A DNA stretch of 51,625 nucleotides from Chloracidobacterium sp. CP2_5A (GTDB lineage: Bacteria > Acidobacteriota > Blastocatellia > Chloracidobacteriales > Chloracidobacteriaceae), in NCBI GenBank assembly GCA_002254845.1, contig NKPT01000019.1, positions 1 through 51,625 on the forward strand, in the 5' to 3' direction. Below the pieces are notes generated by a model that saw only the letters and a program-made list of their open reading frames with translations, did not search any database and was not told the origin of the DNA. The number at the start of each line of letters is the position of its first letter. Position 1 is the stretch's first letter. Below, piece by piece: positions 1-51,625 of the stretch. The position numbers and the translations under genes were made by a program.

Positions 1-252
1 AGCTTGGTCGCTTCAGCTTCAGGCTCGGCGCGGCAAGCGCCGGCGGCGTCCGCCTCGGGAGAAAAGCCAATCTGCCCAGTGATGCTGGAAGAAGTCGAGG
101 ATACATCCGAAGCCACGTATAGCGACTACAGGGGGAAGCGTTATTACTTCTGCTGCCCGGCCTGCAAGCCGAAGTTCGACAAAAACCCGCGCAAGTACAT
201 CCGCGCCCTCAAAGAGAAGCGCCGCCAGATGAGCGGCGCGAAACCGTCATAG
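1..252 (+). CDS. YHS-domain protein, 5'-partial
   Basis: The reading frame is open from the first base, so this is the C-terminal end of a longer protein whose start lies outside the window. The first 20 or so residues are an Ala/Ser-rich linker. After it comes a YHS domain: a CPVM segment, a tyrosine-rich YRGKRYYFCC strand and a CPACKPKF motif, ending in a basic tail. YHS domains are small metal-associated modules found at the ends of copper ATPases and in free-standing proteins, and the cysteines here (CPVM, CCPAC) fit metal binding. Whether the missing part is a lipoprotein, an enzyme or an ATPase cannot be seen. The domain call is firm; the function of the whole protein is unknown. Confidence 0.75.
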   Translation, partial: SLVASASGSARQAPAASASGEKPICPVMLEEVEDTSEATYSDYRGKRYYFCCPACKPKFDKNPRKYIRALKEKRRQMSGAKPS

Positions 253-322
253 CCTGTCGCGGGCGGGGCAGGCGCGCGAAAAGCTCGTCGAGAGAGCGAG
301 TCCCCGCCAAGCAAGGCGCTGG

Positions 323-1531
323 TCAATAAACCACCCCCATTGCCAGCGCCGTTTCACGGTCGAGCTGGCCGGTCGGACGCAACCCGCGCTCTTCCTGAAA
401 GCGCTCAATGGCTTGGCGCGTTTCCGCGTCCAGTCGTCCTGTAATGCGTCCGTTGTAAAGCCCCTCGCGGCGCAGCTCGGTCTGCGCCCGGCGCACAACG
501 TCACTCGAGGTATATTCGCCTGCGCCGCGATCATAGCCGGGACCAAAGTCGTCGTCTGGATCATTCGCTCCGGTCGATGCGCCGCCGCCGAAAACAACTC
601 CCAGCGCCTGCGCCGTTTCGCGGTCAAGCCGGCGCGTGAACGACAGCCCTTGCTGCCGCTGAAACTCGCCAATCGCTTGGCGGGTGAGTTGACCCAAGTT
701 GCCAGTGATATCGCCGGTGTAGAAGCCTTGCCGACGCAGCTCGGTTTGCGCTCGCCGCACAATGTCGGCGGCAGTGTATTCGCCGCGGGCGGCGTCCCAG
801 CCGTAATCATCCCAACCGCCGCCCCTGACGCTGCCGCCGCTACCCATATCGCTCGGCACGCGCAGCGGCTGGTCAAGCTCGATCCCGAAGCGGTAGCCGC
901 TTTGCACCTGCGCTTCCTGTCCCTTGGAAAGCAGCACGCCGAGAATCCCAGCCGCCGCGCCAATGCCCGCGCCGATGGCCGCGCCCTTTCCGCCGCCGGC
1001 AATCGCGCCAATGGCGGCGCCCGTGCCCGCGCCGCCGCCGATGAAGACGACGTTGCGCTTGGTTGAGCGGCCGCCGCGCGCGCGGCCTTCGCTGTCAATT
1101 TGCTCGCGCTCTGCGGGATCGAGGCTAGTCAACGAGGCGCGTATATCGCGCGATCCGCCGTTGGCGAAGATGATGCGGTCAAACTCGACGGCAATGGACC
1201 CGGAGCGCCCGCGTCGCTCAGCGGGCTGCACCTGCGTGACGCGCCCTTGCACTTGCGTGCCTTGGGGAATCGCCGTTCGCCCGTCCACGATGACCGGCTC
1301 GAAAATGGTGGCGGTGAAGGTGTCGCCCACGCGCGCCGTGCGCGATGAAATCGTTCGGTCCATCTGCGCCCGCATCACGGTGCCCGTCGGAACGGTCACA
1401 TCCCGAAAACTCTGGGCGAAAGCGACGCCGGCCAGGGGCGACGGACTGGAAGGCAGCGCCGGCCACATCGCGCCGCAGAGCGCGGCGAGGCCGATAGCGG
1501 TAACAATGCTTCGCGTAAAGGGATGTTCCAT
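323..1531 (-). CDS. Secreted protein with two peptidoglycan-binding repeats
   Basis: A protein of 402 aa. ATG at 1531 is chosen because AGGAAAGGAAG lies just upstream on the minus strand; the open frame extends further but that part looks untranslated. An N-terminal hydrophobic segment ending near AFAQ is a likely signal peptide. Residues of about 40-150 form a region resembling TrbI/VirB10-like or outer-membrane biogenesis beta domains (GTVMRAQMDRTISS, IPQGTQVQGRV). Next comes a glycine/alanine-rich stretch (GAAIGAIAGGGKGAAIGAG) like the glycine-zipper segments of outer-membrane lipoproteins. The C-terminal part holds two copies of a PG_binding_1 module of about 70 aa, each with VRRAQTELRR and LDRETA. 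The likely role is binding the cell wall in the periplasm; catalytic activity is not apparent. Confidence 0.8.
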   Translation of the reverse strand: MEHPFTRSIVTAIGLAALCGAMWPALPSSPSPLAGVAFAQSFRDVTVPTGTVMRAQMDRTISSRTARVGDTFTATIFEPVIVDGRTAIPQGTQVQGRVTQVQPAERRGRSGSIAVEFDRIIFANGGSRDIRASLTSLDPAEREQIDSEGRARGGRSTKRNVVFIGGGAGTGAAIGAIAGGGKGAAIGAGIGAAAGILGVLLSKGQEAQVQSGYRFGIELDQPLRVPSDMGSGGSVRGGGWDDYGWDAARGEYTAADIVRRAQTELRRQGFYTGDITGNLGQLTRQAIGEFQRQQGLSFTRRLDRETAQALGVVFGGGASTGANDPDDDFGPGYDRGAGEYTSSDVVRRAQTELRREGLYNGRITGRLDAETRQAIERFQEERGLRPTGQLDRETALAMGVVY

Positions 1532-1786
1532 AGGTAGGGCTTCCTTTCCTCTCAGGTATGGTTTTGTCAGAATGCAATCGACGCCACGGCGCGTTGTCAC
1601 CCATGATGTGATCTCGCAGAGGGGCGTTGTTTGGTCTGGGCAAAGCGGCGAGTAAGGCTTGCAGGATGGAGCGCGCAGCGCGCCTGGGCAGGCTAACTTG
1701 TCAGTTTTGAAAACGCGACAGTATTTTATAGCTCACGCTTCGCGCCCCTTGAAACGCATCTCGCCCTGACCCTTAAGTTTCCCGCC

Positions 1787-4024
1787 ATGGAACTCGTCAC
1801 GCTTACGATTGACGGCAAGACCTATCACGCTCCGAAGGGTATGCTGCTGCTGGAGTTTTGCGCCTCGCAGGGCATTGAGATTCCCAACTTCTGCTACTAC
1901 CCTGACTTGACCCCGCAGGCCGCCTGCCGAATGTGCCTGGTGCGGATTGAGAAGGTTCCAAAACTGGCCACGGCCTGTACGGTCACGATCTCCGACGGCA
2001 TGGCGGTTACGGCCAGCTCCAGCGAGGTCATCGAAGCCCGCAAGGGCATGCTCGATTTCATTCTCGGCAATCACCCGCTGGACTGTCCGGTGTGCGACAA
2101 GGGCGGCCAGTGCGAGCTACAGGACATGGCATTTGAGCACGGGGCGGTGTATGCCGGCTACGAAGTCGCCAAGAACGCCAAGGAAGAGCGGCGTCTCTCG
2201 CCCTTTATCGCCTATGACGAGCAGCGGTGCGTGAAGTGCTACCGCTGCGTGCGCGTGTGCGAGGACTGGATGGATGTTCATGCCCTAACCAAAGTCTTTC
2301 GCGGCACGAAGGAAGTCATCGGCTTTTACGGGCAAGACTTGCACTGCGAGCAGTGCGGCAACTGCGTCGAGGTTTGCCCGGTCGGGGCGCTGCTTTCGGT
2401 GGATTCCCGCTTCAAGTCGCGTCCGTGGGATATGCGCGAGCAGCAAACGACCTGCTCCTTCTGCGCCGACGGCTGCCAACTGGAGCTGGGCGTTCGCGGC
2501 AACAAGTATGTCCGGGCGGCCTCGAAAGACTTGGCGGGCATTAACGGCGAGTTTTTGTGCGCGAAGGGACGGTACGGCAGCGCTTACATCTCGAATCCGG
2601 CGCGGCTGACAACGCCCCTCGTTCGCCAGGAGGGCGAGCTGAAGCCGGCGACTTGGGACGACGCCCTCGCCGCGGCGGCCCGCTTGCTGAGCCAGGTTCA
2701 CGCCAAGCAGGGCGGTTGCGCCGTGGCCGTCGTCGGCTCGCCGCGACTGACGAACGAAGCCAACTTCGCCCTCGCGCGCTTTGGTCGCGCCCTTGACACG
2801 CCCCACATCGCGCATTTCCGCGCGGTCGAGCTGGGCGACTTTTACGCGCATCTTTCCGCGCCGTTGGCGACGCACGACGATATCAAGCAGGCGACGACTA
2901 TCGTGCAGATTGGCGGCGATCCGACCGAATACAGCCCGCTGACGGGCTTTGCGATGCGCTACGCCAAGCGGAAGCAGGGCGCGCGGATTTTGGTCGTCAG
3001 CCAGCGGGCGACCAAGATCGCGCGCCGTCAGGCGGATGTCTTTCTGCATGTTCGCCCCGAAGGCGAAAGCGCTGTCGTCCGCGCCCTGTTTGAGGAAGCT
3101 TCGCTCGCCGCCATGGCCGCGCTGGCGGGCGTGGCGGAGGGCGATCTCCGCGCGCTGCGCGACGCCATCGCGACGGCGGAGCGGCTGGTTGTGATCGCGG
3201 GGCGCGAGGTCCGCGGCGCGGCCTGGCGCGCCATCGCGCAGATTCGCCCGCTGACCAAGCCGGAAGCGACGGTTCGCCTGTTGGCGCTGGCGGACTACAA
3301 CAACTCGGCCGGGGCTTTTGACATGGGGCTGACGGCGGACGCCGCGCGCCTAGCAGCTGATTTCGGCAGCGCCATCCGCGCTGCCTACCTTGCCGGCGCG
3401 GATCCCGTCGGCAACCTCGGCGACCAGTGGCGCTCGGCGCTGTCCCGACTCCAATGCCTGATCGTGAGCGAGTTGTTTATGACTGAAACGGCCAAGCTCG
3501 CCCACGTCGTGTTTCCGGCGATGAGCTACGCCGAACAGGACGGCACGTTTACCAACCAGGCCGGACAAGTGCAGCGCGTGGCGCGCGTGGTGGAAAGCGG
3601 CGGCGTTGGACGCCCCGACTGGCTCATCGTTCAGTCGTTGGCCAGAGCCATGCGCCAAGACATGAACGCGAAGGGATCGGCCAGCGCGCTGCTGGCCGAT
3701 ATAGCGACGGAAGTTCCCGGCTACGCCGGCGCGAGCTTTGCCGCCATCAAGCAAGCGCCCAAGGGCGCGTATCCGCTGGCCCGCCCGCTCGCTGCGCCAG
3801 CCGACCTTGACGAGCTTCGCGCGGCGCTGCGCGAGCAGACGGCGCTCATTGATGGGCAAGCGCCCCATGACGAGCGGATTGTCGAGATGGGCGAAGGCCT
3901 CTTCGCTCGCGGCACATTGCTGCGTCACGTCAAGACGTTTGACGACGCGCAGCCGTTCTGGGAGGCGCATCGCGGCGAATGGGAAGCGATGAACCTCGAA
4001 AGCGAGTTCGCCGCCGCCGATTGA
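1787..4024 (+). CDS. nuoG: NADH-quinone oxidoreductase subunit G (NuoG-like)
   Basis: A 745-aa iron-sulfur protein of respiratory complex I, which passes electrons from NADH toward quinone on the cytoplasmic side. The visible cluster ligands are a plant-type [2Fe-2S] set (Cys36, 47, 50, 64), the His96/Cys100/103/109 motif, two ferredoxin-type sets (CVKCYRC from 148 and CEQCGNC from 187), and CxxCxxxC at 223-230 with Cys258, which matches the extra cluster (N7) site. The rest is a molybdopterin-oxidoreductase-like domain without obvious cofactor residues. Length and order fit NuoG. It stands apart from other nuo genes; a peroxiredoxin and an SRPBCC gene follow on the same strand. A soluble hydrogenase or formate dehydrogenase diaphorase subunit is less likely given the length. 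Confidence 0.88.
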
Positions 4025-4064
4025 GAGCTACCAAGCCAATCCTTTCCAATATCAGGAAAAAGCC

Positions 4065-4529
4065 ATGCCCAATGTGGGAGACCCCGCGCCGGATTTCTCG
4101 CTGCCCGCCAGCGACGGCAAAACCTACTCGCTGAGTCAGTTTCGCGGCCAGCGACACGTCGTTTTAGTCTTTTATCCGGGCGACGACACGCCAACCTGCA
4201 CCGCGCAGCTATGCGACTACCGCGACGGCTGGGACGAGTTCCAAAAGCTTGACGCGGTGATTTTAGGCGTCAGCACCAACGACATGACGGCGCACAAGAA
4301 GTTCGCCGAAAAGTTTTCCTTTCCCTTCCCGCTGCTTGAGGACAAGGGCAACCAGCTCTGCAAGGCGTATGGCGCGTTGATGCTCGGCGGGCTGCTGCCG
4401 GTGGCGAACCGCGCGGTTTTCATCATTGATAAGCAGGGCGTCATTCGCTATCGCCACGTTGAAACCATTCCGATTTTCAAGCGTAGCCGGGCGGAGCTGC
4501 TCGACGAGCTGCGCAAAATAGCCGCCTGA
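4065..4529 (+). CDS. bcp: Peroxiredoxin, BCP/PrxQ type
   Basis: A 154-aa thiol peroxidase that reduces hydrogen peroxide and organic hydroperoxides using thioredoxin. The AhpC/TSA fold is clear: [18 protein letters not shown] at the start, then the peroxidatic motif [11 protein letters not shown]. The peroxidatic cysteine is Cys45 and a second cysteine lies five residues on (Cys50), the spacing of the BCP/PrxQ atypical 2-Cys group. The start is ATG at 4065 with CAGGAAA upstream. It lies 40 bp after nuoG on the same strand, so co-transcription is likely, which suggests protection of Fe-S enzymes; that link is inference. Confidence 0.9.
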
Positions 4530-4559
4530 GGGGGCGGGCGGCGCGCCGGACAACCAACC

Positions 4560-4988
4560 ATGCCGGAATTCACCGCGGTCATTGACATCGCTGCGCCGCC
4601 GGCCCGCGTCTGGCAAGTCTGGACTGACCTCGCCCGCTGGCCTGAATGGATGCCGACCGCGGAGCGGGTCGAGCGCCTCGACATCGCTCCGCTGGGCGTC
4701 GGCTCGCGCATCAAGATTCAGCGCGCGGGCGCGCAAAGAGCGGAGTGGCGGATAATTTGCCGGCGCTTCACAACGTCATCCAAGTCAAACGGCCTCGCGG
4801 TCACGGCCGACCACGTCGTGACGACGCAGGCCGGCGGCGCTCGCGCGCAAGTTACGCCCCGCGTCGAAGGATGGCTTGGGTGGCTGCTGGGGCGCTTCCT
4901 CAAGGACTTTACGGAAGCCATGCTAGCCGGCGAAGCCGCCGGGCTCAGGGCGCAAAGCGAGCGGCTGGAGACGATCGGCGAGGGCTGA
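4560..4988 (+). CDS. SRPBCC (polyketide cyclase-like) protein
   Basis: A 142-aa protein with the START/Bet v1-like fold of the polyketide cyclase/dehydrase family: FTAVIDIAAPPARVWQVW at the N-terminus, then WPEWMP and a C-terminal amphipathic helix. These proteins bind hydrophobic ligands in a deep pocket; the substrate cannot be predicted. It lies 30 bp behind the peroxiredoxin gene and probably shares its transcript. A perfect 14-bp hairpin follows directly. Confidence 0.75.
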   Translation: MPEFTAVIDIAAPPARVWQVWTDLARWPEWMPTAERVERLDIAPLGVGSRIKIQRAGAQRAEWRIICRRFTTSSKSNGLAVTADHVVTTQAGGARAQVTPRVEGWLGWLLGRFLKDFTEAMLAGEAAGLRAQSERLETIGEG

Positions 4989-4992
4989 CAAT

Positions 4993-5030
4993 CCGCGCCG
5001 TAACGCTTCCAACGCAGCGTTACGGCGCGG
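4993..5030. terminator. Hairpin between convergent genes
   Basis: A perfect 14-bp inverted repeat (CCGCGCCGTAACGC and its complement) with a 10-base loop. It starts four bases after the SRPBCC stop, and the murI end lies on the other strand beyond it. There is no strong T-run, so termination is inferred from position and stem strength. Confidence 0.65.
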
Positions 5031-5119
5031 TTACGACTTAGGCGGCGCCGTTGATTGCGCAACTTTTTCGCGCTTTTTCCAGGGCGGCGTGGCAGCGCTT
5101 GGCTCGGTCAGGGGGTCAA

Positions 5120-5210
5120 GCGTTTGGAGCGCGGAGACGTTCCGCGCTAACAGGTCGCTACGGTTAGCGCGGAAAGCGAGCTCGCTCAAAAAGCGAGCTG
5201 GCTCAAAAAA
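5120..5210. repeat. Nested inverted and direct repeats downstream of murI
   Basis: AGCGCGGA at 5128-5135 pairs with TCCGCGCT at 5141-5148. The arm TTCCGCGCTAAC at 5140-5151 also pairs perfectly with 5163-5174 across an 11-base loop, so two alternative hairpins share an arm. Next comes a tandem pair of a 17-bp unit (5174-5190 and 5191-5207, one mismatch, beginning AAGCGAGCT) that contains the last bases of murI. The block could act as a terminator or be a small repetitive element. Confidence 0.6.
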
Positions 5211-6033
5211 GGCGTTCAGGCGACGCCTCAACCTGCGCTGTTTCAAGTCGCGTCACTGGCTCGCCAAGGCACAGCCCGGCGACCCGGCGGAATCGCTCGC
5301 CGGCGTCGGTGACGTAGAAGCGCGTGTCCGGCGGCGGCGCGTCAGGCGGGGCGACCGCGGCTTGCCGCTCGAGCGCGGCGGCGACTTCCTGGGCGGCGCA
5401 GGCGCCTGAATCAACCAGCGCCACCCCGTCGCCCATCGCCTGCCGGATGGCTTCCGCCAGAACCGGATAATGCGTGCAGCCCAGAACCAGCGTATCCACT
5501 TCCGCCTGCCGCAGCGGCGCGAGGTACTCGGCGGCGACGGCGGTCGTTACCGGATGCGTGGCCCAGCCCTCCTCAACCAGCGGCACAAACAGCGGGCAAC
5601 TCTGAGCCAGCACCTGAATCCCGGGCGCGATGGACTGAATAGCGCGCGGATAGGCGGCGCTGGCAATGGTGGCTTCCGTGCCGATGACGCCCACGTTTCC
5701 AAGGCGCGTCGCGGCGACGGCCGCGCGCGCCCCCGGCTCGATGACGCCCATGACCGGCGCGGGGCATTCGTCCTGTAAAACCTCAAGCGCCAGCGACGAG
5801 GCCGTATTACAAGCGATGACAATAAGCTTTACGCCTTGGCTGACTAGAAAGGCGGCGTCCTCGCGGGCGTAGCGGCGGACGGTCTCCGGCGAGCGCGTGC
5901 CGTAGGGAATGCGCGCCGTATCGCCCAGATAGATAAACGACTCCCGCGGCAGGCGGGCGCGCAGCGCGCGATACACCGTCAGCCCGCCCACGCCGGAGTC
6001 GAAAATCCCTATCGGGCGCGCGTCACCGGACAT
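5203..6033 (-). CDS. murI: Glutamate racemase
   Basis: A 276-aa cytoplasmic enzyme that makes D-glutamate from L-glutamate for peptidoglycan. The family signatures are all visible: IGIFDSGVGGLTV near the N-terminus, the first catalytic cysteine in IACNTAS and the second in LGCTHYP. The ATG at 6033 lies inside the end of the upstream SUFU-domain gene (11-bp overlap), which suggests translational coupling. The last codons run into a tandem repeat, so the C-terminal tail sequence is probably not conserved. Confidence 0.95.
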   Translation of the reverse strand: MSGDARPIGIFDSGVGGLTVYRALRARLPRESFIYLGDTARIPYGTRSPETVRRYAREDAAFLVSQGVKLIVIACNTASSLALEVLQDECPAPVMGVIEPGARAAVAATRLGNVGVIGTEATIASAAYPRAIQSIAPGIQVLAQSCPLFVPLVEEGWATHPVTTAVAAEYLAPLRQAEVDTLVLGCTHYPVLAEAIRQAMGDGVALVDSGACAAQEVAAALERQAAVAPPDAPPPDTRFYVTDAGERFRRVAGLCLGEPVTRLETAQVEASPERLF

Positions 6034-7063
6034 CTTCGGTTGGCACGACCGTCACGACAATCTCGCCGCCAATGTTGAAGCGGTGCGTCGCCGGAATGGG
6101 CTTGAGCGCCTGCGCCAGCTGATCAACAAGTTCCGGCGGGATATCGAGCACCAGCACGCCGCTGCCGGCATCCTGAAAGCCAGCCGTCGCCGACGGGCGA
6201 AAGACGATGGTCTGCTTCGGGCCCCAGATGAGAAACTCACGGTCAAACTTGAGGCGCGCTGGGAACAGCTCGGCGAAATCGGCCAGCCCGTCGGCGTCAA
6301 GCTCGATGTCCGCGCCTTGGCGCGGCGGGTCGGCCAGCCGCCACCGGGCGACTTCGACATACTCGCCCTGCAACGACGAGCCTTCCGCCGTCATGCCGTC
6401 GCGGATGCGCGCCAGGACATCCGGCCGATCCGTGATCGAGGCCCGCTCCAGGTCAGTAATCCACAGCGGGCAGCTTTCTTCCAGTAGCTTCAAAACGCCG
6501 CGCGCGTTCCACCGCTTGACGGCTTGCAGCTCATCCTTGGTCAGCCCGACGATTTGCAGGAAATGCAGGCGACCGTTGGGCGTCTCGATGGGTCCCAACT
6601 CCGGGTCATCCGCGAAGGCGATGGACGAAAGCGGCGTCGCGGGCGCTTCCGGCGTCAGCGGCCCGCGCAAGTCCATGTGATGGCCAGGGCGAAACGGGTT
6701 GCCGGAGTTGAAAACGTACCGGGCAAGGTTGTTCAGGAAGGGAATTACCCAGGTCGGCGCGCTTTTGTCTTCGGCGGCGCGGGCCAGCCGGAACGTGAAC
6801 TCGAAGCCCCAGCCGCTCAAATCGGGGGCGCTGCCGGGCGTCTTAGCGTAAAGCTCGCTCATCCCGAAGGAAATGCAGTGCCAGTGCGGAATCGGCGTCT
6901 CGCGCTCGTAGAAGGAAATCCCGTCAAGCGGGTCGGGTCCGCCCAAGCTGTAACGCATAATCGTGCCGAAATGGATCGGCTCCGCGTTGGGGTAAAGGCG
7001 CTCAAGCGCCTCTCGAATGGCGTCAATGCCGTAATCCGCCGGGGAAGAGGGAGAAGAGCTCAC
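6023..7063 (-). CDS. SUFU-domain protein
   Basis: A 346-aa protein related to the Suppressor-of-fused domain: ALERLYPNAEPIHFGT, then DGISFYERE, PHWHCISFGMSELY and GWGFEFTFRL follow the order of bacterial SUFU proteins. In animals SUFU regulates Hedgehog signalling; bacterial copies are often linked to contact-dependent toxin immunity or are of unknown role. The start is GTG at 7063 with AAAGGAAG 11 bases upstream; no ATG fits better. The gene overlaps murI by 11 bp. No toxin gene lies beside it, so an immunity role has no support here. Confidence 0.82.
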   Translation of the reverse strand: MSSSPSSPADYGIDAIREALERLYPNAEPIHFGTIMRYSLGGPDPLDGISFYERETPIPHWHCISFGMSELYAKTPGSAPDLSGWGFEFTFRLARAAEDKSAPTWVIPFLNNLARYVFNSGNPFRPGHHMDLRGPLTPEAPATPLSSIAFADDPELGPIETPNGRLHFLQIVGLTKDELQAVKRWNARGVLKLLEESCPLWITDLERASITDRPDVLARIRDGMTAEGSSLQGEYVEVARWRLADPPRQGADIELDADGLADFAELFPARLKFDREFLIWGPKQTIVFRPSATAGFQDAGSGVLVLDIPPELVDQLAQALKPIPATHRFNIGGEIVVTVVPTEDVR

Positions 7064-7163
7064 AATCAGGTCTTCCTTTCGAATGAGACTGGACGTGGAG
7101 CGGCGCGTCCACGCTAGGCGGCGGAGGTAACGTTTCCGTGACCTAACTTCTCAAGCGCCGCCC

Positions 7164-8246
7164 CTATCGCCACGACAGATGATATTCCTTCCACTCGACG
7201 GCGCGCGCCGCCTCAGTGACCTGGAGCGGGCGGCGCGTATCGAGCATCACCGCGTACTCATCCGTATGGGTTTTGCCGGGAGACCAGCTCTTTTCGATGG
7301 CTTTCGGATGTGGCCCGTGGTGAACGCCGCGCGGGTGCAGCGTCAACATCCCGGGGGCGATGTTGTCGCGGCTGAAAAAGTCGCCGGCGTGGTAAAAGAG
7401 GACTTCGTCATAGTCTATGTTGCGATGGAAAAACGGCACGCGCTGCGCGCCGGGCGCTTCCTCAAGCGGGCGCGGCACGAACGAGCAGACCACAAAGCCT
7501 TCCCCGACCAGCGTGACATGCACGCTTGGCGGCAAATGCGCCCGGTGGCTCATCACCGGGCAAAAGTCGTTGATGCTTAGCGCCCACGGGTAGAGATCGC
7601 CTTTCCAGCCGGCGACATCGAGCGGATGAAATGGATAGAAGATGCGGGTCAGCTTCCCTTCCCGCCGCACGCGCACTTCATATTCCGGCTCGGTTGCCGC
7701 GACCGGCAGCAGCTCCGGCGTCCGAATCGCCGTGGCGTCATAAAGCGAATACTGCCCCAGCAGGCCTCGGTCTGGCTGGCGCAGGCGCGTCCCCGCGCTC
7801 TGAACAACGAGGAAAAAGCACTCGTCGAGGCAGGCAAGGCGATAGGTCGTCCCGCGCGGAATCACCAGATAGTCGCCGACGCCGAAGCGCAACTGCCCGT
7901 AGTCGGTTTCCAGAACGCCGCCGCCCGCGTGCGCGAACCACAGCTCATCGCCGTCAGCGTTGCGCTCAAAGTAGGGCGTCGTCCCGCGCCGCCGAGCGAC
8001 GCCCAGCTTCACATCCGCGTTCTCAAGCAGCGCGGTCGGCAAGTCACCGGCGGTTTCGGCCCGGTCGGCGTAAAACGCCTGCGGGCGACACTCGCCCTCG
8101 ATGCGCGTCCAGCCGGTCGGCGGATGGCGGTGGTAAAGGTGCGAAACGGGGCCGAAAAAGCCTTCGCGCCCGTGCTGCTCTTCGTATGTTCCGGCGGGCA
8201 CGTCAACGTGCGCCTGTTTCGTGACGAGGCCTTTGGTCTGATACAT
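7164..8246 (-). CDS. Homogentisate 1,2-dioxygenase family protein
   Basis: A 360-aa cupin-type dioxygenase. The three iron ligands of the family appear in order: His274 in PFFHRN, Glu281 in DYDEVLF, and a histidine of GVHHGPHP (309/310). Homogentisate dioxygenase opens the aromatic ring in tyrosine breakdown. Typical enzymes are about 430-440 aa, so this is a shorter form, common in non-proteobacteria, whose substrate may differ. No other tyrosine-degradation genes are present. The start ATG at 8246 has GGAG about 9 bases upstream. A SufR-like regulator starts 101 bp away on the opposite strand, so the two could share a control region. Confidence 0.82.
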   Translation of the reverse strand: MYQTKGLVTKQAHVDVPAGTYEEQHGREGFFGPVSHLYHRHPPTGWTRIEGECRPQAFYADRAETAGDLPTALLENADVKLGVARRRGTTPYFERNADGDELWFAHAGGGVLETDYGQLRFGVGDYLVIPRGTTYRLACLDECFFLVVQSAGTRLRQPDRGLLGQYSLYDATAIRTPELLPVAATEPEYEVRVRREGKLTRIFYPFHPLDVAGWKGDLYPWALSINDFCPVMSHRAHLPPSVHVTLVGEGFVVCSFVPRPLEEAPGAQRVPFFHRNIDYDEVLFYHAGDFFSRDNIAPGMLTLHPRGVHHGPHPKAIEKSWSPGKTHTDEYAVMLDTRRPLQVTEAARAVEWKEYHLSWR

Positions 8247-8347
8247 CAGGGTTACTCCGGGTGTCGCCGGCCGCAGGCGCGGCGGGGGCGCCGCGTCGCC
8301 GGGCTGGTCGGGTTTATCAGATGGCGCGACTATGGCAAACTGCCGCC

Positions 8348-8995
8348 ATGAAGGTTAACCCCATAAGCGGCAAAGATACGCGCGAAAAAATCGTTTTTCT
8401 ACTGAAAACGCGCGCGCCCCTGAGCGTCGAGGATTTAGCGACGGAACTTTCCACATCCGGCGTCAACGTTCGGCGTTATCTCGACGCGCTTGAGCGCGAC
8501 GGCTTGGCCGAGTCAACCGTGCAGCGCCGGGAGCGCGGCCGCCCCGTGCATCTTTACCGCTTGACCGAGCGCGCCGACGAGTTGTTCCCGCACGCCTATG
8601 ATGTAGTAAGCGTCGAAATTCTTCAGCAAATCGAGCGCCGATTCGGCCGCGAGGTCGTCACCTCGATTTTACGCGGTCGCGCCGACACCATCACGACCAA
8701 AATCAAGCCGCGCCTGACTGGCAAGCCGCTCAAGAAGCGCGTCGAGGAGTTCGCGCGGGCGTTTGAGGAAATGGGCTATCTCGTGCGGGTTGAAAACGGC
8801 GCGCCGGATGAGTACGTCGTCGTCATGCATCACTGCCCGGTGCTGCTTATCGCGCGCGACTTCCCGGAGGTCTGCGACGGCGATTGCGTGATTGCCTCCG
8901 AATCGCTTGACGCGGAAGTCACGCGGCAGTGCGCCCTATCGGAGGGCGCGTCCTGCTGCCGGTTCGTCATTCGGCGGCGGCAGGCCGATGCGTAA
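8348..8995 (+). CDS. SufR-like Fe-S transcriptional regulator
   Basis: A 215-aa protein. Residues 10-75 form a winged helix-turn-helix (LSVEDLATELSTSGVNVRRY, then a GRPVHLY wing) and the rest is a metal-sensing domain. The C-terminal cysteines are Cys163, 176, 180, 195, 203 and 204; the Cys163-x12-Cys176 spacing matches the first pair of SufR, the repressor of Fe-S assembly genes. The ATG at 8348 is preferred because the upstream extension lies in the control region of the divergent dioxygenase gene. No suf genes are nearby, so the divergent iron enzyme is a plausible target (inference). The gene's last 60 bp overlap the end of the convergent glycosyltransferase gene. Confidence 0.8.
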   Translation: MKVNPISGKDTREKIVFLLKTRAPLSVEDLATELSTSGVNVRRYLDALERDGLAESTVQRRERGRPVHLYRLTERADELFPHAYDVVSVEILQQIERRFGREVVTSILRGRADTITTKIKPRLTGKPLKKRVEEFARAFEEMGYLVRVENGAPDEYVVVMHHCPVLLIARDFPEVCDGDCVIASESLDAEVTRQCALSEGASCCRFVIRRRQADA

Positions 8996-10042
8996 ATCGC
9001 GCGCGCGCGCTTCTCGAAACAGCGCTTCTTCAGCGGGGCCGCGAAACACGCGCGCGTAGGGGAGCTTCCGAATCGCCGCGAAGATGGCGGCCACGTCCCG
9101 GTCGCTTCGCCGGCGAGAAGCCTTTTCCCGCCGCCGGCGCTGAAGGGCTTCCCGCCGGACGGCCCAGGCCTGCCGGAAAGCCTCCCGGAAGCCGCGCCGC
9201 GCGACGACATCCGCCAGCAGCAGCAAGCCCGTCATGACCAGGTGCGCCAGCCACCAGCGCGCATCGTGCAGGTGAATCCAGTGCATGAGCAGCCGATTGC
9301 GCGTTGCCGCGACCTCCACCAAGCGCGTCTCGAAGCGCGTCTTAATGGTGGCGCTCGACTGGTGAAACACGAGGCTGCGCGGCTCGTAACGAACTTCCCA
9401 GCCGCGCTTCCAAGCGCGGTAGCACAGCTCCACGTCTTCCCAGTAGAAGGGCGCGAGCAACTCGTCAAAGCCGCCAAGCTCGCGCAACTTGGCCGCGTCA
9501 AACAGGCTGTAGCCGCCGCTGGCCGTCAGCGTTGGCAAAACGGCGTCGGGCGGCGTCTGATTGGGCAACGCGTCGTAACTTTCAAAGACTTTCCAGTAGC
9601 CCCGGACGCAGCGCCCCAACCGGCCCGCGCCATCAATGGCGTCGCTGCCCAGACGGAGCGCCCGCGAGGCGACCGCAAACACGGTCGGCGTGGCAAAGTG
9701 CCTCGCGAGCGGCAGGAGCGCGTCGGGGGTCGCCTCGATGTCGTTGTTGAGCAGCCAGATGAGATCATAGCGCGCTTCGGCGAAGCCGACGTTGCAGGTT
9801 GGCGCGAAGCCTCGGTTGACCGGCTGCTCCAGCGCGCGGGTGAAGTCAAAGGCCTGGGCCGCGAGCCAGTCCGCGGTGCCGTCCCGGCTGCCGTCGTCCA
9901 CGACGAGAATTTCGACGGGCGCGCCGGTCAGGGTCGTATAGTTGCGGAGCGCCGCCACGACCGACGGCAAGAAGCGCGCCAGCAGCGCCTTGCCCTCGTA
10001 CGTCGGAATGACGACGCTGACGGAAAATGGCGGCTGACGCAT
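8936..10042 (-). CDS. Family 2 glycosyltransferase
   Basis: A 368-aa GT2 enzyme (rhamnosyltransferase-like). The GT-A domain shows SVVIPTYEG at the start, VDDGSRDGT near residue 50, the NNDIEATPDA metal site and PFYWEDVELCYRAWKRGW, the usual acceptor-site ED motif. A hydrophobic segment near residue 275 may touch the membrane. It probably adds sugars to surface polysaccharide or glycolipid. The start at 10042 has GGAGG 13 bases upstream; the open frame continues but would run into the divergent rlmH. No other polysaccharide genes are nearby. The 3' end overlaps the SufR-like gene by 60 bp. Confidence 0.87.
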   Translation of the reverse strand: MRQPPFSVSVVIPTYEGKALLARFLPSVVAALRNYTTLTGAPVEILVVDDGSRDGTADWLAAQAFDFTRALEQPVNRGFAPTCNVGFAEARYDLIWLLNNDIEATPDALLPLARHFATPTVFAVASRALRLGSDAIDGAGRLGRCVRGYWKVFESYDALPNQTPPDAVLPTLTASGGYSLFDAAKLRELGGFDELLAPFYWEDVELCYRAWKRGWEVRYEPRSLVFHQSSATIKTRFETRLVEVAATRNRLLMHWIHLHDARWWLAHLVMTGLLLLADVVARRGFREAFRQAWAVRREALQRRRREKASRRRSDRDVAAIFAAIRKLPYARVFRGPAEEALFREARARDLRIGLPPPNDEPAAGRALR

Positions 10043-10102
10043 CACGGCGCTGTCGCCTCCAAACCGGATTCGCCGCTTCGCTTGCCGGAAGGCTGTTTCT
10101 TT

Positions 10103-10573
10103 ATGCGCATCACATTCCTTGCAGTTGGCAAAGCCAAATCGCCGCGCTGGGACGCGCTGGCGCAGGATTACAGCGACCGTATCCGGCGTTTTTCGCCCTG
10201 CGCAACCAAAATCGCGCGCGAGGCGGAAGCTTCCATAGCTTCCAACCCAGAGCAAGCGCGAGCGAGCGAGGCGAAACGCATTCTGGCGGCATTGCCAGCC
10301 GAGGCGCTGGTCGTTGCGCTGGATGTCGCGGGCGAAGTCGTGTCATCCGAGGACTTTGCCAACAAGCTGCAAAAGTGGCGCGACACAGGCGTCCGCGATC
10401 TCTGGTTTGTGATTGGCGGACACTGGGGCCTAGCGGAGGAAGTTCGGGCGCGGGCCGCTTGGCGCTGGTCGCTGTCGCGGCTAACGTTTACCCATGAGAT
10501 GGCGCGCGCGCTGGCCGCCGAACAGGTCTATCGGGCGCTGGCCCGCCTCGCCAACATTCCCTACGCGAAGTGA
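10103..10573 (+). CDS. rlmH: 23S rRNA pseudouridine-1915 N3-methyltransferase
   Basis: A 156-aa SPOUT methyltransferase that methylates pseudouridine 1915 in helix 69 of 23S rRNA. The N-terminal MRITFLAVGKAKS, the FVIGGHWGL SAM-binding knot and the C-terminal LTFTHEMAR...EQVYRA are diagnostic. ATG at 10103 fits the family start; the much longer upstream frame is antisense to the glycosyltransferase. It starts 60 bp from that divergent gene, and its last 13 bp overlap the convergent response regulator. Confidence 0.95.
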   Translation: MRITFLAVGKAKSPRWDALAQDYSDRIRRFSPCATKIAREAEASIASNPEQARASEAKRILAALPAEALVVALDVAGEVVSSEDFANKLQKWRDTGVRDLWFVIGGHWGLAEEVRARAAWRWSLSRLTFTHEMARALAAEQVYRALARLANIPYAK

Positions 10574-11193
10574 AACAGCTTCACTTGCCCGCCGAACAAG
10601 CGCCGCAACTGATCTTCAAGGGAGCCCTTGCAGTCGCTGACAACCACGGTCGCCTGCCCTCCCCGAAAGGCGATTCGGCCGCTCGATCCGTCATCGAGCA
10701 AGAAATGCAGCGTCCCATCGCGCGCGTTGTGGACAATGTCCCGGAGCAGGTCGTCAAAGGTTTGCTGCTCCAGCGGGTTCGGCGCGCCGGCGGCGGCGGG
10801 TAGGTCGGCCGACGGCTGACTCAAAAGCCAGTTGACCCGCTCGAGGAGTTCATTGAGCGAAAACGGCTTGGCCAGGTAGTCGTCGGCGCCGCGCGCGATG
10901 CCAGCCAGACGCTGTTCAGTGTCGCCCAAGCCGCTCAGGAACAGAAACGGCGCGCGCGCCATATTCGGGTCGAGTCGCACAAAGTCGCAAACGGAAAAGC
11001 CCGAAAGCCCGGGCAGCTTGATGTCGCAAATGACGAGCGCGAAAGCCGGCGCGCCCTTGGAAACTTCCTTGAGTCGCGCCATGGCTTCAATGCCATCGGC
11101 GGTGGCGACCGTCGTGTGTCCCTCCGTCTCTAAGGCGTCAACGATCAGGTCGCGCAAAGCGGCCTCGTCTTCAACCACGAGGATGTGCGCCAT
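10561..11193 (-). CDS. Response regulator with C-terminal effector of unknown type
   Basis: A 210-aa protein. Residues 1-125 are a receiver domain: acidic pocket VEDE at 7-10, phosphoacceptor Asp57 in VICDIKLPG, and Lys109 in YLAKPF. The C-terminal 75 residues (TFDDLLRDIVHNARDGTLHF, then RIAFRGGQATVV) look like the small PATAN/DUF4388-type domains seen in gliding and twitching regulators, but the match is by eye and partial. No DNA-binding motif and no partner histidine kinase were seen. The gene ends 13 bp inside the convergent rlmH. A tandem 14-bp repeat lies directly upstream of its start. Confidence 0.85.
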   Translation of the reverse strand: MAHILVVEDEAALRDLIVDALETEGHTTVATADGIEAMARLKEVSKGAPAFALVICDIKLPGLSGFSVCDFVRLDPNMARAPFLFLSGLGDTEQRLAGIARGADDYLAKPFSLNELLERVNWLLSQPSADLPAAAGAPNPLEQQTFDDLLRDIVHNARDGTLHFLLDDGSSGRIAFRGGQATVVVSDCKGSLEDQLRRLFGGQVKLFHFA

Positions 11194-11200
11194 AGCTTAT

Positions 11201-11228
11201 CGAAAAACTTGGGTCGAAAAACTTGGGT
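11201..11228. repeat. Tandem 14-bp duplication upstream of response regulator
   Basis: Two perfect head-to-tail copies of CGAAAAACTTGGGT followed by a partial third (CGAAA). It lies 8 bp upstream of the start of the minus-strand response regulator, in its 5' leader or promoter. Confidence 0.85.
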
Positions 11229-11233
11229 CGAAA

Positions 11234-11575
11234 TGCGAGTTAGCGGCGATGACGCATTTTGAGACAGCGCGGCGTCTGACCGCAAGCGGCGACAACCAAG
11301 CGGCGACGATGAGGAAGTCATCCGGTCCGGTTTCAGCCCTCGCCGAGGGAGGCTGGAGCATAACCGCCTGCAAGCTGGGGGCGACGGCCTTGACGACGGC
11401 GCGCCGCTCGAGCAGCGGCAGGTCGCCCGTTGCAACTGGCGCAGGGCGACCTGCCTCGCGGAGGCCAACGGCGACCCTCCCAAGCCGCGCCGACTAGGGC
11501 GGGTCGGCTTGCCGACCGTTCTAAGCCGCAAGTCCCGCTCGTCAACGCGCGAGCGCCCCGACCGCCGTCTCGCGC
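11234..11575. other. Gene-free stretch with two strong inverted repeats
   Basis: No convincing gene on either strand. GGCAGGTCGCCC at 11417-11428 pairs perfectly with 11444-11455 across a 15-base loop, and GGTCGGC/GCCGACC at 11502-11517 is a tight palindrome with a 2-base centre. Both lie downstream of meaB on the minus strand and could end its transcript; there is no clear T-run. Confidence 0.55.
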
Positions 11576-12550
11576 TCAGGTCCGAAGCGCTTTTTGGACG
11601 ATGTCATCCACGAGCGTATAGGGGTCAAGCTCGCGGTTGCTGATGCGCTCCAGGGCTTCTTCGAGCCATCCGTCACGTAACTCGCGTTGCCAGACCTGCC
11701 GCAGGATACGGTCGCGGATAAGCTCCAGAAGCCGCCTTTCCATAATCCGCCGCTGCCGCGCCGCTCGCGTCTCGGGATGCCGCGCGACACACTCAAGGTA
11801 GCTTGCTATGGCCGTTGCCAGCTCTTCCACTCCGACCGGCGGCGTCGCCGTGGCGATTGTTCGGACGATCGGCGGCTGCCAGCCGTCGGAGCGAGCGGCT
11901 AGCTCAAGCAGCGCCTCAAGCTCCATCTGCGTCCGCTCGACGCCATCTCGGTCGGCTTTGTTAATGACAAAGACATCGCCGATTTCCATGATGCCGGCCT
12001 TGATGGATTGAATGTCATCGCCCATGCCCGGCACGACCACCACCACCGTCGCGTCAGCGGTTTTGACGATGTCCACTTCGTCCTGTCCGACGCCGACGGT
12101 TTCGACGATGACAACATCGTAACCAGCCGCGTCGAGCAGCATGACGGCTTCCGTCGTCGCTCGCGCCAGCCCGCCAAGGTTGCCGCGCGTCGCCATGCTG
12201 CGGATGAAAACATTGGGGTGCATCGCCAGCTTGGGCATGCGAATGCGATCGCCCAGAATCGCGCCGCCTGAGAACGGGCTGGACGGATCCACGGCGACGA
12301 TGCCGACGCGCTGCTGACGGTCAACATAAACCTGCGCCAGCTTGTCCGTCAGCGAGCTTTTACCCGCGCCCGGCGCGCCAGTCAGACCAATGACGCTCGC
12401 TCTGCCAGTGCGCGGAAAAATCAGCTTAAGGAGCGACCCGGCCTCCGGATCGTCGTTTTCAACCAGAGAAATGCCGCGCGCAATGGCGCGCGACCGTCCG
12501 GCCAGGATGCCTTCGGCAAGGGTTGCGGCTACGGATTCGTTGTCAGGCAT
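11576..12550 (-). CDS. meaB: Methylmalonyl-CoA mutase-associated GTPase
   Basis: A 324-aa G3E-family GTPase (MeaB/ArgK) that guards adenosylcobalamin loading of methylmalonyl-CoA mutase. The Walker A GAPGAGKSS lies at 58-66, followed by VAVDPSSPFSGGAILGDRIR, VETVGVGQDE and the base-recognition NKAD. ATG at 12550 gives the usual family length; a TTG 57 bases upstream would overlap the preceding gene. It follows the TPR membrane gene by 34 bp on the same strand. No mutase gene is in the window. Confidence 0.93.
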   Translation of the reverse strand: MPDNESVAATLAEGILAGRSRAIARGISLVENDDPEAGSLLKLIFPRTGRASVIGLTGAPGAGKSSLTDKLAQVYVDRQQRVGIVAVDPSSPFSGGAILGDRIRMPKLAMHPNVFIRSMATRGNLGGLARATTEAVMLLDAAGYDVVIVETVGVGQDEVDIVKTADATVVVVVPGMGDDIQSIKAGIMEIGDVFVINKADRDGVERTQMELEALLELAARSDGWQPPIVRTIATATPPVGVEELATAIASYLECVARHPETRAARQRRIMERRLLELIRDRILRQVWQRELRDGWLEEALERISNRELDPYTLVDDIVQKALRT

Positions 12551-12584
12551 GAAAAAGTCGTGAAAGCGCCCTTTCGGGACGTGA

Positions 12585-14513
12585 TCAGAATGAGCCGCTG
12601 GCGTCAAGCTGCCTCAGCTTCGCTTCCGCCGCGCGGCGCGCCATCGCGTCGGAACTGGTTTCAAGGACTTTACGGTAACAAGCGCGGGCTTGCGCAACGT
12701 TTCCCGCCTCGCGCTGAAGATCGCCAAGCGCGATCCGCCAGCCGGCTTCATTCGGCGCAAGCTCCAGCGCCCGCGCGTAGCGCTCGATAGCGTCCCCTGT
12801 CCGCCCTTGGCGGCGGCAAATGACAGCCATCTGAGCGTGGAGCGTGGCGTCGTCGGGCGCAAGGGCTAGCGCGGCTTCAAACTGCGCGGCCGCCTCGTCG
12901 GCGCGGCCGCTTTCAAATAGGAGCGCGCCGTACAGCTCCCGGTAGGGCATCCACGTCGGATCGCGCTTGACAGCTTCTTCAGCGGCGGCGAGCGCCGGCT
13001 CGCGCCGACCAAGCGCGAAATAAGCTTTCGCCTGCACGGCGCAACTTTCGGCCAGAGGCAGAATGGCGCGGGCGCGCTCAAGCGCCGCGACTGCCTCGGC
13101 GGGGCGTCCGGCGTTGAGTAGCTCCGTCCCGTAGGCATGCCATAGCCAGACGCTGCGCTGATTCCCGACTGCTAGCGAGCGCGCCAGCGCCGTCTGGGTG
13201 TCGCGGTAAAAGGAAGCTTCCTGTTGGGTTTGCCAGGCCGCGCCGCCGATCAGCAGCGCCAGCGCCACAGCCAGCGGCCAGCGCCGGCTTGCGCCAGACG
13301 CGGCGTCCCAGGCGGCGCGAAAGCCAACCGCAACCGCCAGACAATAGCCGACGCTGGGCAGGTACATCACCCGCTCGGCGAAGACAAAGCCAAGCGGTCG
13401 CGCGAAATGCGAAAACGCGGCCGCGCCCGCGAAAAGAAAGGCCAGGCCGACCCAGGCGGGAGACCGGTGACGGTAAGCCGTCCAGAGCAGCGCCCCAACG
13501 CCCGCCAGTTCCGCGAGGGCGAGCCATAAGCGACCGTCGCGCCAGTCGGTCACAACGGGAATGCTGTTGAAGGAATAATCCGCTTGCAGCGGGAATGCCC
13601 ACAGATGCATGACAACATACTTCATCAACAGCACGACGCCGGTCGCCCAGCGTTCCGCGAGGCTCGCGTAGGCCAGCGGGTTCATCGGGAAGTCCATCGG
13701 GGCGAGCCGCGCGCCGGCGTGCAAGCTTTGGCGGACGAGCCAAAAGCCCAGCGTGGACAATCCGCATGCGACGCCAACCCGCCAGCCCGCCGCAACCCAG
13801 GCGCGCAGGCGGAATCGCCCCGCGCCCTGAACGCTTGACCACAGGATCAGCATCCAGAGCGGGAAGAACAAAACCGCCGATTCCTTAGCCAGCCAGCCAA
13901 GCAGCAGGCAAAGCCCGGCGGCCGCGGCTAGAAGCCAACGCTGCCAGTCTGGGCGGGACAGCTCAAGGCGGAACTCCAGCAGCGCGAGGACGAGCGCGCC
14001 AAGCGCGCCGGCGGCGGCGAGCAGCTCCGCTCGACCAACGATCATGGCGACCGCTTCGGTATGCAGCGGGTGCGCGACAAAATATAGCCCTGTCAGTCCG
14101 GCGGCGACGGCGTCTTGAAGCCAGGCATACGCGCTCAGCAGGACAAGCCAGGCGACAAGCACATGCGCGGCTACATTTGCCAAATGCTGCCGCTCGGGCC
14201 CGTCGCCCAACAGACGAGCGACAAGCGCGTAGGAAGCGATCGTCAGCGGGCGATAGTGAAAATTGCGGCTCTCGCGCCCCGCGGCCGACGTGTCTTGCCA
14301 GTAGTGCTTTCCGAATAGCTGTCCAAGGTCAGCCGTTGCCGCCGCGTTGGGGTTGGACTGCACAATGCTCGCGTCGTCAATCACGTAGCCATGCGCGACG
14401 GTCTGGCCAAACGCGCCCCACCCAAGAGCGCCGATGAGCAGCCCCCAGATGAGCATTATCCAGACCGGCGACCATTTCCCATGGCCTGCGACGAATTGCG
14501 GGCAGTTGGTCAT
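12585..14513 (-). CDS. GT-C-like membrane protein with TPR tail
   Basis: A 642-aa membrane protein. Residues 1 to about 430 hold roughly ten membrane helices, with YVIDDASIV in the first external loop, NFHYRPLTIASY, and HPLHTEAV; these match the TMTC/PMT-like GT-C family, in which the acidic loop pair serves catalysis. Residues of about 450-640 are tetratricopeptide repeats (several copies ending in A...A..L.P). The likely role is transfer of a lipid-linked sugar to proteins on the outer face of the inner membrane; the donor and target are unknown. ATG at 14513 begins 21 bp after the tsaD stop, so tsaD, this gene and meaB probably form one operon. Confidence 0.78.
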   Translation of the reverse strand: MTNCPQFVAGHGKWSPVWIMLIWGLLIGALGWGAFGQTVAHGYVIDDASIVQSNPNAAATADLGQLFGKHYWQDTSAAGRESRNFHYRPLTIASYALVARLLGDGPERQHLANVAAHVLVAWLVLLSAYAWLQDAVAAGLTGLYFVAHPLHTEAVAMIVGRAELLAAAGALGALVLALLEFRLELSRPDWQRWLLAAAAGLCLLLGWLAKESAVLFFPLWMLILWSSVQGAGRFRLRAWVAAGWRVGVACGLSTLGFWLVRQSLHAGARLAPMDFPMNPLAYASLAERWATGVVLLMKYVVMHLWAFPLQADYSFNSIPVVTDWRDGRLWLALAELAGVGALLWTAYRHRSPAWVGLAFLFAGAAAFSHFARPLGFVFAERVMYLPSVGYCLAVAVGFRAAWDAASGASRRWPLAVALALLIGGAAWQTQQEASFYRDTQTALARSLAVGNQRSVWLWHAYGTELLNAGRPAEAVAALERARAILPLAESCAVQAKAYFALGRREPALAAAEEAVKRDPTWMPYRELYGALLFESGRADEAAAQFEAALALAPDDATLHAQMAVICRRQGRTGDAIERYARALELAPNEAGWRIALGDLQREAGNVAQARACYRKVLETSSDAMARRAAEAKLRQLDASGSF

Positions 14514-14534
14514 GTCAGTCCCGGAAACGGCGGA

Positions 14535-15605
14535 TCAGCGATGGGCTGGCGAGTCGCCCAGCCGCAGCGAAGGGGCTGGCTCGAGCGACCAGTCATGGCG
14601 CTCGCCGCGCGCAAGGCGGGCATAGCCGGCCGCGGCGATCATGGCGGCATTGTCGGTGGCGTAGGTCGGATGCGGAATGCGAATCTCGACGCCTTTTCGC
14701 CGCGACAGCGCTGCCAGCGCCTGCCGGAGCGCCGAGTTGCACGCCACGCCGCCGCCAGTCACGACCAAGCGCGGACAACAGGCTTCGATGGCGCGTTCCA
14801 GAACGCCGATGAGCGTTCCGACCACGGCCTGCTGAAAGCTGGCCGCCAAGTCGCGGATGTCTTCGGAGGCCTGGGCCAAAGCCTCGTCCCGGCTAAGCCC
14901 CTCCGGCAACGGCTTGACCTCGCGCTCCCGGATATAGCGCAGCGCGGCTGTTTTCAAGCCGCTAAACGAGAAGTCATAGGGCGCATCGGGAATGAGCGGC
15001 GCGCGGTACGTCAGCGGCGCCCGGTCAGCCTGCCCGGTTTGCGCCAGCCGGTCGAGGATAGGTCCGCCAGGATAGCCAAGGCCAAGGCGGCGGGCGGTCT
15101 TGTCATAGGCTTCGCCGGCGGCGTCGTCGCGGGTATGCCCAAGACGCTCGTACGCGAATGGCGCTGCAATGCGGAATAAATCCGTGTGTCCGCCCGAGAC
15201 GATGAGGGCCAGCGCGGGATACGCCCAGTCGCCATACTCGAAGGCAGTGGAAAATACATGGCCTTCGATGTGATGAACGCCGATCAAGGGAACGCCCAGC
15301 GTCAGCGCCAGCGCCTTGGCGTAGGAAAGCCCGACGAGCAGCGCGCCAACCAAGCCTGGGCCATAGGTGACGGCGACGGCGTCCACGCCGCGGAAGCCGC
15401 CGGGAAGCGCGGCGACGGCGCGCTCAGCAACCTCCGCGATGGCGTCCAAGTGCTGCCGCGAGGCAATTTCTGGAACAACGCCGCCGTACGCGCGGTGGAA
15501 TGCGATCTGGGAGGCAATGATGCTCGACAGCGCCTGTCGCCCGTCTAAGACCGCCGCTGCCGCCGTTTCATCGCAAGAAGTTTCAATGCCCAATATCACC
15601 CGCAT
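14535..15605 (-). CDS. tsaD: tRNA t6A37 threonylcarbamoyltransferase subunit
   Basis: A 356-aa Kae1/TsaD enzyme of the ASKHA fold. It moves the threonylcarbamoyl group onto A37 of ANN-reading tRNAs. Visible signatures are ILGIETSCDETAAA at the start, the metal-binding HHIEGH at 111-116, ALIVSGGHT and the C-terminal TGGGVACNSALR. ATG at 15605 matches the usual MRVILGIETS start. The AMP-carrier synthase tsaC/sua5 is also in the window (30103-31140) but not in the same operon. Confidence 0.96.
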   Translation of the reverse strand: MRVILGIETSCDETAAAAVLDGRQALSSIIASQIAFHRAYGGVVPEIASRQHLDAIAEVAERAVAALPGGFRGVDAVAVTYGPGLVGALLVGLSYAKALALTLGVPLIGVHHIEGHVFSTAFEYGDWAYPALALIVSGGHTDLFRIAAPFAYERLGHTRDDAAGEAYDKTARRLGLGYPGGPILDRLAQTGQADRAPLTYRAPLIPDAPYDFSFSGLKTAALRYIREREVKPLPEGLSRDEALAQASEDIRDLAASFQQAVVGTLIGVLERAIEACCPRLVVTGGGVACNSALRQALAALSRRKGVEIRIPHPTYATDNAAMIAAAGYARLARGERHDWSLEPAPSLRLGDSPAHR

Positions 15606-15761
15606 GCCGCCAACGATACTAGGAATCTTAACGGCGGTACAAGGCGACGAGCTTCCCAGCGTCATGCTAGGGTGACGGCGCGATACATTGCCGCCGAATG
15701 CGTCCCGCTCGATTTATGCCGGCGCGCGGCGCGCTATTTTCTCCCTGGAGGATAGCCCCCA

Positions 15762-16214
15762 ATGATGTACGGGTTTGACATGGAGCGCGCGCTCCGAGCG
15801 ATGCGCGCGGAGTTGACCGACCATGGCGTGCGAGAGTTGCGTACGCCTGAAGAAGTGGATGCGGCCCTGTCCAAGAAGGAAGGCACGGCGCTGATCGTGG
15901 TGAACTCGGTTTGCGGCTGCGCGGCCGGAGCGGCGCGGCCGGGCGTGGTCGAGGCGCTCAAGACCAGCGCCGTTTTGCCCGATCAGGTGACGACGGTCTT
16001 CGCCGGGCAAGACAAGGAAGCGACAGCGCGCGCGCGCGAGTACCTCAAGGGCTTCGCCCCTTCCTCGCCCTCGGTCTGGCTGCTCAAGGATGGCGATGTG
16101 GTTTTCAAGCTGGAACGCCACCAAATCGAGCATCGTAACGCGGCAGACATTGCGTCCGACATCCGCAACGCCATTCAAAAACACTGCGCTCAGACCAGCG
16201 CGGCAACCGTTTAG
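15762..16214 (+). CDS. Bacilliredoxin (BrxA/BrxB family)
   Basis: A 150-aa thioredoxin-fold protein of the YphP/YqiW family. The active site is CGC (Cys51-Gly-Cys53) in VNSVCGCAAGAARP, the mark of bacilliredoxins, which remove bacillithiol from oxidised proteins. DQVTTVFAGQDKEATARAR and PSVWLLKDG are also family-typical. The start is ATG at 15762 with GGAGG ten bases upstream. It implies bacillithiol or a similar thiol in this organism, which is inference. It stands alone between divergent tsaD and an MFS gene. Confidence 0.92.
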   Translation: MMYGFDMERALRAMRAELTDHGVRELRTPEEVDAALSKKEGTALIVVNSVCGCAAGAARPGVVEALKTSAVLPDQVTTVFAGQDKEATARAREYLKGFAPSSPSVWLLKDGDVVFKLERHQIEHRNAADIASDIRNAIQKHCAQTSAATV

Positions 16215-16220
16215 CTTTTC

Positions 16221-16248
16221 GCTTAGCTTTGGGAGCTTAGCTTTGGGA
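16221..16248. repeat. Tandem 14-bp duplication between bacilliredoxin and MFS genes
   Basis: Two perfect head-to-tail copies of GCTTAGCTTTGGGA, starting 7 bp after the bacilliredoxin stop and ending 31 bp before the MFS start. Confidence 0.88.
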
Positions 16249-16279
16249 ATTCGCTACGCCTCCCTCAACCCACGCCTAT

Positions 16280-17596
16280 ATGAGTCACTTCCCGGCGCCC
16301 GACTTGGCTGCGCCTGACGCCCGGATCACCGACGCTGACGCCTCGGCGTCAGCGTCGCGCTACGCCTGGTACATATTGCTCATCCTGACGCTCGTCCAGG
16401 TAATCAACTACATTGACCGGCAGATTATCCCGCCGCTTCTCAAGCCTATTCAGGAAGAGCTGCAACTGAGCAATACGGCAGCCGGCTTTCTGGGCACGGC
16501 CTTTATGCTGGTTCACTCGCTGGCGACCATTCCGCTGGGGATTTTGGCCGACCGCGTCGCCCGGCGAAAAATTATCGCCGCCGGCATTGGCTTCTGGAGC
16601 TTGGCGACGGCGGGCGCCGGCTTCGCGACTTCTTATGGGCACCTGTTGGCGGCGCGCGGCGCGGTCGGCATTGGCGAGGCGGCTTACGCTCCAGCCGCCA
16701 CCTCGCTGCTCAGCGACATGTTCCCGGCGCGGATGTGGGCCAAGGTCATCGGCATTTTCAACCTCGGATTGGTGATTGGCGCCGCCCTGGGGCTGGTGCT
16801 AGGCGGCGTGCTGAGCGATAAAATCGGCTGGCGCGCTTGCTTTCTAGTGGTAGGCCTGCCGGGGTTGCTGCTGACGGTCGTCGTATGGCTGTTCCGCGAG
16901 CCGCCGCGCAGCCACGCGACCGCCACCGTCAACCGGAACGACATCGCGGAGGTTCTGCGTATCAAGTCGTTCTGGCTGGTCATTCTGGGCGCCGCCTGCG
17001 TGACCTTTGCCGCCGGGGCGCTGGTTCATTTCCTGCCCAAGCTCGTCACCGAAGTCTATGGCATTGATTCGTCAAAAGCGTCTATTCGGCTGGTGCCGAT
17101 TGTGATTGCGGCCTTCTTTGGCGTGATTGTCGGCGGCATTGTCGCCGACTGGCTGCATCAGCGATTCGCCGCCGGGCGGGCCCTGACGATGGCCATCGCC
17201 TTCCTGCTTGGCGCGCCCTTCCTTTACTGGGGCCTCTGCGCGCCGACGCTGAACCAGTTCATTATTGCCGGCTTCATGGCGACGTTCTTTATGAGCTTCT
17301 ACCACGGGCCGGTGGCGGCGATCGTCACCGATCTCGTGCCGCCCTCGCTGCGGGCGACGGCGATTGGCTTCTACATGTTCGCCATTCATCTTCTGGGCGA
17401 CATGCCGTCGCCGGTGATTGTCGGCTTTTTGTCGGATGTGATTGCCGGAGAAAGCGCGCCGCCCTCCGTTGTGACGGAGGCGCTCCGGCAAGCGATGTTG
17501 CTATGCGTGATCGCCACGGCGCTCAGCGGGCTGATTTTCATTGCGGTTTCGCCGATTTTGCGTCGGCGGGCGGCTCCATCGGCGACGCCTGTCTAG
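16280..17596 (+). CDS. MFS transporter, Spinster-like
   Basis: A 438-aa inner-membrane transporter with about 12 hydrophobic helices. The first helix carries VQVINYIDRQIIPPLLKPI, as in Spinster-like MFS proteins, and the loop 2-3 motif GILADRVARRK and GIGEAAYAPAATSLLSD confirm the family. Spinster members move lipids or sphingolipid-like substrates in animals; the bacterial substrates are mostly unknown. ATG at 16280 has no clear ribosome site. The stop overlaps the convergent amidohydrolase by 4 bp. Confidence 0.88.
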   Translation: MSHFPAPDLAAPDARITDADASASASRYAWYILLILTLVQVINYIDRQIIPPLLKPIQEELQLSNTAAGFLGTAFMLVHSLATIPLGILADRVARRKIIAAGIGFWSLATAGAGFATSYGHLLAARGAVGIGEAAYAPAATSLLSDMFPARMWAKVIGIFNLGLVIGAALGLVLGGVLSDKIGWRACFLVVGLPGLLLTVVVWLFREPPRSHATATVNRNDIAEVLRIKSFWLVILGAACVTFAAGALVHFLPKLVTEVYGIDSSKASIRLVPIVIAAFFGVIVGGIVADWLHQRFAAGRALTMAIAFLLGAPFLYWGLCAPTLNQFIIAGFMATFFMSFYHGPVAAIVTDLVPPSLRATAIGFYMFAIHLLGDMPSPVIVGFLSDVIAGESAPPSVVTEALRQAMLLCVIATALSGLIFIAVSPILRRRAAPSATPV

Positions 17597-19449
17597 CGCG
17601 CGCTCCGCGCAAGTAAAGCGCCGGCGTCTTTAGCCCGCTTTCGGCAAAGACGTCGCGCTAGCTTGGTTGCATCGGCCAAGGATGGCGACTCTCCGCAAGA
17701 GCCGTCCAAGCCCGACAGGGACGGCTCCACGGCGGTTCCTGGACGCGACCTCCCAAGCTCGCTGGCGGCGAAAACCGTCTCGCCGCCCACGACCGTCAGG
17801 ACGCAGCGCGCCTTGAGGATGTCAGCTTCCGGGATGACGAGCAGATCAGCCGAAAATGCCGTGAAGTCGGCGCGCTTGCCGACAGCGATGCTTCCCGCTT
17901 CGCCTTCCTCAAAAGCCGCGTAGGCCGGCCAGAGCGTGAGCATCTTGAGCGCGTCAAGCCGACTGACCGCCTGTTCGGGATGCCAGCCTTCGCCGGAAAA
18001 GCCGGTCAAGTCCTTGCGCGCGACGGCGGCGTAAAACTCGATGAGCGGCTCGCCGCGCTCAACCGGCGCGTCCGACCCGCCGGCAATCAGCGCGCCCGAA
18101 TCAAGCAGCGCCCGCCAAGCATAGGCTCCCGCCAGCCGGTCAATCCCCAGTCGGCGCGGCGCAAAGTGCAGGTCGCTGATGGCATGCGACGGCTGCATCG
18201 AGGTGATGACGCCAAGCTTGGCAAAGCGCGGAATGTCGGCGGCGCTCAGAACCTGCGCGTGCTCGATGCGCCAGCGGGGATTGCGGACGCGCCGCTGCGC
18301 GGCCGGGATTTCCCTGAAAACTTGCTCGTAAATGTCCAGCGCCTGCCGGTTGGCGCGGTCGCCAATAGCATGCGTCTCAATCTGAAGGCCCGCCCGTAGC
18401 GCCCGCCGACATAGCGCGCGCAGGTCATCCGGCTGCGTGACGAACAGCCCCGATGTCGCGGCGTCGCTGTAGGGAGCCAGCAACGCCGCGCCGCGCGACC
18501 CAAGCGCGCCGTCCATATAGGCCTTGATGGCGCGCATGGTGAAGCGCCCGTTGGACTCGCCTACAATCGGGCCGCTGCGAAGCAGCGTTTCAACCTCCAG
18601 CGGGCGGTTGGCGGCGGCGTTATAGACGCGCAGCTTGATTTTGCCCTCCCGGCACAGTCGCCGCAGGATGCTGGTTTCAAGCAGCGAGCTGCCCGCGTTG
18701 TGAATCGCGCACCATCCAAGCGACAGCTCGCGTTGCGCGCCCGCGATGGCCGCTCGCTCGTAGTCTTCCGGCGACAGCTTGGGCAACAGCCGCCCGACCA
18801 GCCCCTGGGCGCTGTCAATGAGCATGCCGGTCGGCCGGCCCGTCGTCTTGTCGCGGAGAATATCGCCGCCTGGCGGATTGGCGGTTTTCTCGTCAATTCC
18901 GGCCAGCTTGAGCGCCCGCGAGTTCACGACGCTGGCGTGACCGTCGGCGCGCGTCAAGTAGACCGGATGCTCCGGCGCGATGGCGTCCAGCTCGGCGGCG
19001 GTCGGGAAGACGGGCGGCGTCCAGAAGGTTTCAATCCAGCCGCGCCCGACGACCCATTCGCCCTTCGGCGTTCGGGCGACGCGCGCGGCGATGGCGGCTA
19101 GAAAGGCTTCGCGAGTGGTTGTCCCTTCGAGATTGAGCGTAAGCTCGCGCCCGCCGATGCCGAACAGATGGCAATGGGCGTCGGTAAAGCCGGGATACAT
19201 TGCCGCGCCTTTCAAGTCCACGAGGCGGGTGCGCGGGCCGCGGAGCTTCATCGCTTCGGCCGTGGCGCCGACAAAGACGATGCGCCCGCGCCGGACGGCG
19301 ACGGCCTCAGCCTGCGGCTGGCGCTCGTCGAGCGTATGAATCACGCCGTTGACAAATAGCGTGTCCGCCGGCGGCACGCGCCCGGCGGCGGACATCAGGA
19401 AAACCAGCATCCATCCCAGCAGCGTCAAGCGCCCAATCCATGGCGTCAT
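17593..19449 (-). CDS. Secreted amidohydrolase, YtcJ-like
   Basis: A 618-aa amidohydrolase-3 family enzyme. A hydrophobic N-terminal segment (LTLLGWMLVFLMSAAG) is a likely signal peptide. The barrel begins with ADTLFVNGVIHTLD, and the metal-binding HxH is His92/His94 in FTDAHCHLFG; later ETHAIGDRAN and GGSDAPVE supply further metal and active-site residues. Members hydrolyse amides or related bonds and the substrate cannot be predicted. ATG at 19449 is preferred because AGGAGGAG lies 12 bases upstream, inside the end of the preceding MFS gene, so the two genes are one operon. Confidence 0.88.
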   Translation of the reverse strand: MTPWIGRLTLLGWMLVFLMSAAGRVPPADTLFVNGVIHTLDERQPQAEAVAVRRGRIVFVGATAEAMKLRGPRTRLVDLKGAAMYPGFTDAHCHLFGIGGRELTLNLEGTTTREAFLAAIAARVARTPKGEWVVGRGWIETFWTPPVFPTAAELDAIAPEHPVYLTRADGHASVVNSRALKLAGIDEKTANPPGGDILRDKTTGRPTGMLIDSAQGLVGRLLPKLSPEDYERAAIAGAQRELSLGWCAIHNAGSSLLETSILRRLCREGKIKLRVYNAAANRPLEVETLLRSGPIVGESNGRFTMRAIKAYMDGALGSRGAALLAPYSDAATSGLFVTQPDDLRALCRRALRAGLQIETHAIGDRANRQALDIYEQVFREIPAAQRRVRNPRWRIEHAQVLSAADIPRFAKLGVITSMQPSHAISDLHFAPRRLGIDRLAGAYAWRALLDSGALIAGGSDAPVERGEPLIEFYAAVARKDLTGFSGEGWHPEQAVSRLDALKMLTLWPAYAAFEEGEAGSIAVGKRADFTAFSADLLVIPEADILKARCVLTVVGGETVFAASELGRSRPGTAVEPSLSGLDGSCGESPSLADATKLARRLCRKRAKDAGALLARSAR

Positions 19450-19466
19450 TGCGGTTGCGCTCCTCC

Positions 19467-20822
19467 TCAATCAGCCGTCTGGCCAAGAGCGGGCGGGGTC
19501 ATGGGGCGGCCGTCCAGCGCCGCCCAGGCGCCGACCGCGACCAAGGCGAGGCCGGTCAGTCCGAACGTGGCGGGCACGCTCCACCACTGCGCCGCCGTTC
19601 CGGCAAGGAGCCCGCCCACCGCCATGCCGCCCCGGAAGCAAACCATGTAGAGGCTCACCGAGCGACCGCGCATGTCGTCTGCCACGCTTTGCTGAAAGCA
19701 GGTTGTGACCAGCGCGTAGGCCGCCACCAGAAGCGCCCCGCCCGCGAACAGCCATAAGCAGGCCAGCCACAGCCAGCCCGTGACCGCCAGGAGCGCCATG
19801 CACAGCCCCAGCGCTGCCTGCGCGCCAAAAACCAGCGGCAGCGACGGCGCTTTCTTGGCGACCGCAGCCACCACAAGCGCGCCAGCCACCGCGCCTAGCC
19901 CGGAACAGGCCGCCAGGCGCGAAAACAGGACTTCGTCGCCGCGCCAGACCGCTTTGGCATACTGCGGGAGCAGCGTCGGCACGGCAATGCCGAGTCCGGT
20001 CGTGAGCGCCGCGAGAATACACAGTCGCCGCCGGAGCGGGTCGCCGAAAACGTAGCGCATGCCGACAAGAACCTCCTGTGTCCACGATTGGGCTGTCTCC
20101 GCCGAGACTTGCGGCGGCGGATGGATGGTGGCGAGCGCCGCCATGACGGCCAAAAACGACAGGGCGTTGAGGGCAAAGCAGGCGGTCGCGCCAAAGCGCG
20201 CCATGACGAGTCCGGCCAGCATCGGCCCGACGACCCGCGCCAGATTGAACTGCATGGCATTGCCGGCGATCGCTTGTCCGACGAAGGGCTTGGGCGCCAG
20301 ATTCGGCAACAGCGCCATATAGGCAGGACCGCTCATCGCCTGCGCCATGCCGGTTAGAAACGACAAGCCGAGAATGGCGTAAACCAGCAGCATGCCCTGA
20401 AGCGCTCGCGTCCCGACAAGGATGGCCAGCGTCAGCGCGCTCGAAAGCTGCACAGCCTGCGAAGCGAGCAACAGCTTCCGCCGGTCAATGCGGTCGGCGA
20501 CCGCGCCGCCCGCCAGCGACAGCCCAAGCATCGGCGCCATGCCGAGAAAGGCGTCCAAGCCGAGATAGAACGGACTCGCCGTCAGCTCAAGGATGAGCCA
20601 GGCTTGCGCGACCTGCTGCATCCAGCTTCCGATGCTGGAGGCGAACGCGCCGACCCACTGGCGACGATAATCTCGAAAGGCGAAGACGTGGAGCGCAGGG
20701 GGAAGCCAAGCCGGGATGTCGGATGGCGCGGGCGCGTCTCGAGCAGGCGTTTCAGCGTCTTTAGACGGGTTGGAAAATGAAGCTGGCGAAAGTGTCGGGG
20801 AAGTCGGCGGGAAACTGGGCAT
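19467..20822 (-). CDS. MFS efflux transporter (MFS_3/EntS-like)
   Basis: A 451-aa transporter. A proline-rich cytoplasmic N-terminus of about 45 aa is followed by FRDYRRQWVGAFASSIGSWMQQVAQAWL, typical (in its spaced residues) of the MFS_3 group, and GGAVADRIDRRKLL. Members export siderophores or drugs. The start is uncertain: ATG at 20822 lacks a ribosome site and a GTG at 20885 would add 21 residues. It overlaps the signal for the amidohydrolase translation start 18 bp downstream, so a peptide or metabolite processed by that enzyme could be linked to transport (inference). Confidence 0.85.
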   Translation of the reverse strand: MPSFPPTSPTLSPASFSNPSKDAETPARDAPAPSDIPAWLPPALHVFAFRDYRRQWVGAFASSIGSWMQQVAQAWLILELTASPFYLGLDAFLGMAPMLGLSLAGGAVADRIDRRKLLLASQAVQLSSALTLAILVGTRALQGMLLVYAILGLSFLTGMAQAMSGPAYMALLPNLAPKPFVGQAIAGNAMQFNLARVVGPMLAGLVMARFGATACFALNALSFLAVMAALATIHPPPQVSAETAQSWTQEVLVGMRYVFGDPLRRRLCILAALTTGLGIAVPTLLPQYAKAVWRGDEVLFSRLAACSGLGAVAGALVVAAVAKKAPSLPLVFGAQAALGLCMALLAVTGWLWLACLWLFAGGALLVAAYALVTTCFQQSVADDMRGRSVSLYMVCFRGGMAVGGLLAGTAAQWWSVPATFGLTGLALVAVGAWAALDGRPMTPPALGQTAD

Positions 20823-20885
20823 GCCGCTATCGTGCGTCGGCCGCCCGCGGCGCGCAAGCTTTCCGCAGGGCGCGCCGTCCCTCAC

Positions 20886-21264
20886 GCGCGCCGTTCACCA
20901 AAATGGAGCGTCAAAAAAATCATGGCCTGTTAGAAATGCGCGTTAGAAGCGGCAGGATCAGCCGGCGCGCAACGAGAAGTCGCTTGGTCAGCGACGAGAA
21001 ATGGGCGGGACGACGCGTTATGGCGCAGCTTCGGCTTGGGAGGGCGGAAGGGGCGTAGCGGACGGCAACGCTGCACTTTCGCAACTAGCTCCGCCATGAG
21101 CGTTCCTTTGCGCGTCGAGCCGCTTGCTGAAAAGATTAGACGCGAACAGCGCCGCCAATCGCAGGCGCTCTGCCGGGTAAGTTTGCTTCTCTGGTCGGCG
21201 ATGGGGCATGAACGCTTCCTACACTAAACTAACCGTCCGATGAGGACGGGGCTGGAGGTTTAGC
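20886..21264. other. Intergenic region upstream of ygfZ
   Basis: About 380 bases between the divergent MFS and ygfZ genes. No firm gene is seen; an open frame of 43 codons from ATG 21096 is not convincing. CCGTCC/GGACGG at 21233-21249 forms a hairpin with loop GATGA directly before the GGAGG ribosome site (21254-21258) of ygfZ, so it would lie in the 5' leader. Confidence 0.5.
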
Positions 21265-22416
21265 ATGGGGCATCCGCTTGAAGAGCATCACGCAGCCGTT
21301 GGCGCGACGATGCGCTCCGAAGGCGAGCAGCTTGTTCCGGCGCGCTATGGCGAGCTTGCAGCCGAATATGCGGCGCTGATCAACCGCGTCGGCGTCGTTG
21401 ACCTCAGCGCCCACGGACGCTTCGCCGTCGGCGGCAAGGACCGGACGACTTTTCTCAACGGCTGGGTGAGCCAGCACGTCAAGCCGCTCATACCAGGCAC
21501 AGGCGTGGCGGCGCTGTTCCTGACGGCGCAGGGCAAGGTCATTGCCGATGTGACGCTGGATTGCCTGACGGATGAGTTTTGGCTGACGACCGATGCGGCG
21601 GCCGCGGCGGCCGTCCAGAAAAAGCTCGCGCCGCTGGCGCGCGCCGGCGACTTTCGCCTCGCGGATTTGCGCGCCGCCTATGCGGCGATCGGGCTCGTCG
21701 GCCCGGAGGCGGCGCGCGTCATTGAGCAGTTGACTGGGGCCAAGCCGGACGCCTGGCGAACGACCCTGACTGTCGAGAAGGTCGGCGGCGGCGTGGAGGA
21801 GCTGCCAGTCTTTGCGCACGAGCGGCTTTGCCTTGGCGATACGGCGGCGCTGGTCGCGCGGCGCCCGCGCTATGGGCTGCCGGCTTTTGAGCTGTTCGTC
21901 CCGTCTGAGACCGCCGTCGTCGTTTGGAAGACGCTGACGGCGGCCGGCGCGACGCCGGTCGGCTGGGATGCGCTGGACGTCTGCCGCATCGAGCGGGGCG
22001 TCGGCCGTTTTGGCTGCGACTTCGACGACACGACGCTGGCTCCAGAGGCCGGGCTAGGTCACGCTATCAGCTATACGAAAGGCTGCTACGTCGGACAGGA
22101 AACGGTGGCGAAGATTCACTGGCGCGGACACGACCAGACGGCGCGGCGGCTTGTCTCGCTGGCGCTTGACGGCGACGACTTCGACGGACGGCCCGTTCCG
22201 GCGCGCGGGACGCCTGTTTTGGCCGACGGCAAGGAAGCCGGACTCATCGCCAGCGCCATCCGCCATCCAGTGACCGGAGCGGCCATCGCGCTGGGGTACG
22301 TCCGCTCGACAGCTCTCGCCAATGGCTTGCCGCTGACCGTGGCGGGCCGTCCCGCGCGGGTTCGGGAAACAAGCGCTCGCAATCAGGGGCGCAATCAGGA
22401 AGGAGACAACCCGTGA
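21265..22416 (+). CDS. ygfZ: Folate-binding YgfZ-family protein
   Basis: A 383-aa GcvT-fold protein that helps assemble or repair Fe-S clusters using tetrahydrofolate. The diagnostic motif KGCYVGQE is encoded at 22078-22101; its cysteine is the key residue of the family. The N-terminal GVVDLSAHGRFAVGGKDRT resembles the aminomethyltransferase start. ATG at 21265 has GGAGG six bases upstream. The stop overlaps the GTG start of the next small gene (GTGA), a sign of translational coupling. Confidence 0.9.
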   Translation: MGHPLEEHHAAVGATMRSEGEQLVPARYGELAAEYAALINRVGVVDLSAHGRFAVGGKDRTTFLNGWVSQHVKPLIPGTGVAALFLTAQGKVIADVTLDCLTDEFWLTTDAAAAAAVQKKLAPLARAGDFRLADLRAAYAAIGLVGPEAARVIEQLTGAKPDAWRTTLTVEKVGGGVEELPVFAHERLCLGDTAALVARRPRYGLPAFELFVPSETAVVVWKTLTAAGATPVGWDALDVCRIERGVGRFGCDFDDTTLAPEAGLGHAISYTKGCYVGQETVAKIHWRGHDQTARRLVSLALDGDDFDGRPVPARGTPVLADGKEAGLIASAIRHPVTGAAIALGYVRSTALANGLPLTVAGRPARVRETSARNQGRNQEGDNP

Positions 22417-22724
22417 CCGAGCCGACCAGCCACGCGCCACCCGCGCCGTCCACGGCGGCGCTAGATTGGGCGACCGCCGAAGACGCCTACCACTTGGTCA
22501 ACGGGCTTGTCGCGCAGGTGACGGCCGCCAATGACCTCATCGTGCTGATGGCGACGCTGCTCGGCGAAAGCCGGCTCAAGAGCGTCGTGGAAACGCCGCA
22601 GTGGGCGCAGTATCAAGCCGTCCGCCGCCAAATGGAGCGGCTTCAAGCCGACCTCGAAAAATTTTCCGCCACTATGCAGCGGCTGGCGGCCGACCGTCCT
22701 GACGTTTCCGCGGATGAAGGCTGA
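22413..22724 (+). CDS. Small hypothetical protein coupled to ygfZ
   Basis: A 103-aa protein with a GTG start inside the ygfZ stop. It has a disordered Pro/Ala N-terminus and then a mostly helical region (VNGLVAQVTAANDLIVLMAT, QYQAVRRQMERLQADLEKFS) that could form a short coiled coil. No family was recognised. The GTGA overlap with ygfZ suggests a joint product, perhaps in Fe-S maintenance. It ends 17 bp before the end of the convergent mqnE. Confidence 0.65.
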   Translation: MTEPTSHAPPAPSTAALDWATAEDAYHLVNGLVAQVTAANDLIVLMATLLGESRLKSVVETPQWAQYQAVRRQMERLQADLEKFSATMQRLAADRPDVSADEG

Positions 22725-22740
22725 ATGCGCCGGGCGCATC

Positions 22741-23853
22741 CTAGACGGCGGCGACCGCAGTCGCTTCCCGGATGACGGGGCGGTACAGCGTATCGCGCTC
22801 GACAGGCTCAAGCCCGGCGTCCCGAATCAGCGACACCACCTCCTCGCGGGTGGTCTGGCAGCGGCGGCGCCCGTCGGCGGAGTAGGTTTCCACCAGCGGG
22901 CCGCCGCCCGACACCGTGCCGTCTAAGTCATCCGCGCCGAAGTGCAGCGCCATTTGCGCGGTTTGTCGCCCAAGCATAACCCAGTACGCCTTGATGTGCT
23001 CGAAGTTGTCGAGCATCAGGCGCGAGACAGCGATGGTCTTGAGGCTATCCACGGCCGTCGGCCCCGGCAGGTGGGCAAGCTCGGTGTTTTCAGGGTAAAA
23101 CGCCAGCGGGATAAAGCACTGAAACCCGCCGGTTTCGTCTTGCAGGTCGCGCAGTCGGAGCAAGTGGTCAACCCGGTCGGCGTAGCTTTCGATGTGTCCG
23201 TAAAGCATCGTCGCGTTCGAGCGAATGCCCTTGCGATGCACGGCCCGCGCCATGTCGAGCCACCGCTGACTGTCGCACTTGTGGCGGCAAATCTTGGCGC
23301 GCACATCCTCGGCGAAGATCTCAGCGCCGCCGCCGGGGCAGGAGTCGAGTCCGGCCTCGCGCAGGCGGTCAATCACTTCGTCGTCGGAAAGGCGCGCGAT
23401 GCGCTTGAAGTGATCCAGCTCAACCATCGTAAAAGCCTTCAGGTGCAGAGCCGGGAAGGCGCTTTTCAGTCCGCGCAGCAGGTCGAGGTAATAATCAAAC
23501 TTCAGCGTCGGATGCAACCCGCCAACAATGTGAACTTCTGTAATGCCCGCCTCATAATAGGGGCGAATTTCCGCGACCGCTTGCTCAACGGTGTAAGCGT
23601 ACGCGCCTTCCTCGCCCGGCTTGCGGTAAAAAGAGCAAAATTTGCAGTCCCAATAGCAAACATTGGTCGGGTTTAAGTGATGGTTGACGTTGTAGTATGC
23701 CGCTCGCCCATGCCGGGCGCGGCGAACGGCATGGGCCAAGTGACCCAGCAGCGCCACGTCCTGCGTTTCAAACAGAGCTACCCCGTCATCAAATGACAGC
23801 CGCTCGCCGGCTCGCGCTTTTTCAGCGATGCGGGAAATAGAATCGGTTGACAT
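22741..23853 (-). CDS. mqnE: Aminofutalosine synthase
   Basis: A 370-aa radical SAM enzyme of the futalosine route to menaquinone. It joins the chorismate-derived enolpyruvyl benzoate with SAM-derived adenosyl to form aminofutalosine. The 4Fe-4S ligands are Cys66, 70 and 73 (CYWDCKFC), after YYNVNHHLNPTN; ICRHKCDSQRWL is typical of MqnE rather than MqnC. The start is ATG at 23853. The later methyltransferase menG is in this window at 35882-36616; other mqn genes are not. Confidence 0.92.
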   Translation of the reverse strand: MSTDSISRIAEKARAGERLSFDDGVALFETQDVALLGHLAHAVRRARHGRAAYYNVNHHLNPTNVCYWDCKFCSFYRKPGEEGAYAYTVEQAVAEIRPYYEAGITEVHIVGGLHPTLKFDYYLDLLRGLKSAFPALHLKAFTMVELDHFKRIARLSDDEVIDRLREAGLDSCPGGGAEIFAEDVRAKICRHKCDSQRWLDMARAVHRKGIRSNATMLYGHIESYADRVDHLLRLRDLQDETGGFQCFIPLAFYPENTELAHLPGPTAVDSLKTIAVSRLMLDNFEHIKAYWVMLGRQTAQMALHFGADDLDGTVSGGGPLVETYSADGRRRCQTTREEVVSLIRDAGLEPVERDTLYRPVIREATAVAAV

Positions 23854-24065
23854 GGGGATAAAATCAGGAACGGTGAGGAATGCGCCAGACGGGGGCTTGG
23901 CGCTATGGCATCTTAGCGACCGCGAGCAGTCCGAGCAACGCGGCGCGGCAGGCGCGTTGACGCGCTGAAAAAGCCTATGTTACGTTTGCCAATGTTTCGT
24001 CCAGTCCTGACAACCCTTGCCAAACGCCGGTTTCTTCCGCCTACTTTGCTCAGACGTTAGGGCTT

Positions 24066-25094
24066 ATGCTTACTGGCTTCAATACCGACATCACGTACAA
24101 CGGCGTCGTGTACCACGTGCAGACCGAGGACAAGGGGCCGGCTAATCCGCTGATCTTGTCACTGGTGTACGTTGGCGGGCAGATTCTGGCGGCCAAGCGC
24201 ACCTACTACGCAAAGGACTTGGAAGAAGGCGCGAAGCCCGCCGATTTGCAAAGGAAGCTCGAAAAGCAACACAAGGCTATTTTGGCGTTGATTGCCCGCG
24301 GGCGGGTGGGCGAGCTAAACGCCAGACGCGAGTCCGGCGCTCACGGCCCAGTTAGCAGCGGCTTGCCGCCGGCGACTCCCTCCTTGCCGCCGGCGCCGCC
24401 GGTCATTCCGGCGCCAGCGGCGATTACGGAGTCGCTCTCGCCGCTTTTGGCCGCCTCCTTTCCAGAGGGCGTCCCGGCGCATCCGGTCACAGGCGCGCTG
24501 CCGCTTCCCCCGCCGCCCCCGCCGCCCCCGCCGCTTCCGGGACTGGCGCGCGTTACCTCCGCGCTGGATGGCGTTCTGCCGGCTGCAACGGAGCCGCTGC
24601 GCCCCGCGTCCGCGCCGCCCCCGCCCGCCGGGCCGGCCGTTACGACCCTGCTGGATAGCCTTCTGCCGTCGCTGGGGCAGCCAGCGCCAACGAACGCCCT
24701 GCTTTCGACGACCGGCAGCGCGCCCAAGGCCTCGGTTGACCTCAACAGCATAGTCAATCAGTACGTTGCCAGTAGCTTACAGTCGGAGAAGCCTATCATC
24801 GCGCTGCTCGGGAACCCGGAGTTTTACGCAGGCGAAACGGTGGTGATCCAGGCTCAAGTCACGCGAGGGACCGGCGGGGAGCCCATACCCAACGCGCCAG
24901 TCATTGCCAAGGTTTTTGGCACACAGGACCGCCCGTATCGCAGCTCCGCCGCGACGGATAAAACTGGCATCGCCGTCTTGACATTGACGCTGCCCAACTT
25001 TCACGCTGGGACGGCGGCAGTGGTCATTAGCGTGACGACCGACACCGGCGAGGCGGAGGTTAAGCATCTCATCCGGCGTCGAAAAGTCGTATAG
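24066..25094 (+). CDS. Proline-rich protein with conserved N-terminal domain and Ig-like end
   Basis: A 342-aa protein. The first 80 residues form a compact domain (GFNTDITYNGVVYHVQTEDK, then LVYVGGQILAAKRTYY) that recurs, as I recall, in Acidobacteriota proteins of unknown role. A linker of about 150 residues is Pro/Ala/Ser-rich and includes a run of eleven prolines interrupted only slightly. The C-terminal 100 residues (IALLGNPEFYAGETVVIQAQ, then DKTGIAVLTL) resemble an Ig-like or bacterial Big domain. No signal peptide is seen, so export is doubtful. It is followed 74 bp later by a MoxR-like ATPase on the same strand, a likely partner. Confidence 0.7.
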   Translation: MLTGFNTDITYNGVVYHVQTEDKGPANPLILSLVYVGGQILAAKRTYYAKDLEEGAKPADLQRKLEKQHKAILALIARGRVGELNARRESGAHGPVSSGLPPATPSLPPAPPVIPAPAAITESLSPLLAASFPEGVPAHPVTGALPLPPPPPPPPPLPGLARVTSALDGVLPAATEPLRPASAPPPPAGPAVTTLLDSLLPSLGQPAPTNALLSTTGSAPKASVDLNSIVNQYVASSLQSEKPIIALLGNPEFYAGETVVIQAQVTRGTGGEPIPNAPVIAKVFGTQDRPYRSSAATDKTGIAVLTLTLPNFHAGTAAVVISVTTDTGEAEVKHLIRRRKVV

Positions 25095-25167
25095 CGACCG
25101 TCGTCTTCGGTCATTCGCCCCTGGAAGCTTCGTTACCGAAGCATCATTACCTGCGAGACCTTCGGCC

Positions 25168-26667
25168 ATGGCTTTGCCTACGACGTTTGGCGACCTCAAG
25201 AACAGCGAATGGAGCGATCCGGCGCGATGCCGGCGCTCAGTCAAGGATGAGATGCGGGATAACCTCGTCGCCAAGCTGGAGCGCGGCGAAAAGGTGTTTC
25301 CGGGCATTGTCGGCTATGAGGATTCCGTCGAGCCCCATCTCGTCAACGCGATTTTGTCGCGTCACAATTTGATTTTGCTCGGTCGCCGCGGGCAGGCCAA
25401 AAGCCGCATTCTGCGCTCGCTGACCAGTCTGCTTGACGAGGCGATGCCGATCATCGCCGGTTCTGAAATCAACGACAATCCCTTCGCGCCCATCAGCGCC
25501 TATGGGCAGCGCATGATGGCCGAACGGGGCGACGCCGCTCCGATTGCCTGGCGGACGCGCGAGGAACGCTATATCGAGAAGCTCGCCACGCCGGACGTCA
25601 CCATCGCCGACATTATCGGCGACATTGATCCCATCAAGGCGGCCAAGAGCGGTAACCTCCTCAGCGACGAAACAACCATGCACTTTGGTCTGCTGCCGCG
25701 GGCGAACCGCGCCATTTTCGCCATCAATGAGCTGCCCGACCTCGCCGGTAAAATCCAGGTTGGACTGTTCAACATCATGCAGGAAGGCGACGTGCAGATT
25801 AAGGGCTTTCCGGTGCGTCTCAAGCTCGACGTGGCGCTCGTGTTTTCGGCCAACCCCGAAGACTACACGGCGCGCGGCAAGATCATCACCCCGCTCAAGG
25901 ACCGCATTGGCTCCGAAATCCTGACCCACTATCCGCAAACCGTTGCGGACGGGGTTCGCATCACGGCGCAGGAAGCTTGGATTGACCGCCCGGCGCGCGC
26001 GCCGATCCACATTCCGAAGTTCATCCAGGAAGTGGTCGAGACGATTGCCTTTGTCGCCCGCGAGGATCAGCGCATTGATCGGCGGTCGGGCGTCAGTCAG
26101 CGGCTGCCAATCTCGCTCTTGGAAAATGTCGTCAGCAGCGCCGAGCGCCGCGCCTTGCGCCATCACGAAACGGTCATTGTCCCGCGCATTTCGGATATTT
26201 ACGCTTCGCTGCCGGCGATTACGGGCAAGATTGAGCTGGAATACGAAGGCGAGCAGGTCGGCGCGGAGCGGATTGCCCGCGAGCTCATTCGCGCCGCCTG
26301 CGGGCGCGTGTATGACAACTACCTTGCCATAGCCGAGACTGGACGCATCATCGAGTGGTTCAATCAGGGACGCAGCCTGAAGATTTCAGAAACGGATTCG
26401 TCCGCGGCGGCGCTAGAGAAAATGCGCGCCATTCGGACGCTTATCGAAGTCGCCGAGATGGGCGGCTATGCCGAAGGGAGCGCGCCGGCGCACCTTGTGG
26501 CGGCGGCTGAGCTTGTGCTGGAGGGGCTGCATGCGCAGCGCAAGATCAGCCGCTCAGAGGAGCGCGGCTACGGCAAAGCCGCGCCGGCCGACCGGCGCCG
26601 CGGCCGGCGCGAAGAGGACGAAGACGACTACGGCAACTGGGGCGGCGGCTTCGGGAGCCTTAACTGA
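25168..26667 (+). CDS. MoxR/ChlI-like AAA+ ATPase
   Basis: A 499-aa AAA+ ATPase related to the magnesium-chelatase I subunit and MoxR. The P-loop is GRRGQAKS (72-79), which departs from the usual GxxGxGKS by having Ala before Lys, a form common in this subgroup. The Walker B region is AIFAINELPDL and sensor I lies in VFSANPEDYT. The C-terminal 50 residues are highly charged (RRRGRREEDEDDYG) and end glycine-rich. Such ATPases normally remodel a von Willebrand A-domain partner; no such gene follows, so the preceding Ig-like protein is the nearest candidate partner. Confidence 0.85.
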   Translation: MALPTTFGDLKNSEWSDPARCRRSVKDEMRDNLVAKLERGEKVFPGIVGYEDSVEPHLVNAILSRHNLILLGRRGQAKSRILRSLTSLLDEAMPIIAGSEINDNPFAPISAYGQRMMAERGDAAPIAWRTREERYIEKLATPDVTIADIIGDIDPIKAAKSGNLLSDETTMHFGLLPRANRAIFAINELPDLAGKIQVGLFNIMQEGDVQIKGFPVRLKLDVALVFSANPEDYTARGKIITPLKDRIGSEILTHYPQTVADGVRITAQEAWIDRPARAPIHIPKFIQEVVETIAFVAREDQRIDRRSGVSQRLPISLLENVVSSAERRALRHHETVIVPRISDIYASLPAITGKIELEYEGEQVGAERIARELIRAACGRVYDNYLAIAETGRIIEWFNQGRSLKISETDSSAAALEKMRAIRTLIEVAEMGGYAEGSAPAHLVAAAELVLEGLHAQRKISRSEERGYGKAAPADRRRGRREEDEDDYGNWGGGFGSLN

Positions 26668-26678
26668 ACTTAACTGAA
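26659..26678. repeat. Tandem 10-bp duplication across the ATPase stop
   Basis: Two perfect copies of CTTAACTGAA. The first contains the last codons and the TGA stop of the ATPase gene. Confidence 0.8.
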
Positions 26679-27117
26679 GTTGTCGGCGCATTCGCCAGCT
26701 GGGCGCATGCGCGGCGGACTGAAAAACGTCAACGCTGTCCTGCGCGGAAGGCGCGCGGGCGCCACCGAGCTCCGCATTGGCGAGAAGCGCTATCGAGAGC
26801 GCCGCTTGCGGCGCGAATCATCGGCCAATTTGGCGTTGTGGCGGAAAAGCGCGTTCGCTTGACTTAAATGCCAAAATAAGCGCCCGCCCGCCTAGCGTTT
26901 CCGGCGGAAGCTCGCTTTGCTTACGCGGCTGAAACGCGCGTCGTCGCGCGCTTCGGGAGAAGGTAGCGGCCTGCGCTTCTGAAGCGTCGTCAGTGTTTGG
27001 AGCGCGGTAAGCGGCTGCTACACTGGCCCGGGAAGCGCACTAGCGACTGTGCAGAGCCGGTTTTCTCGCAAGCGTTTTCTCGCAAGCTAGGATAGGGTCG
27101 AGGAGGGTTAGCCGCTT
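26679..27117. other. Gene-free leader region of the GWxTD gene
   Basis: About 440 bases without a convincing gene; a 60-codon frame at 26680-26862 is Arg-rich and unlikely. A hairpin lies at 26931-26954 (CGCGCG/CGCGCG with loop TCGT). GTTTGGAGCGCGG at 26995-27007 also occurs at 5122-5134. AGGAGG at 27101-27106 is the ribosome site of the next gene, 11 bases before its ATG. Confidence 0.5.
27060..27087. repeat. Tandem 14-bp duplication upstream of the GWxTD gene
   Basis: Two perfect head-to-tail copies of GTTTTCTCGCAAGC, ending 30 bp before the start codon and so probably in the 5' untranslated leader. Confidence 0.88.
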
Positions 27118-28785
27118 ATGTTCATCTCGTTCATCTCGCAGACATACCGCTTTTACCGCATCGGCTTAGCGCTCGGTCTCGGGCTGGCGACGGCGCTGAC
27201 GCCGTTTGCCGCCCACGCGCAAGACGATGCGCCAACGAAGAAAAAGAAGCCCCGCAAGATCGAGCTTGACAAGATTTATGAGCGGTGGATCAAGGAGGAT
27301 GTGGACTACATCATCACGTCCGAAGAGCGGGCGGCTTTTAAGAAGCTCCAAACCGACGAGGAGCGGGAAGAGTTTATCGAGCAGTTTTGGCTGCGCCGCG
27401 ACCCGGACCCGGACACGCCGGAAAACGAGTACCGCGAGGAATACTATCGGCGCATCGCCTACGCGAATGAGAAGTTCACCTCCGGGATTCCTGGCTGGAA
27501 GACTGACCGCGGGCGCATTTACATCACTTGGGGCCCGCCGGACAGCGTGGAGTCGCGCCCGGCGGGCGGACCCTATGAGCGCCCGATTTACGAAGGCGGC
27601 GGCTCAACCTCGACCTATCCGTTCGAGATTTGGTTTTATCGCTACCTGGAAGGCGTAGGCTCCGGCGTCGAAATTGAGTTCGTCGATCCGACCGGCAGCG
27701 GCGAGTATCGCATCGCCCGCAACGCGGACGAGAAAGACGCCCTGCTGTTTGTGCCGAACGCGGGCTTGACGCTGGCCGAGCAGCTTGGTCTGGCCTCGAA
27801 AGTCGACCGCCCGTTTTTCAGCCCCGGCAACCGGAACGGCAATAATCCGCTCTATCCCATGCGAACCCAGGACATGCCTTTCGAGCGCTTGGCGCTCATC
27901 ACGAATTTGCAGCGCGCGCCATCCGTGCGCTATCGGCAGCTGGCTGAAAAGGTTGATCAGCAGGTTGAGTTTGACGTGTTGCCGTTCGACGTGCGGACCG
28001 ACTTCCTGCGCGCCGGCGAGTCAGCCATCGTGACGACCTTCACGCTGATGTTCAACAACGGCGACTTGGGCTTCAAGGACGAAGGCGGAATTCAAAAGGC
28101 GCAGCTTAACATTTACGCCCGCGTCTCGGCTCTCACCGGCAAGCGCGTTGGAATTTTCGAGGAAGCGCCCATCATCACCTATCAGCAGTCGCTGTTTGAA
28201 GCCGGGCGCAAGCTTAACTCGGTCTATCAAAAGAGCCTGATTTTGCCGCCGGGCAACTACAAGATTGACTTTGTCGTCCGCGACGTAACGAGCGGCCACA
28301 CGGGGATCGTTCGGCAGGGCTTTGAAGTCCCGCGCTATTCGCCGGACGCGCTCTCGACAAGCTCGCTCATTTTGGCGGACTTGGTTGAGCCGGTAACGCG
28401 CGTTTCGGGCAGCCAGTTCATCATCGGGGCGAACAAGGTGCGTCCAAGCGTGACGCAACGGTTTAGGCAGAATCAGAGCTTGGGCGTCTACATGCAGGTT
28501 TACAACGTGCAAATTGACCAAGCTTCGCTGCGGCCGGCGATTGAGGTCGAATACGTTATCACTAGCGCCAAGACGGGGCAGGTTGTCCAGCGTATCCGCG
28601 AGGACGGAAAGAACGGCGTTTCCGATTTGAGCGGTTACGGCCAGCAAATTGTGCTGGGGCGGCTTATTCCGCTAGCCGAGCTTGAGCCGGGCAGCTATGA
28701 AGTGACGGTGGTGATCACCGACAAAGTGGCGCAGAAGACTCTGACGCCCAAAACCTTTTTCACGGTTGAGCCGGCGAAGTCGTAA
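27118..28785 (+). CDS. GWxTD-domain secreted protein
   Basis: A 555-aa exported protein. The N-terminus ([20 protein letters not shown]) is a signal peptide with a cleavage site after AHA. Residues of about 45-170 carry the GWxTD domain: [28 protein letters not shown] and the name motif in [11 protein letters not shown]. The rest is predicted beta-rich, ending in [14 protein letters not shown]. GWxTD proteins are numerous in Acidobacteriota and related phyla; their role is unknown, though surface or secretion roles are guessed. ATG at 27118 has AGGAGG 11 bases upstream. A long hairpin follows the stop. Confidence 0.88.
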
Positions 28786-28841
28786 GCGCGCGTCATCCGA
28801 CGTGGCGCAAGCGGAGGCCTAGAGCCGCGCAAGCCCCTTGA

Positions 28842-28889
28842 GACAGCCCGGACGTTGCCCTTGCGACAAGGGATGGCGTCCGGGATGTC
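28842..28889 (+). terminator. Long imperfect hairpin after the GWxTD gene
   Basis: GACA, CCCGGACG and CCC on the left pair with GGG, CGTCCGGG and TGTC on the right, with a few unpaired bases and a 9-base loop, then GCTTT. It begins 56 bp after the stop codon. The rest of the gap to 29069 holds nothing recognisable. Confidence 0.65.
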
Positions 28890-29069
28890 GCTTTAGCCGG
28901 CTCGCCGAAAGAGTTTTCCGAGAAGCCACAGCCTTCTTAGGGAAGAAGCGCGGCTTGCGGGCAAGGTAGCCTGACAGCGGTCAGCTGCCCTTTTGAAAGA
29001 GATTCCGGCGTCGGAGCTGCTCAGGGATATTCCGGTGGCGGAAAGACCGAAAAGACTCGTCCGCGACGG

Positions 29070-30023
29070 TCACTCAATGGCCAGCGAGCGGCGGACGCCG
29101 GAACGCTGGAAATAGCGCCGCGCGCGGGCGGCGTCGCGCGCGATCTGCGCGCGGAGCTCGTCCAGCCCGGCGAACTTGCGCTCAGGGCGGAGACGGTGCA
29201 GGAAGCGCGTCCGCAGCGAAGCGCCGTAAAGATCGCCGGCGAAATCCAGAATATGCGTTTCGACTACGCGCTGACGGTCGCCTCCGACCGTTGGGCGAAC
29301 GCCGATGTTGGTGACGCCGCGCCGCCAAACGCCCTGGATGAGCGTGGCCGTGACATAGACGCCATCCGCCGGCAAAACGCGATTGATCACGGCGACGTTG
29401 GCGGTTGGAAAGTCAAGCGTTCGCCCTAGGCGGCGACCGGCGACGACTTTCCCCTCCACGCCGTAAGGACGCATCAGCATTCGCCGCGCCAAGTTGACGC
29501 GCCCCGACTGAATCGCATCGCGGAGCCGCGTCGAGCTAACGCGCTTGCCGCGCAGCAGCACGGCTTCAACCTCATACGCCGCGCAGCCATAATCCATGCC
29601 GAGGCAACGCAGCGTGGCGATATTGCCCTGTCGCCCCCGGCCAAAGACGAAATTCTCGCCCAGATAAATCTCGCGCGCGCCGAGCGTCGTAAAGAGAATC
29701 CGCTGCGCGAACTCGGCCGCCGTAAGGGCCGCCAAGTCGCGGTCGAAACGCAGGACGAGCGCCTGCTGGATGCCCAGGATGCGCAAGGCCTCAAGCCGCT
29801 GCCCAAGGGTCTGAAGCAGCGGCGGCGCGGCGCCAGGATAGAGAACAGCGCGCGGATGCGGATCGAATGTCACGACTGTCGGGACGCATTCAAGGGCGGC
29901 GGCGCGTTCCGCGACACGGCGGATAATGGTCTGGTGCCCCAAGTGCAGCCCGTCAAACACGCCCATGGTGAGAACCGAGGGCGTTCGGAGACCGGGCGCT
30001 TGCCAATCGTGAAAAACGTTCAT
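29070..30023 (-). CDS. ribF: Bifunctional riboflavin kinase/FAD synthetase
   Basis: A 317-aa enzyme that phosphorylates riboflavin to FMN and adenylates FMN to FAD. The N-terminal adenylyltransferase shows GVFDGLHLGHQ (21-31) and TFDPHPRAVL; the C-terminal kinase shows GRRLGRTLDFPTAN and GVTNIGVRPTVGG. The start is ATG at 30023; an in-frame extension of 36 residues exists but begins without a signal and lies between genes. It is 79 bp behind tsaC on the same strand. Confidence 0.95.
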   Translation of the reverse strand: MNVFHDWQAPGLRTPSVLTMGVFDGLHLGHQTIIRRVAERAAALECVPTVVTFDPHPRAVLYPGAAPPLLQTLGQRLEALRILGIQQALVLRFDRDLAALTAAEFAQRILFTTLGAREIYLGENFVFGRGRQGNIATLRCLGMDYGCAAYEVEAVLLRGKRVSSTRLRDAIQSGRVNLARRMLMRPYGVEGKVVAGRRLGRTLDFPTANVAVINRVLPADGVYVTATLIQGVWRRGVTNIGVRPTVGGDRQRVVETHILDFAGDLYGASLRTRFLHRLRPERKFAGLDELRAQIARDAARARRYFQRSGVRRSLAIE

Positions 30024-30102
30024 GCAGGCAACGAAGCCGGCGCGCAAAAATTTCGACAGGCGGGAATGATAGCACTGACCGGCGATGGTTCGCTCGCGGA
30101 AG

Positions 30103-31140
30103 TTACGAGCGCTCCGACGCTTCCGCGTCAAACTCCGGGGACTGACAAGCGGCGCGGGTTAGGCGGTCGCGCACGCCTTCCCAAGCGGCGCTGTCCGGCG
30201 CTTGCTCAACCACCAGGACCTCCGCGCCCTGCGCGTCAAGCTCATGGAGCGCGGCATAGAGCCGGCGGGCATAAGCCGCCGCCTCGCTGGGCAGACGAAT
30301 AAGCGTCGCGTCCGGCGGGGCGGTGATCTCCGAAATCGTCAGCGCCGCCAGACGCCGCCCCGCCGCGCGCCAGCGCGCCAACCGACTTTCAAGGCCTTTA
30401 ACGTCGCCGGACGGCAGCAGCTCGACGCGCGCGCGGGGGGCATAGTGGCGCGGGTGCTGTCCGGGGCTAGGCGCGGTCGCCCCTTGCCGCGGGCGCTGGA
30501 ACGGTTGCCCGGCGACGGCTTCCAGCGCGGCTTGCGACAAGACGCCTGCGCGCCACAGGGTCGGAGGATTGGTCGTCACGTCCAACACCGCCGACTCGAT
30601 GCCGACCGAACAGGGTCCGCCATCTAAAATTGCAGCAATCCGCCCGCCCAGACCGTTGAGGACGTGTTCAGCCGTCGTCGGCGAAACTTCCGTGAACCGG
30701 TTAGCGCTCGGCGCGGCGAGGGGAGCGCCGACCGCGCGAATGAGCGTCCGCGCCAGCGGATGCGCCGGCAGCCGGACGCCCACCGTGTCCCCGCCAGCAG
30801 TGACATTCGCTGGCACGCGCCCCTGCTTGCGGAGGATAAGCGTCAGAGGACCGGGGAAATAGGCGTCCATCAGCCGAGATGCCAGCGGCGGAATGTCGGC
30901 CGCGACGCGCTCGATCCAATCGAGCTCCGCGAGGTGCACGATGAGCGGATGGCTTGGCGGGCGACCCTTGGCGGCAAAAACTCGCGCCACAGCGACTTCG
31001 TCAAAGGCCAGCGCGCCAAGTCCATAGACAGTTTCCGTCGGAAAGGCGACTAATTGACCGTCGCGAAGCAGCGCCGCCGCTTTCGCAATGGCTTCCGGGT
31101 CGGGTCTTTGCGGATCACAGATGAGATATTCCGTCCGCAT
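30103..31140 (-). CDS. L-threonylcarbamoyladenylate synthase, Sua5 type
   Basis: A 345-aa enzyme making threonylcarbamoyl-AMP from threonine, bicarbonate and ATP, the first step of tRNA t6A37. The YrdC domain shows AFPTETVYGLGA, FAAKGRPPSHPLI and GGPCSVGIESAVLD. A C-terminal domain of about 110 aa makes it the two-domain Sua5/YwlC form rather than the short TsaC, with PGQHPRHYAPRA at the linker. The start is ATG at 31140. The transferase tsaD lies elsewhere in the window. Confidence 0.95.
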   Translation of the reverse strand: MRTEYLICDPQRPDPEAIAKAAALLRDGQLVAFPTETVYGLGALAFDEVAVARVFAAKGRPPSHPLIVHLAELDWIERVAADIPPLASRLMDAYFPGPLTLILRKQGRVPANVTAGGDTVGVRLPAHPLARTLIRAVGAPLAAPSANRFTEVSPTTAEHVLNGLGGRIAAILDGGPCSVGIESAVLDVTTNPPTLWRAGVLSQAALEAVAGQPFQRPRQGATAPSPGQHPRHYAPRARVELLPSGDVKGLESRLARWRAAGRRLAALTISEITAPPDATLIRLPSEAAAYARRLYAALHELDAQGAEVLVVEQAPDSAAWEGVRDRLTRAACQSPEFDAEASERS

Positions 31141-31186
31141 GCATTCCAGCTACTGGGGCTAGGGGATCCCCCTGATGGTCGCCAAG

Positions 31187-31468
31187 CTAAATTTTGAGCG
31201 ACTTTGGCAAGTCGTCTGGCGATTTGCCGGGACTGCGCTTCCAGTCCATTTTGACATCGCGCCGGCCGCCATCGCCGATTACTTCCTGATAATACACGGC
31301 GCGCAAGCCGGAACTTTCCAGCGGGACAATGATCCTGAGCCGGCGCTCGGCGTCAATCCGGCGCAGGTTGGGATAAAGCCAAGTCATGAGGCATTCGCCG
31401 GCAAGATCAATCCTCTCGTCGAGGCAGTCCCCTTCCCCGACGCCGTCGAGAAAAGCCTGTCCGAGCAA
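31187..31468 (-). CDS. Possible small gene of unknown function
   Basis: An open frame of 93 codons between pheS and the Sua5 gene. Codon use is like the neighbours and the product looks protein-like (LDGVGEGDCLDERIDLAGEC, then WLYPNLRRIDAERRLRIIVP). The first possible start is TTG at 31468 with no ribosome site; the frame stays open about 17 codons further upstream to a TAA, without ATG or GTG. It may be a small gene with a weak start or the preserved end of a broken gene. No family was recognised. The 220 bases upstream to pheS (31469-31692) hold no gene. Confidence 0.45.
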   Translation of the reverse strand: MLGQAFLDGVGEGDCLDERIDLAGECLMTWLYPNLRRIDAERRLRIIVPLESSGLRAVYYQEVIGDGGRRDVKMDWKRSPGKSPDDLPKSLKI

Positions 31469-31692
31469 GTCGGCCAGCGGGCCGCGGATGGATGGCGGCT
31501 CGAAAAAGCTTGTTTTTTAGACCCGCCCGCGGGGGCCCTTGGTTTCGTGATGCGGGTCCCGCCCCTGCCACAAGCGAAGCGACGAGCGGTCGTTGTTTTG
31601 CGCCCGGCCGAGCGGTCGCGGAGTCGCGCGAAGCGCGAGAGCAACCAACCAGCGAAGGCTCATGCGCTGTCTCCAGATAGCGTCGCCTGACC

Positions 31693-32781
31693 TCAGAACT
31701 GACTCAGAAACCGAAGGTCATTCTCGAAGTACAGCCGGATGTCATCAATGCCGTAAAGCAAAGCGGCCATGCGGTCAATGCCAAAGCCGAAGGCGAAGCC
31801 GGAAAACTCGGCTGGATCAATCCGGCAGGCGCGCAGGACGTTTGGGTGAACCATGCCTGAGCCGCCCAGCTCAATCCAGCCAGTGCGCTTACACACGCGA
31901 CAGCCGGTTCCGCTACAGAAGATGCACTGAAAATCGGTTTCCGCCCCCGGCTCGACAAATGGAAAGTAGCTGGGCCGGAAGCGAAGCGTCACCGGACGCT
32001 CAAAGAGCCGAGTCAAGAACGCCTGAAGCGTGCCCTTCAGATCGGCCATCGTGATTCCGCGCGCGACGTTGAGTCCCTCAACCTGAAAAAACATGGGGTT
32101 GTGGGTCGCGTCCGGCTCATCGCGGCGAAAGACGCGCCCCGGCGCGATCACCCGCAACGGCGGCCGCCGTCGCTGCATGGCATGAATTTGAACGTTCGAA
32201 GTTTGCGAGCGCAGGGCAAGCTCGTCATTGATGTAGAAGGTATCCGTCATCTCGCGCGCCGGATGGTCGGGCGGAATGTTGAGCGCGTCAAAGTTGTAAA
32301 AGACCGTGTCAACCTCGGGGCCATCCTCGACGGCGTAGCCCATCGCCACGAAAATGTCTTCAATGCGCTCCCGAATCTGCGTCAGCGGATGGGCGCGCCC
32401 GCGGCGGCGCGCCAGCCCTGGCAACGTGACATCCACCGCTTCGCGCCGGATGGCTTCGGCTTCCTCAAAAGCCTTGATGTGACGCTCTAAGTCAGTCAGC
32501 GCGGCCTCGACTTCAGACTTGAAAGCGTTGAGCGCCGCCCCGCGCGCCGGGCGCGCATCAGGCGGCAACGTCCCGAGCTGCCTGAGCTGGAGCGCCAGCG
32601 CGCCCTGTTTGCGCGCCAGCCAGTAGTCATTGACCGCCTGCCACTGGCGGCGCGGCGCGGCGGCGGAAGCCGAAACATCCAGGGGCGGCAAGCTCCATTC
32701 GGGAAAGCGCTCGAGAAAGACCGCGGCGAGGCGCTGGTGCGCGGCGGCGATGGCGGCTTGGAGCGATTGGGCGTCAGTCAT
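31693..32781 (-). CDS. pheS: Phenylalanyl-tRNA synthetase alpha subunit
   Basis: A 362-aa class II aminoacyl-tRNA synthetase subunit that pairs with PheT to charge tRNA-Phe. The motifs are [17 protein letters not shown], motif 2 [20 protein letters not shown], the cysteine-rich [12 protein letters not shown] next to [10 protein letters not shown], and motif 3 [16 protein letters not shown] at 32781 is preferred to a TTG 33 bases upstream that lies within the preceding gene. pheT is not in the window. The start lies 13 bp after the prepilin peptidase stop. Confidence 0.95.
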
Positions 32782-32794
32782 GGCGGCAAGCCAG

Positions 32795-34027
32795 CTAGGC
32801 GACGAAGCTGGCAATGAAGTCGAGATAGGTCGTCAGCCCTTTTTCTCCGAAAAAGAGCGCGAGAAGCGTAGCAAGGCCGAGCATCACGCCAAAGGGCAGA
32901 GCGTGTTGCAGCGCGGATTGCCCGCGCAGCAGGATGCGCGGCGCGGCCGTCAGCGCCCCCAGTAGCGAGGCGATCAGCAACACAAAGAACGTCAGGCCGC
33001 CGCCCAGAAAGGCCCCGACAAACAGCATCATCTTCACATCGCCCAGTCCCATGCCTTCCAAGTTGCCGGAGATGATGGTGTCGCCAGCTTCCAGGCGACC
33101 ATCCACAGTTTGCTCAAGGTCATCGGGAATGCTTGTGATGCGGACGCCGCGCTCGCCGGTCTCGACTTGAGCGCCATCCAGCGCCGTCATGCTGAGCTCG
33201 GGCGAGCCGGCATTCGAAGGCGCAAACTCCGCCTCGGCCAGCTCCTCCGGGGAAAGCGCGCTAAAATCGCCGCCCAGCACGTACACCGCGCCGCGCTTTC
33301 CATTGGCGCGTCGCACCTTGAGCCGGGCCAGCGTGCCAACCACGCAGCGCCGCTTGAGAAAATCCGTCAGGTCGTCCGGCGTCCGCAGAGGAAACGCCCG
33401 CAACCGGAAGTAGCCAACGCCGAGAACCCAGAGCGTCCCCGCCCCAATCGCCATGCCCAGCGCGGCGTTGACCAGCGAGCCGGTCAGACCGGTCATTGGC
33501 AGCGTCCGTCCTGTCAGGCTTTCAAAGAAGATATTCATCCAGTCCAGCCCGACCACGTTGTGATCCGCCATCCGGGCGGCCAGCGCCAGGCCCGTTCCAG
33601 GCAATGTGATGGCATCCGGGAGGATTTGCTCGTTGAAGTCGGTGACAATGAGCGCCACGATGGCGGCCTCGAAGGCGCAGTTGAAGGCGCACTGCAAAGT
33701 CGGCCCGAAAAACAGCAGCGTGCCGAGAAACAACAGCCCCGTCGCCAGCTCGACCAGCGGATACTGCCACGAGATGCGCGCTCGACAAGCGCGACACCGC
33801 CCGCCCAGAATGAGAAAGCTGACAATAGGAAGGTTGTCATACCAGGCAATGGTCGTCTTACAGCTTGGACAATAGGAGCGCGCCGGCTTATTGACGGAGC
33901 CGCCCTGCGGCAAGCGGTAAATCGCCACATTCAAAAAGCTGCCCACGCAACTCCCCAAGACAAAAGCCCAAATCGCCCAGAACCAGAGCGGGATTGTGTC
34001 GTGGAGTTCGACCATCGAGATAAACAT
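32795..34027 (-). CDS. pilD: Prepilin peptidase with large insertion
   Basis: A 410-aa type IV prepilin peptidase (A24 family), an inner-membrane aspartic protease that cuts and N-methylates pilins. The N-terminal domain has the zinc-type motif CPSC...CRAC. The first catalytic Asp is in [11 protein letters not shown] and the second in [10 protein letters not shown]. Usual members are about 250-290 aa; here about 110 extra residues (from [12 protein letters not shown] to [10 protein letters not shown]), mostly beta-like and acidic, separate the two halves. ATG at 34027 is chosen, with 34015 an alternative. A PilT-like ATPase is at 43928-45652. Confidence 0.9.
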
Positions 34028-34171
34028 GCTGCGGAGCGGCCCCGAAACGACGAGTGTTTGGCTTTTATGCCGAATGACCGGCCAAAGACAAGGGGGGCTG
34101 GTTTTGCTATCGTTCGCCCGCCTCCCTTCCGGGGCGCAATCCTTGTTTCTAGGCAGCGATTCCTGAAGCTT

Positions 34172-35752
34172 ATGGCTATCACCTCGCGCGCGCGCGCCTT
34201 GCTCAGCGTTTCCAACAAAAACGGGTTGATTGACTTTGCGCGCGCGCTCCAATCCCAAGGCGTCGAGCTTGTTTCAACCGGCGGCACGGCGCAGGCGCTC
34301 GCCAACGCCGGGCTTGCCGTCCGCGATGTCGCCTCGGTGACGGGTTTTCCGGAAATGCTTGATGGGCGCGTCAAAACCCTGCACCCGCGCATCCATGCCG
34401 GGATTTTGGCGCGGCGCGACATACCGGAGCACCTTGAACAACTCGCGCGGCATAACATCGACCAATTTGACTTCGTCGTGGTCAACCTTTACCCATTCGC
34501 CGAAACCGCCGCCCATCCCGGCGCGACCGTTGAGGAAGCTATCGAAAACATTGACATTGGCGGCCCGACGCTCATCCGCGCCGCAGGGAAGAACTTTCAG
34601 CAGGTCGTCGTCGTCACCGACCCGTCCGACTATGCCGCCGTGGCGGCGGAGCTGACCCAAGCCGGAAGCGTTTCGGCGGAGACCCGTTACCGGCTTGCGT
34701 GCAAGGCTTTTGACCACACGGCGCGCTACGACGCGACGATCGCCGACTTTCTCGCCAATCGGACGGCATTCAACGCGGCAACGGCGCAAGTTGAAGCGAG
34801 GCCGGCAGAGCCCTTCCCGCCGCGCGTCTCGCTCGCGCTCACGCGGCGGCAGGCGCTCCGGTACGGCGAAAACCCTCACCAGTCAGCGGCGCTCTACGTC
34901 GCGGCGGAAAGCGTCGGCGGCATCGCTGCCGCCCGGCAGTTACAGGGTAAAGAGCTTTCCTTCAACAATCTGCTTGACGCCGACGCCGCTTGGGGGCTGG
35001 CTCGGGAATTCCGCGAAGCCGCCGCCTGCGTCATCGTCAAGCATACGAACCCGTGTGGCGTCGGGCTGGCGGCCGTGCCGCTCGAAGCCTTCCGGCTGGC
35101 GCGAGAAACCGATCCGGTCGCGGCTTTCGGCGGCATTGTAGCCTTCAACCAAGTGGTTGACGCGGGAACGGCCACGGAACTTGCCGAAATATTTCTGGAG
35201 GTTGTGATCGCGCCCGGCTTTGACGACGCCGGGCGGAAAGTTCTGGAAGCGAAGAAGAATCTGCGCTTGCTGGTCGTGACCGACGACGCGAGCCAAGGCG
35301 TCAGCTTGCGCGCTATTTCCGGCGGCTTTCTCTTGCAATCGGCCGACGACCGGCTGGCAACGCCGGGGGAGATGCGCGTCGTAACCCGCCGCGCGCCGTC
35401 CGAGAACGAGTGGCGCGACCTGCTCTTTGCCTGGACGGTCTGTAAACACGTCAAATCGAACGCCATCGTCTATGCGCGCCAGGGTCAGCTGGTTGGCGTC
35501 GGAGCCGGTCAGATGAGCCGGGTGGACGCCGTCAAGCTGGGCGCGCTGAAAGCCCGCCTGTCGCTGGCAGGCGCGGTTGTCGCCTCGGACGCCTTCTTTC
35601 CGTTCCGCGACGGGCTGGACGAAGCGACCAAGCATGGCGTCCGAGCAGTCATCCAGCCGGGCGGCTCAATTCGGGACGAGGAAGTTATTGCCGCCGCCGA
35701 CGAGCAAGGACTGGCGATGGTTTTCACCGGCTTGCGTCACTTTCGCCATTAG
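34172..35752 (+). CDS. purH: Bifunctional AICAR transformylase/IMP cyclohydrolase
   Basis: A 526-aa enzyme for the last two steps of purine synthesis. The N-terminal IMP cyclohydrolase shows [19 protein letters not shown] and [13 protein letters not shown]; the C-terminal transformylase shows [19 protein letters not shown] and [12 protein letters not shown] at 34172 is the family start; the open frame upstream is antisense to the prepilin peptidase. It is divergent from that gene with 144 bp between. Confidence 0.96.
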
Positions 35753-35823
35753 CTTTCCGTTTCCGAAACTTCATGTTTCCGACAACTTTTTCTGACAAAA
35801 GCGGCAAGCCGCCGGCGCGCGCT

Positions 35824-35853
35824 GGGCGGGACGGCTTCCCGGCCGTCCCGCCC
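35824..35853. terminator. Strong hairpin between convergent purH and menG
   Basis: GGGCGGGACGG at 35824-35834 pairs perfectly with CCGTCCCGCCC at 35843-35853 across an 8-base loop. It lies 71 bp after purH and 28 bp after the menG end on the other strand, so it can serve both. Confidence 0.75.
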
Positions 35854-35881
35854 GCGATTCGTCGGCCGGCGAGAGATCCGG

Positions 35882-36616
35882 CTAGACATCGGACAACGCT
35901 GCGCGCGCCCCGGTGTGAAGCGCCGCAATCCCGCCGGATAGATTACGCCACGTCACATCGCGGAAGCCGGCCTTTTCCATTTGAGCCGCCAGCGTCGCCT
36001 GGTCTGGAAAGTGCTGCACAGAGGCCGGCAGGTAGGAATACGCGTAGCCCGAACGCGAAACCGCATTGCCGATCCTCGGTAAAATCCGCGCGAAGTAAAA
36101 GCCAAACAGTTGCTTCAGCCCTGGCACAACCGGATGCGAGAACTCTAAAATGACGACCTTGCCGCCCGGCTTGAGCGTTCGGCGCATTTCGGATAGCGCC
36201 CCGTCAAGGTCCACGACGTTGCGGATGCCAAAGGCGACCGTCACGACATCAAAGCTCGCATCCGCGAACGGCAGCGCCAGCGCGTCGCCCGCCAGCAAGC
36301 GGACCGGACGACCGCTTCGGCGAACCTTTTCCATCCCCCGCGCCAGCATGGGCTGGCAGAAATCCACCCCGACCGTCGGGGCCAGCCGACCCAGCTCAAG
36401 GGCGAGGTCCGCCGTGCCGCAGCAGACATCGAGCGCCTTCGCGTCCGGACGAGTCAGCGCGTCGGCAACTTCTCGAACGGCGGCGCGGCGCCAGCGTTTG
36501 TCAATGCTGAGCGACAGCCAGTGGTTGAGCTGGTCATAGGTCGGCGCAATGCCAGCAAACATCGCCTGGATGCGCCGGGCTTTTTCCGAGCCTTGAAAGA
36601 CGATGGGATTTTCCAT
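35882..36616 (-). CDS. menG: Demethylmenaquinone methyltransferase
   Basis: A 244-aa SAM-dependent methyltransferase of the UbiE/MenG family, for the last step of menaquinone synthesis. Visible are FAGIAPTYDQLNHWLSL at the start, DVCCGTADLALEL (motif I, with a second Cys replacing the usual Gly), FGIRNVVDLDGALSEM and LEFSHP. The presence of mqnE in the window points to menaquinone rather than ubiquinone as the product. The start is ATG at 36616. Confidence 0.93.
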   Translation of the reverse strand: MENPIVFQGSEKARRIQAMFAGIAPTYDQLNHWLSLSIDKRWRRAAVREVADALTRPDAKALDVCCGTADLALELGRLAPTVGVDFCQPMLARGMEKVRRSGRPVRLLAGDALALPFADASFDVVTVAFGIRNVVDLDGALSEMRRTLKPGGKVVILEFSHPVVPGLKQLFGFYFARILPRIGNAVSRSGYAYSYLPASVQHFPDQATLAAQMEKAGFRDVTWRNLSGGIAALHTGARAALSDV

Positions 36617-36658
36617 GGGTTGAGGAACGGCGCGGGCTGGGGGGCGGGCGACGCTGAT

Positions 36659-36687
36659 TTTTCGGCAGCCTCGGTTCGGGCTACAAT
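36659..36687 (+). promoter_or_regulatory. Candidate promoter for the E2/MauE pair
   Basis: TACAAT at 36682-36687 matches a sigma-70 -10 box well. The -35 region 17 bases upstream (TTTTCG) is weak. It lies 54 bp before the E2 start codon in the divergent gap to menG. Confidence 0.45.
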
Positions 36688-36741
36688 AGGCGACACTTTA
36701 CCGATAAAGCGACTTTGGCGAAATGGGGGGTGACGGTTCTC

Positions 36742-37299
36742 ATGGCAACGCCTGACGACGTTCGGCGCGCTCGGCTCACCGCCGACTACGAAGAGATGCG
36801 CACCATTCGAGGCGAATATATCCACTGGCAAAACAACGACTTCCCGGCGACGGACTATGTCGTGACGCTTCGGGTGCGCAGCTATGTCAGCCCCAACATG
36901 ACCCGCGACGAGCATCAAATCCGCATCCTCCTGTCGCCGAACCACCCCTTCGAGAAGCCAACCGTGATGATGCACGGCATGACGCCCATCTTTCACCCGC
37001 ACGTGTGGTCCGATGGGAAGATTTGCATTGGTCAGTGGGACTTCCGCGAAGGGCTGGCCTCGTTTGTCGTCAAGCTGGCGCGGCTGTTCCAGTTTGACCC
37101 CCAGCTCATTGACCCGCACAGCATTGCCAACTACAAGGCGGCGGACTGGTTTTACGCCAATCCGACCTTGTTTCCGTGCGATCAGTCGCGACTGCCGACG
37201 CCTGGCGAAAAGCCGACGCATACGTTTTTGGTCAAGCGCGTATCGCCGCCTCGCTTGCCCGGTAACAGCGCCGGCGGGCGCTTTCACATTCGCTCATGA
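36742..37299 (+). CDS. Bacterial E2-like (ubiquitin-conjugating fold) protein
   Basis: A 185-aa protein with the UBC fold in the right order: an N-terminal helix, strands, then SPNHPFEKPTVMM (the E2 YPFxPP strand-turn), PIFHPHVWSDGKICIGQW and a helical C-terminal half. The putative catalytic Cys95 is exactly ten residues after His85 of the HPN motif, as in eukaryotic E2s, but the Asn is His (HPH). Ubiquitin E2s carry a ubiquitin thioester on this cysteine; bacterial members with E1, JAB or ubiquitin-like partners have been described, but none of those is visible here. ATG at 36742 follows a GGGGGGTGA site. The stop overlaps the next gene (ATGA). Possible functions: protein conjugation, or a UBC-fold domain reused for another thiol chemistry. 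Confidence 0.85.
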   Translation: MATPDDVRRARLTADYEEMRTIRGEYIHWQNNDFPATDYVVTLRVRSYVSPNMTRDEHQIRILLSPNHPFEKPTVMMHGMTPIFHPHVWSDGKICIGQWDFREGLASFVVKLARLFQFDPQLIDPHSIANYKAADWFYANPTLFPCDQSRLPTPGEKPTHTFLVKRVSPPRLPGNSAGGRFHIRS

Positions 37300-38276
37300 A
37301 TCACGAAGAAGCTCTCGCGGTTTCATCCCCGCCTCTGACAGCCGGAGATGGCGCGCCGCCCTGGCGACTTTATGTCGGCTGGGCGCTGGCCGCGCTGCTG
37401 GGAGTCGTCTGGCTTGCGGCCGGAGCCATCAAGGCGCTTGAACCCTTTGACTTTGCTCGCCAGGTGGCAAGCTTTCAGATGGTGCCGGGCGGCGCGCCCC
37501 AGACCGCTGTCGCCTGGGGCTTGCTTGTCGCGGAATGCGCGCTGGGCGGCGCGCTCATTATTGGCTATCGCCTGCGCTGGGCGCTGATGGGCGCGGGGCT
37601 GCTGACGCTTCTCTTCATGGCCGCGCTAGGCTGGGTAGTGGCGGCTGGCATTCCAGTCGAAGATTGCGGCTGCTTCGGGTCGCGGTTCAAGCGCAGCCCG
37701 AAGGAAGCCTTGCTGGAGGACGCTCTGATGCTGACCGTAACGCTCATCGCGGGCTGGCTTGTGTGGAAATCGAGCGCCCCGCAAGCCACCCAGCCCCGCC
37801 AAGCGGGATGGCTGACAACGCCCTGGCGCGCCGGCGCCGTGGCGCTGTGCGCCGCGTTCGGACTGCTGACGCCGCTGGCCCTTGGCTTCCCAGCGGGCGG
37901 AAGCGATTGGTCGAAGGTCAAGGTTTCCGGGATAACCGTCAACGTCATGACCGGCGAGCGGCTGGTGGCGCTCATTGACACCGAATGCAGCCACTGCCAG
38001 GAGAGCGTCCCCAAGCTCAACGCCTACGTTGGGATGAAGGATTTTCCGATCTTCGTCGCCCTCTGCTCAAATGAAGCGTGGCGACGCAAGTTCTTCGTTC
38101 AGCGATTTGGGGCGAAGTTCGAGCTGGGCGAGATTTCCAAGGATGACTTCAAGCGGCTGCTGGCGGATGGCGACACGCCGCGCACTGTATTGCTGCGCAA
38201 CGGGAAGGCGATCGCCGTCTGGAACGCCAACCCGCCGACGCCGGACGAGGTGCGCCGGGCGCGAGCTAAAAAGTAG
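37296..38276 (+). CDS. MauE/DoxX-like membrane protein with thioredoxin-like domain
   Basis: A 326-aa protein. Residues 27-196 hold about five membrane helices of the MauE/DoxX type, with the family mark EDCGCFGS at 122-129 (Cys124, Cys126). After the last helix an exported thioredoxin-like domain starts; its active site is CSHC (231-234) in ALIDTECSHCQESVP. MauE-type proteins handle disulfide exchange across the membrane, so this joins a membrane thiol relay to a thioredoxin end. The start ATG is within the E2 stop (4-bp overlap), so both proteins are probably made together. The ordered CXC and CXXC pairs make redox activity likely. Confidence 0.82.
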   Translation: MNHEEALAVSSPPLTAGDGAPPWRLYVGWALAALLGVVWLAAGAIKALEPFDFARQVASFQMVPGGAPQTAVAWGLLVAECALGGALIIGYRLRWALMGAGLLTLLFMAALGWVVAAGIPVEDCGCFGSRFKRSPKEALLEDALMLTVTLIAGWLVWKSSAPQATQPRQAGWLTTPWRAGAVALCAAFGLLTPLALGFPAGGSDWSKVKVSGITVNVMTGERLVALIDTECSHCQESVPKLNAYVGMKDFPIFVALCSNEAWRRKFFVQRFGAKFELGEISKDDFKRLLADGDTPRTVLLRNGKAIAVWNANPPTPDEVRRARAKK

Positions 38277-38486
38277 TCAACAAGAAGGCGCGACAGACAA
38301 AGGGGGCGGAACGGGAAGCCGTCTTATTCGTATCTTGCGCTACAAGGCGACTTTCAGGCTCAAAAGCTCAACGCTCATCCGCCGTCCCAGTCGCCTGGCG
38401 ACGCTTCGACAATGGAGCGCTTGAAAACGATTTTGGCAAGCTGGCGCAGGAATTTTGGACGCCCATTCGAGGTCCGCCCTGAAGCC

Positions 38487-38505
38487 TTGACAGGCGTGCT
38501 ATTAT
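38487..38505 (+). promoter_or_regulatory. Promoter elements upstream of tRNA-Thr
   Basis: An extended -10 (TGCTATTAT, box 38500-38505) lies 22 bp before the tRNA. TTGACA at 38487-38492 is only 7 bases from the -10 box, too close for a standard -35, so the extended -10 probably carries the promoter. The stretch 38277-38486 holds nothing recognisable. Confidence 0.45.
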
Positions 38506-38527
38506 CCTCGCCTGCTACGCGGAACGA

Positions 38528-38603
<76 letters not shown>

Positions 38604-38698
38604 GCGCGGAAACCGCCGCCAAGTCTTTAGATGAGCCTCGCCCGCCGAACCGCCGCGTTGCCCGCCAACGCTGACAGAAGGGCGATTGGCGTTGACCA

Positions 38699-40252
38699 TC
38701 AGAACTGCATCGTCGCTAGGCGTAGCGCCGCGCGCGCCTGCTCGTATTCCGCCTGCACGTCAATGAGCTTGTTGCGCGCTTCGGCCGTGGCGCGCTCGCG
38801 CTGATTGACTAGAAAGAGCGAGCTGTCGCCCAGCAAAAATCGCTGGTTCTCGCCGCGCTCTAAAACAATGGCGGACTCCAGCTCGCGTTTCGTCGCCAGA
38901 TACCGCTGCCAAGTCAGGTTAATGGCCGAGGCGAGATCGTTGATTTCAGTGGCGATCTGTTGCCGGAGCGTTCGCTCCTCAAGGTCAAGCTTTTGAAGTT
39001 TCAACTGGGCTTGCGCAATCCGCCCGTCAGCCGTTCGCTGGCGAAGCGGCAACTCGAAAATGAAGCCGGTCTTGAGCGTTGCGCCAATGCCGCCAGGACC
39101 GACATCGCGTCCCGGCGCGATGGCAAAGTCCAGCACGGGGCGACGCTGGTTGCGCGCCAAGTCTAGATCAAGCCGCGTCGTATCCTTCAAGACGGCGATG
39201 AGCTGAAGCTCTGGCCGGCGCTGGAGCGCGAGCGCGATGCCGTCCGTAATTTCAGCCGGCAAAACCTCGCTTGGCTCAAGCTGCAAGCTCGCGTCGAGGA
39301 CAACGCTTTCATCCGGCGGCGCCTGAGCCGTGACGTCATCCAGCCAGAGCGAAAGCGAAAGCTTGAACTGCGCCTTCTGAAAATCGCGCTCAGCTTTGGC
39401 GAGCGCCGCTTGGCGACGCTGCACCTCCTGTTCGGCTTCCACGGCGTCAATCGGCGGCAAATCGCCGGCGGTGGCGCGCTGTCGAATGGCCTCATTCCGA
39501 ATTTGCGCGATGTCAAGCAGGTTACGGGCGACATCGAGACGGCGCTTGGCGGCGACCCAGTCCCAGTAATCGTCCGCTGCCTTGCGAAACAGCTCCAATC
39601 GCGTTTGGGCGACAGCGATATCCGCCTGTGACTCCCCTAGAAAGGCCTGCCGTTCGCCGACCGACTTTTCGTTGACGCGAAAATCCCGGAACAGCGGCAC
39701 TTTCAACCCGAACACATACTCGCCGGCATCGCCCGTCGCTGACAGCGGCGACTTTGTCGCGCCCAGATTAAGACTTGACGCGGCAAAAAACTTGATGCCA
39801 GAGCGCGTCAAAAAGTTAACTTCCGTGCCGATCCCGAACGCCTCCGAAACCTGACCGCGCTTAGAAGAGCTGTTGTAGCGCAGGTAATCCGTTGTAACCG
39901 ACAGAATCGGGTCGAAAGCGCCTTGCTTCTCGATGCGCTTTGCCGTGGCGACCTGACGCTCGACGACCGAGCCGCGCAGCTTAGGATGCTGATCATCAAT
40001 GATTTGAAAGACCCGCTCAAGGAGCAGCGGCGGGCTGGGGCTTCCCGGGCGCGGCGCCGGCAAGCTGGGGCGGCGTCCCGATTGCGGGCCGGCTGCCGCG
40101 CGGGCGACCGCGGACGCCAGTCGCCGCTCGTCGTCAGAGGGGGATTGGACAATGCCCGGCGCGGCAATCTGCGCTGAGCCGGGCGAGATCCATGCGCCGG
40201 TTATCCAAAGCCCAATCCCAGCCGCCAAGCGCCGACCGAGCCTATTTGTCAT
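38699..40252 (-). CDS. TolC-like outer-membrane efflux protein
   Basis: A 517-aa outer-membrane factor. A signal-peptide-like segment (LAAGIGLWITGAW) is followed by a Pro/Arg-rich stretch and then the long helical hairpins of the TolC family: RLELFRKAADDYWDWVAAKR, repeated ARNLLDIAQIRNEAIRQRAT, and RELESAIVLERGENQRFLLG near the end. ATG at 40252 is taken; ATG at 40267 is possible. It overlaps the HlyD-like gene by 11 bp and is the last gene of a minus-strand ABC/HlyD/TolC cluster, so it is the outer channel of the exporter. Confidence 0.85.
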   Translation of the reverse strand: MTNRLGRRLAAGIGLWITGAWISPGSAQIAAPGIVQSPSDDERRLASAVARAAAGPQSGRRPSLPAPRPGSPSPPLLLERVFQIIDDQHPKLRGSVVERQVATAKRIEKQGAFDPILSVTTDYLRYNSSSKRGQVSEAFGIGTEVNFLTRSGIKFFAASSLNLGATKSPLSATGDAGEYVFGLKVPLFRDFRVNEKSVGERQAFLGESQADIAVAQTRLELFRKAADDYWDWVAAKRRLDVARNLLDIAQIRNEAIRQRATAGDLPPIDAVEAEQEVQRRQAALAKAERDFQKAQFKLSLSLWLDDVTAQAPPDESVVLDASLQLEPSEVLPAEITDGIALALQRRPELQLIAVLKDTTRLDLDLARNQRRPVLDFAIAPGRDVGPGGIGATLKTGFIFELPLRQRTADGRIAQAQLKLQKLDLEERTLRQQIATEINDLASAINLTWQRYLATKRELESAIVLERGENQRFLLGDSSLFLVNQRERATAEARNKLIDVQAEYEQARAALRLATMQF

Positions 40253-41729
40253 CTTTGTCGCTGTCATCGCCCTTGCCGCCCTTTTCGTTGGACTTGGCTT
40301 TGTTATCCTTGGGCTTTTTCTTGCGCTCGATGGGGTTGTGGTCAAACATCGGCGGGAAGCCGTTGAATTGGCGCCACAGCTCAAACCCTAGCGACACCAC
40401 GCGCAGCATCACCCAGCCGGTGGCCTGCGTTCCCGGACGCAGCATGCTCGGCTCGGGCCAGGGATCATCCTTGCCGCTTTCAATGGCCTCATAGTCGGGC
40501 TTGACCAACAGGCGAAAGCGGTTCATGCCGTCGTCAACGGCGTCAATGGCGACGATTCGCCCGCCAAAGGTGCCGATGGCGACTGACGGCCAGCCAACAA
40601 ACTGGACGGCCGGAAAGCCTTCAAACTGCAACCGCACCGGGTCGCCTAGGCGCACGAGCGGCGCGTCAAAGTCGCTGAGCAGCAACTCGACGGCCTGCTC
40701 TTCCTGCTTCGCCTTCGGAATAAGCACGCACAGGACATCGCCAGACTTGAGCGTTTCCGTCTCGCCGACCGCGCGCAGTTGCGTAATTTGCCCGGCGCGC
40801 GGGGCGATGACTTGCCGCTGAGCGACGCGCTCGCGGAAGTTTTGGACGTCAATGTCTATCTTCTGAATGCTGTTGCTAAGCGATGCGATCGTCTCTTGCG
40901 CCGATGCATAAGCGCTCTGCGCGCCGCTGAGCGTCGCCAGCGTATCGTTTTCAACGCGCCGCGCATCAAGATCGCCCACCTTCGTGTCGCGGACGGCGGC
41001 ATCCAGCAGGGCTTGCAAGCGAGCGACCTCGGCGCGGGAAGTCTCGACCGCTTGGCGCGCCAGCTCAAAGTCGCGGTCGGAGCGCAGGCCTGGCTGAATC
41101 ACCCAGTTGCCGGCGGCGTCTTTCTTGCCTTGGTTGAGGTCGCGGATGCGCTCGAAGTTGAGCTCGTTCGCCAGCAGCGCTTGCTTGGCCGCTTCCAGCG
41201 ACTGCTCGGCGGAGCGCAGTCGGTCGGCCGCCTGCCGCGCCCGCTCCGCCGCCGCCGGGATGGCCAGGTTGCGCGACTGTTCCAATGCCGCGATTTGCCG
41301 CTGAAGCGCTCCCGCTCGATTTTGCGCGGCTTCGCGCTGGGCGACGAGAAATTCGCGCTGGCGCTCTAGGCGCTCAAGCTGATTCGGATCGAGAAACTTC
41401 GAGTCTATTTCGGCAATTTCGGCAATGACCGTCCCGGCTTCAACGAAGTCGCCTTCGTTGACTAGCCACCGCTTGAGCCGTCCGGGAATTTGCGCCTGCA
41501 CGTTTTGCGGGCGCTCGCCCGGCGAGAAGACGATCAACTGCCCAACGCCTGTGACCGACTGCTGCCAAGGCACATAGATGAGCGCCAGGATAAAGAGCGT
41601 CAGGAACAGCGCGAGAATAAAAGCCAAGGGACGCGCCGGGCGCGGCGACTCGACCAGCCGCAGCGCCGTCGGCGTCAGCGGCGGCAACTTGGCTGGGAAG
41701 GCGCCGACCTGACGCGCGGATTGAGCCAT
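40242..41729 (-). CDS. HlyD-family membrane fusion protein
   Basis: A 495-aa periplasmic adaptor. One membrane helix (LAFILALFLTLFILALIYVP) anchors it, a biotinyl-lipoyl-like domain follows (GRLKRWLVNEGDFVEAGTVI), then a long coiled coil (residues of about 110-310), the second half of the lipoyl domain (QRQVIAPRAGQITQL) and a beta barrel. The C-terminus is an unusual tail of about 28 residues rich in Lys and Asp (PKDNKAKSNEKGGKGDDSDK). The start ATG at 41729 has AAGGAGG upstream. It bridges the ABC protein and the TolC-like protein on either side. Confidence 0.88.
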   Translation of the reverse strand: MAQSARQVGAFPAKLPPLTPTALRLVESPRPARPLAFILALFLTLFILALIYVPWQQSVTGVGQLIVFSPGERPQNVQAQIPGRLKRWLVNEGDFVEAGTVIAEIAEIDSKFLDPNQLERLERQREFLVAQREAAQNRAGALQRQIAALEQSRNLAIPAAAERARQAADRLRSAEQSLEAAKQALLANELNFERIRDLNQGKKDAAGNWVIQPGLRSDRDFELARQAVETSRAEVARLQALLDAAVRDTKVGDLDARRVENDTLATLSGAQSAYASAQETIASLSNSIQKIDIDVQNFRERVAQRQVIAPRAGQITQLRAVGETETLKSGDVLCVLIPKAKQEEQAVELLLSDFDAPLVRLGDPVRLQFEGFPAVQFVGWPSVAIGTFGGRIVAIDAVDDGMNRFRLLVKPDYEAIESGKDDPWPEPSMLRPGTQATGWVMLRVVSLGFELWRQFNGFPPMFDHNPIERKKKPKDNKAKSNEKGGKGDDSDKDDK

Positions 41730-41792
41730 GATGACGAATCCTCCTTCTGCCTCTGGCTCCCTCCGACAAGGAGCCCCTCGGACAAACGGGCG

Positions 41793-43610
41793 TCAGCCTT
41801 TGCCCGCGGCGAGCTGCTTCCCGACCAGCTGACGCGAGACCTCCGGGAAGAGCGAGGCGAAAGCGCCGCCGCGCCGCCACGACAGCTCTTCCGGCGAGCC
41901 GCTCTCAGCGATCACGCCCTTGTCAAGAACGTGAATGATGGATGATCGGATAACCACTTCGGAGTCGTGTGAAATATCAATGATGGTCCAGCGGTGAGCG
42001 CGGTCGTAGATGGCGTCGAGGATTTTCACCTTCGAGCGCTCGTCAATTCCCCTGAAGGCCTCGTCCAGAATGAGCAGCTTGGGGCGGCGGGCGATGGTTC
42101 GCGCCAGCAGCAGCCGCTGAACCTGCCCGCAGGACAAGTTGTAGCCGCCACTGACCAGCGGCGTTTGAAGCCCCTGCGGCAGCGCGGCTATCTCGTCCGT
42201 GAGCTGCACCAGGTCAATGGCCCAGCGAATGTCTTCGTGCGTCAGCCAGTCCGCCCCGACCCGGATGTTGTCCTCGATGCTGCCCTCGAAGATTTCCTCC
42301 TGATCGCCCACCAGGCCGACCACCAGCCGCAGCGCGTCCAGGTTAGCGTCCCGAACGTTAACGTCATTGACTTCAACTGTGCCATGGGATGGCTCCAGCA
42401 GTCCGCAGATGAGCGCCACGAGCGTCGACTTTCCGGCCCCGCTCAGCCCGACGATGCTCACCCAATCGCCCGGCTTCACGCTCAGATCCACCCCGGAGAG
42501 CACTTCCACGCCTGGGCGATAACTAAAGCGGACATTGCGACACAGCACCGCCGCGCCCTCTTCCCGGACGGGAATCTCGCTGCCGGTCGTCCGCTCGATG
42601 GGCAGGTCCTCGACGTGCCCCACTTTGTCGAGCGCGGTGAGCAGATCATAGACGTGTTCAATCTGACTGATGACCTTGTCCAGCCCGGCTAGCACGGAAA
42701 ACACCACAATTTCAGCCGCCACCAGTTGCCCAATCGTAATTTGCCGGTTAATGACCAGCCAGCCGCCAATTGCCAGAATGCCGGCGCTGGCCAGCGCGTA
42801 AAAAAAGTAGTTTCCGACGGCCTGTCGGAAAAGCACCGCGAAGTGGGAGCGGCGCGCTTTCAGATAAGCGACCGAGAGCGCGTCCGTCCGCTCGGACAAA
42901 AAGTCGAGCGTGCCGCTCATCTTGAAGCTGACATGACAGCGCGCCAGCTCTTCGAGCCAAGCGGCGACCTTGTATTTTTTCTTCGACTCCAAAATGCTCG
43001 TTCGCAGGCCATTAATGCCAAGGACGAAGACAATAAACAGCCCAGCCATGACAACCACGAGGTCGAAGCCCAGCAGAATCGGGCTGTAGAAGGCGAGCAG
43101 CAGCAGCCCGACAAAGATCTTGAGCAGGGCGTCGAGGCCGTCCAGCGCCAGCTTAGCAAAGGCTTTTTGGATGTTGACGACATCGAAGAAGCGGTTGACC
43201 ATCTCCGGGGCGTACTCGCCGGTCAGCGCGCCAAGCTGTAACCGCGGCAGCCGGTTGCCCAGGTTGATGGACACCCGAACAAAAATTCGCTGCTGTAATC
43301 GCTCCAAAAGAACCAGTTGAAAGAGGCGGAGAATGCCGGCGAAGCTAAGGAAAAACAGCACCAGCGAGGCCAACACCACAAGCTGTTGCAGGGATTGTCC
43401 CTGCGCGATGGTGTTGACGAGAACCTGGACTGTGATGGGCACCGCCAGGGAAAACAATCCGGCGACGGTCGTGTAGGCGAGAATTGCCAACAGGTCGCGC
43501 GAATCGAGCGCCAGCAATCGCCAAAGCCGCTGGGCGGGCGTCGGATGCGAGCGATCTCCGCCCGAGTCCGAGAAAGCGGAGGTTGCGCCCTGAACTGCGG
43601 CGTCGCCCAT
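41793..43610 (-). CDS. ABC exporter, type I secretion-like, without peptidase domain
   Basis: A 605-aa fused permease-ATPase. Residues of about 35-310 are the membrane domain; the nucleotide-binding domain follows with Walker A GLSGAGKST (388-396), Q-loop Gln437, signature LSCGQ (492-496, Cys replacing the usual Gly), Walker B LLILDEA (512-518) and H-loop His548 in DISHDSE. There is no N-terminal C39 peptidase or its inactive homologue; the first 30 residues are short and disordered. Peptide or RTX-type export is suggested by the HlyD and TolC partners; a lipid or small molecule is also possible. AAGGAG precedes the ATG at 43610. Confidence 0.87.
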   Translation of the reverse strand: MGDAAVQGATSAFSDSGGDRSHPTPAQRLWRLLALDSRDLLAILAYTTVAGLFSLAVPITVQVLVNTIAQGQSLQQLVVLASLVLFFLSFAGILRLFQLVLLERLQQRIFVRVSINLGNRLPRLQLGALTGEYAPEMVNRFFDVVNIQKAFAKLALDGLDALLKIFVGLLLLAFYSPILLGFDLVVVMAGLFIVFVLGINGLRTSILESKKKYKVAAWLEELARCHVSFKMSGTLDFLSERTDALSVAYLKARRSHFAVLFRQAVGNYFFYALASAGILAIGGWLVINRQITIGQLVAAEIVVFSVLAGLDKVISQIEHVYDLLTALDKVGHVEDLPIERTTGSEIPVREEGAAVLCRNVRFSYRPGVEVLSGVDLSVKPGDWVSIVGLSGAGKSTLVALICGLLEPSHGTVEVNDVNVRDANLDALRLVVGLVGDQEEIFEGSIEDNIRVGADWLTHEDIRWAIDLVQLTDEIAALPQGLQTPLVSGGYNLSCGQVQRLLLARTIARRPKLLILDEAFRGIDERSKVKILDAIYDRAHRWTIIDISHDSEVVIRSSIIHVLDKGVIAESGSPEELSWRRGGAFASLFPEVSRQLVGKQLAAGKG

Positions 43611-43745
43611 GGTGACCGATTCTCCTTAGAGGATCGCACTGCGTCCCGAGGACAGCTTCCAGCTGTCGCTAAAGCTCTCGTTTTGTAGCCGAGCGAGCGG
43701 AAGCGGCTGTGCGAGATTCCACACATTCCTATTTTTTGCGGAAGC

Positions 43746-43786
43746 GCGCGCTGCGCTGCAAGCCCCGCGCGCTGCGCTGCAAGCCC
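43746..43786. repeat. Tandem 21-bp duplication between exporter and pilT-like gene
   Basis: Two copies of a unit beginning GCGCGCTGCGCTGCAAG and of period 21; the second lacks one matching base. They lie in the divergent gap (43611-43927) between the ABC gene and the PilT-like gene, a region with no gene of its own. Confidence 0.8.
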
Positions 43787-43927
43787 TAGGACGCATCGCT
43801 GCCGTCGCCCGCCACAGCCTTTGCTCCTTGCCTTGCGCGAGGGCGAGCCGACAGACTAGATTCTCGACGCGCGAGACTTCTGGACTCAACGAGACTCTCA
43901 TTCACTATCTCAAGCGGAGGGCGCGCC

Positions 43928-45652
43928 ATGTCGGCGACGATAGAAAGCCTGCTCAAGGACCCGCGGATGGCAGGCGCTGACCAGCTTGTCCTGCAGGCCG
44001 GCAAGGCTCCGACGGTTCTCAACTCATCCGGGGCGACGGAACTTAGCCGCAATCCGATGACGCCGTTCGACATCTACCGGCTACTGCAACCCCACATTCC
44101 CGACGACAAAAAAACCGCGCTGATGAGCCAGCCGATGACTAATTTCCGACTGAGCGTCAACGGGGCGGGCACGTTCGATGTATCCATCACCAAGGAAGGC
44201 GGCGGCATGAAGGTCGCCTTTGTACCCATCGAAGCCGTCGCGACCAAGCCGGCGACGCCGAGCGCCCCGATGCCGCCGCCGTTTGCCGCCCGGCCATCAG
44301 GCAACTTTACGCCCCCGCCGGCCGCCACGCCGCCGCGTCCGACGCCATCCATTCCGCCAACCCGCCCCGCGCCGCGCCCGCTGACGCCCCCATCGGGCAC
44401 GCCGTTTTCCGGCGCGACATCGGGCAAGCAGCCAGCGGCCACGCCTCTGCCGACAACCAGCTCGAATCAGCCAGCCGCGCCGCCCCCCGCCCCTTCCCCA
44501 ACCGGGCAAGGTCCGGCCGTTCATCTGCGCAAGCGCGGGCCGCTCGAAATCGACAAGCTTTTTGAGAAGCAGCTTGAGCTCAAGGCATCAGACATGCACA
44601 TCTCGGCTTCAGTGCCGCCGATGCTCCGACTGGACGGCGACATGGTCGTGATGCAGGGCTATGAAGGCCAGCCGCTAACGGCCGCCGATACCGAGCGGAT
44701 CTTATGGGAGCTGATGCCAGACAAAAACCGCGAGGAGTTCAACCGCCGACACGACACCGACTTTGCCTATGAGTTTGGCGACGCTGCGCGCTTCCGCTGC
44801 AACGTCTTTATGGACCGCAAGGGCATGGGCGGCGTGTTCCGCGTTATCCCCAGCAAAATCCTCACGGCGGAGATGCTCGGGCTATCCAAGGAAATCCTCA
44901 AGCTGTGCTTTCTGAGCAAAGGGCTGGTGCTGGTCACTGGACCGACCGGAAGCGGCAAGTCGACGACCCTGTGCGCCCTCATTGACTTTATTAACCGCAA
45001 CCGCCGCGACCACATCATCACCATCGAGGACCCGATCGAGTTCGTCCACGAAAACAAGCAGTGCCTTATCAATCAGCGCGAGGTCCACAACCACACGGAT
45101 TCGTTCAAGGACGCCCTCCGCGCCGCTCTCCGCGAGGATCCTGACATCGTCCTCGTCGGCGAAATGCGCGACCTCGAAACCATTTCCATTGCCATCGAAA
45201 CGGCTGAAACTGGACATCTCGTTTTCGGGACGCTCCACACCTCAACCGCGCCCTCGACCGTTGACCGCATCATTGACCAGTTCCCTGCCGACCGACAGTC
45301 CCAAATTCGGGTCATGCTGTCGGAGTCGCTCAAAGGCGTCATCGCTCAAACGCTCTGCAAGAAAATTGGCGGCGGGCGCGTGGCGGCGCTTGAAACGCTC
45401 ATTTGCGATACTGGCATCGCCAACCTCATCCGCGAAGGCAAAACCTTTCAGATTCCTTCAGCGATGCAGACTGGCAAGGCCAAGGGCAACGTCACCCTCA
45501 ACGACGCGCTACTCGACCATGTCAAAAACAAGCGGGTCGAGTCTCAAGAAGCCTACATCAAGGCCGTGGACAAAACCGGATTCGAAGGACTGCTCAAGCG
45601 ACATAACCTCGACGTGAGCTTTCTGACCAATCTAGCGAACGCCAACGCTTGA
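43928..45652 (+). CDS. PilT-like retraction ATPase with second N-terminal domain
   Basis: A 574-aa hexameric ATPase of the PilT/PilU group, which retracts type IV pili. Residues of about 205-574 form a complete PilT: KASDMHISASVPP, FAYEFGDAARFRCNVFMDR, Walker A GPTGSGKST (338-346), the Asp box TIEDPIE (365-371), Walker B VLVGEMRD and the His box GTLHTS. Unusually the first 100 residues look like a second, degenerate copy of the N-terminal domain (GADQLVLQAGKAPTV, then TNFRLSVNGAGTFDVSITKE). A Pro/Ser/Thr-rich linker of about 100 residues joins them. It may act as a regulatory arm. It is divergent from the exporter cluster. Confidence 0.87.
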   Translation: MSATIESLLKDPRMAGADQLVLQAGKAPTVLNSSGATELSRNPMTPFDIYRLLQPHIPDDKKTALMSQPMTNFRLSVNGAGTFDVSITKEGGGMKVAFVPIEAVATKPATPSAPMPPPFAARPSGNFTPPPAATPPRPTPSIPPTRPAPRPLTPPSGTPFSGATSGKQPAATPLPTTSSNQPAAPPPAPSPTGQGPAVHLRKRGPLEIDKLFEKQLELKASDMHISASVPPMLRLDGDMVVMQGYEGQPLTAADTERILWELMPDKNREEFNRRHDTDFAYEFGDAARFRCNVFMDRKGMGGVFRVIPSKILTAEMLGLSKEILKLCFLSKGLVLVTGPTGSGKSTTLCALIDFINRNRRDHIITIEDPIEFVHENKQCLINQREVHNHTDSFKDALRAALREDPDIVLVGEMRDLETISIAIETAETGHLVFGTLHTSTAPSTVDRIIDQFPADRQSQIRVMLSESLKGVIAQTLCKKIGGGRVAALETLICDTGIANLIREGKTFQIPSAMQTGKAKGNVTLNDALLDHVKNKRVESQEAYIKAVDKTGFEGLLKRHNLDVSFLTNLANANA

Positions 45653-45731
45653 ATTTATGACGCGAGCGTCGGCGCATTGGCGCGAGATGGGAAAAGAGCT
45701 TCCGAGCCGGGCCCGACCGCGCGAAAACAGC

Positions 45732-45760
45732 GCGACAACCCTCATGGCGCTGTGTATAAT
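45732..45760 (+). promoter_or_regulatory. Candidate promoter for glyQS
   Basis: TATAAT at 45755-45760 is a perfect -10, with GCGACA at 45732-45737 as a -35 (four of six) at 17 bp. A TG lies two bases before the -10. It is 97 bp upstream of the glycyl-tRNA synthetase start. Confidence 0.6.
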
Positions 45761-45856
45761 TGCCCGCTTACGCCATGAACGACGCTTGCGCTCGCGCCCA
45801 AGCGCATCGCCAAGACCGCAAGCGCGGCTGACTTGACGCAGAGGTAGCCACATCCG

Positions 45857-47305
45857 ATGGCGACGGTTGATATCGGAACGATTGTTTCCTTATGTAAGCG
45901 ACGCGGGTTCATTTTTCCATCCAGCGAGCTTTACGGCGGGCTTGGCTCGACCTGGGACTACGGCCCGCTCGGCGTCGAGCTCAAGAACAACGTCAAGCGC
46001 GCGTGGTGGAAAGCTGTCGTCTATGATCGCGACGACATCGAAGGTATGGACGGCGCCATCCTGATGAGCCGGCTTGTATGGAAATACTCCGGCCACGAGG
46101 CGACCTTTAGCGATCCGCTGGTGGATTGCCGCGAGTGTAAGGGACGCTTTCGCGCCGATAAGACCTACGAGCTTGACTGTCCGCGCTACAAGCGCAAAGT
46201 CGCCGAATGCAGCGCCAGCCTGACCGAGCCGCGCGCCTTCAACCTAATGTTCAAAACTCAAGTCGGCCCCGTCGAGGAAGATGCCGCGCTCGCCTACCTG
46301 CGCCCTGAGACGGCGCAGAGCATTTTCGTCAACTTCAAGACGATTGTGGACTCCCGCTGGCGCAAGGTGCCCTTTGGCATCGCCCAGATTGGCAAGGCGT
46401 TTCGCAACGAGATCGTGCCCGGCAACTTCACGTTCCGCACCCGCGAGTTCGAGCAGATGGAAATTGAGTTCTTTTGCAAGCCTGGCACGGATGAGGACTG
46501 GCACGCGCATTGGATCGAAGAGCGCCACAACTGGTATCTGCGCTATGGCATTCGACCAGAGAATCTGCGCCGGCACGTTCAACGAACCGACGAGCTGGCG
46601 CATTACGCGCGCGCCTGCACCGACTTGCAGTATCGCTTCTTCCCTGAGCGCGAAGACGCGGAAAAGCAGTGGGACGAGCTGGAAGGCATAGCCAACCGAA
46701 CCGATTACGACCTAAGCGTGCATTCCAAGGGCAAGCAAGAGAAGTGGAATGTGCACAACGAGCACTCAACCCAAAGCTTGACCTACCGCGATCCCGTCAC
46801 GAACGAGAAGTTCGTTCCCTATGTCATCGAGCCGTCGGCTGGGGCGGACCGGGCGACGCTGGCATTTTTGCTGGACGCCTACAGCGAGAAAGCGGGCGCG
46901 GATGGCGAGCCGCGCGTTGTGCTGAAGCTTCATCCGGCGCTGGCGCCGATCAAGGTCGCCGTCCTCCCCTTGGCGCGCAACAAGTCGGAGCTTGTGGAAA
47001 AAGCCAGAGCCATCAAGACCGACCTGCAACGGCATGGCATCCGCGCCGTTTACGACGATACGGCGGCGATTGGCAAGCTCTATGCTCGGCAGGATGAAAT
47101 CGGCACGCCGTTTTGCGTCACGGTGGATTACGACACGCTCGGCATCGGCAAGGCGAAGGACGGCGACCTGGAGACGCCTTCGCCCGCGCCGGCGGAACTC
47201 AAAGACACCGTCACCGTGCGCGACCGGGATACGTGGGAGCAAGCTCGCGTCCCCATCGCCGGCCTGACCGACTTTCTCGCCGAACGGCTTGGCCCGGCTC
47301 TGTGA
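45857..47305 (+). CDS. glyQS: Glycyl-tRNA synthetase, dimeric class II
   Basis: A 482-aa class II synthetase of the alpha2 type (eukaryotic/Gram-positive form) rather than the GlyQ/GlyS tetramer. Motifs in order: PSSELYGGLGSTWDYGPLG, YLRPETAQSIF, FRNEIVPGNFTFRTREFEQM and HSTQSLTYRD; the anticodon-binding domain fills the last 110 residues with the start PIKVAVLPLARNKSEL. The start ATG at 45857 has AGAGGT upstream, and a good promoter lies 97 bp ahead. Confidence 0.95.
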   Translation: MATVDIGTIVSLCKRRGFIFPSSELYGGLGSTWDYGPLGVELKNNVKRAWWKAVVYDRDDIEGMDGAILMSRLVWKYSGHEATFSDPLVDCRECKGRFRADKTYELDCPRYKRKVAECSASLTEPRAFNLMFKTQVGPVEEDAALAYLRPETAQSIFVNFKTIVDSRWRKVPFGIAQIGKAFRNEIVPGNFTFRTREFEQMEIEFFCKPGTDEDWHAHWIEERHNWYLRYGIRPENLRRHVQRTDELAHYARACTDLQYRFFPEREDAEKQWDELEGIANRTDYDLSVHSKGKQEKWNVHNEHSTQSLTYRDPVTNEKFVPYVIEPSAGADRATLAFLLDAYSEKAGADGEPRVVLKLHPALAPIKVAVLPLARNKSELVEKARAIKTDLQRHGIRAVYDDTAAIGKLYARQDEIGTPFCVTVDYDTLGIGKAKDGDLETPSPAPAELKDTVTVRDRDTWEQARVPIAGLTDFLAERLGPAL

Positions 47306-47383
47306 AGCGCCGGCGCGTCCCCCGAATCCTTCCCCCCATGCCAGGAACGCCCTGACATTTCGTTTTCTTGAAGGAGCATTCGT

Positions 47384-47860
47384 ATGCAGAACTTGAAGCG
47401 ATCCTTGTCCCTGTGCGCCGTGGCGGCAACCGGCTTCCTTGCCGCCTGCGTTGTGAAAGACAACGTGCCGCCGCCGCCGCCGATGAAGCCAAAGGAAGAG
47501 AAAGTCAAGACGGTTGAGCCGGACAAGCCGGCCACGGAAACGAGCGCGAAGCCGGCTGAGCCGGCCAAGCCGGCGGAAGGCGCGCAAGATCCGCTCGTCG
47601 CCAAGGGCCGCGAACTCTACAACGGCAACGCCTGCGCCGGCTGTCACGGCGACAAGGGACAAGGAGTCCTGCCGAACGCGCCGAAGTTCACTGACGCCAA
47701 CTGGCAGAAGCAGGAGAAAGACGAAGAAATTATCGCTTCGCTCAAGGGCGCAAAGGCGGCGCAGGGCATGCCAGCGTTCAAGGGCGGCAACGGCACGGAT
47801 GACGAGCACAAGGCGCTGGTGGCTTATATTCGCTTCCTTGGCAAGGAAGCCGGCAAGTAG
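47384..47860 (+). CDS. Lipoprotein c-type cytochrome
   Basis: A 158-aa exported protein. The N-terminus ends in a lipobox (GFLAAC), so the mature protein is anchored by a lipid at its cysteine. A linker of about 45 residues rich in Pro, Lys and Glu follows, then a single class I cytochrome c domain with heme site CAGCH and a likely axial Met in QGMPAFKGG. The role is electron transfer at the membrane surface. GAAGGAG precedes the ATG. It is a paralogue of the next gene and they probably share a transcript. Confidence 0.88.
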   Translation: MQNLKRSLSLCAVAATGFLAACVVKDNVPPPPPMKPKEEKVKTVEPDKPATETSAKPAEPAKPAEGAQDPLVAKGRELYNGNACAGCHGDKGQGVLPNAPKFTDANWQKQEKDEEIIASLKGAKAAQGMPAFKGGNGTDDEHKALVAYIRFLGKEAGK

Positions 47861-47956
47861 TTGCGCCAGCGCGAATAACACAACCGGGGCAGCGTCGGCG
47901 GCAACCGACCCGGCTACCGGTTTTGTCAAGGCGACGACCGAGGGAGCCTACCCCCA

Positions 47957-48358
47957 ATGTCCAGCAGGCGATTCAATCCTATGGGAAAACTGGCGCTGAT
48001 CGCGGTCTTGGCGGCGTTGGCCGAGGGCTTGGCGGCGGCGCGCGGCGCGGCCGATGAAGCCGCCGCTAAGCGCCTGGCGCGCGGCAAGCGGCTTTACAAC
48101 GGCGCGGGCGCGTGCCTTGCCTGCCATGGCGCGGATGGCAAGCCGAGCGTCCCCGATGCGCCCGACCTGACCGATGCCGCCTGGCAGCGCAAGCGCTCCG
48201 ACGCGGACTTCGCCAAAGCCCTCGCGGAAGGCAAGGGAACGATGCCGCCGTTCAAAGGCTCGGCGGCGGACATCGAGGCCCTGGTGGCATACGTCCGCTC
48301 GCTTGCCAAGCGAGCGCCGCAAGCCGATGCGTCAGGCTTTAGTCAACGCTTGGAATAA
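47957..48358 (+). CDS. Small c-type cytochrome
   Basis: A 133-aa exported cytochrome. The N-terminal hydrophobic segment (MGKLALIAVLAALAEGLA) is a signal peptide; the heme site is CLACH and the axial ligand is probably the Met of GTMPPFKG. The domain resembles that of the preceding lipoprotein cytochrome (LYNG...AC..CHG and AWQRK in both), so the pair likely arose by duplication. GAGGGAG lies about 12 bases before ATG 47957; a later ATG (MGKLAL) would also work. It ends 6 bp before ychF. Confidence 0.85.
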   Translation: MSSRRFNPMGKLALIAVLAALAEGLAAARGAADEAAAKRLARGKRLYNGAGACLACHGADGKPSVPDAPDLTDAAWQRKRSDADFAKALAEGKGTMPPFKGSAADIEALVAYVRSLAKRAPQADASGFSQRLE

Positions 48359-48364
48359 CGCCTT

Positions 48365-49423
48365 ATGAAAGTAGGCATTGTCGGCTTCGCTGGCGCGGGC
48401 AAGACAACCGTCTTCAATGCCCTGACCGGGCTGACGGCTGAGGTCGGCGGCTACGGCGGCAAAGACCGCCCCAACCTGGGCAATATCAAGGTGCCGGACG
48501 CGCGCGTGGATAAGCTCGGCGAGCTATACCGCGCCAAGAAGCGCGCCTACGCTGAAGTGGCGTTTGTGGATGTCGCCGGGCCGGCGGAAGGGTCGAGCGC
48601 CGGGGGGCTGGACGCCAGGCTGGTCGCCGCGATGCGCGACGTGGACGCGCTGGCGCACGTCGTCCGGGCCTTTCCTGACCCGCTCGGAACGCGCCCGACC
48701 CATCCAGCCGCCGATGTCGCCAGCTTTGACGCCGAACTCATCCTGTCGGACCTAATTCAAGTTGAAAATCGCCTGGAGCGCCTGAAAAAGGATCAAAAAG
48801 CGACGCCGCGCGAGCGCGACCTCTTTGCCCGCTGCAAAGCGGCGCTCGACGCCGAGCAACCGCTCCGGGCGCTGGATTTCGACGATGAAGAGCGGCACTT
48901 GATGACTGGCTTTCGCTTCCTTTCGCTCAAGCCGCAGATGATCCTGCTCAACGTCGCCGAAACCGACATCGCCGCTGGCGTCCCGGCGGCTGTTCAGGAA
49001 GCGGCTCAGGCGCGCGCCATTCCGACCGTCACGGCGATGTGCGGACAGGCGGAAATGGACATCGCGCAGCTTGCGCCGGAAGAACAAGGCGATTTCTTGC
49101 GCGACCTCGGCTTGACGGCCCCAGCGCGCGACCGCTTCATTGTGGCGGCTTACGGGCTGCTCGACCTCATGAGCTTTTTGACGGCCGGCGAGGACGAGTG
49201 TCGCGCCTGGCCCATCCAGCGCGGAACGAAGGCTCAGCGCGCGGCCGGCAAGATTCACTCCGACATCGAGCGGGGCTTCATTCGCGCCGAAGTCATCGCC
49301 TACGACGACTTCATCGCCTACGGGTCGGAAGCCAAGTGCAAGGAAGCCGGAAAGCTGCGCCTGGAAGGCAAGGAATACGTCGTTCAGGATGGCGACATCA
49401 TCCATTTTCGCTTCAACGTTTGA
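48365..49423 (+). CDS. ychF: YchF-family translation-associated ATPase
   Basis: A 352-aa Obg-like P-loop NTPase (OLA1/YchF) that binds ribosomes and prefers ATP. Walker A is GFAGAGKTT (7-15), and the switch region FVDVAGPAEG has no catalytic Gln, as in the family. The C-terminal TGS domain ends YVVQDGDIIHFRFNV, complete to the stop. It is the last gene clearly belonging to the main chromosome. Confidence 0.94.
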   Translation: MKVGIVGFAGAGKTTVFNALTGLTAEVGGYGGKDRPNLGNIKVPDARVDKLGELYRAKKRAYAEVAFVDVAGPAEGSSAGGLDARLVAAMRDVDALAHVVRAFPDPLGTRPTHPAADVASFDAELILSDLIQVENRLERLKKDQKATPRERDLFARCKAALDAEQPLRALDFDDEERHLMTGFRFLSLKPQMILLNVAETDIAAGVPAAVQEAAQARAIPTVTAMCGQAEMDIAQLAPEEQGDFLRDLGLTAPARDRFIVAAYGLLDLMSFLTAGEDECRAWPIQRGTKAQRAAGKIHSDIERGFIRAEVIAYDDFIAYGSEAKCKEAGKLRLEGKEYVVQDGDIIHFRFNV

Positions 49424-49475
49424 TCCAAAGCAAGTCATTTCCCAGGGTTTCACAAGCTTGCTTGGCAGCCCTAAA

Positions 49476-49510
49476 GCAAAGTCAAAACCCCGGAATATGC
49501 CGGGCTTTGC
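49476..49510. terminator. Hairpin at the boundary with foreign sequence
   Basis: GCAAAG/CTTTGC outer and CCCGG/CCGGG inner arms around the loop AATATG. Read on the minus strand it ends in a T-rich run (GGTTTTGACTTTG). It resembles intrinsic terminators of Pseudomonas and probably ends the phosphatase-like region. Confidence 0.6.
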
Positions 49511-49623
49511 GTTTCCGTAGATTGCCTGAGGCAGCCTGGCTTTGTCTGTGCAAAGCGACTATGCAGGCGCATGCGAAGATTGAGCCAACGGGCGGAAGGC
49601 GCAATTGACCTTCGCGGAGGCCT

Positions 49624-50054
49624 CTACCTCGGCGCAGAAGCCTGTACCAGGGCGATGGCGCCAGCCTGCGGGATACCAGCGCCTCGATCAGAATGCGCGC
49701 GGCGATCAGCCCAGCGCGATCGGAGCCACCCTTATAGCGGATGGCCAGCGATTGCCCTTCGCGTAGCTGGTCAAGGATCGCCTGGCGGGATTCCCGCCAA
49801 CCCTGGCCGAAATCTTCGAGCGGCGACTGATCATCGGATACCGGCAGGCGATGCCAGCTGAGATCGAGGGTCTGGCAGCGCTTGGCAATCCGTTTGGGCC
49901 ATTAGCGACCAGCTCGTTCTGTGGCACCAGGGTGTAACCGCCGAACGCCGGCTTGCTTTTGAGGGCAGCCAGCGTCTCCTCAAGCGAGGTGTCCTTGGCG
50001 CTTGGGCAGGGCGTGAAGATCAGCTTGCCAGGAATGCCGGGGATGCTGACTCAT
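49624..50054 (-). pseudogene. Broken dual-specificity-phosphatase-like gene
   Basis: On the minus strand, pieces in different frames rebuild a protein of the CDKN3/dual-specificity-phosphatase type: GIPGKLIFTPCPSAKDTS, then LVPQNELVANGPN, then CQTLDLSWHRLPVSDDQSP and KGGSDRAGLIAARILIEA. At least two frameshifts separate them, and the P-loop that should read HCxxGxxR has RYKGGSDR, so the catalytic cysteine is lost. The start of the gene is also shortened. Such phosphatase genes sit downstream of arsH in some Pseudomonas arsenic clusters (from memory). It is not functional as written. Confidence 0.55.
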
Positions 50055-50579
50055 GCGGCCGTTTGCGTCGAACTCCAGATAGGCTCCTTGGGCGCCGACG
50101 ACTAGTTAAGGGATAGTGAACAAGCGCATCCAGCGACCGAGTACACGCAGCTGGTTAACCACGTTGCTGCCAGGGTCTTGCGCTGGCTATGGGCGAATCC
50201 CGCCCATGGCCAGCGGCACCCAGTCGATCTGCGCCTTGAACACGGCCGTCATCGAGCCGTGACGTTCGGGCGAGCACCACACCTGGCCTTCCGACCACTG
50301 CATCAGCTCGCGCAGCTCCTGCACCTTGGGGTGGCTGTCCGGAGCATCGTCCGGCAGCGGTAAACCACGCGGATCGAAGATGCGGGTCTCGGCGCCGAAA
50401 CGTTGCAGCAGACGCGCGGCCTCTTCGGTCAGCAGGCGGCTGAAGGAGCGCTCGCGGCAGGAACCGTAAAGCAGCAGGATGCGCGGCGGGTGAGTCGAAG
50501 CCGGCTCGATACCGAGCTTGTCTGGACTCGGCAGGTCAGCCAGTTCGATATCCAGGTTGGGTAGCAGATCGTCTTGCAT
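50055..50579 (-). pseudogene. arsH: Truncated arsH (NADPH-FMN reductase)
   Basis: The first 130 residues are an intact ArsH start ([40 protein letters not shown]) ending GGIRP and then a stop. Past that point other frames contain NVVNQLRVLGRWMRLFTIP, a stop, and YLEFDANGRM, so the gene has lost at least about a dozen codons and gained a frameshift and a stop. ArsH reduces organoarsenicals and oxidants. Its start lies 2 bp after the acr3 stop, as in a normal ars operon. Range is approximate at the lower end. Confidence 0.75.
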
Positions 50580-50581
50580 GG

Positions 50582-51625
50582 TTACTCCTGCGGAACAGTG
50601 GCAGCGCCGTCAAACCAGCGGCGTTTGAGCCACCAGGCGACACCCACCAGCGAGATCAATACCGGCACTTCCACCAGCGGGCCGATCACCGTGGCGAAGG
50701 CGACTGGCGAGGCCAGCCCGAAGGTGGCGATGGCCACCGCGATGGCCAGCTTGAAGTTGTTGCTGGCGGCGGTAAAGGCCAGTGCCGTGGTGCGCGGGTA
50801 GTCAGCCTCCAGCAGCTTGCCCATCCAGAAGCTGATGAATAACATCACCACGAAGTAGATGGTCAGCGGGACGGCAATGCGCAGCGCGTCCAGCGGTAGC
50901 TGCAACACCATGTCGCCCTTGAGGCTGAACATCGCGACGATGGTCAGCAGCAGCGCCACCAGGGTCAGCGGACTGATGCGCGGGATGAAGTGCTCGCTGT
51001 ACCAGGCCTCGCCCTTGCGCGCGATCAGCAGCTTGCGAGTGAGGAATCCTGCCAGGAAGGGAATGCCCAGGTAGATCAGCACCGACTCGGCGATATCGAG
51101 GAAACTGGTCTCGATCACGCTGCCCTGTAGGCCGAATAGCGGCGGCAGCAGGCCGAGGAAGATCCAGGCGTACAGGCTGAAGAAAAGGATCTGGAAGATG
51201 CTGTTGAAGGCCACCAGGCCGGCGACGTACTGGTTGTTGCCACCGGCGATCTGGTTCCATACCAGCACCATGGCAATGTAGCGAGCCAGGCCGATCAGGA
51301 TCAGACCGGTCATGTATTCGGGCTGGTCGCGCAGGAAGATCACTGCCAAGGCGAACATCAGCACCGGGCCGATCACCCAGTTCTGAATCAGCGACAGCGC
51401 CAGAATGCGCTTGTCGCTGAAGACCTGCGGCAGTTCCTCGTATTTCACCTTGGCCAGCGGCGGATACATCATCACGATCAGGCCAATGGCGATTGGAATG
51501 TTGGTCGAGCCCACGGACAGGCTGTTCAGCCAGACCGGAAAGCCCTCGAACAGGCTGCCCAGGCCCACGCCCAGTGCCATGGCGAGGAAGGTCCACAGGG
51601 TCAGGTAGCGATCCAGGAAGGACAA
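50582..51625 (-). CDS. acr3: Arsenite efflux permease Acr3, 5'-partial
   Basis: A 347-residue open frame of the ACR3 arsenite permease family with about ten membrane helices; it is open to the last base, so the true start lies outside the window (the TTG at the edge is probably internal). The start region [21 protein letters not shown] and [12 protein letters not shown]-like segments ([20 protein letters not shown]) match. It exports arsenite using the proton motive force. It is followed by arsH, 2 bp downstream. Unlike the adjacent pieces it has no frameshift. Codon use (CTG, GCC, CAG) is like Pseudomonas and unlike the main part of the window. Confidence 0.85.

Follow-up and report, generated by a model that had tools for sequence, protein, structure and literature searches.

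A probable pseudomonad-borne genomic island, decayed and carrying an arsenic resistance remnant, at the 3' end of ychF in Chloracidobacterium

Genomic islands inserted at the 3' ends of conserved protein genes, as in the locus described here, are represented by SGI1 in mnmE/trmE and SXT in prfC, although in both of these the target gene and the integrase differ from those of the islands found at ychF. The closest systems to the present one are four islands likewise inserted at this point of ychF, namely those of two Pseudomonadaceae genomes, G260 (about 29 kb) and G192, and those of Aeromonas caviae KAM479 and E. coli AR_0128. All of them keep an integrase next to ychF: a tyrosine integrase gene follows ychF directly in G260, an integrase is present likewise in G192 and E. 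coli AR_0128, and in Aeromonas the gene reads in two frames, the one with the arm-binding domain starting approximately 160 bases past ychF. The four integrases are 74–94% identical to one another. The scan of 10 proteins of the G260 island revealed a cargo of type I restriction-modification, a KAP NTPase, and zinc and heavy-metal genes, whereas the E. coli AR_0128 island (L147, 212–32986) carries the RADAR genes rdrA and rdrB, besides a DarT-family protein and numerous remnants of transposases. Its far side, at a distance of 32.7 kb and ahead of ycgV, is marked by a repeat of about 100 bases whose first part is the ychF 3' end. A simple search for such a far-side repeat in Aeromonas, G192 and G260 gave only matches of 11–13 bases, and that of G260 was recognised only via its alignment with a contig of the present genome (C286, see below). 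Parts of the Aeromonas integrase region are matched by 691 of 5426 E. coli genomes, the position relative to ychF having been read in AR_0128 only. In the titles and abstract openings of the open-licence papers searched, no family of islands at the ychF 3' end is mentioned for Pseudomonadaceae, Aeromonas, E. coli or Acidobacteriota; one paper uses ychF for a tree (PMC1796617), a second places a pneumococcal prophage between dnaN and ychF, i.e. on the upstream side of ychF (PMC6375853), and a third reports Chloracidobacterium and acr3 genes from hot-spring mats, with no mention of an island (PMC13171826).

The window analyzed here, a stretch of 51,625 nucleotides, is a single contig (C222) of a Chloracidobacterium genome of 3.41 Mb in 385 contigs. 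Three of the six congeners used for comparison are assembled as two contigs each, the contig compared measuring 2.64–2.68 Mb. Members of Chloracidobacterium are thermophilic phototrophs of the Acidobacteriota, and the host is probably a hot-spring phototroph only distantly related to Pseudomonas. The host gene ychF (48365–49423, plus strand; TIGR00092, 291.2 bits against a cut-off of 279.2) is 89% identical at the DNA level to that of congener G002. Homology with the congeners stops at the ychF stop codon, past which (49423) the foreign DNA starts. Thus, the insertion lies exactly at the ychF 3' end, as in the ychF-specific islands, and the last 15 bases of the gene (49409–49423, plus strand), 14 of which are equal to the ychF end of G260, constitute the left attachment core. 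The abrupt switch to Pseudomonas-like DNA after ychF, already proposed in the earlier note, is borne out by composition: the tetranucleotide distance of 49424–51625 is 0.417 to the host, where 42 overlapping host segments of equal length reach a maximum of 0.290, vs. 0.241 to pseudomonad DNA. The DNA similarity of the contig tail to Pseudomonas, which the same note had anticipated, is also clear from the alignments, reaching 93% to a P. shirazica plasmid over the last 1.4 kb.

The first stretch past the stop codon (49424–49581, plus strand) corresponds to the arm preceding the integrase gene in the intact relatives. The left end of the G260 island matches the window over 49364–49581, where the local alignment stops; identity is 76% over 178 bases for 49404–49581 against G260 (20 of these bases belonging to ychF), 70% over 112 bases for 49404–49515 against G192, and about 70% against Aeromonas, whereas the arm of E. 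coli AR_0128 is weakly alignable. The arm contains a terminator-like hairpin (49489–49504) that is weak in the window (z -0.9) vs. strong in G260 (z -4.7) and Aeromonas (z -2.6). Searching 398 Pseudomonadaceae genomes with 49404–49650 yielded eight matches, the longest being those of G260 and G192. The other six cover 29–37 bases, and five of them (G182, G402, G244, G382 and G300) are confined to the hairpin, for which chance, shared terminators or old island scars are all possible. Among 369 sampled genomes of the class of G260 the arm was recovered at length only from G260 itself, with one further match of 40 bases, and among 395 sampled genomes of the host phylum, besides the own genome, it was recovered from none, one match of 24 bases lying outside the arm. 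The low frequency in both of these samples indicates that the arm is rare at the search sensitivity used.

The arm is joined to the arsenic resistance remnant through a short segment (49582–49659) that begins where the G260 alignment ends, and it is here that the integrase gene of the relatives is missing. A tblastn search with the integrases of the relatives against the window tail and C286 gave no match, and of the three integrase loci of the own genome only one is matched, weakly, at 22–28%. The absence of an integrase beside ychF, read as loss, makes the element a remnant rather than an active member of the group. The island is probably immobile, and it could not leave by itself if no integrase is encoded within its middle part.

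The other side of the insertion is found on a second contig. In all six congeners lepB is the next conserved gene after ychF, following it directly in four, with an insert of approximately 2.5 kb between the two genes in the other two (loci L101 and L102); an island of the kind seen in the window is absent at ychF from all six. Apart from an 81-base match elsewhere, the lepB region of the own genome sits on a separate contig, C286, and it is on C286 that congener homology picks up again on the lepB side. This contig starts with about 519 foreign bases, followed at 520–532 by a copy of the ychF 3' terminus that lacks one T and differs at one base from the left copy, and by lepB from position 550. 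The attachment core is thus directly repeated at both ends, the C286 copy being imperfect. Residues 5–205 and 206–505 of C286 are 79% and 80% identical, respectively, to the right end of the G260 island, with an alignment extending to 532; in G260 this right-end match reaches the attachment core, 29.1 kb from ychF. Aeromonas is homologous to this end over 130 bases. The tetranucleotide distance of the short C286 end (0.484) is indistinguishable from that of the host (mean 0.449, maximum 0.565). When both foreign ends were searched separately in a plasmid collection, both matched a single Aeromonas caviae record, 49 kb apart, the match of the left query running from ychF into the arm; the left query also matched a P. 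shirazica plasmid and an Azospirillum ychF. The Aeromonas record (NZ_AP026896.1; loci L114 and L115) is a circular sequence of 4.9 Mb with 18 annotated features; although labelled as plasmid pKAM479_3, it looks like a chromosome.

Since C286 and the window tail match opposite ends of the same G260 island, the two contigs display both ends of one kind of insertion, and the tail of C222 and the beginning of C286 would belong to one insert. We consider, with a probability of roughly 0.92, that the contig end is the left end of a decayed, pseudomonad-borne integrative genomic island inserted at the ychF 3' end. Elements of this kind are known; what is unusual is the host. Because the two ends of a site-specific island can be read on the far side of a phylum boundary, the evidence for transfer is stronger than similarity of genes alone would give.

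The remainder of the window is occupied by three minus-strand genes in the order of the arsenic resistance cassette of the Pseudomonas shirazica plasmid CP075568. The first is a phosphatase-like gene (49660–50049; aligned to L082), frameshifted and missing both ends, whose copy in the relative is annotated as a "cyclin-dependent kinase inhibitor 3 family protein". It is followed by an arsH remnant (50050–50579; TIGR02690, 199.2 bits against a cut-off of 292.25, covering 1–125 of the 219 model positions), so that a full-length ArsH is not encoded; the frame is open for 130 codons (50187–50579) and then broken by frameshifts and by deletions of 31 and 199 bases. The third gene is acr3. The plasmid is conjugative and its cassette uninterrupted in the annotation; further on it has arsC, arsR and the gene of an ArsJ-associated dehydrogenase, of which the window shows none. 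Ungapped identity to the plasmid is 93.1% over 50187–51625 and 87.5% over 49648–50186, and the first 128 codons of arsH differ from it by 19 synonymous and 8 non-synonymous changes. Relative to this closest relative, eleven indels (nine of 1–2 bases, one of 31 and one of 199) are counted, all of them within 49678–50194, and none within 50195–51625; the counts come from one alignment, and exact placement varies with the alignment settings. The frameshifts therefore belong to the phosphatase-like gene and to arsH.

The compared stretches of G260, G192 and Aeromonas contain no ars match beyond 29 bases, no ars genes are annotated in the island stretch of E. coli AR_0128, and megablast of the ars segment against the E. 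coli genomes yielded nothing similar. No ars-bearing ychF island was found in any relative, so that this cargo was encountered in such an island only in the present genome. This would fit a separate entry of the cassette, for instance by a transposon or by homologous recombination, into a ychF island that had settled in the host earlier. The unequal identities, 76–80% for the island ends against G260 vs. 93% for the ars genes against the Pseudomonas plasmid, point in the same direction. However, little of the ends is coding sequence, which may let them diverge faster, and G260 need not be the nearest relative of the island, so that we regard a separate entry as unlikely, yet as the strongest of the competing explanations. 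Among 35 genomes behind the ars loci, 31 match the ychF-island integrases, the best-scoring match being 38% identical (51% in one short piece), and among the loci listed, at most 30, none contains ychF and no donor emerged.

In acr3 the alteration is of another type. The frame (50582–51625, minus strand) scores 428.5 bits against the TIGR00832 profile of the ACR3 family, well above the curated cut-off of 282.8, and remains open to the contig end, which cuts it 5 codons after the start of the relative. According to a passage of a review (PMC12607644) that gives the Acr3 motifs A and C, the Cys is required for transport and the Glu binds arsenite in the Bacillus subtilis protein; the conserved Cys is also cited as essential in a passage of PMC9671657. 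In the window, motif A (GxARCxA) reads GLARYIA, with Cys replaced by Tyr, and motif C (NNFE) reads NNFK, with Glu replaced by Lys, whereas both residues are kept in all 81 relatives (80 loci and the plasmid copy). At the 160 columns invariant in these relatives the window Acr3 departs four times, the Cys and Glu included. As a control, 68 of the 82 sequences never depart from the columns invariant in the others, and the window sequence alone departs at more than three; this control is loose because the relatives themselves define the invariant columns. No solved structure matched the window Acr3 at E 0.001, and nothing was found in the literature on an Acr3 with Cys129 and Glu305. The acr3 gene is thus not frameshifted but altered at the active site; Acr3 has probably lost its function, and this ars copy would be non-functional.

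One may ask whether selection has rather maintained acr3 for another substrate, with a modified pocket. Indeed, it contains no indels vs. eleven in the neighbouring 0.5 kb, and its codon changes on the window lineage, polarised with five other loci as outgroups, amount to 11 synonymous vs. 6 non-synonymous (5 and 1, respectively, on the plasmid lineage). This branch, however, may partly predate the transfer, which would likewise explain the low ratio, and two residues reported as needed are replaced among the four changes at invariant columns. Moreover, an open acr3 with both residues present exists elsewhere in the own genome. Retention for a new substrate therefore appears very unlikely, and decay of the island cargo is the preferred reading for acr3 also.

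Slightly more improbable still is an assembly or binning chimera, i.e. a pseudomonad contig end wrongly joined to the host ychF. The join does lie close to a contig end, within bases that are conserved between the phyla (14 of 15), but C286 provides independent evidence in the form of the opposite end of such an island, inserted at the identical point, and a chimera would be needed twice: with two ends at one host point on two contigs, a single wrong join cannot explain the data. In addition, when the sequences flanking the plasmid ars cassette were searched for in the own genome, only a match of 43 bases and one of 575 bases, 65% identical, over the dehydrogenase gene were recovered, and the ars genes carry damage that would not be expected of a working pseudomonad operon. 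The suspected chimera could in this way be judged without reads, by locating the other insertion end on a second contig. Of the two possibilities left side by side in the earlier note, that of a real transferred cassette in decay is supported by the indels, the replaced Acr3 residues and the island ends, and that of a chimeric contig end of low-quality sequence finds no support in view of C286. Its description of minus-strand acr3, arsH and a phosphatase-like gene with frameshifts holds for the last two genes and fails for acr3, whose frame is open and whose active site is altered; the integrative island as the unit, the attachment site in ychF and the loss of Acr3 residues had gone unnoticed.

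The anatomy of the locus suggests how the island may have been acquired. The tyrosine integrase of a pseudomonad-borne island would have recombined the attachment site of the island with the last 15 or so bases of ychF, the gene gaining an island-borne 3' end together with the terminator-like hairpin, and its original end being left on the far side beside lepB. The island would have brought a Pseudomonas-type ars cassette (acr3, arsH and the phosphatase-like gene). Later, the integrase would have been lost from the left end, the genes at the 3' side of the cassette would have decayed by indels, and acr3 would have lost its arsenite-site residues. Entry by means of an integrase, and transfer in the direction from pseudomonad to host, are what we infer, the latter because of the composition, the integrase-bearing relatives and Pseudomonas as the source of the nearest ars sequences. 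The locus thereby puts a stage of decay on view in which cargo and integrase are lost and the host gene is spared. An island of the tRNA-site type appears unlikely, since a tRNA scan of four loci found the attachment sites to be without tRNA, a tRNA-Gln 3 kb before the ychF stop of Aeromonas being the only one detected. An RNA family scan of the window returned a single tRNA at 38528 and none around the ychF join.

The last 15 bases of ychF equal those of G260 at 12 to 15 positions across the six congeners, and at 9 or 10 positions in five relatives that are more distant; in two of these five, ychF ends at another position. As these bases are near-identical in pseudomonads and in the host genus, an integrase recognising them could use the host ychF, and the conserved attachment site suggests why a jump across phyla could work. 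One may tentatively go further and propose that the ychF 3' end is conserved enough for a single family of proteobacterial integrases to carry metal-resistance islands from phylum to phylum by this route, the gap between ychF and lepB then being a recurrent entry point in the genus. This wider proposal is doubtful; the recurrent entry is suggested because two congeners hold a different insert at this junction, one of which (L102), unrelated to the island, encodes a permease of the ArsP type (ArsP_1) and a sigma-70-type factor.

A second ars operon of the genome is open and lies at the start of contig C277 (L103, 574–3125, minus strand), the remainder of the contig, where read, being host-like. 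It comprises an ArsR-type regulator, ArsI, an ArsC-like protein and the Acr3 with Cys and Glu mentioned above; Acr3 and ArsI score above their cut-offs, the regulator and the ArsC-like protein below. Its composition is foreign (0.413 vs. a host maximum of 0.234 at 3 kb), and it is most similar (71–74%) to Tistrella, Aquabacterium, Paraburkholderia and Burkholderia plasmid DNA. This operon may have made the ars copy of the island dispensable. Two observations concern the neighbourhood of ychF on the host side. A neighbouring gene resembles acsF by eye, and the two adjacent open reading frames before ychF (47384–47860 and 47957–48358) each look like a small c-type cytochrome (CxxCH), perhaps the result of a duplication.
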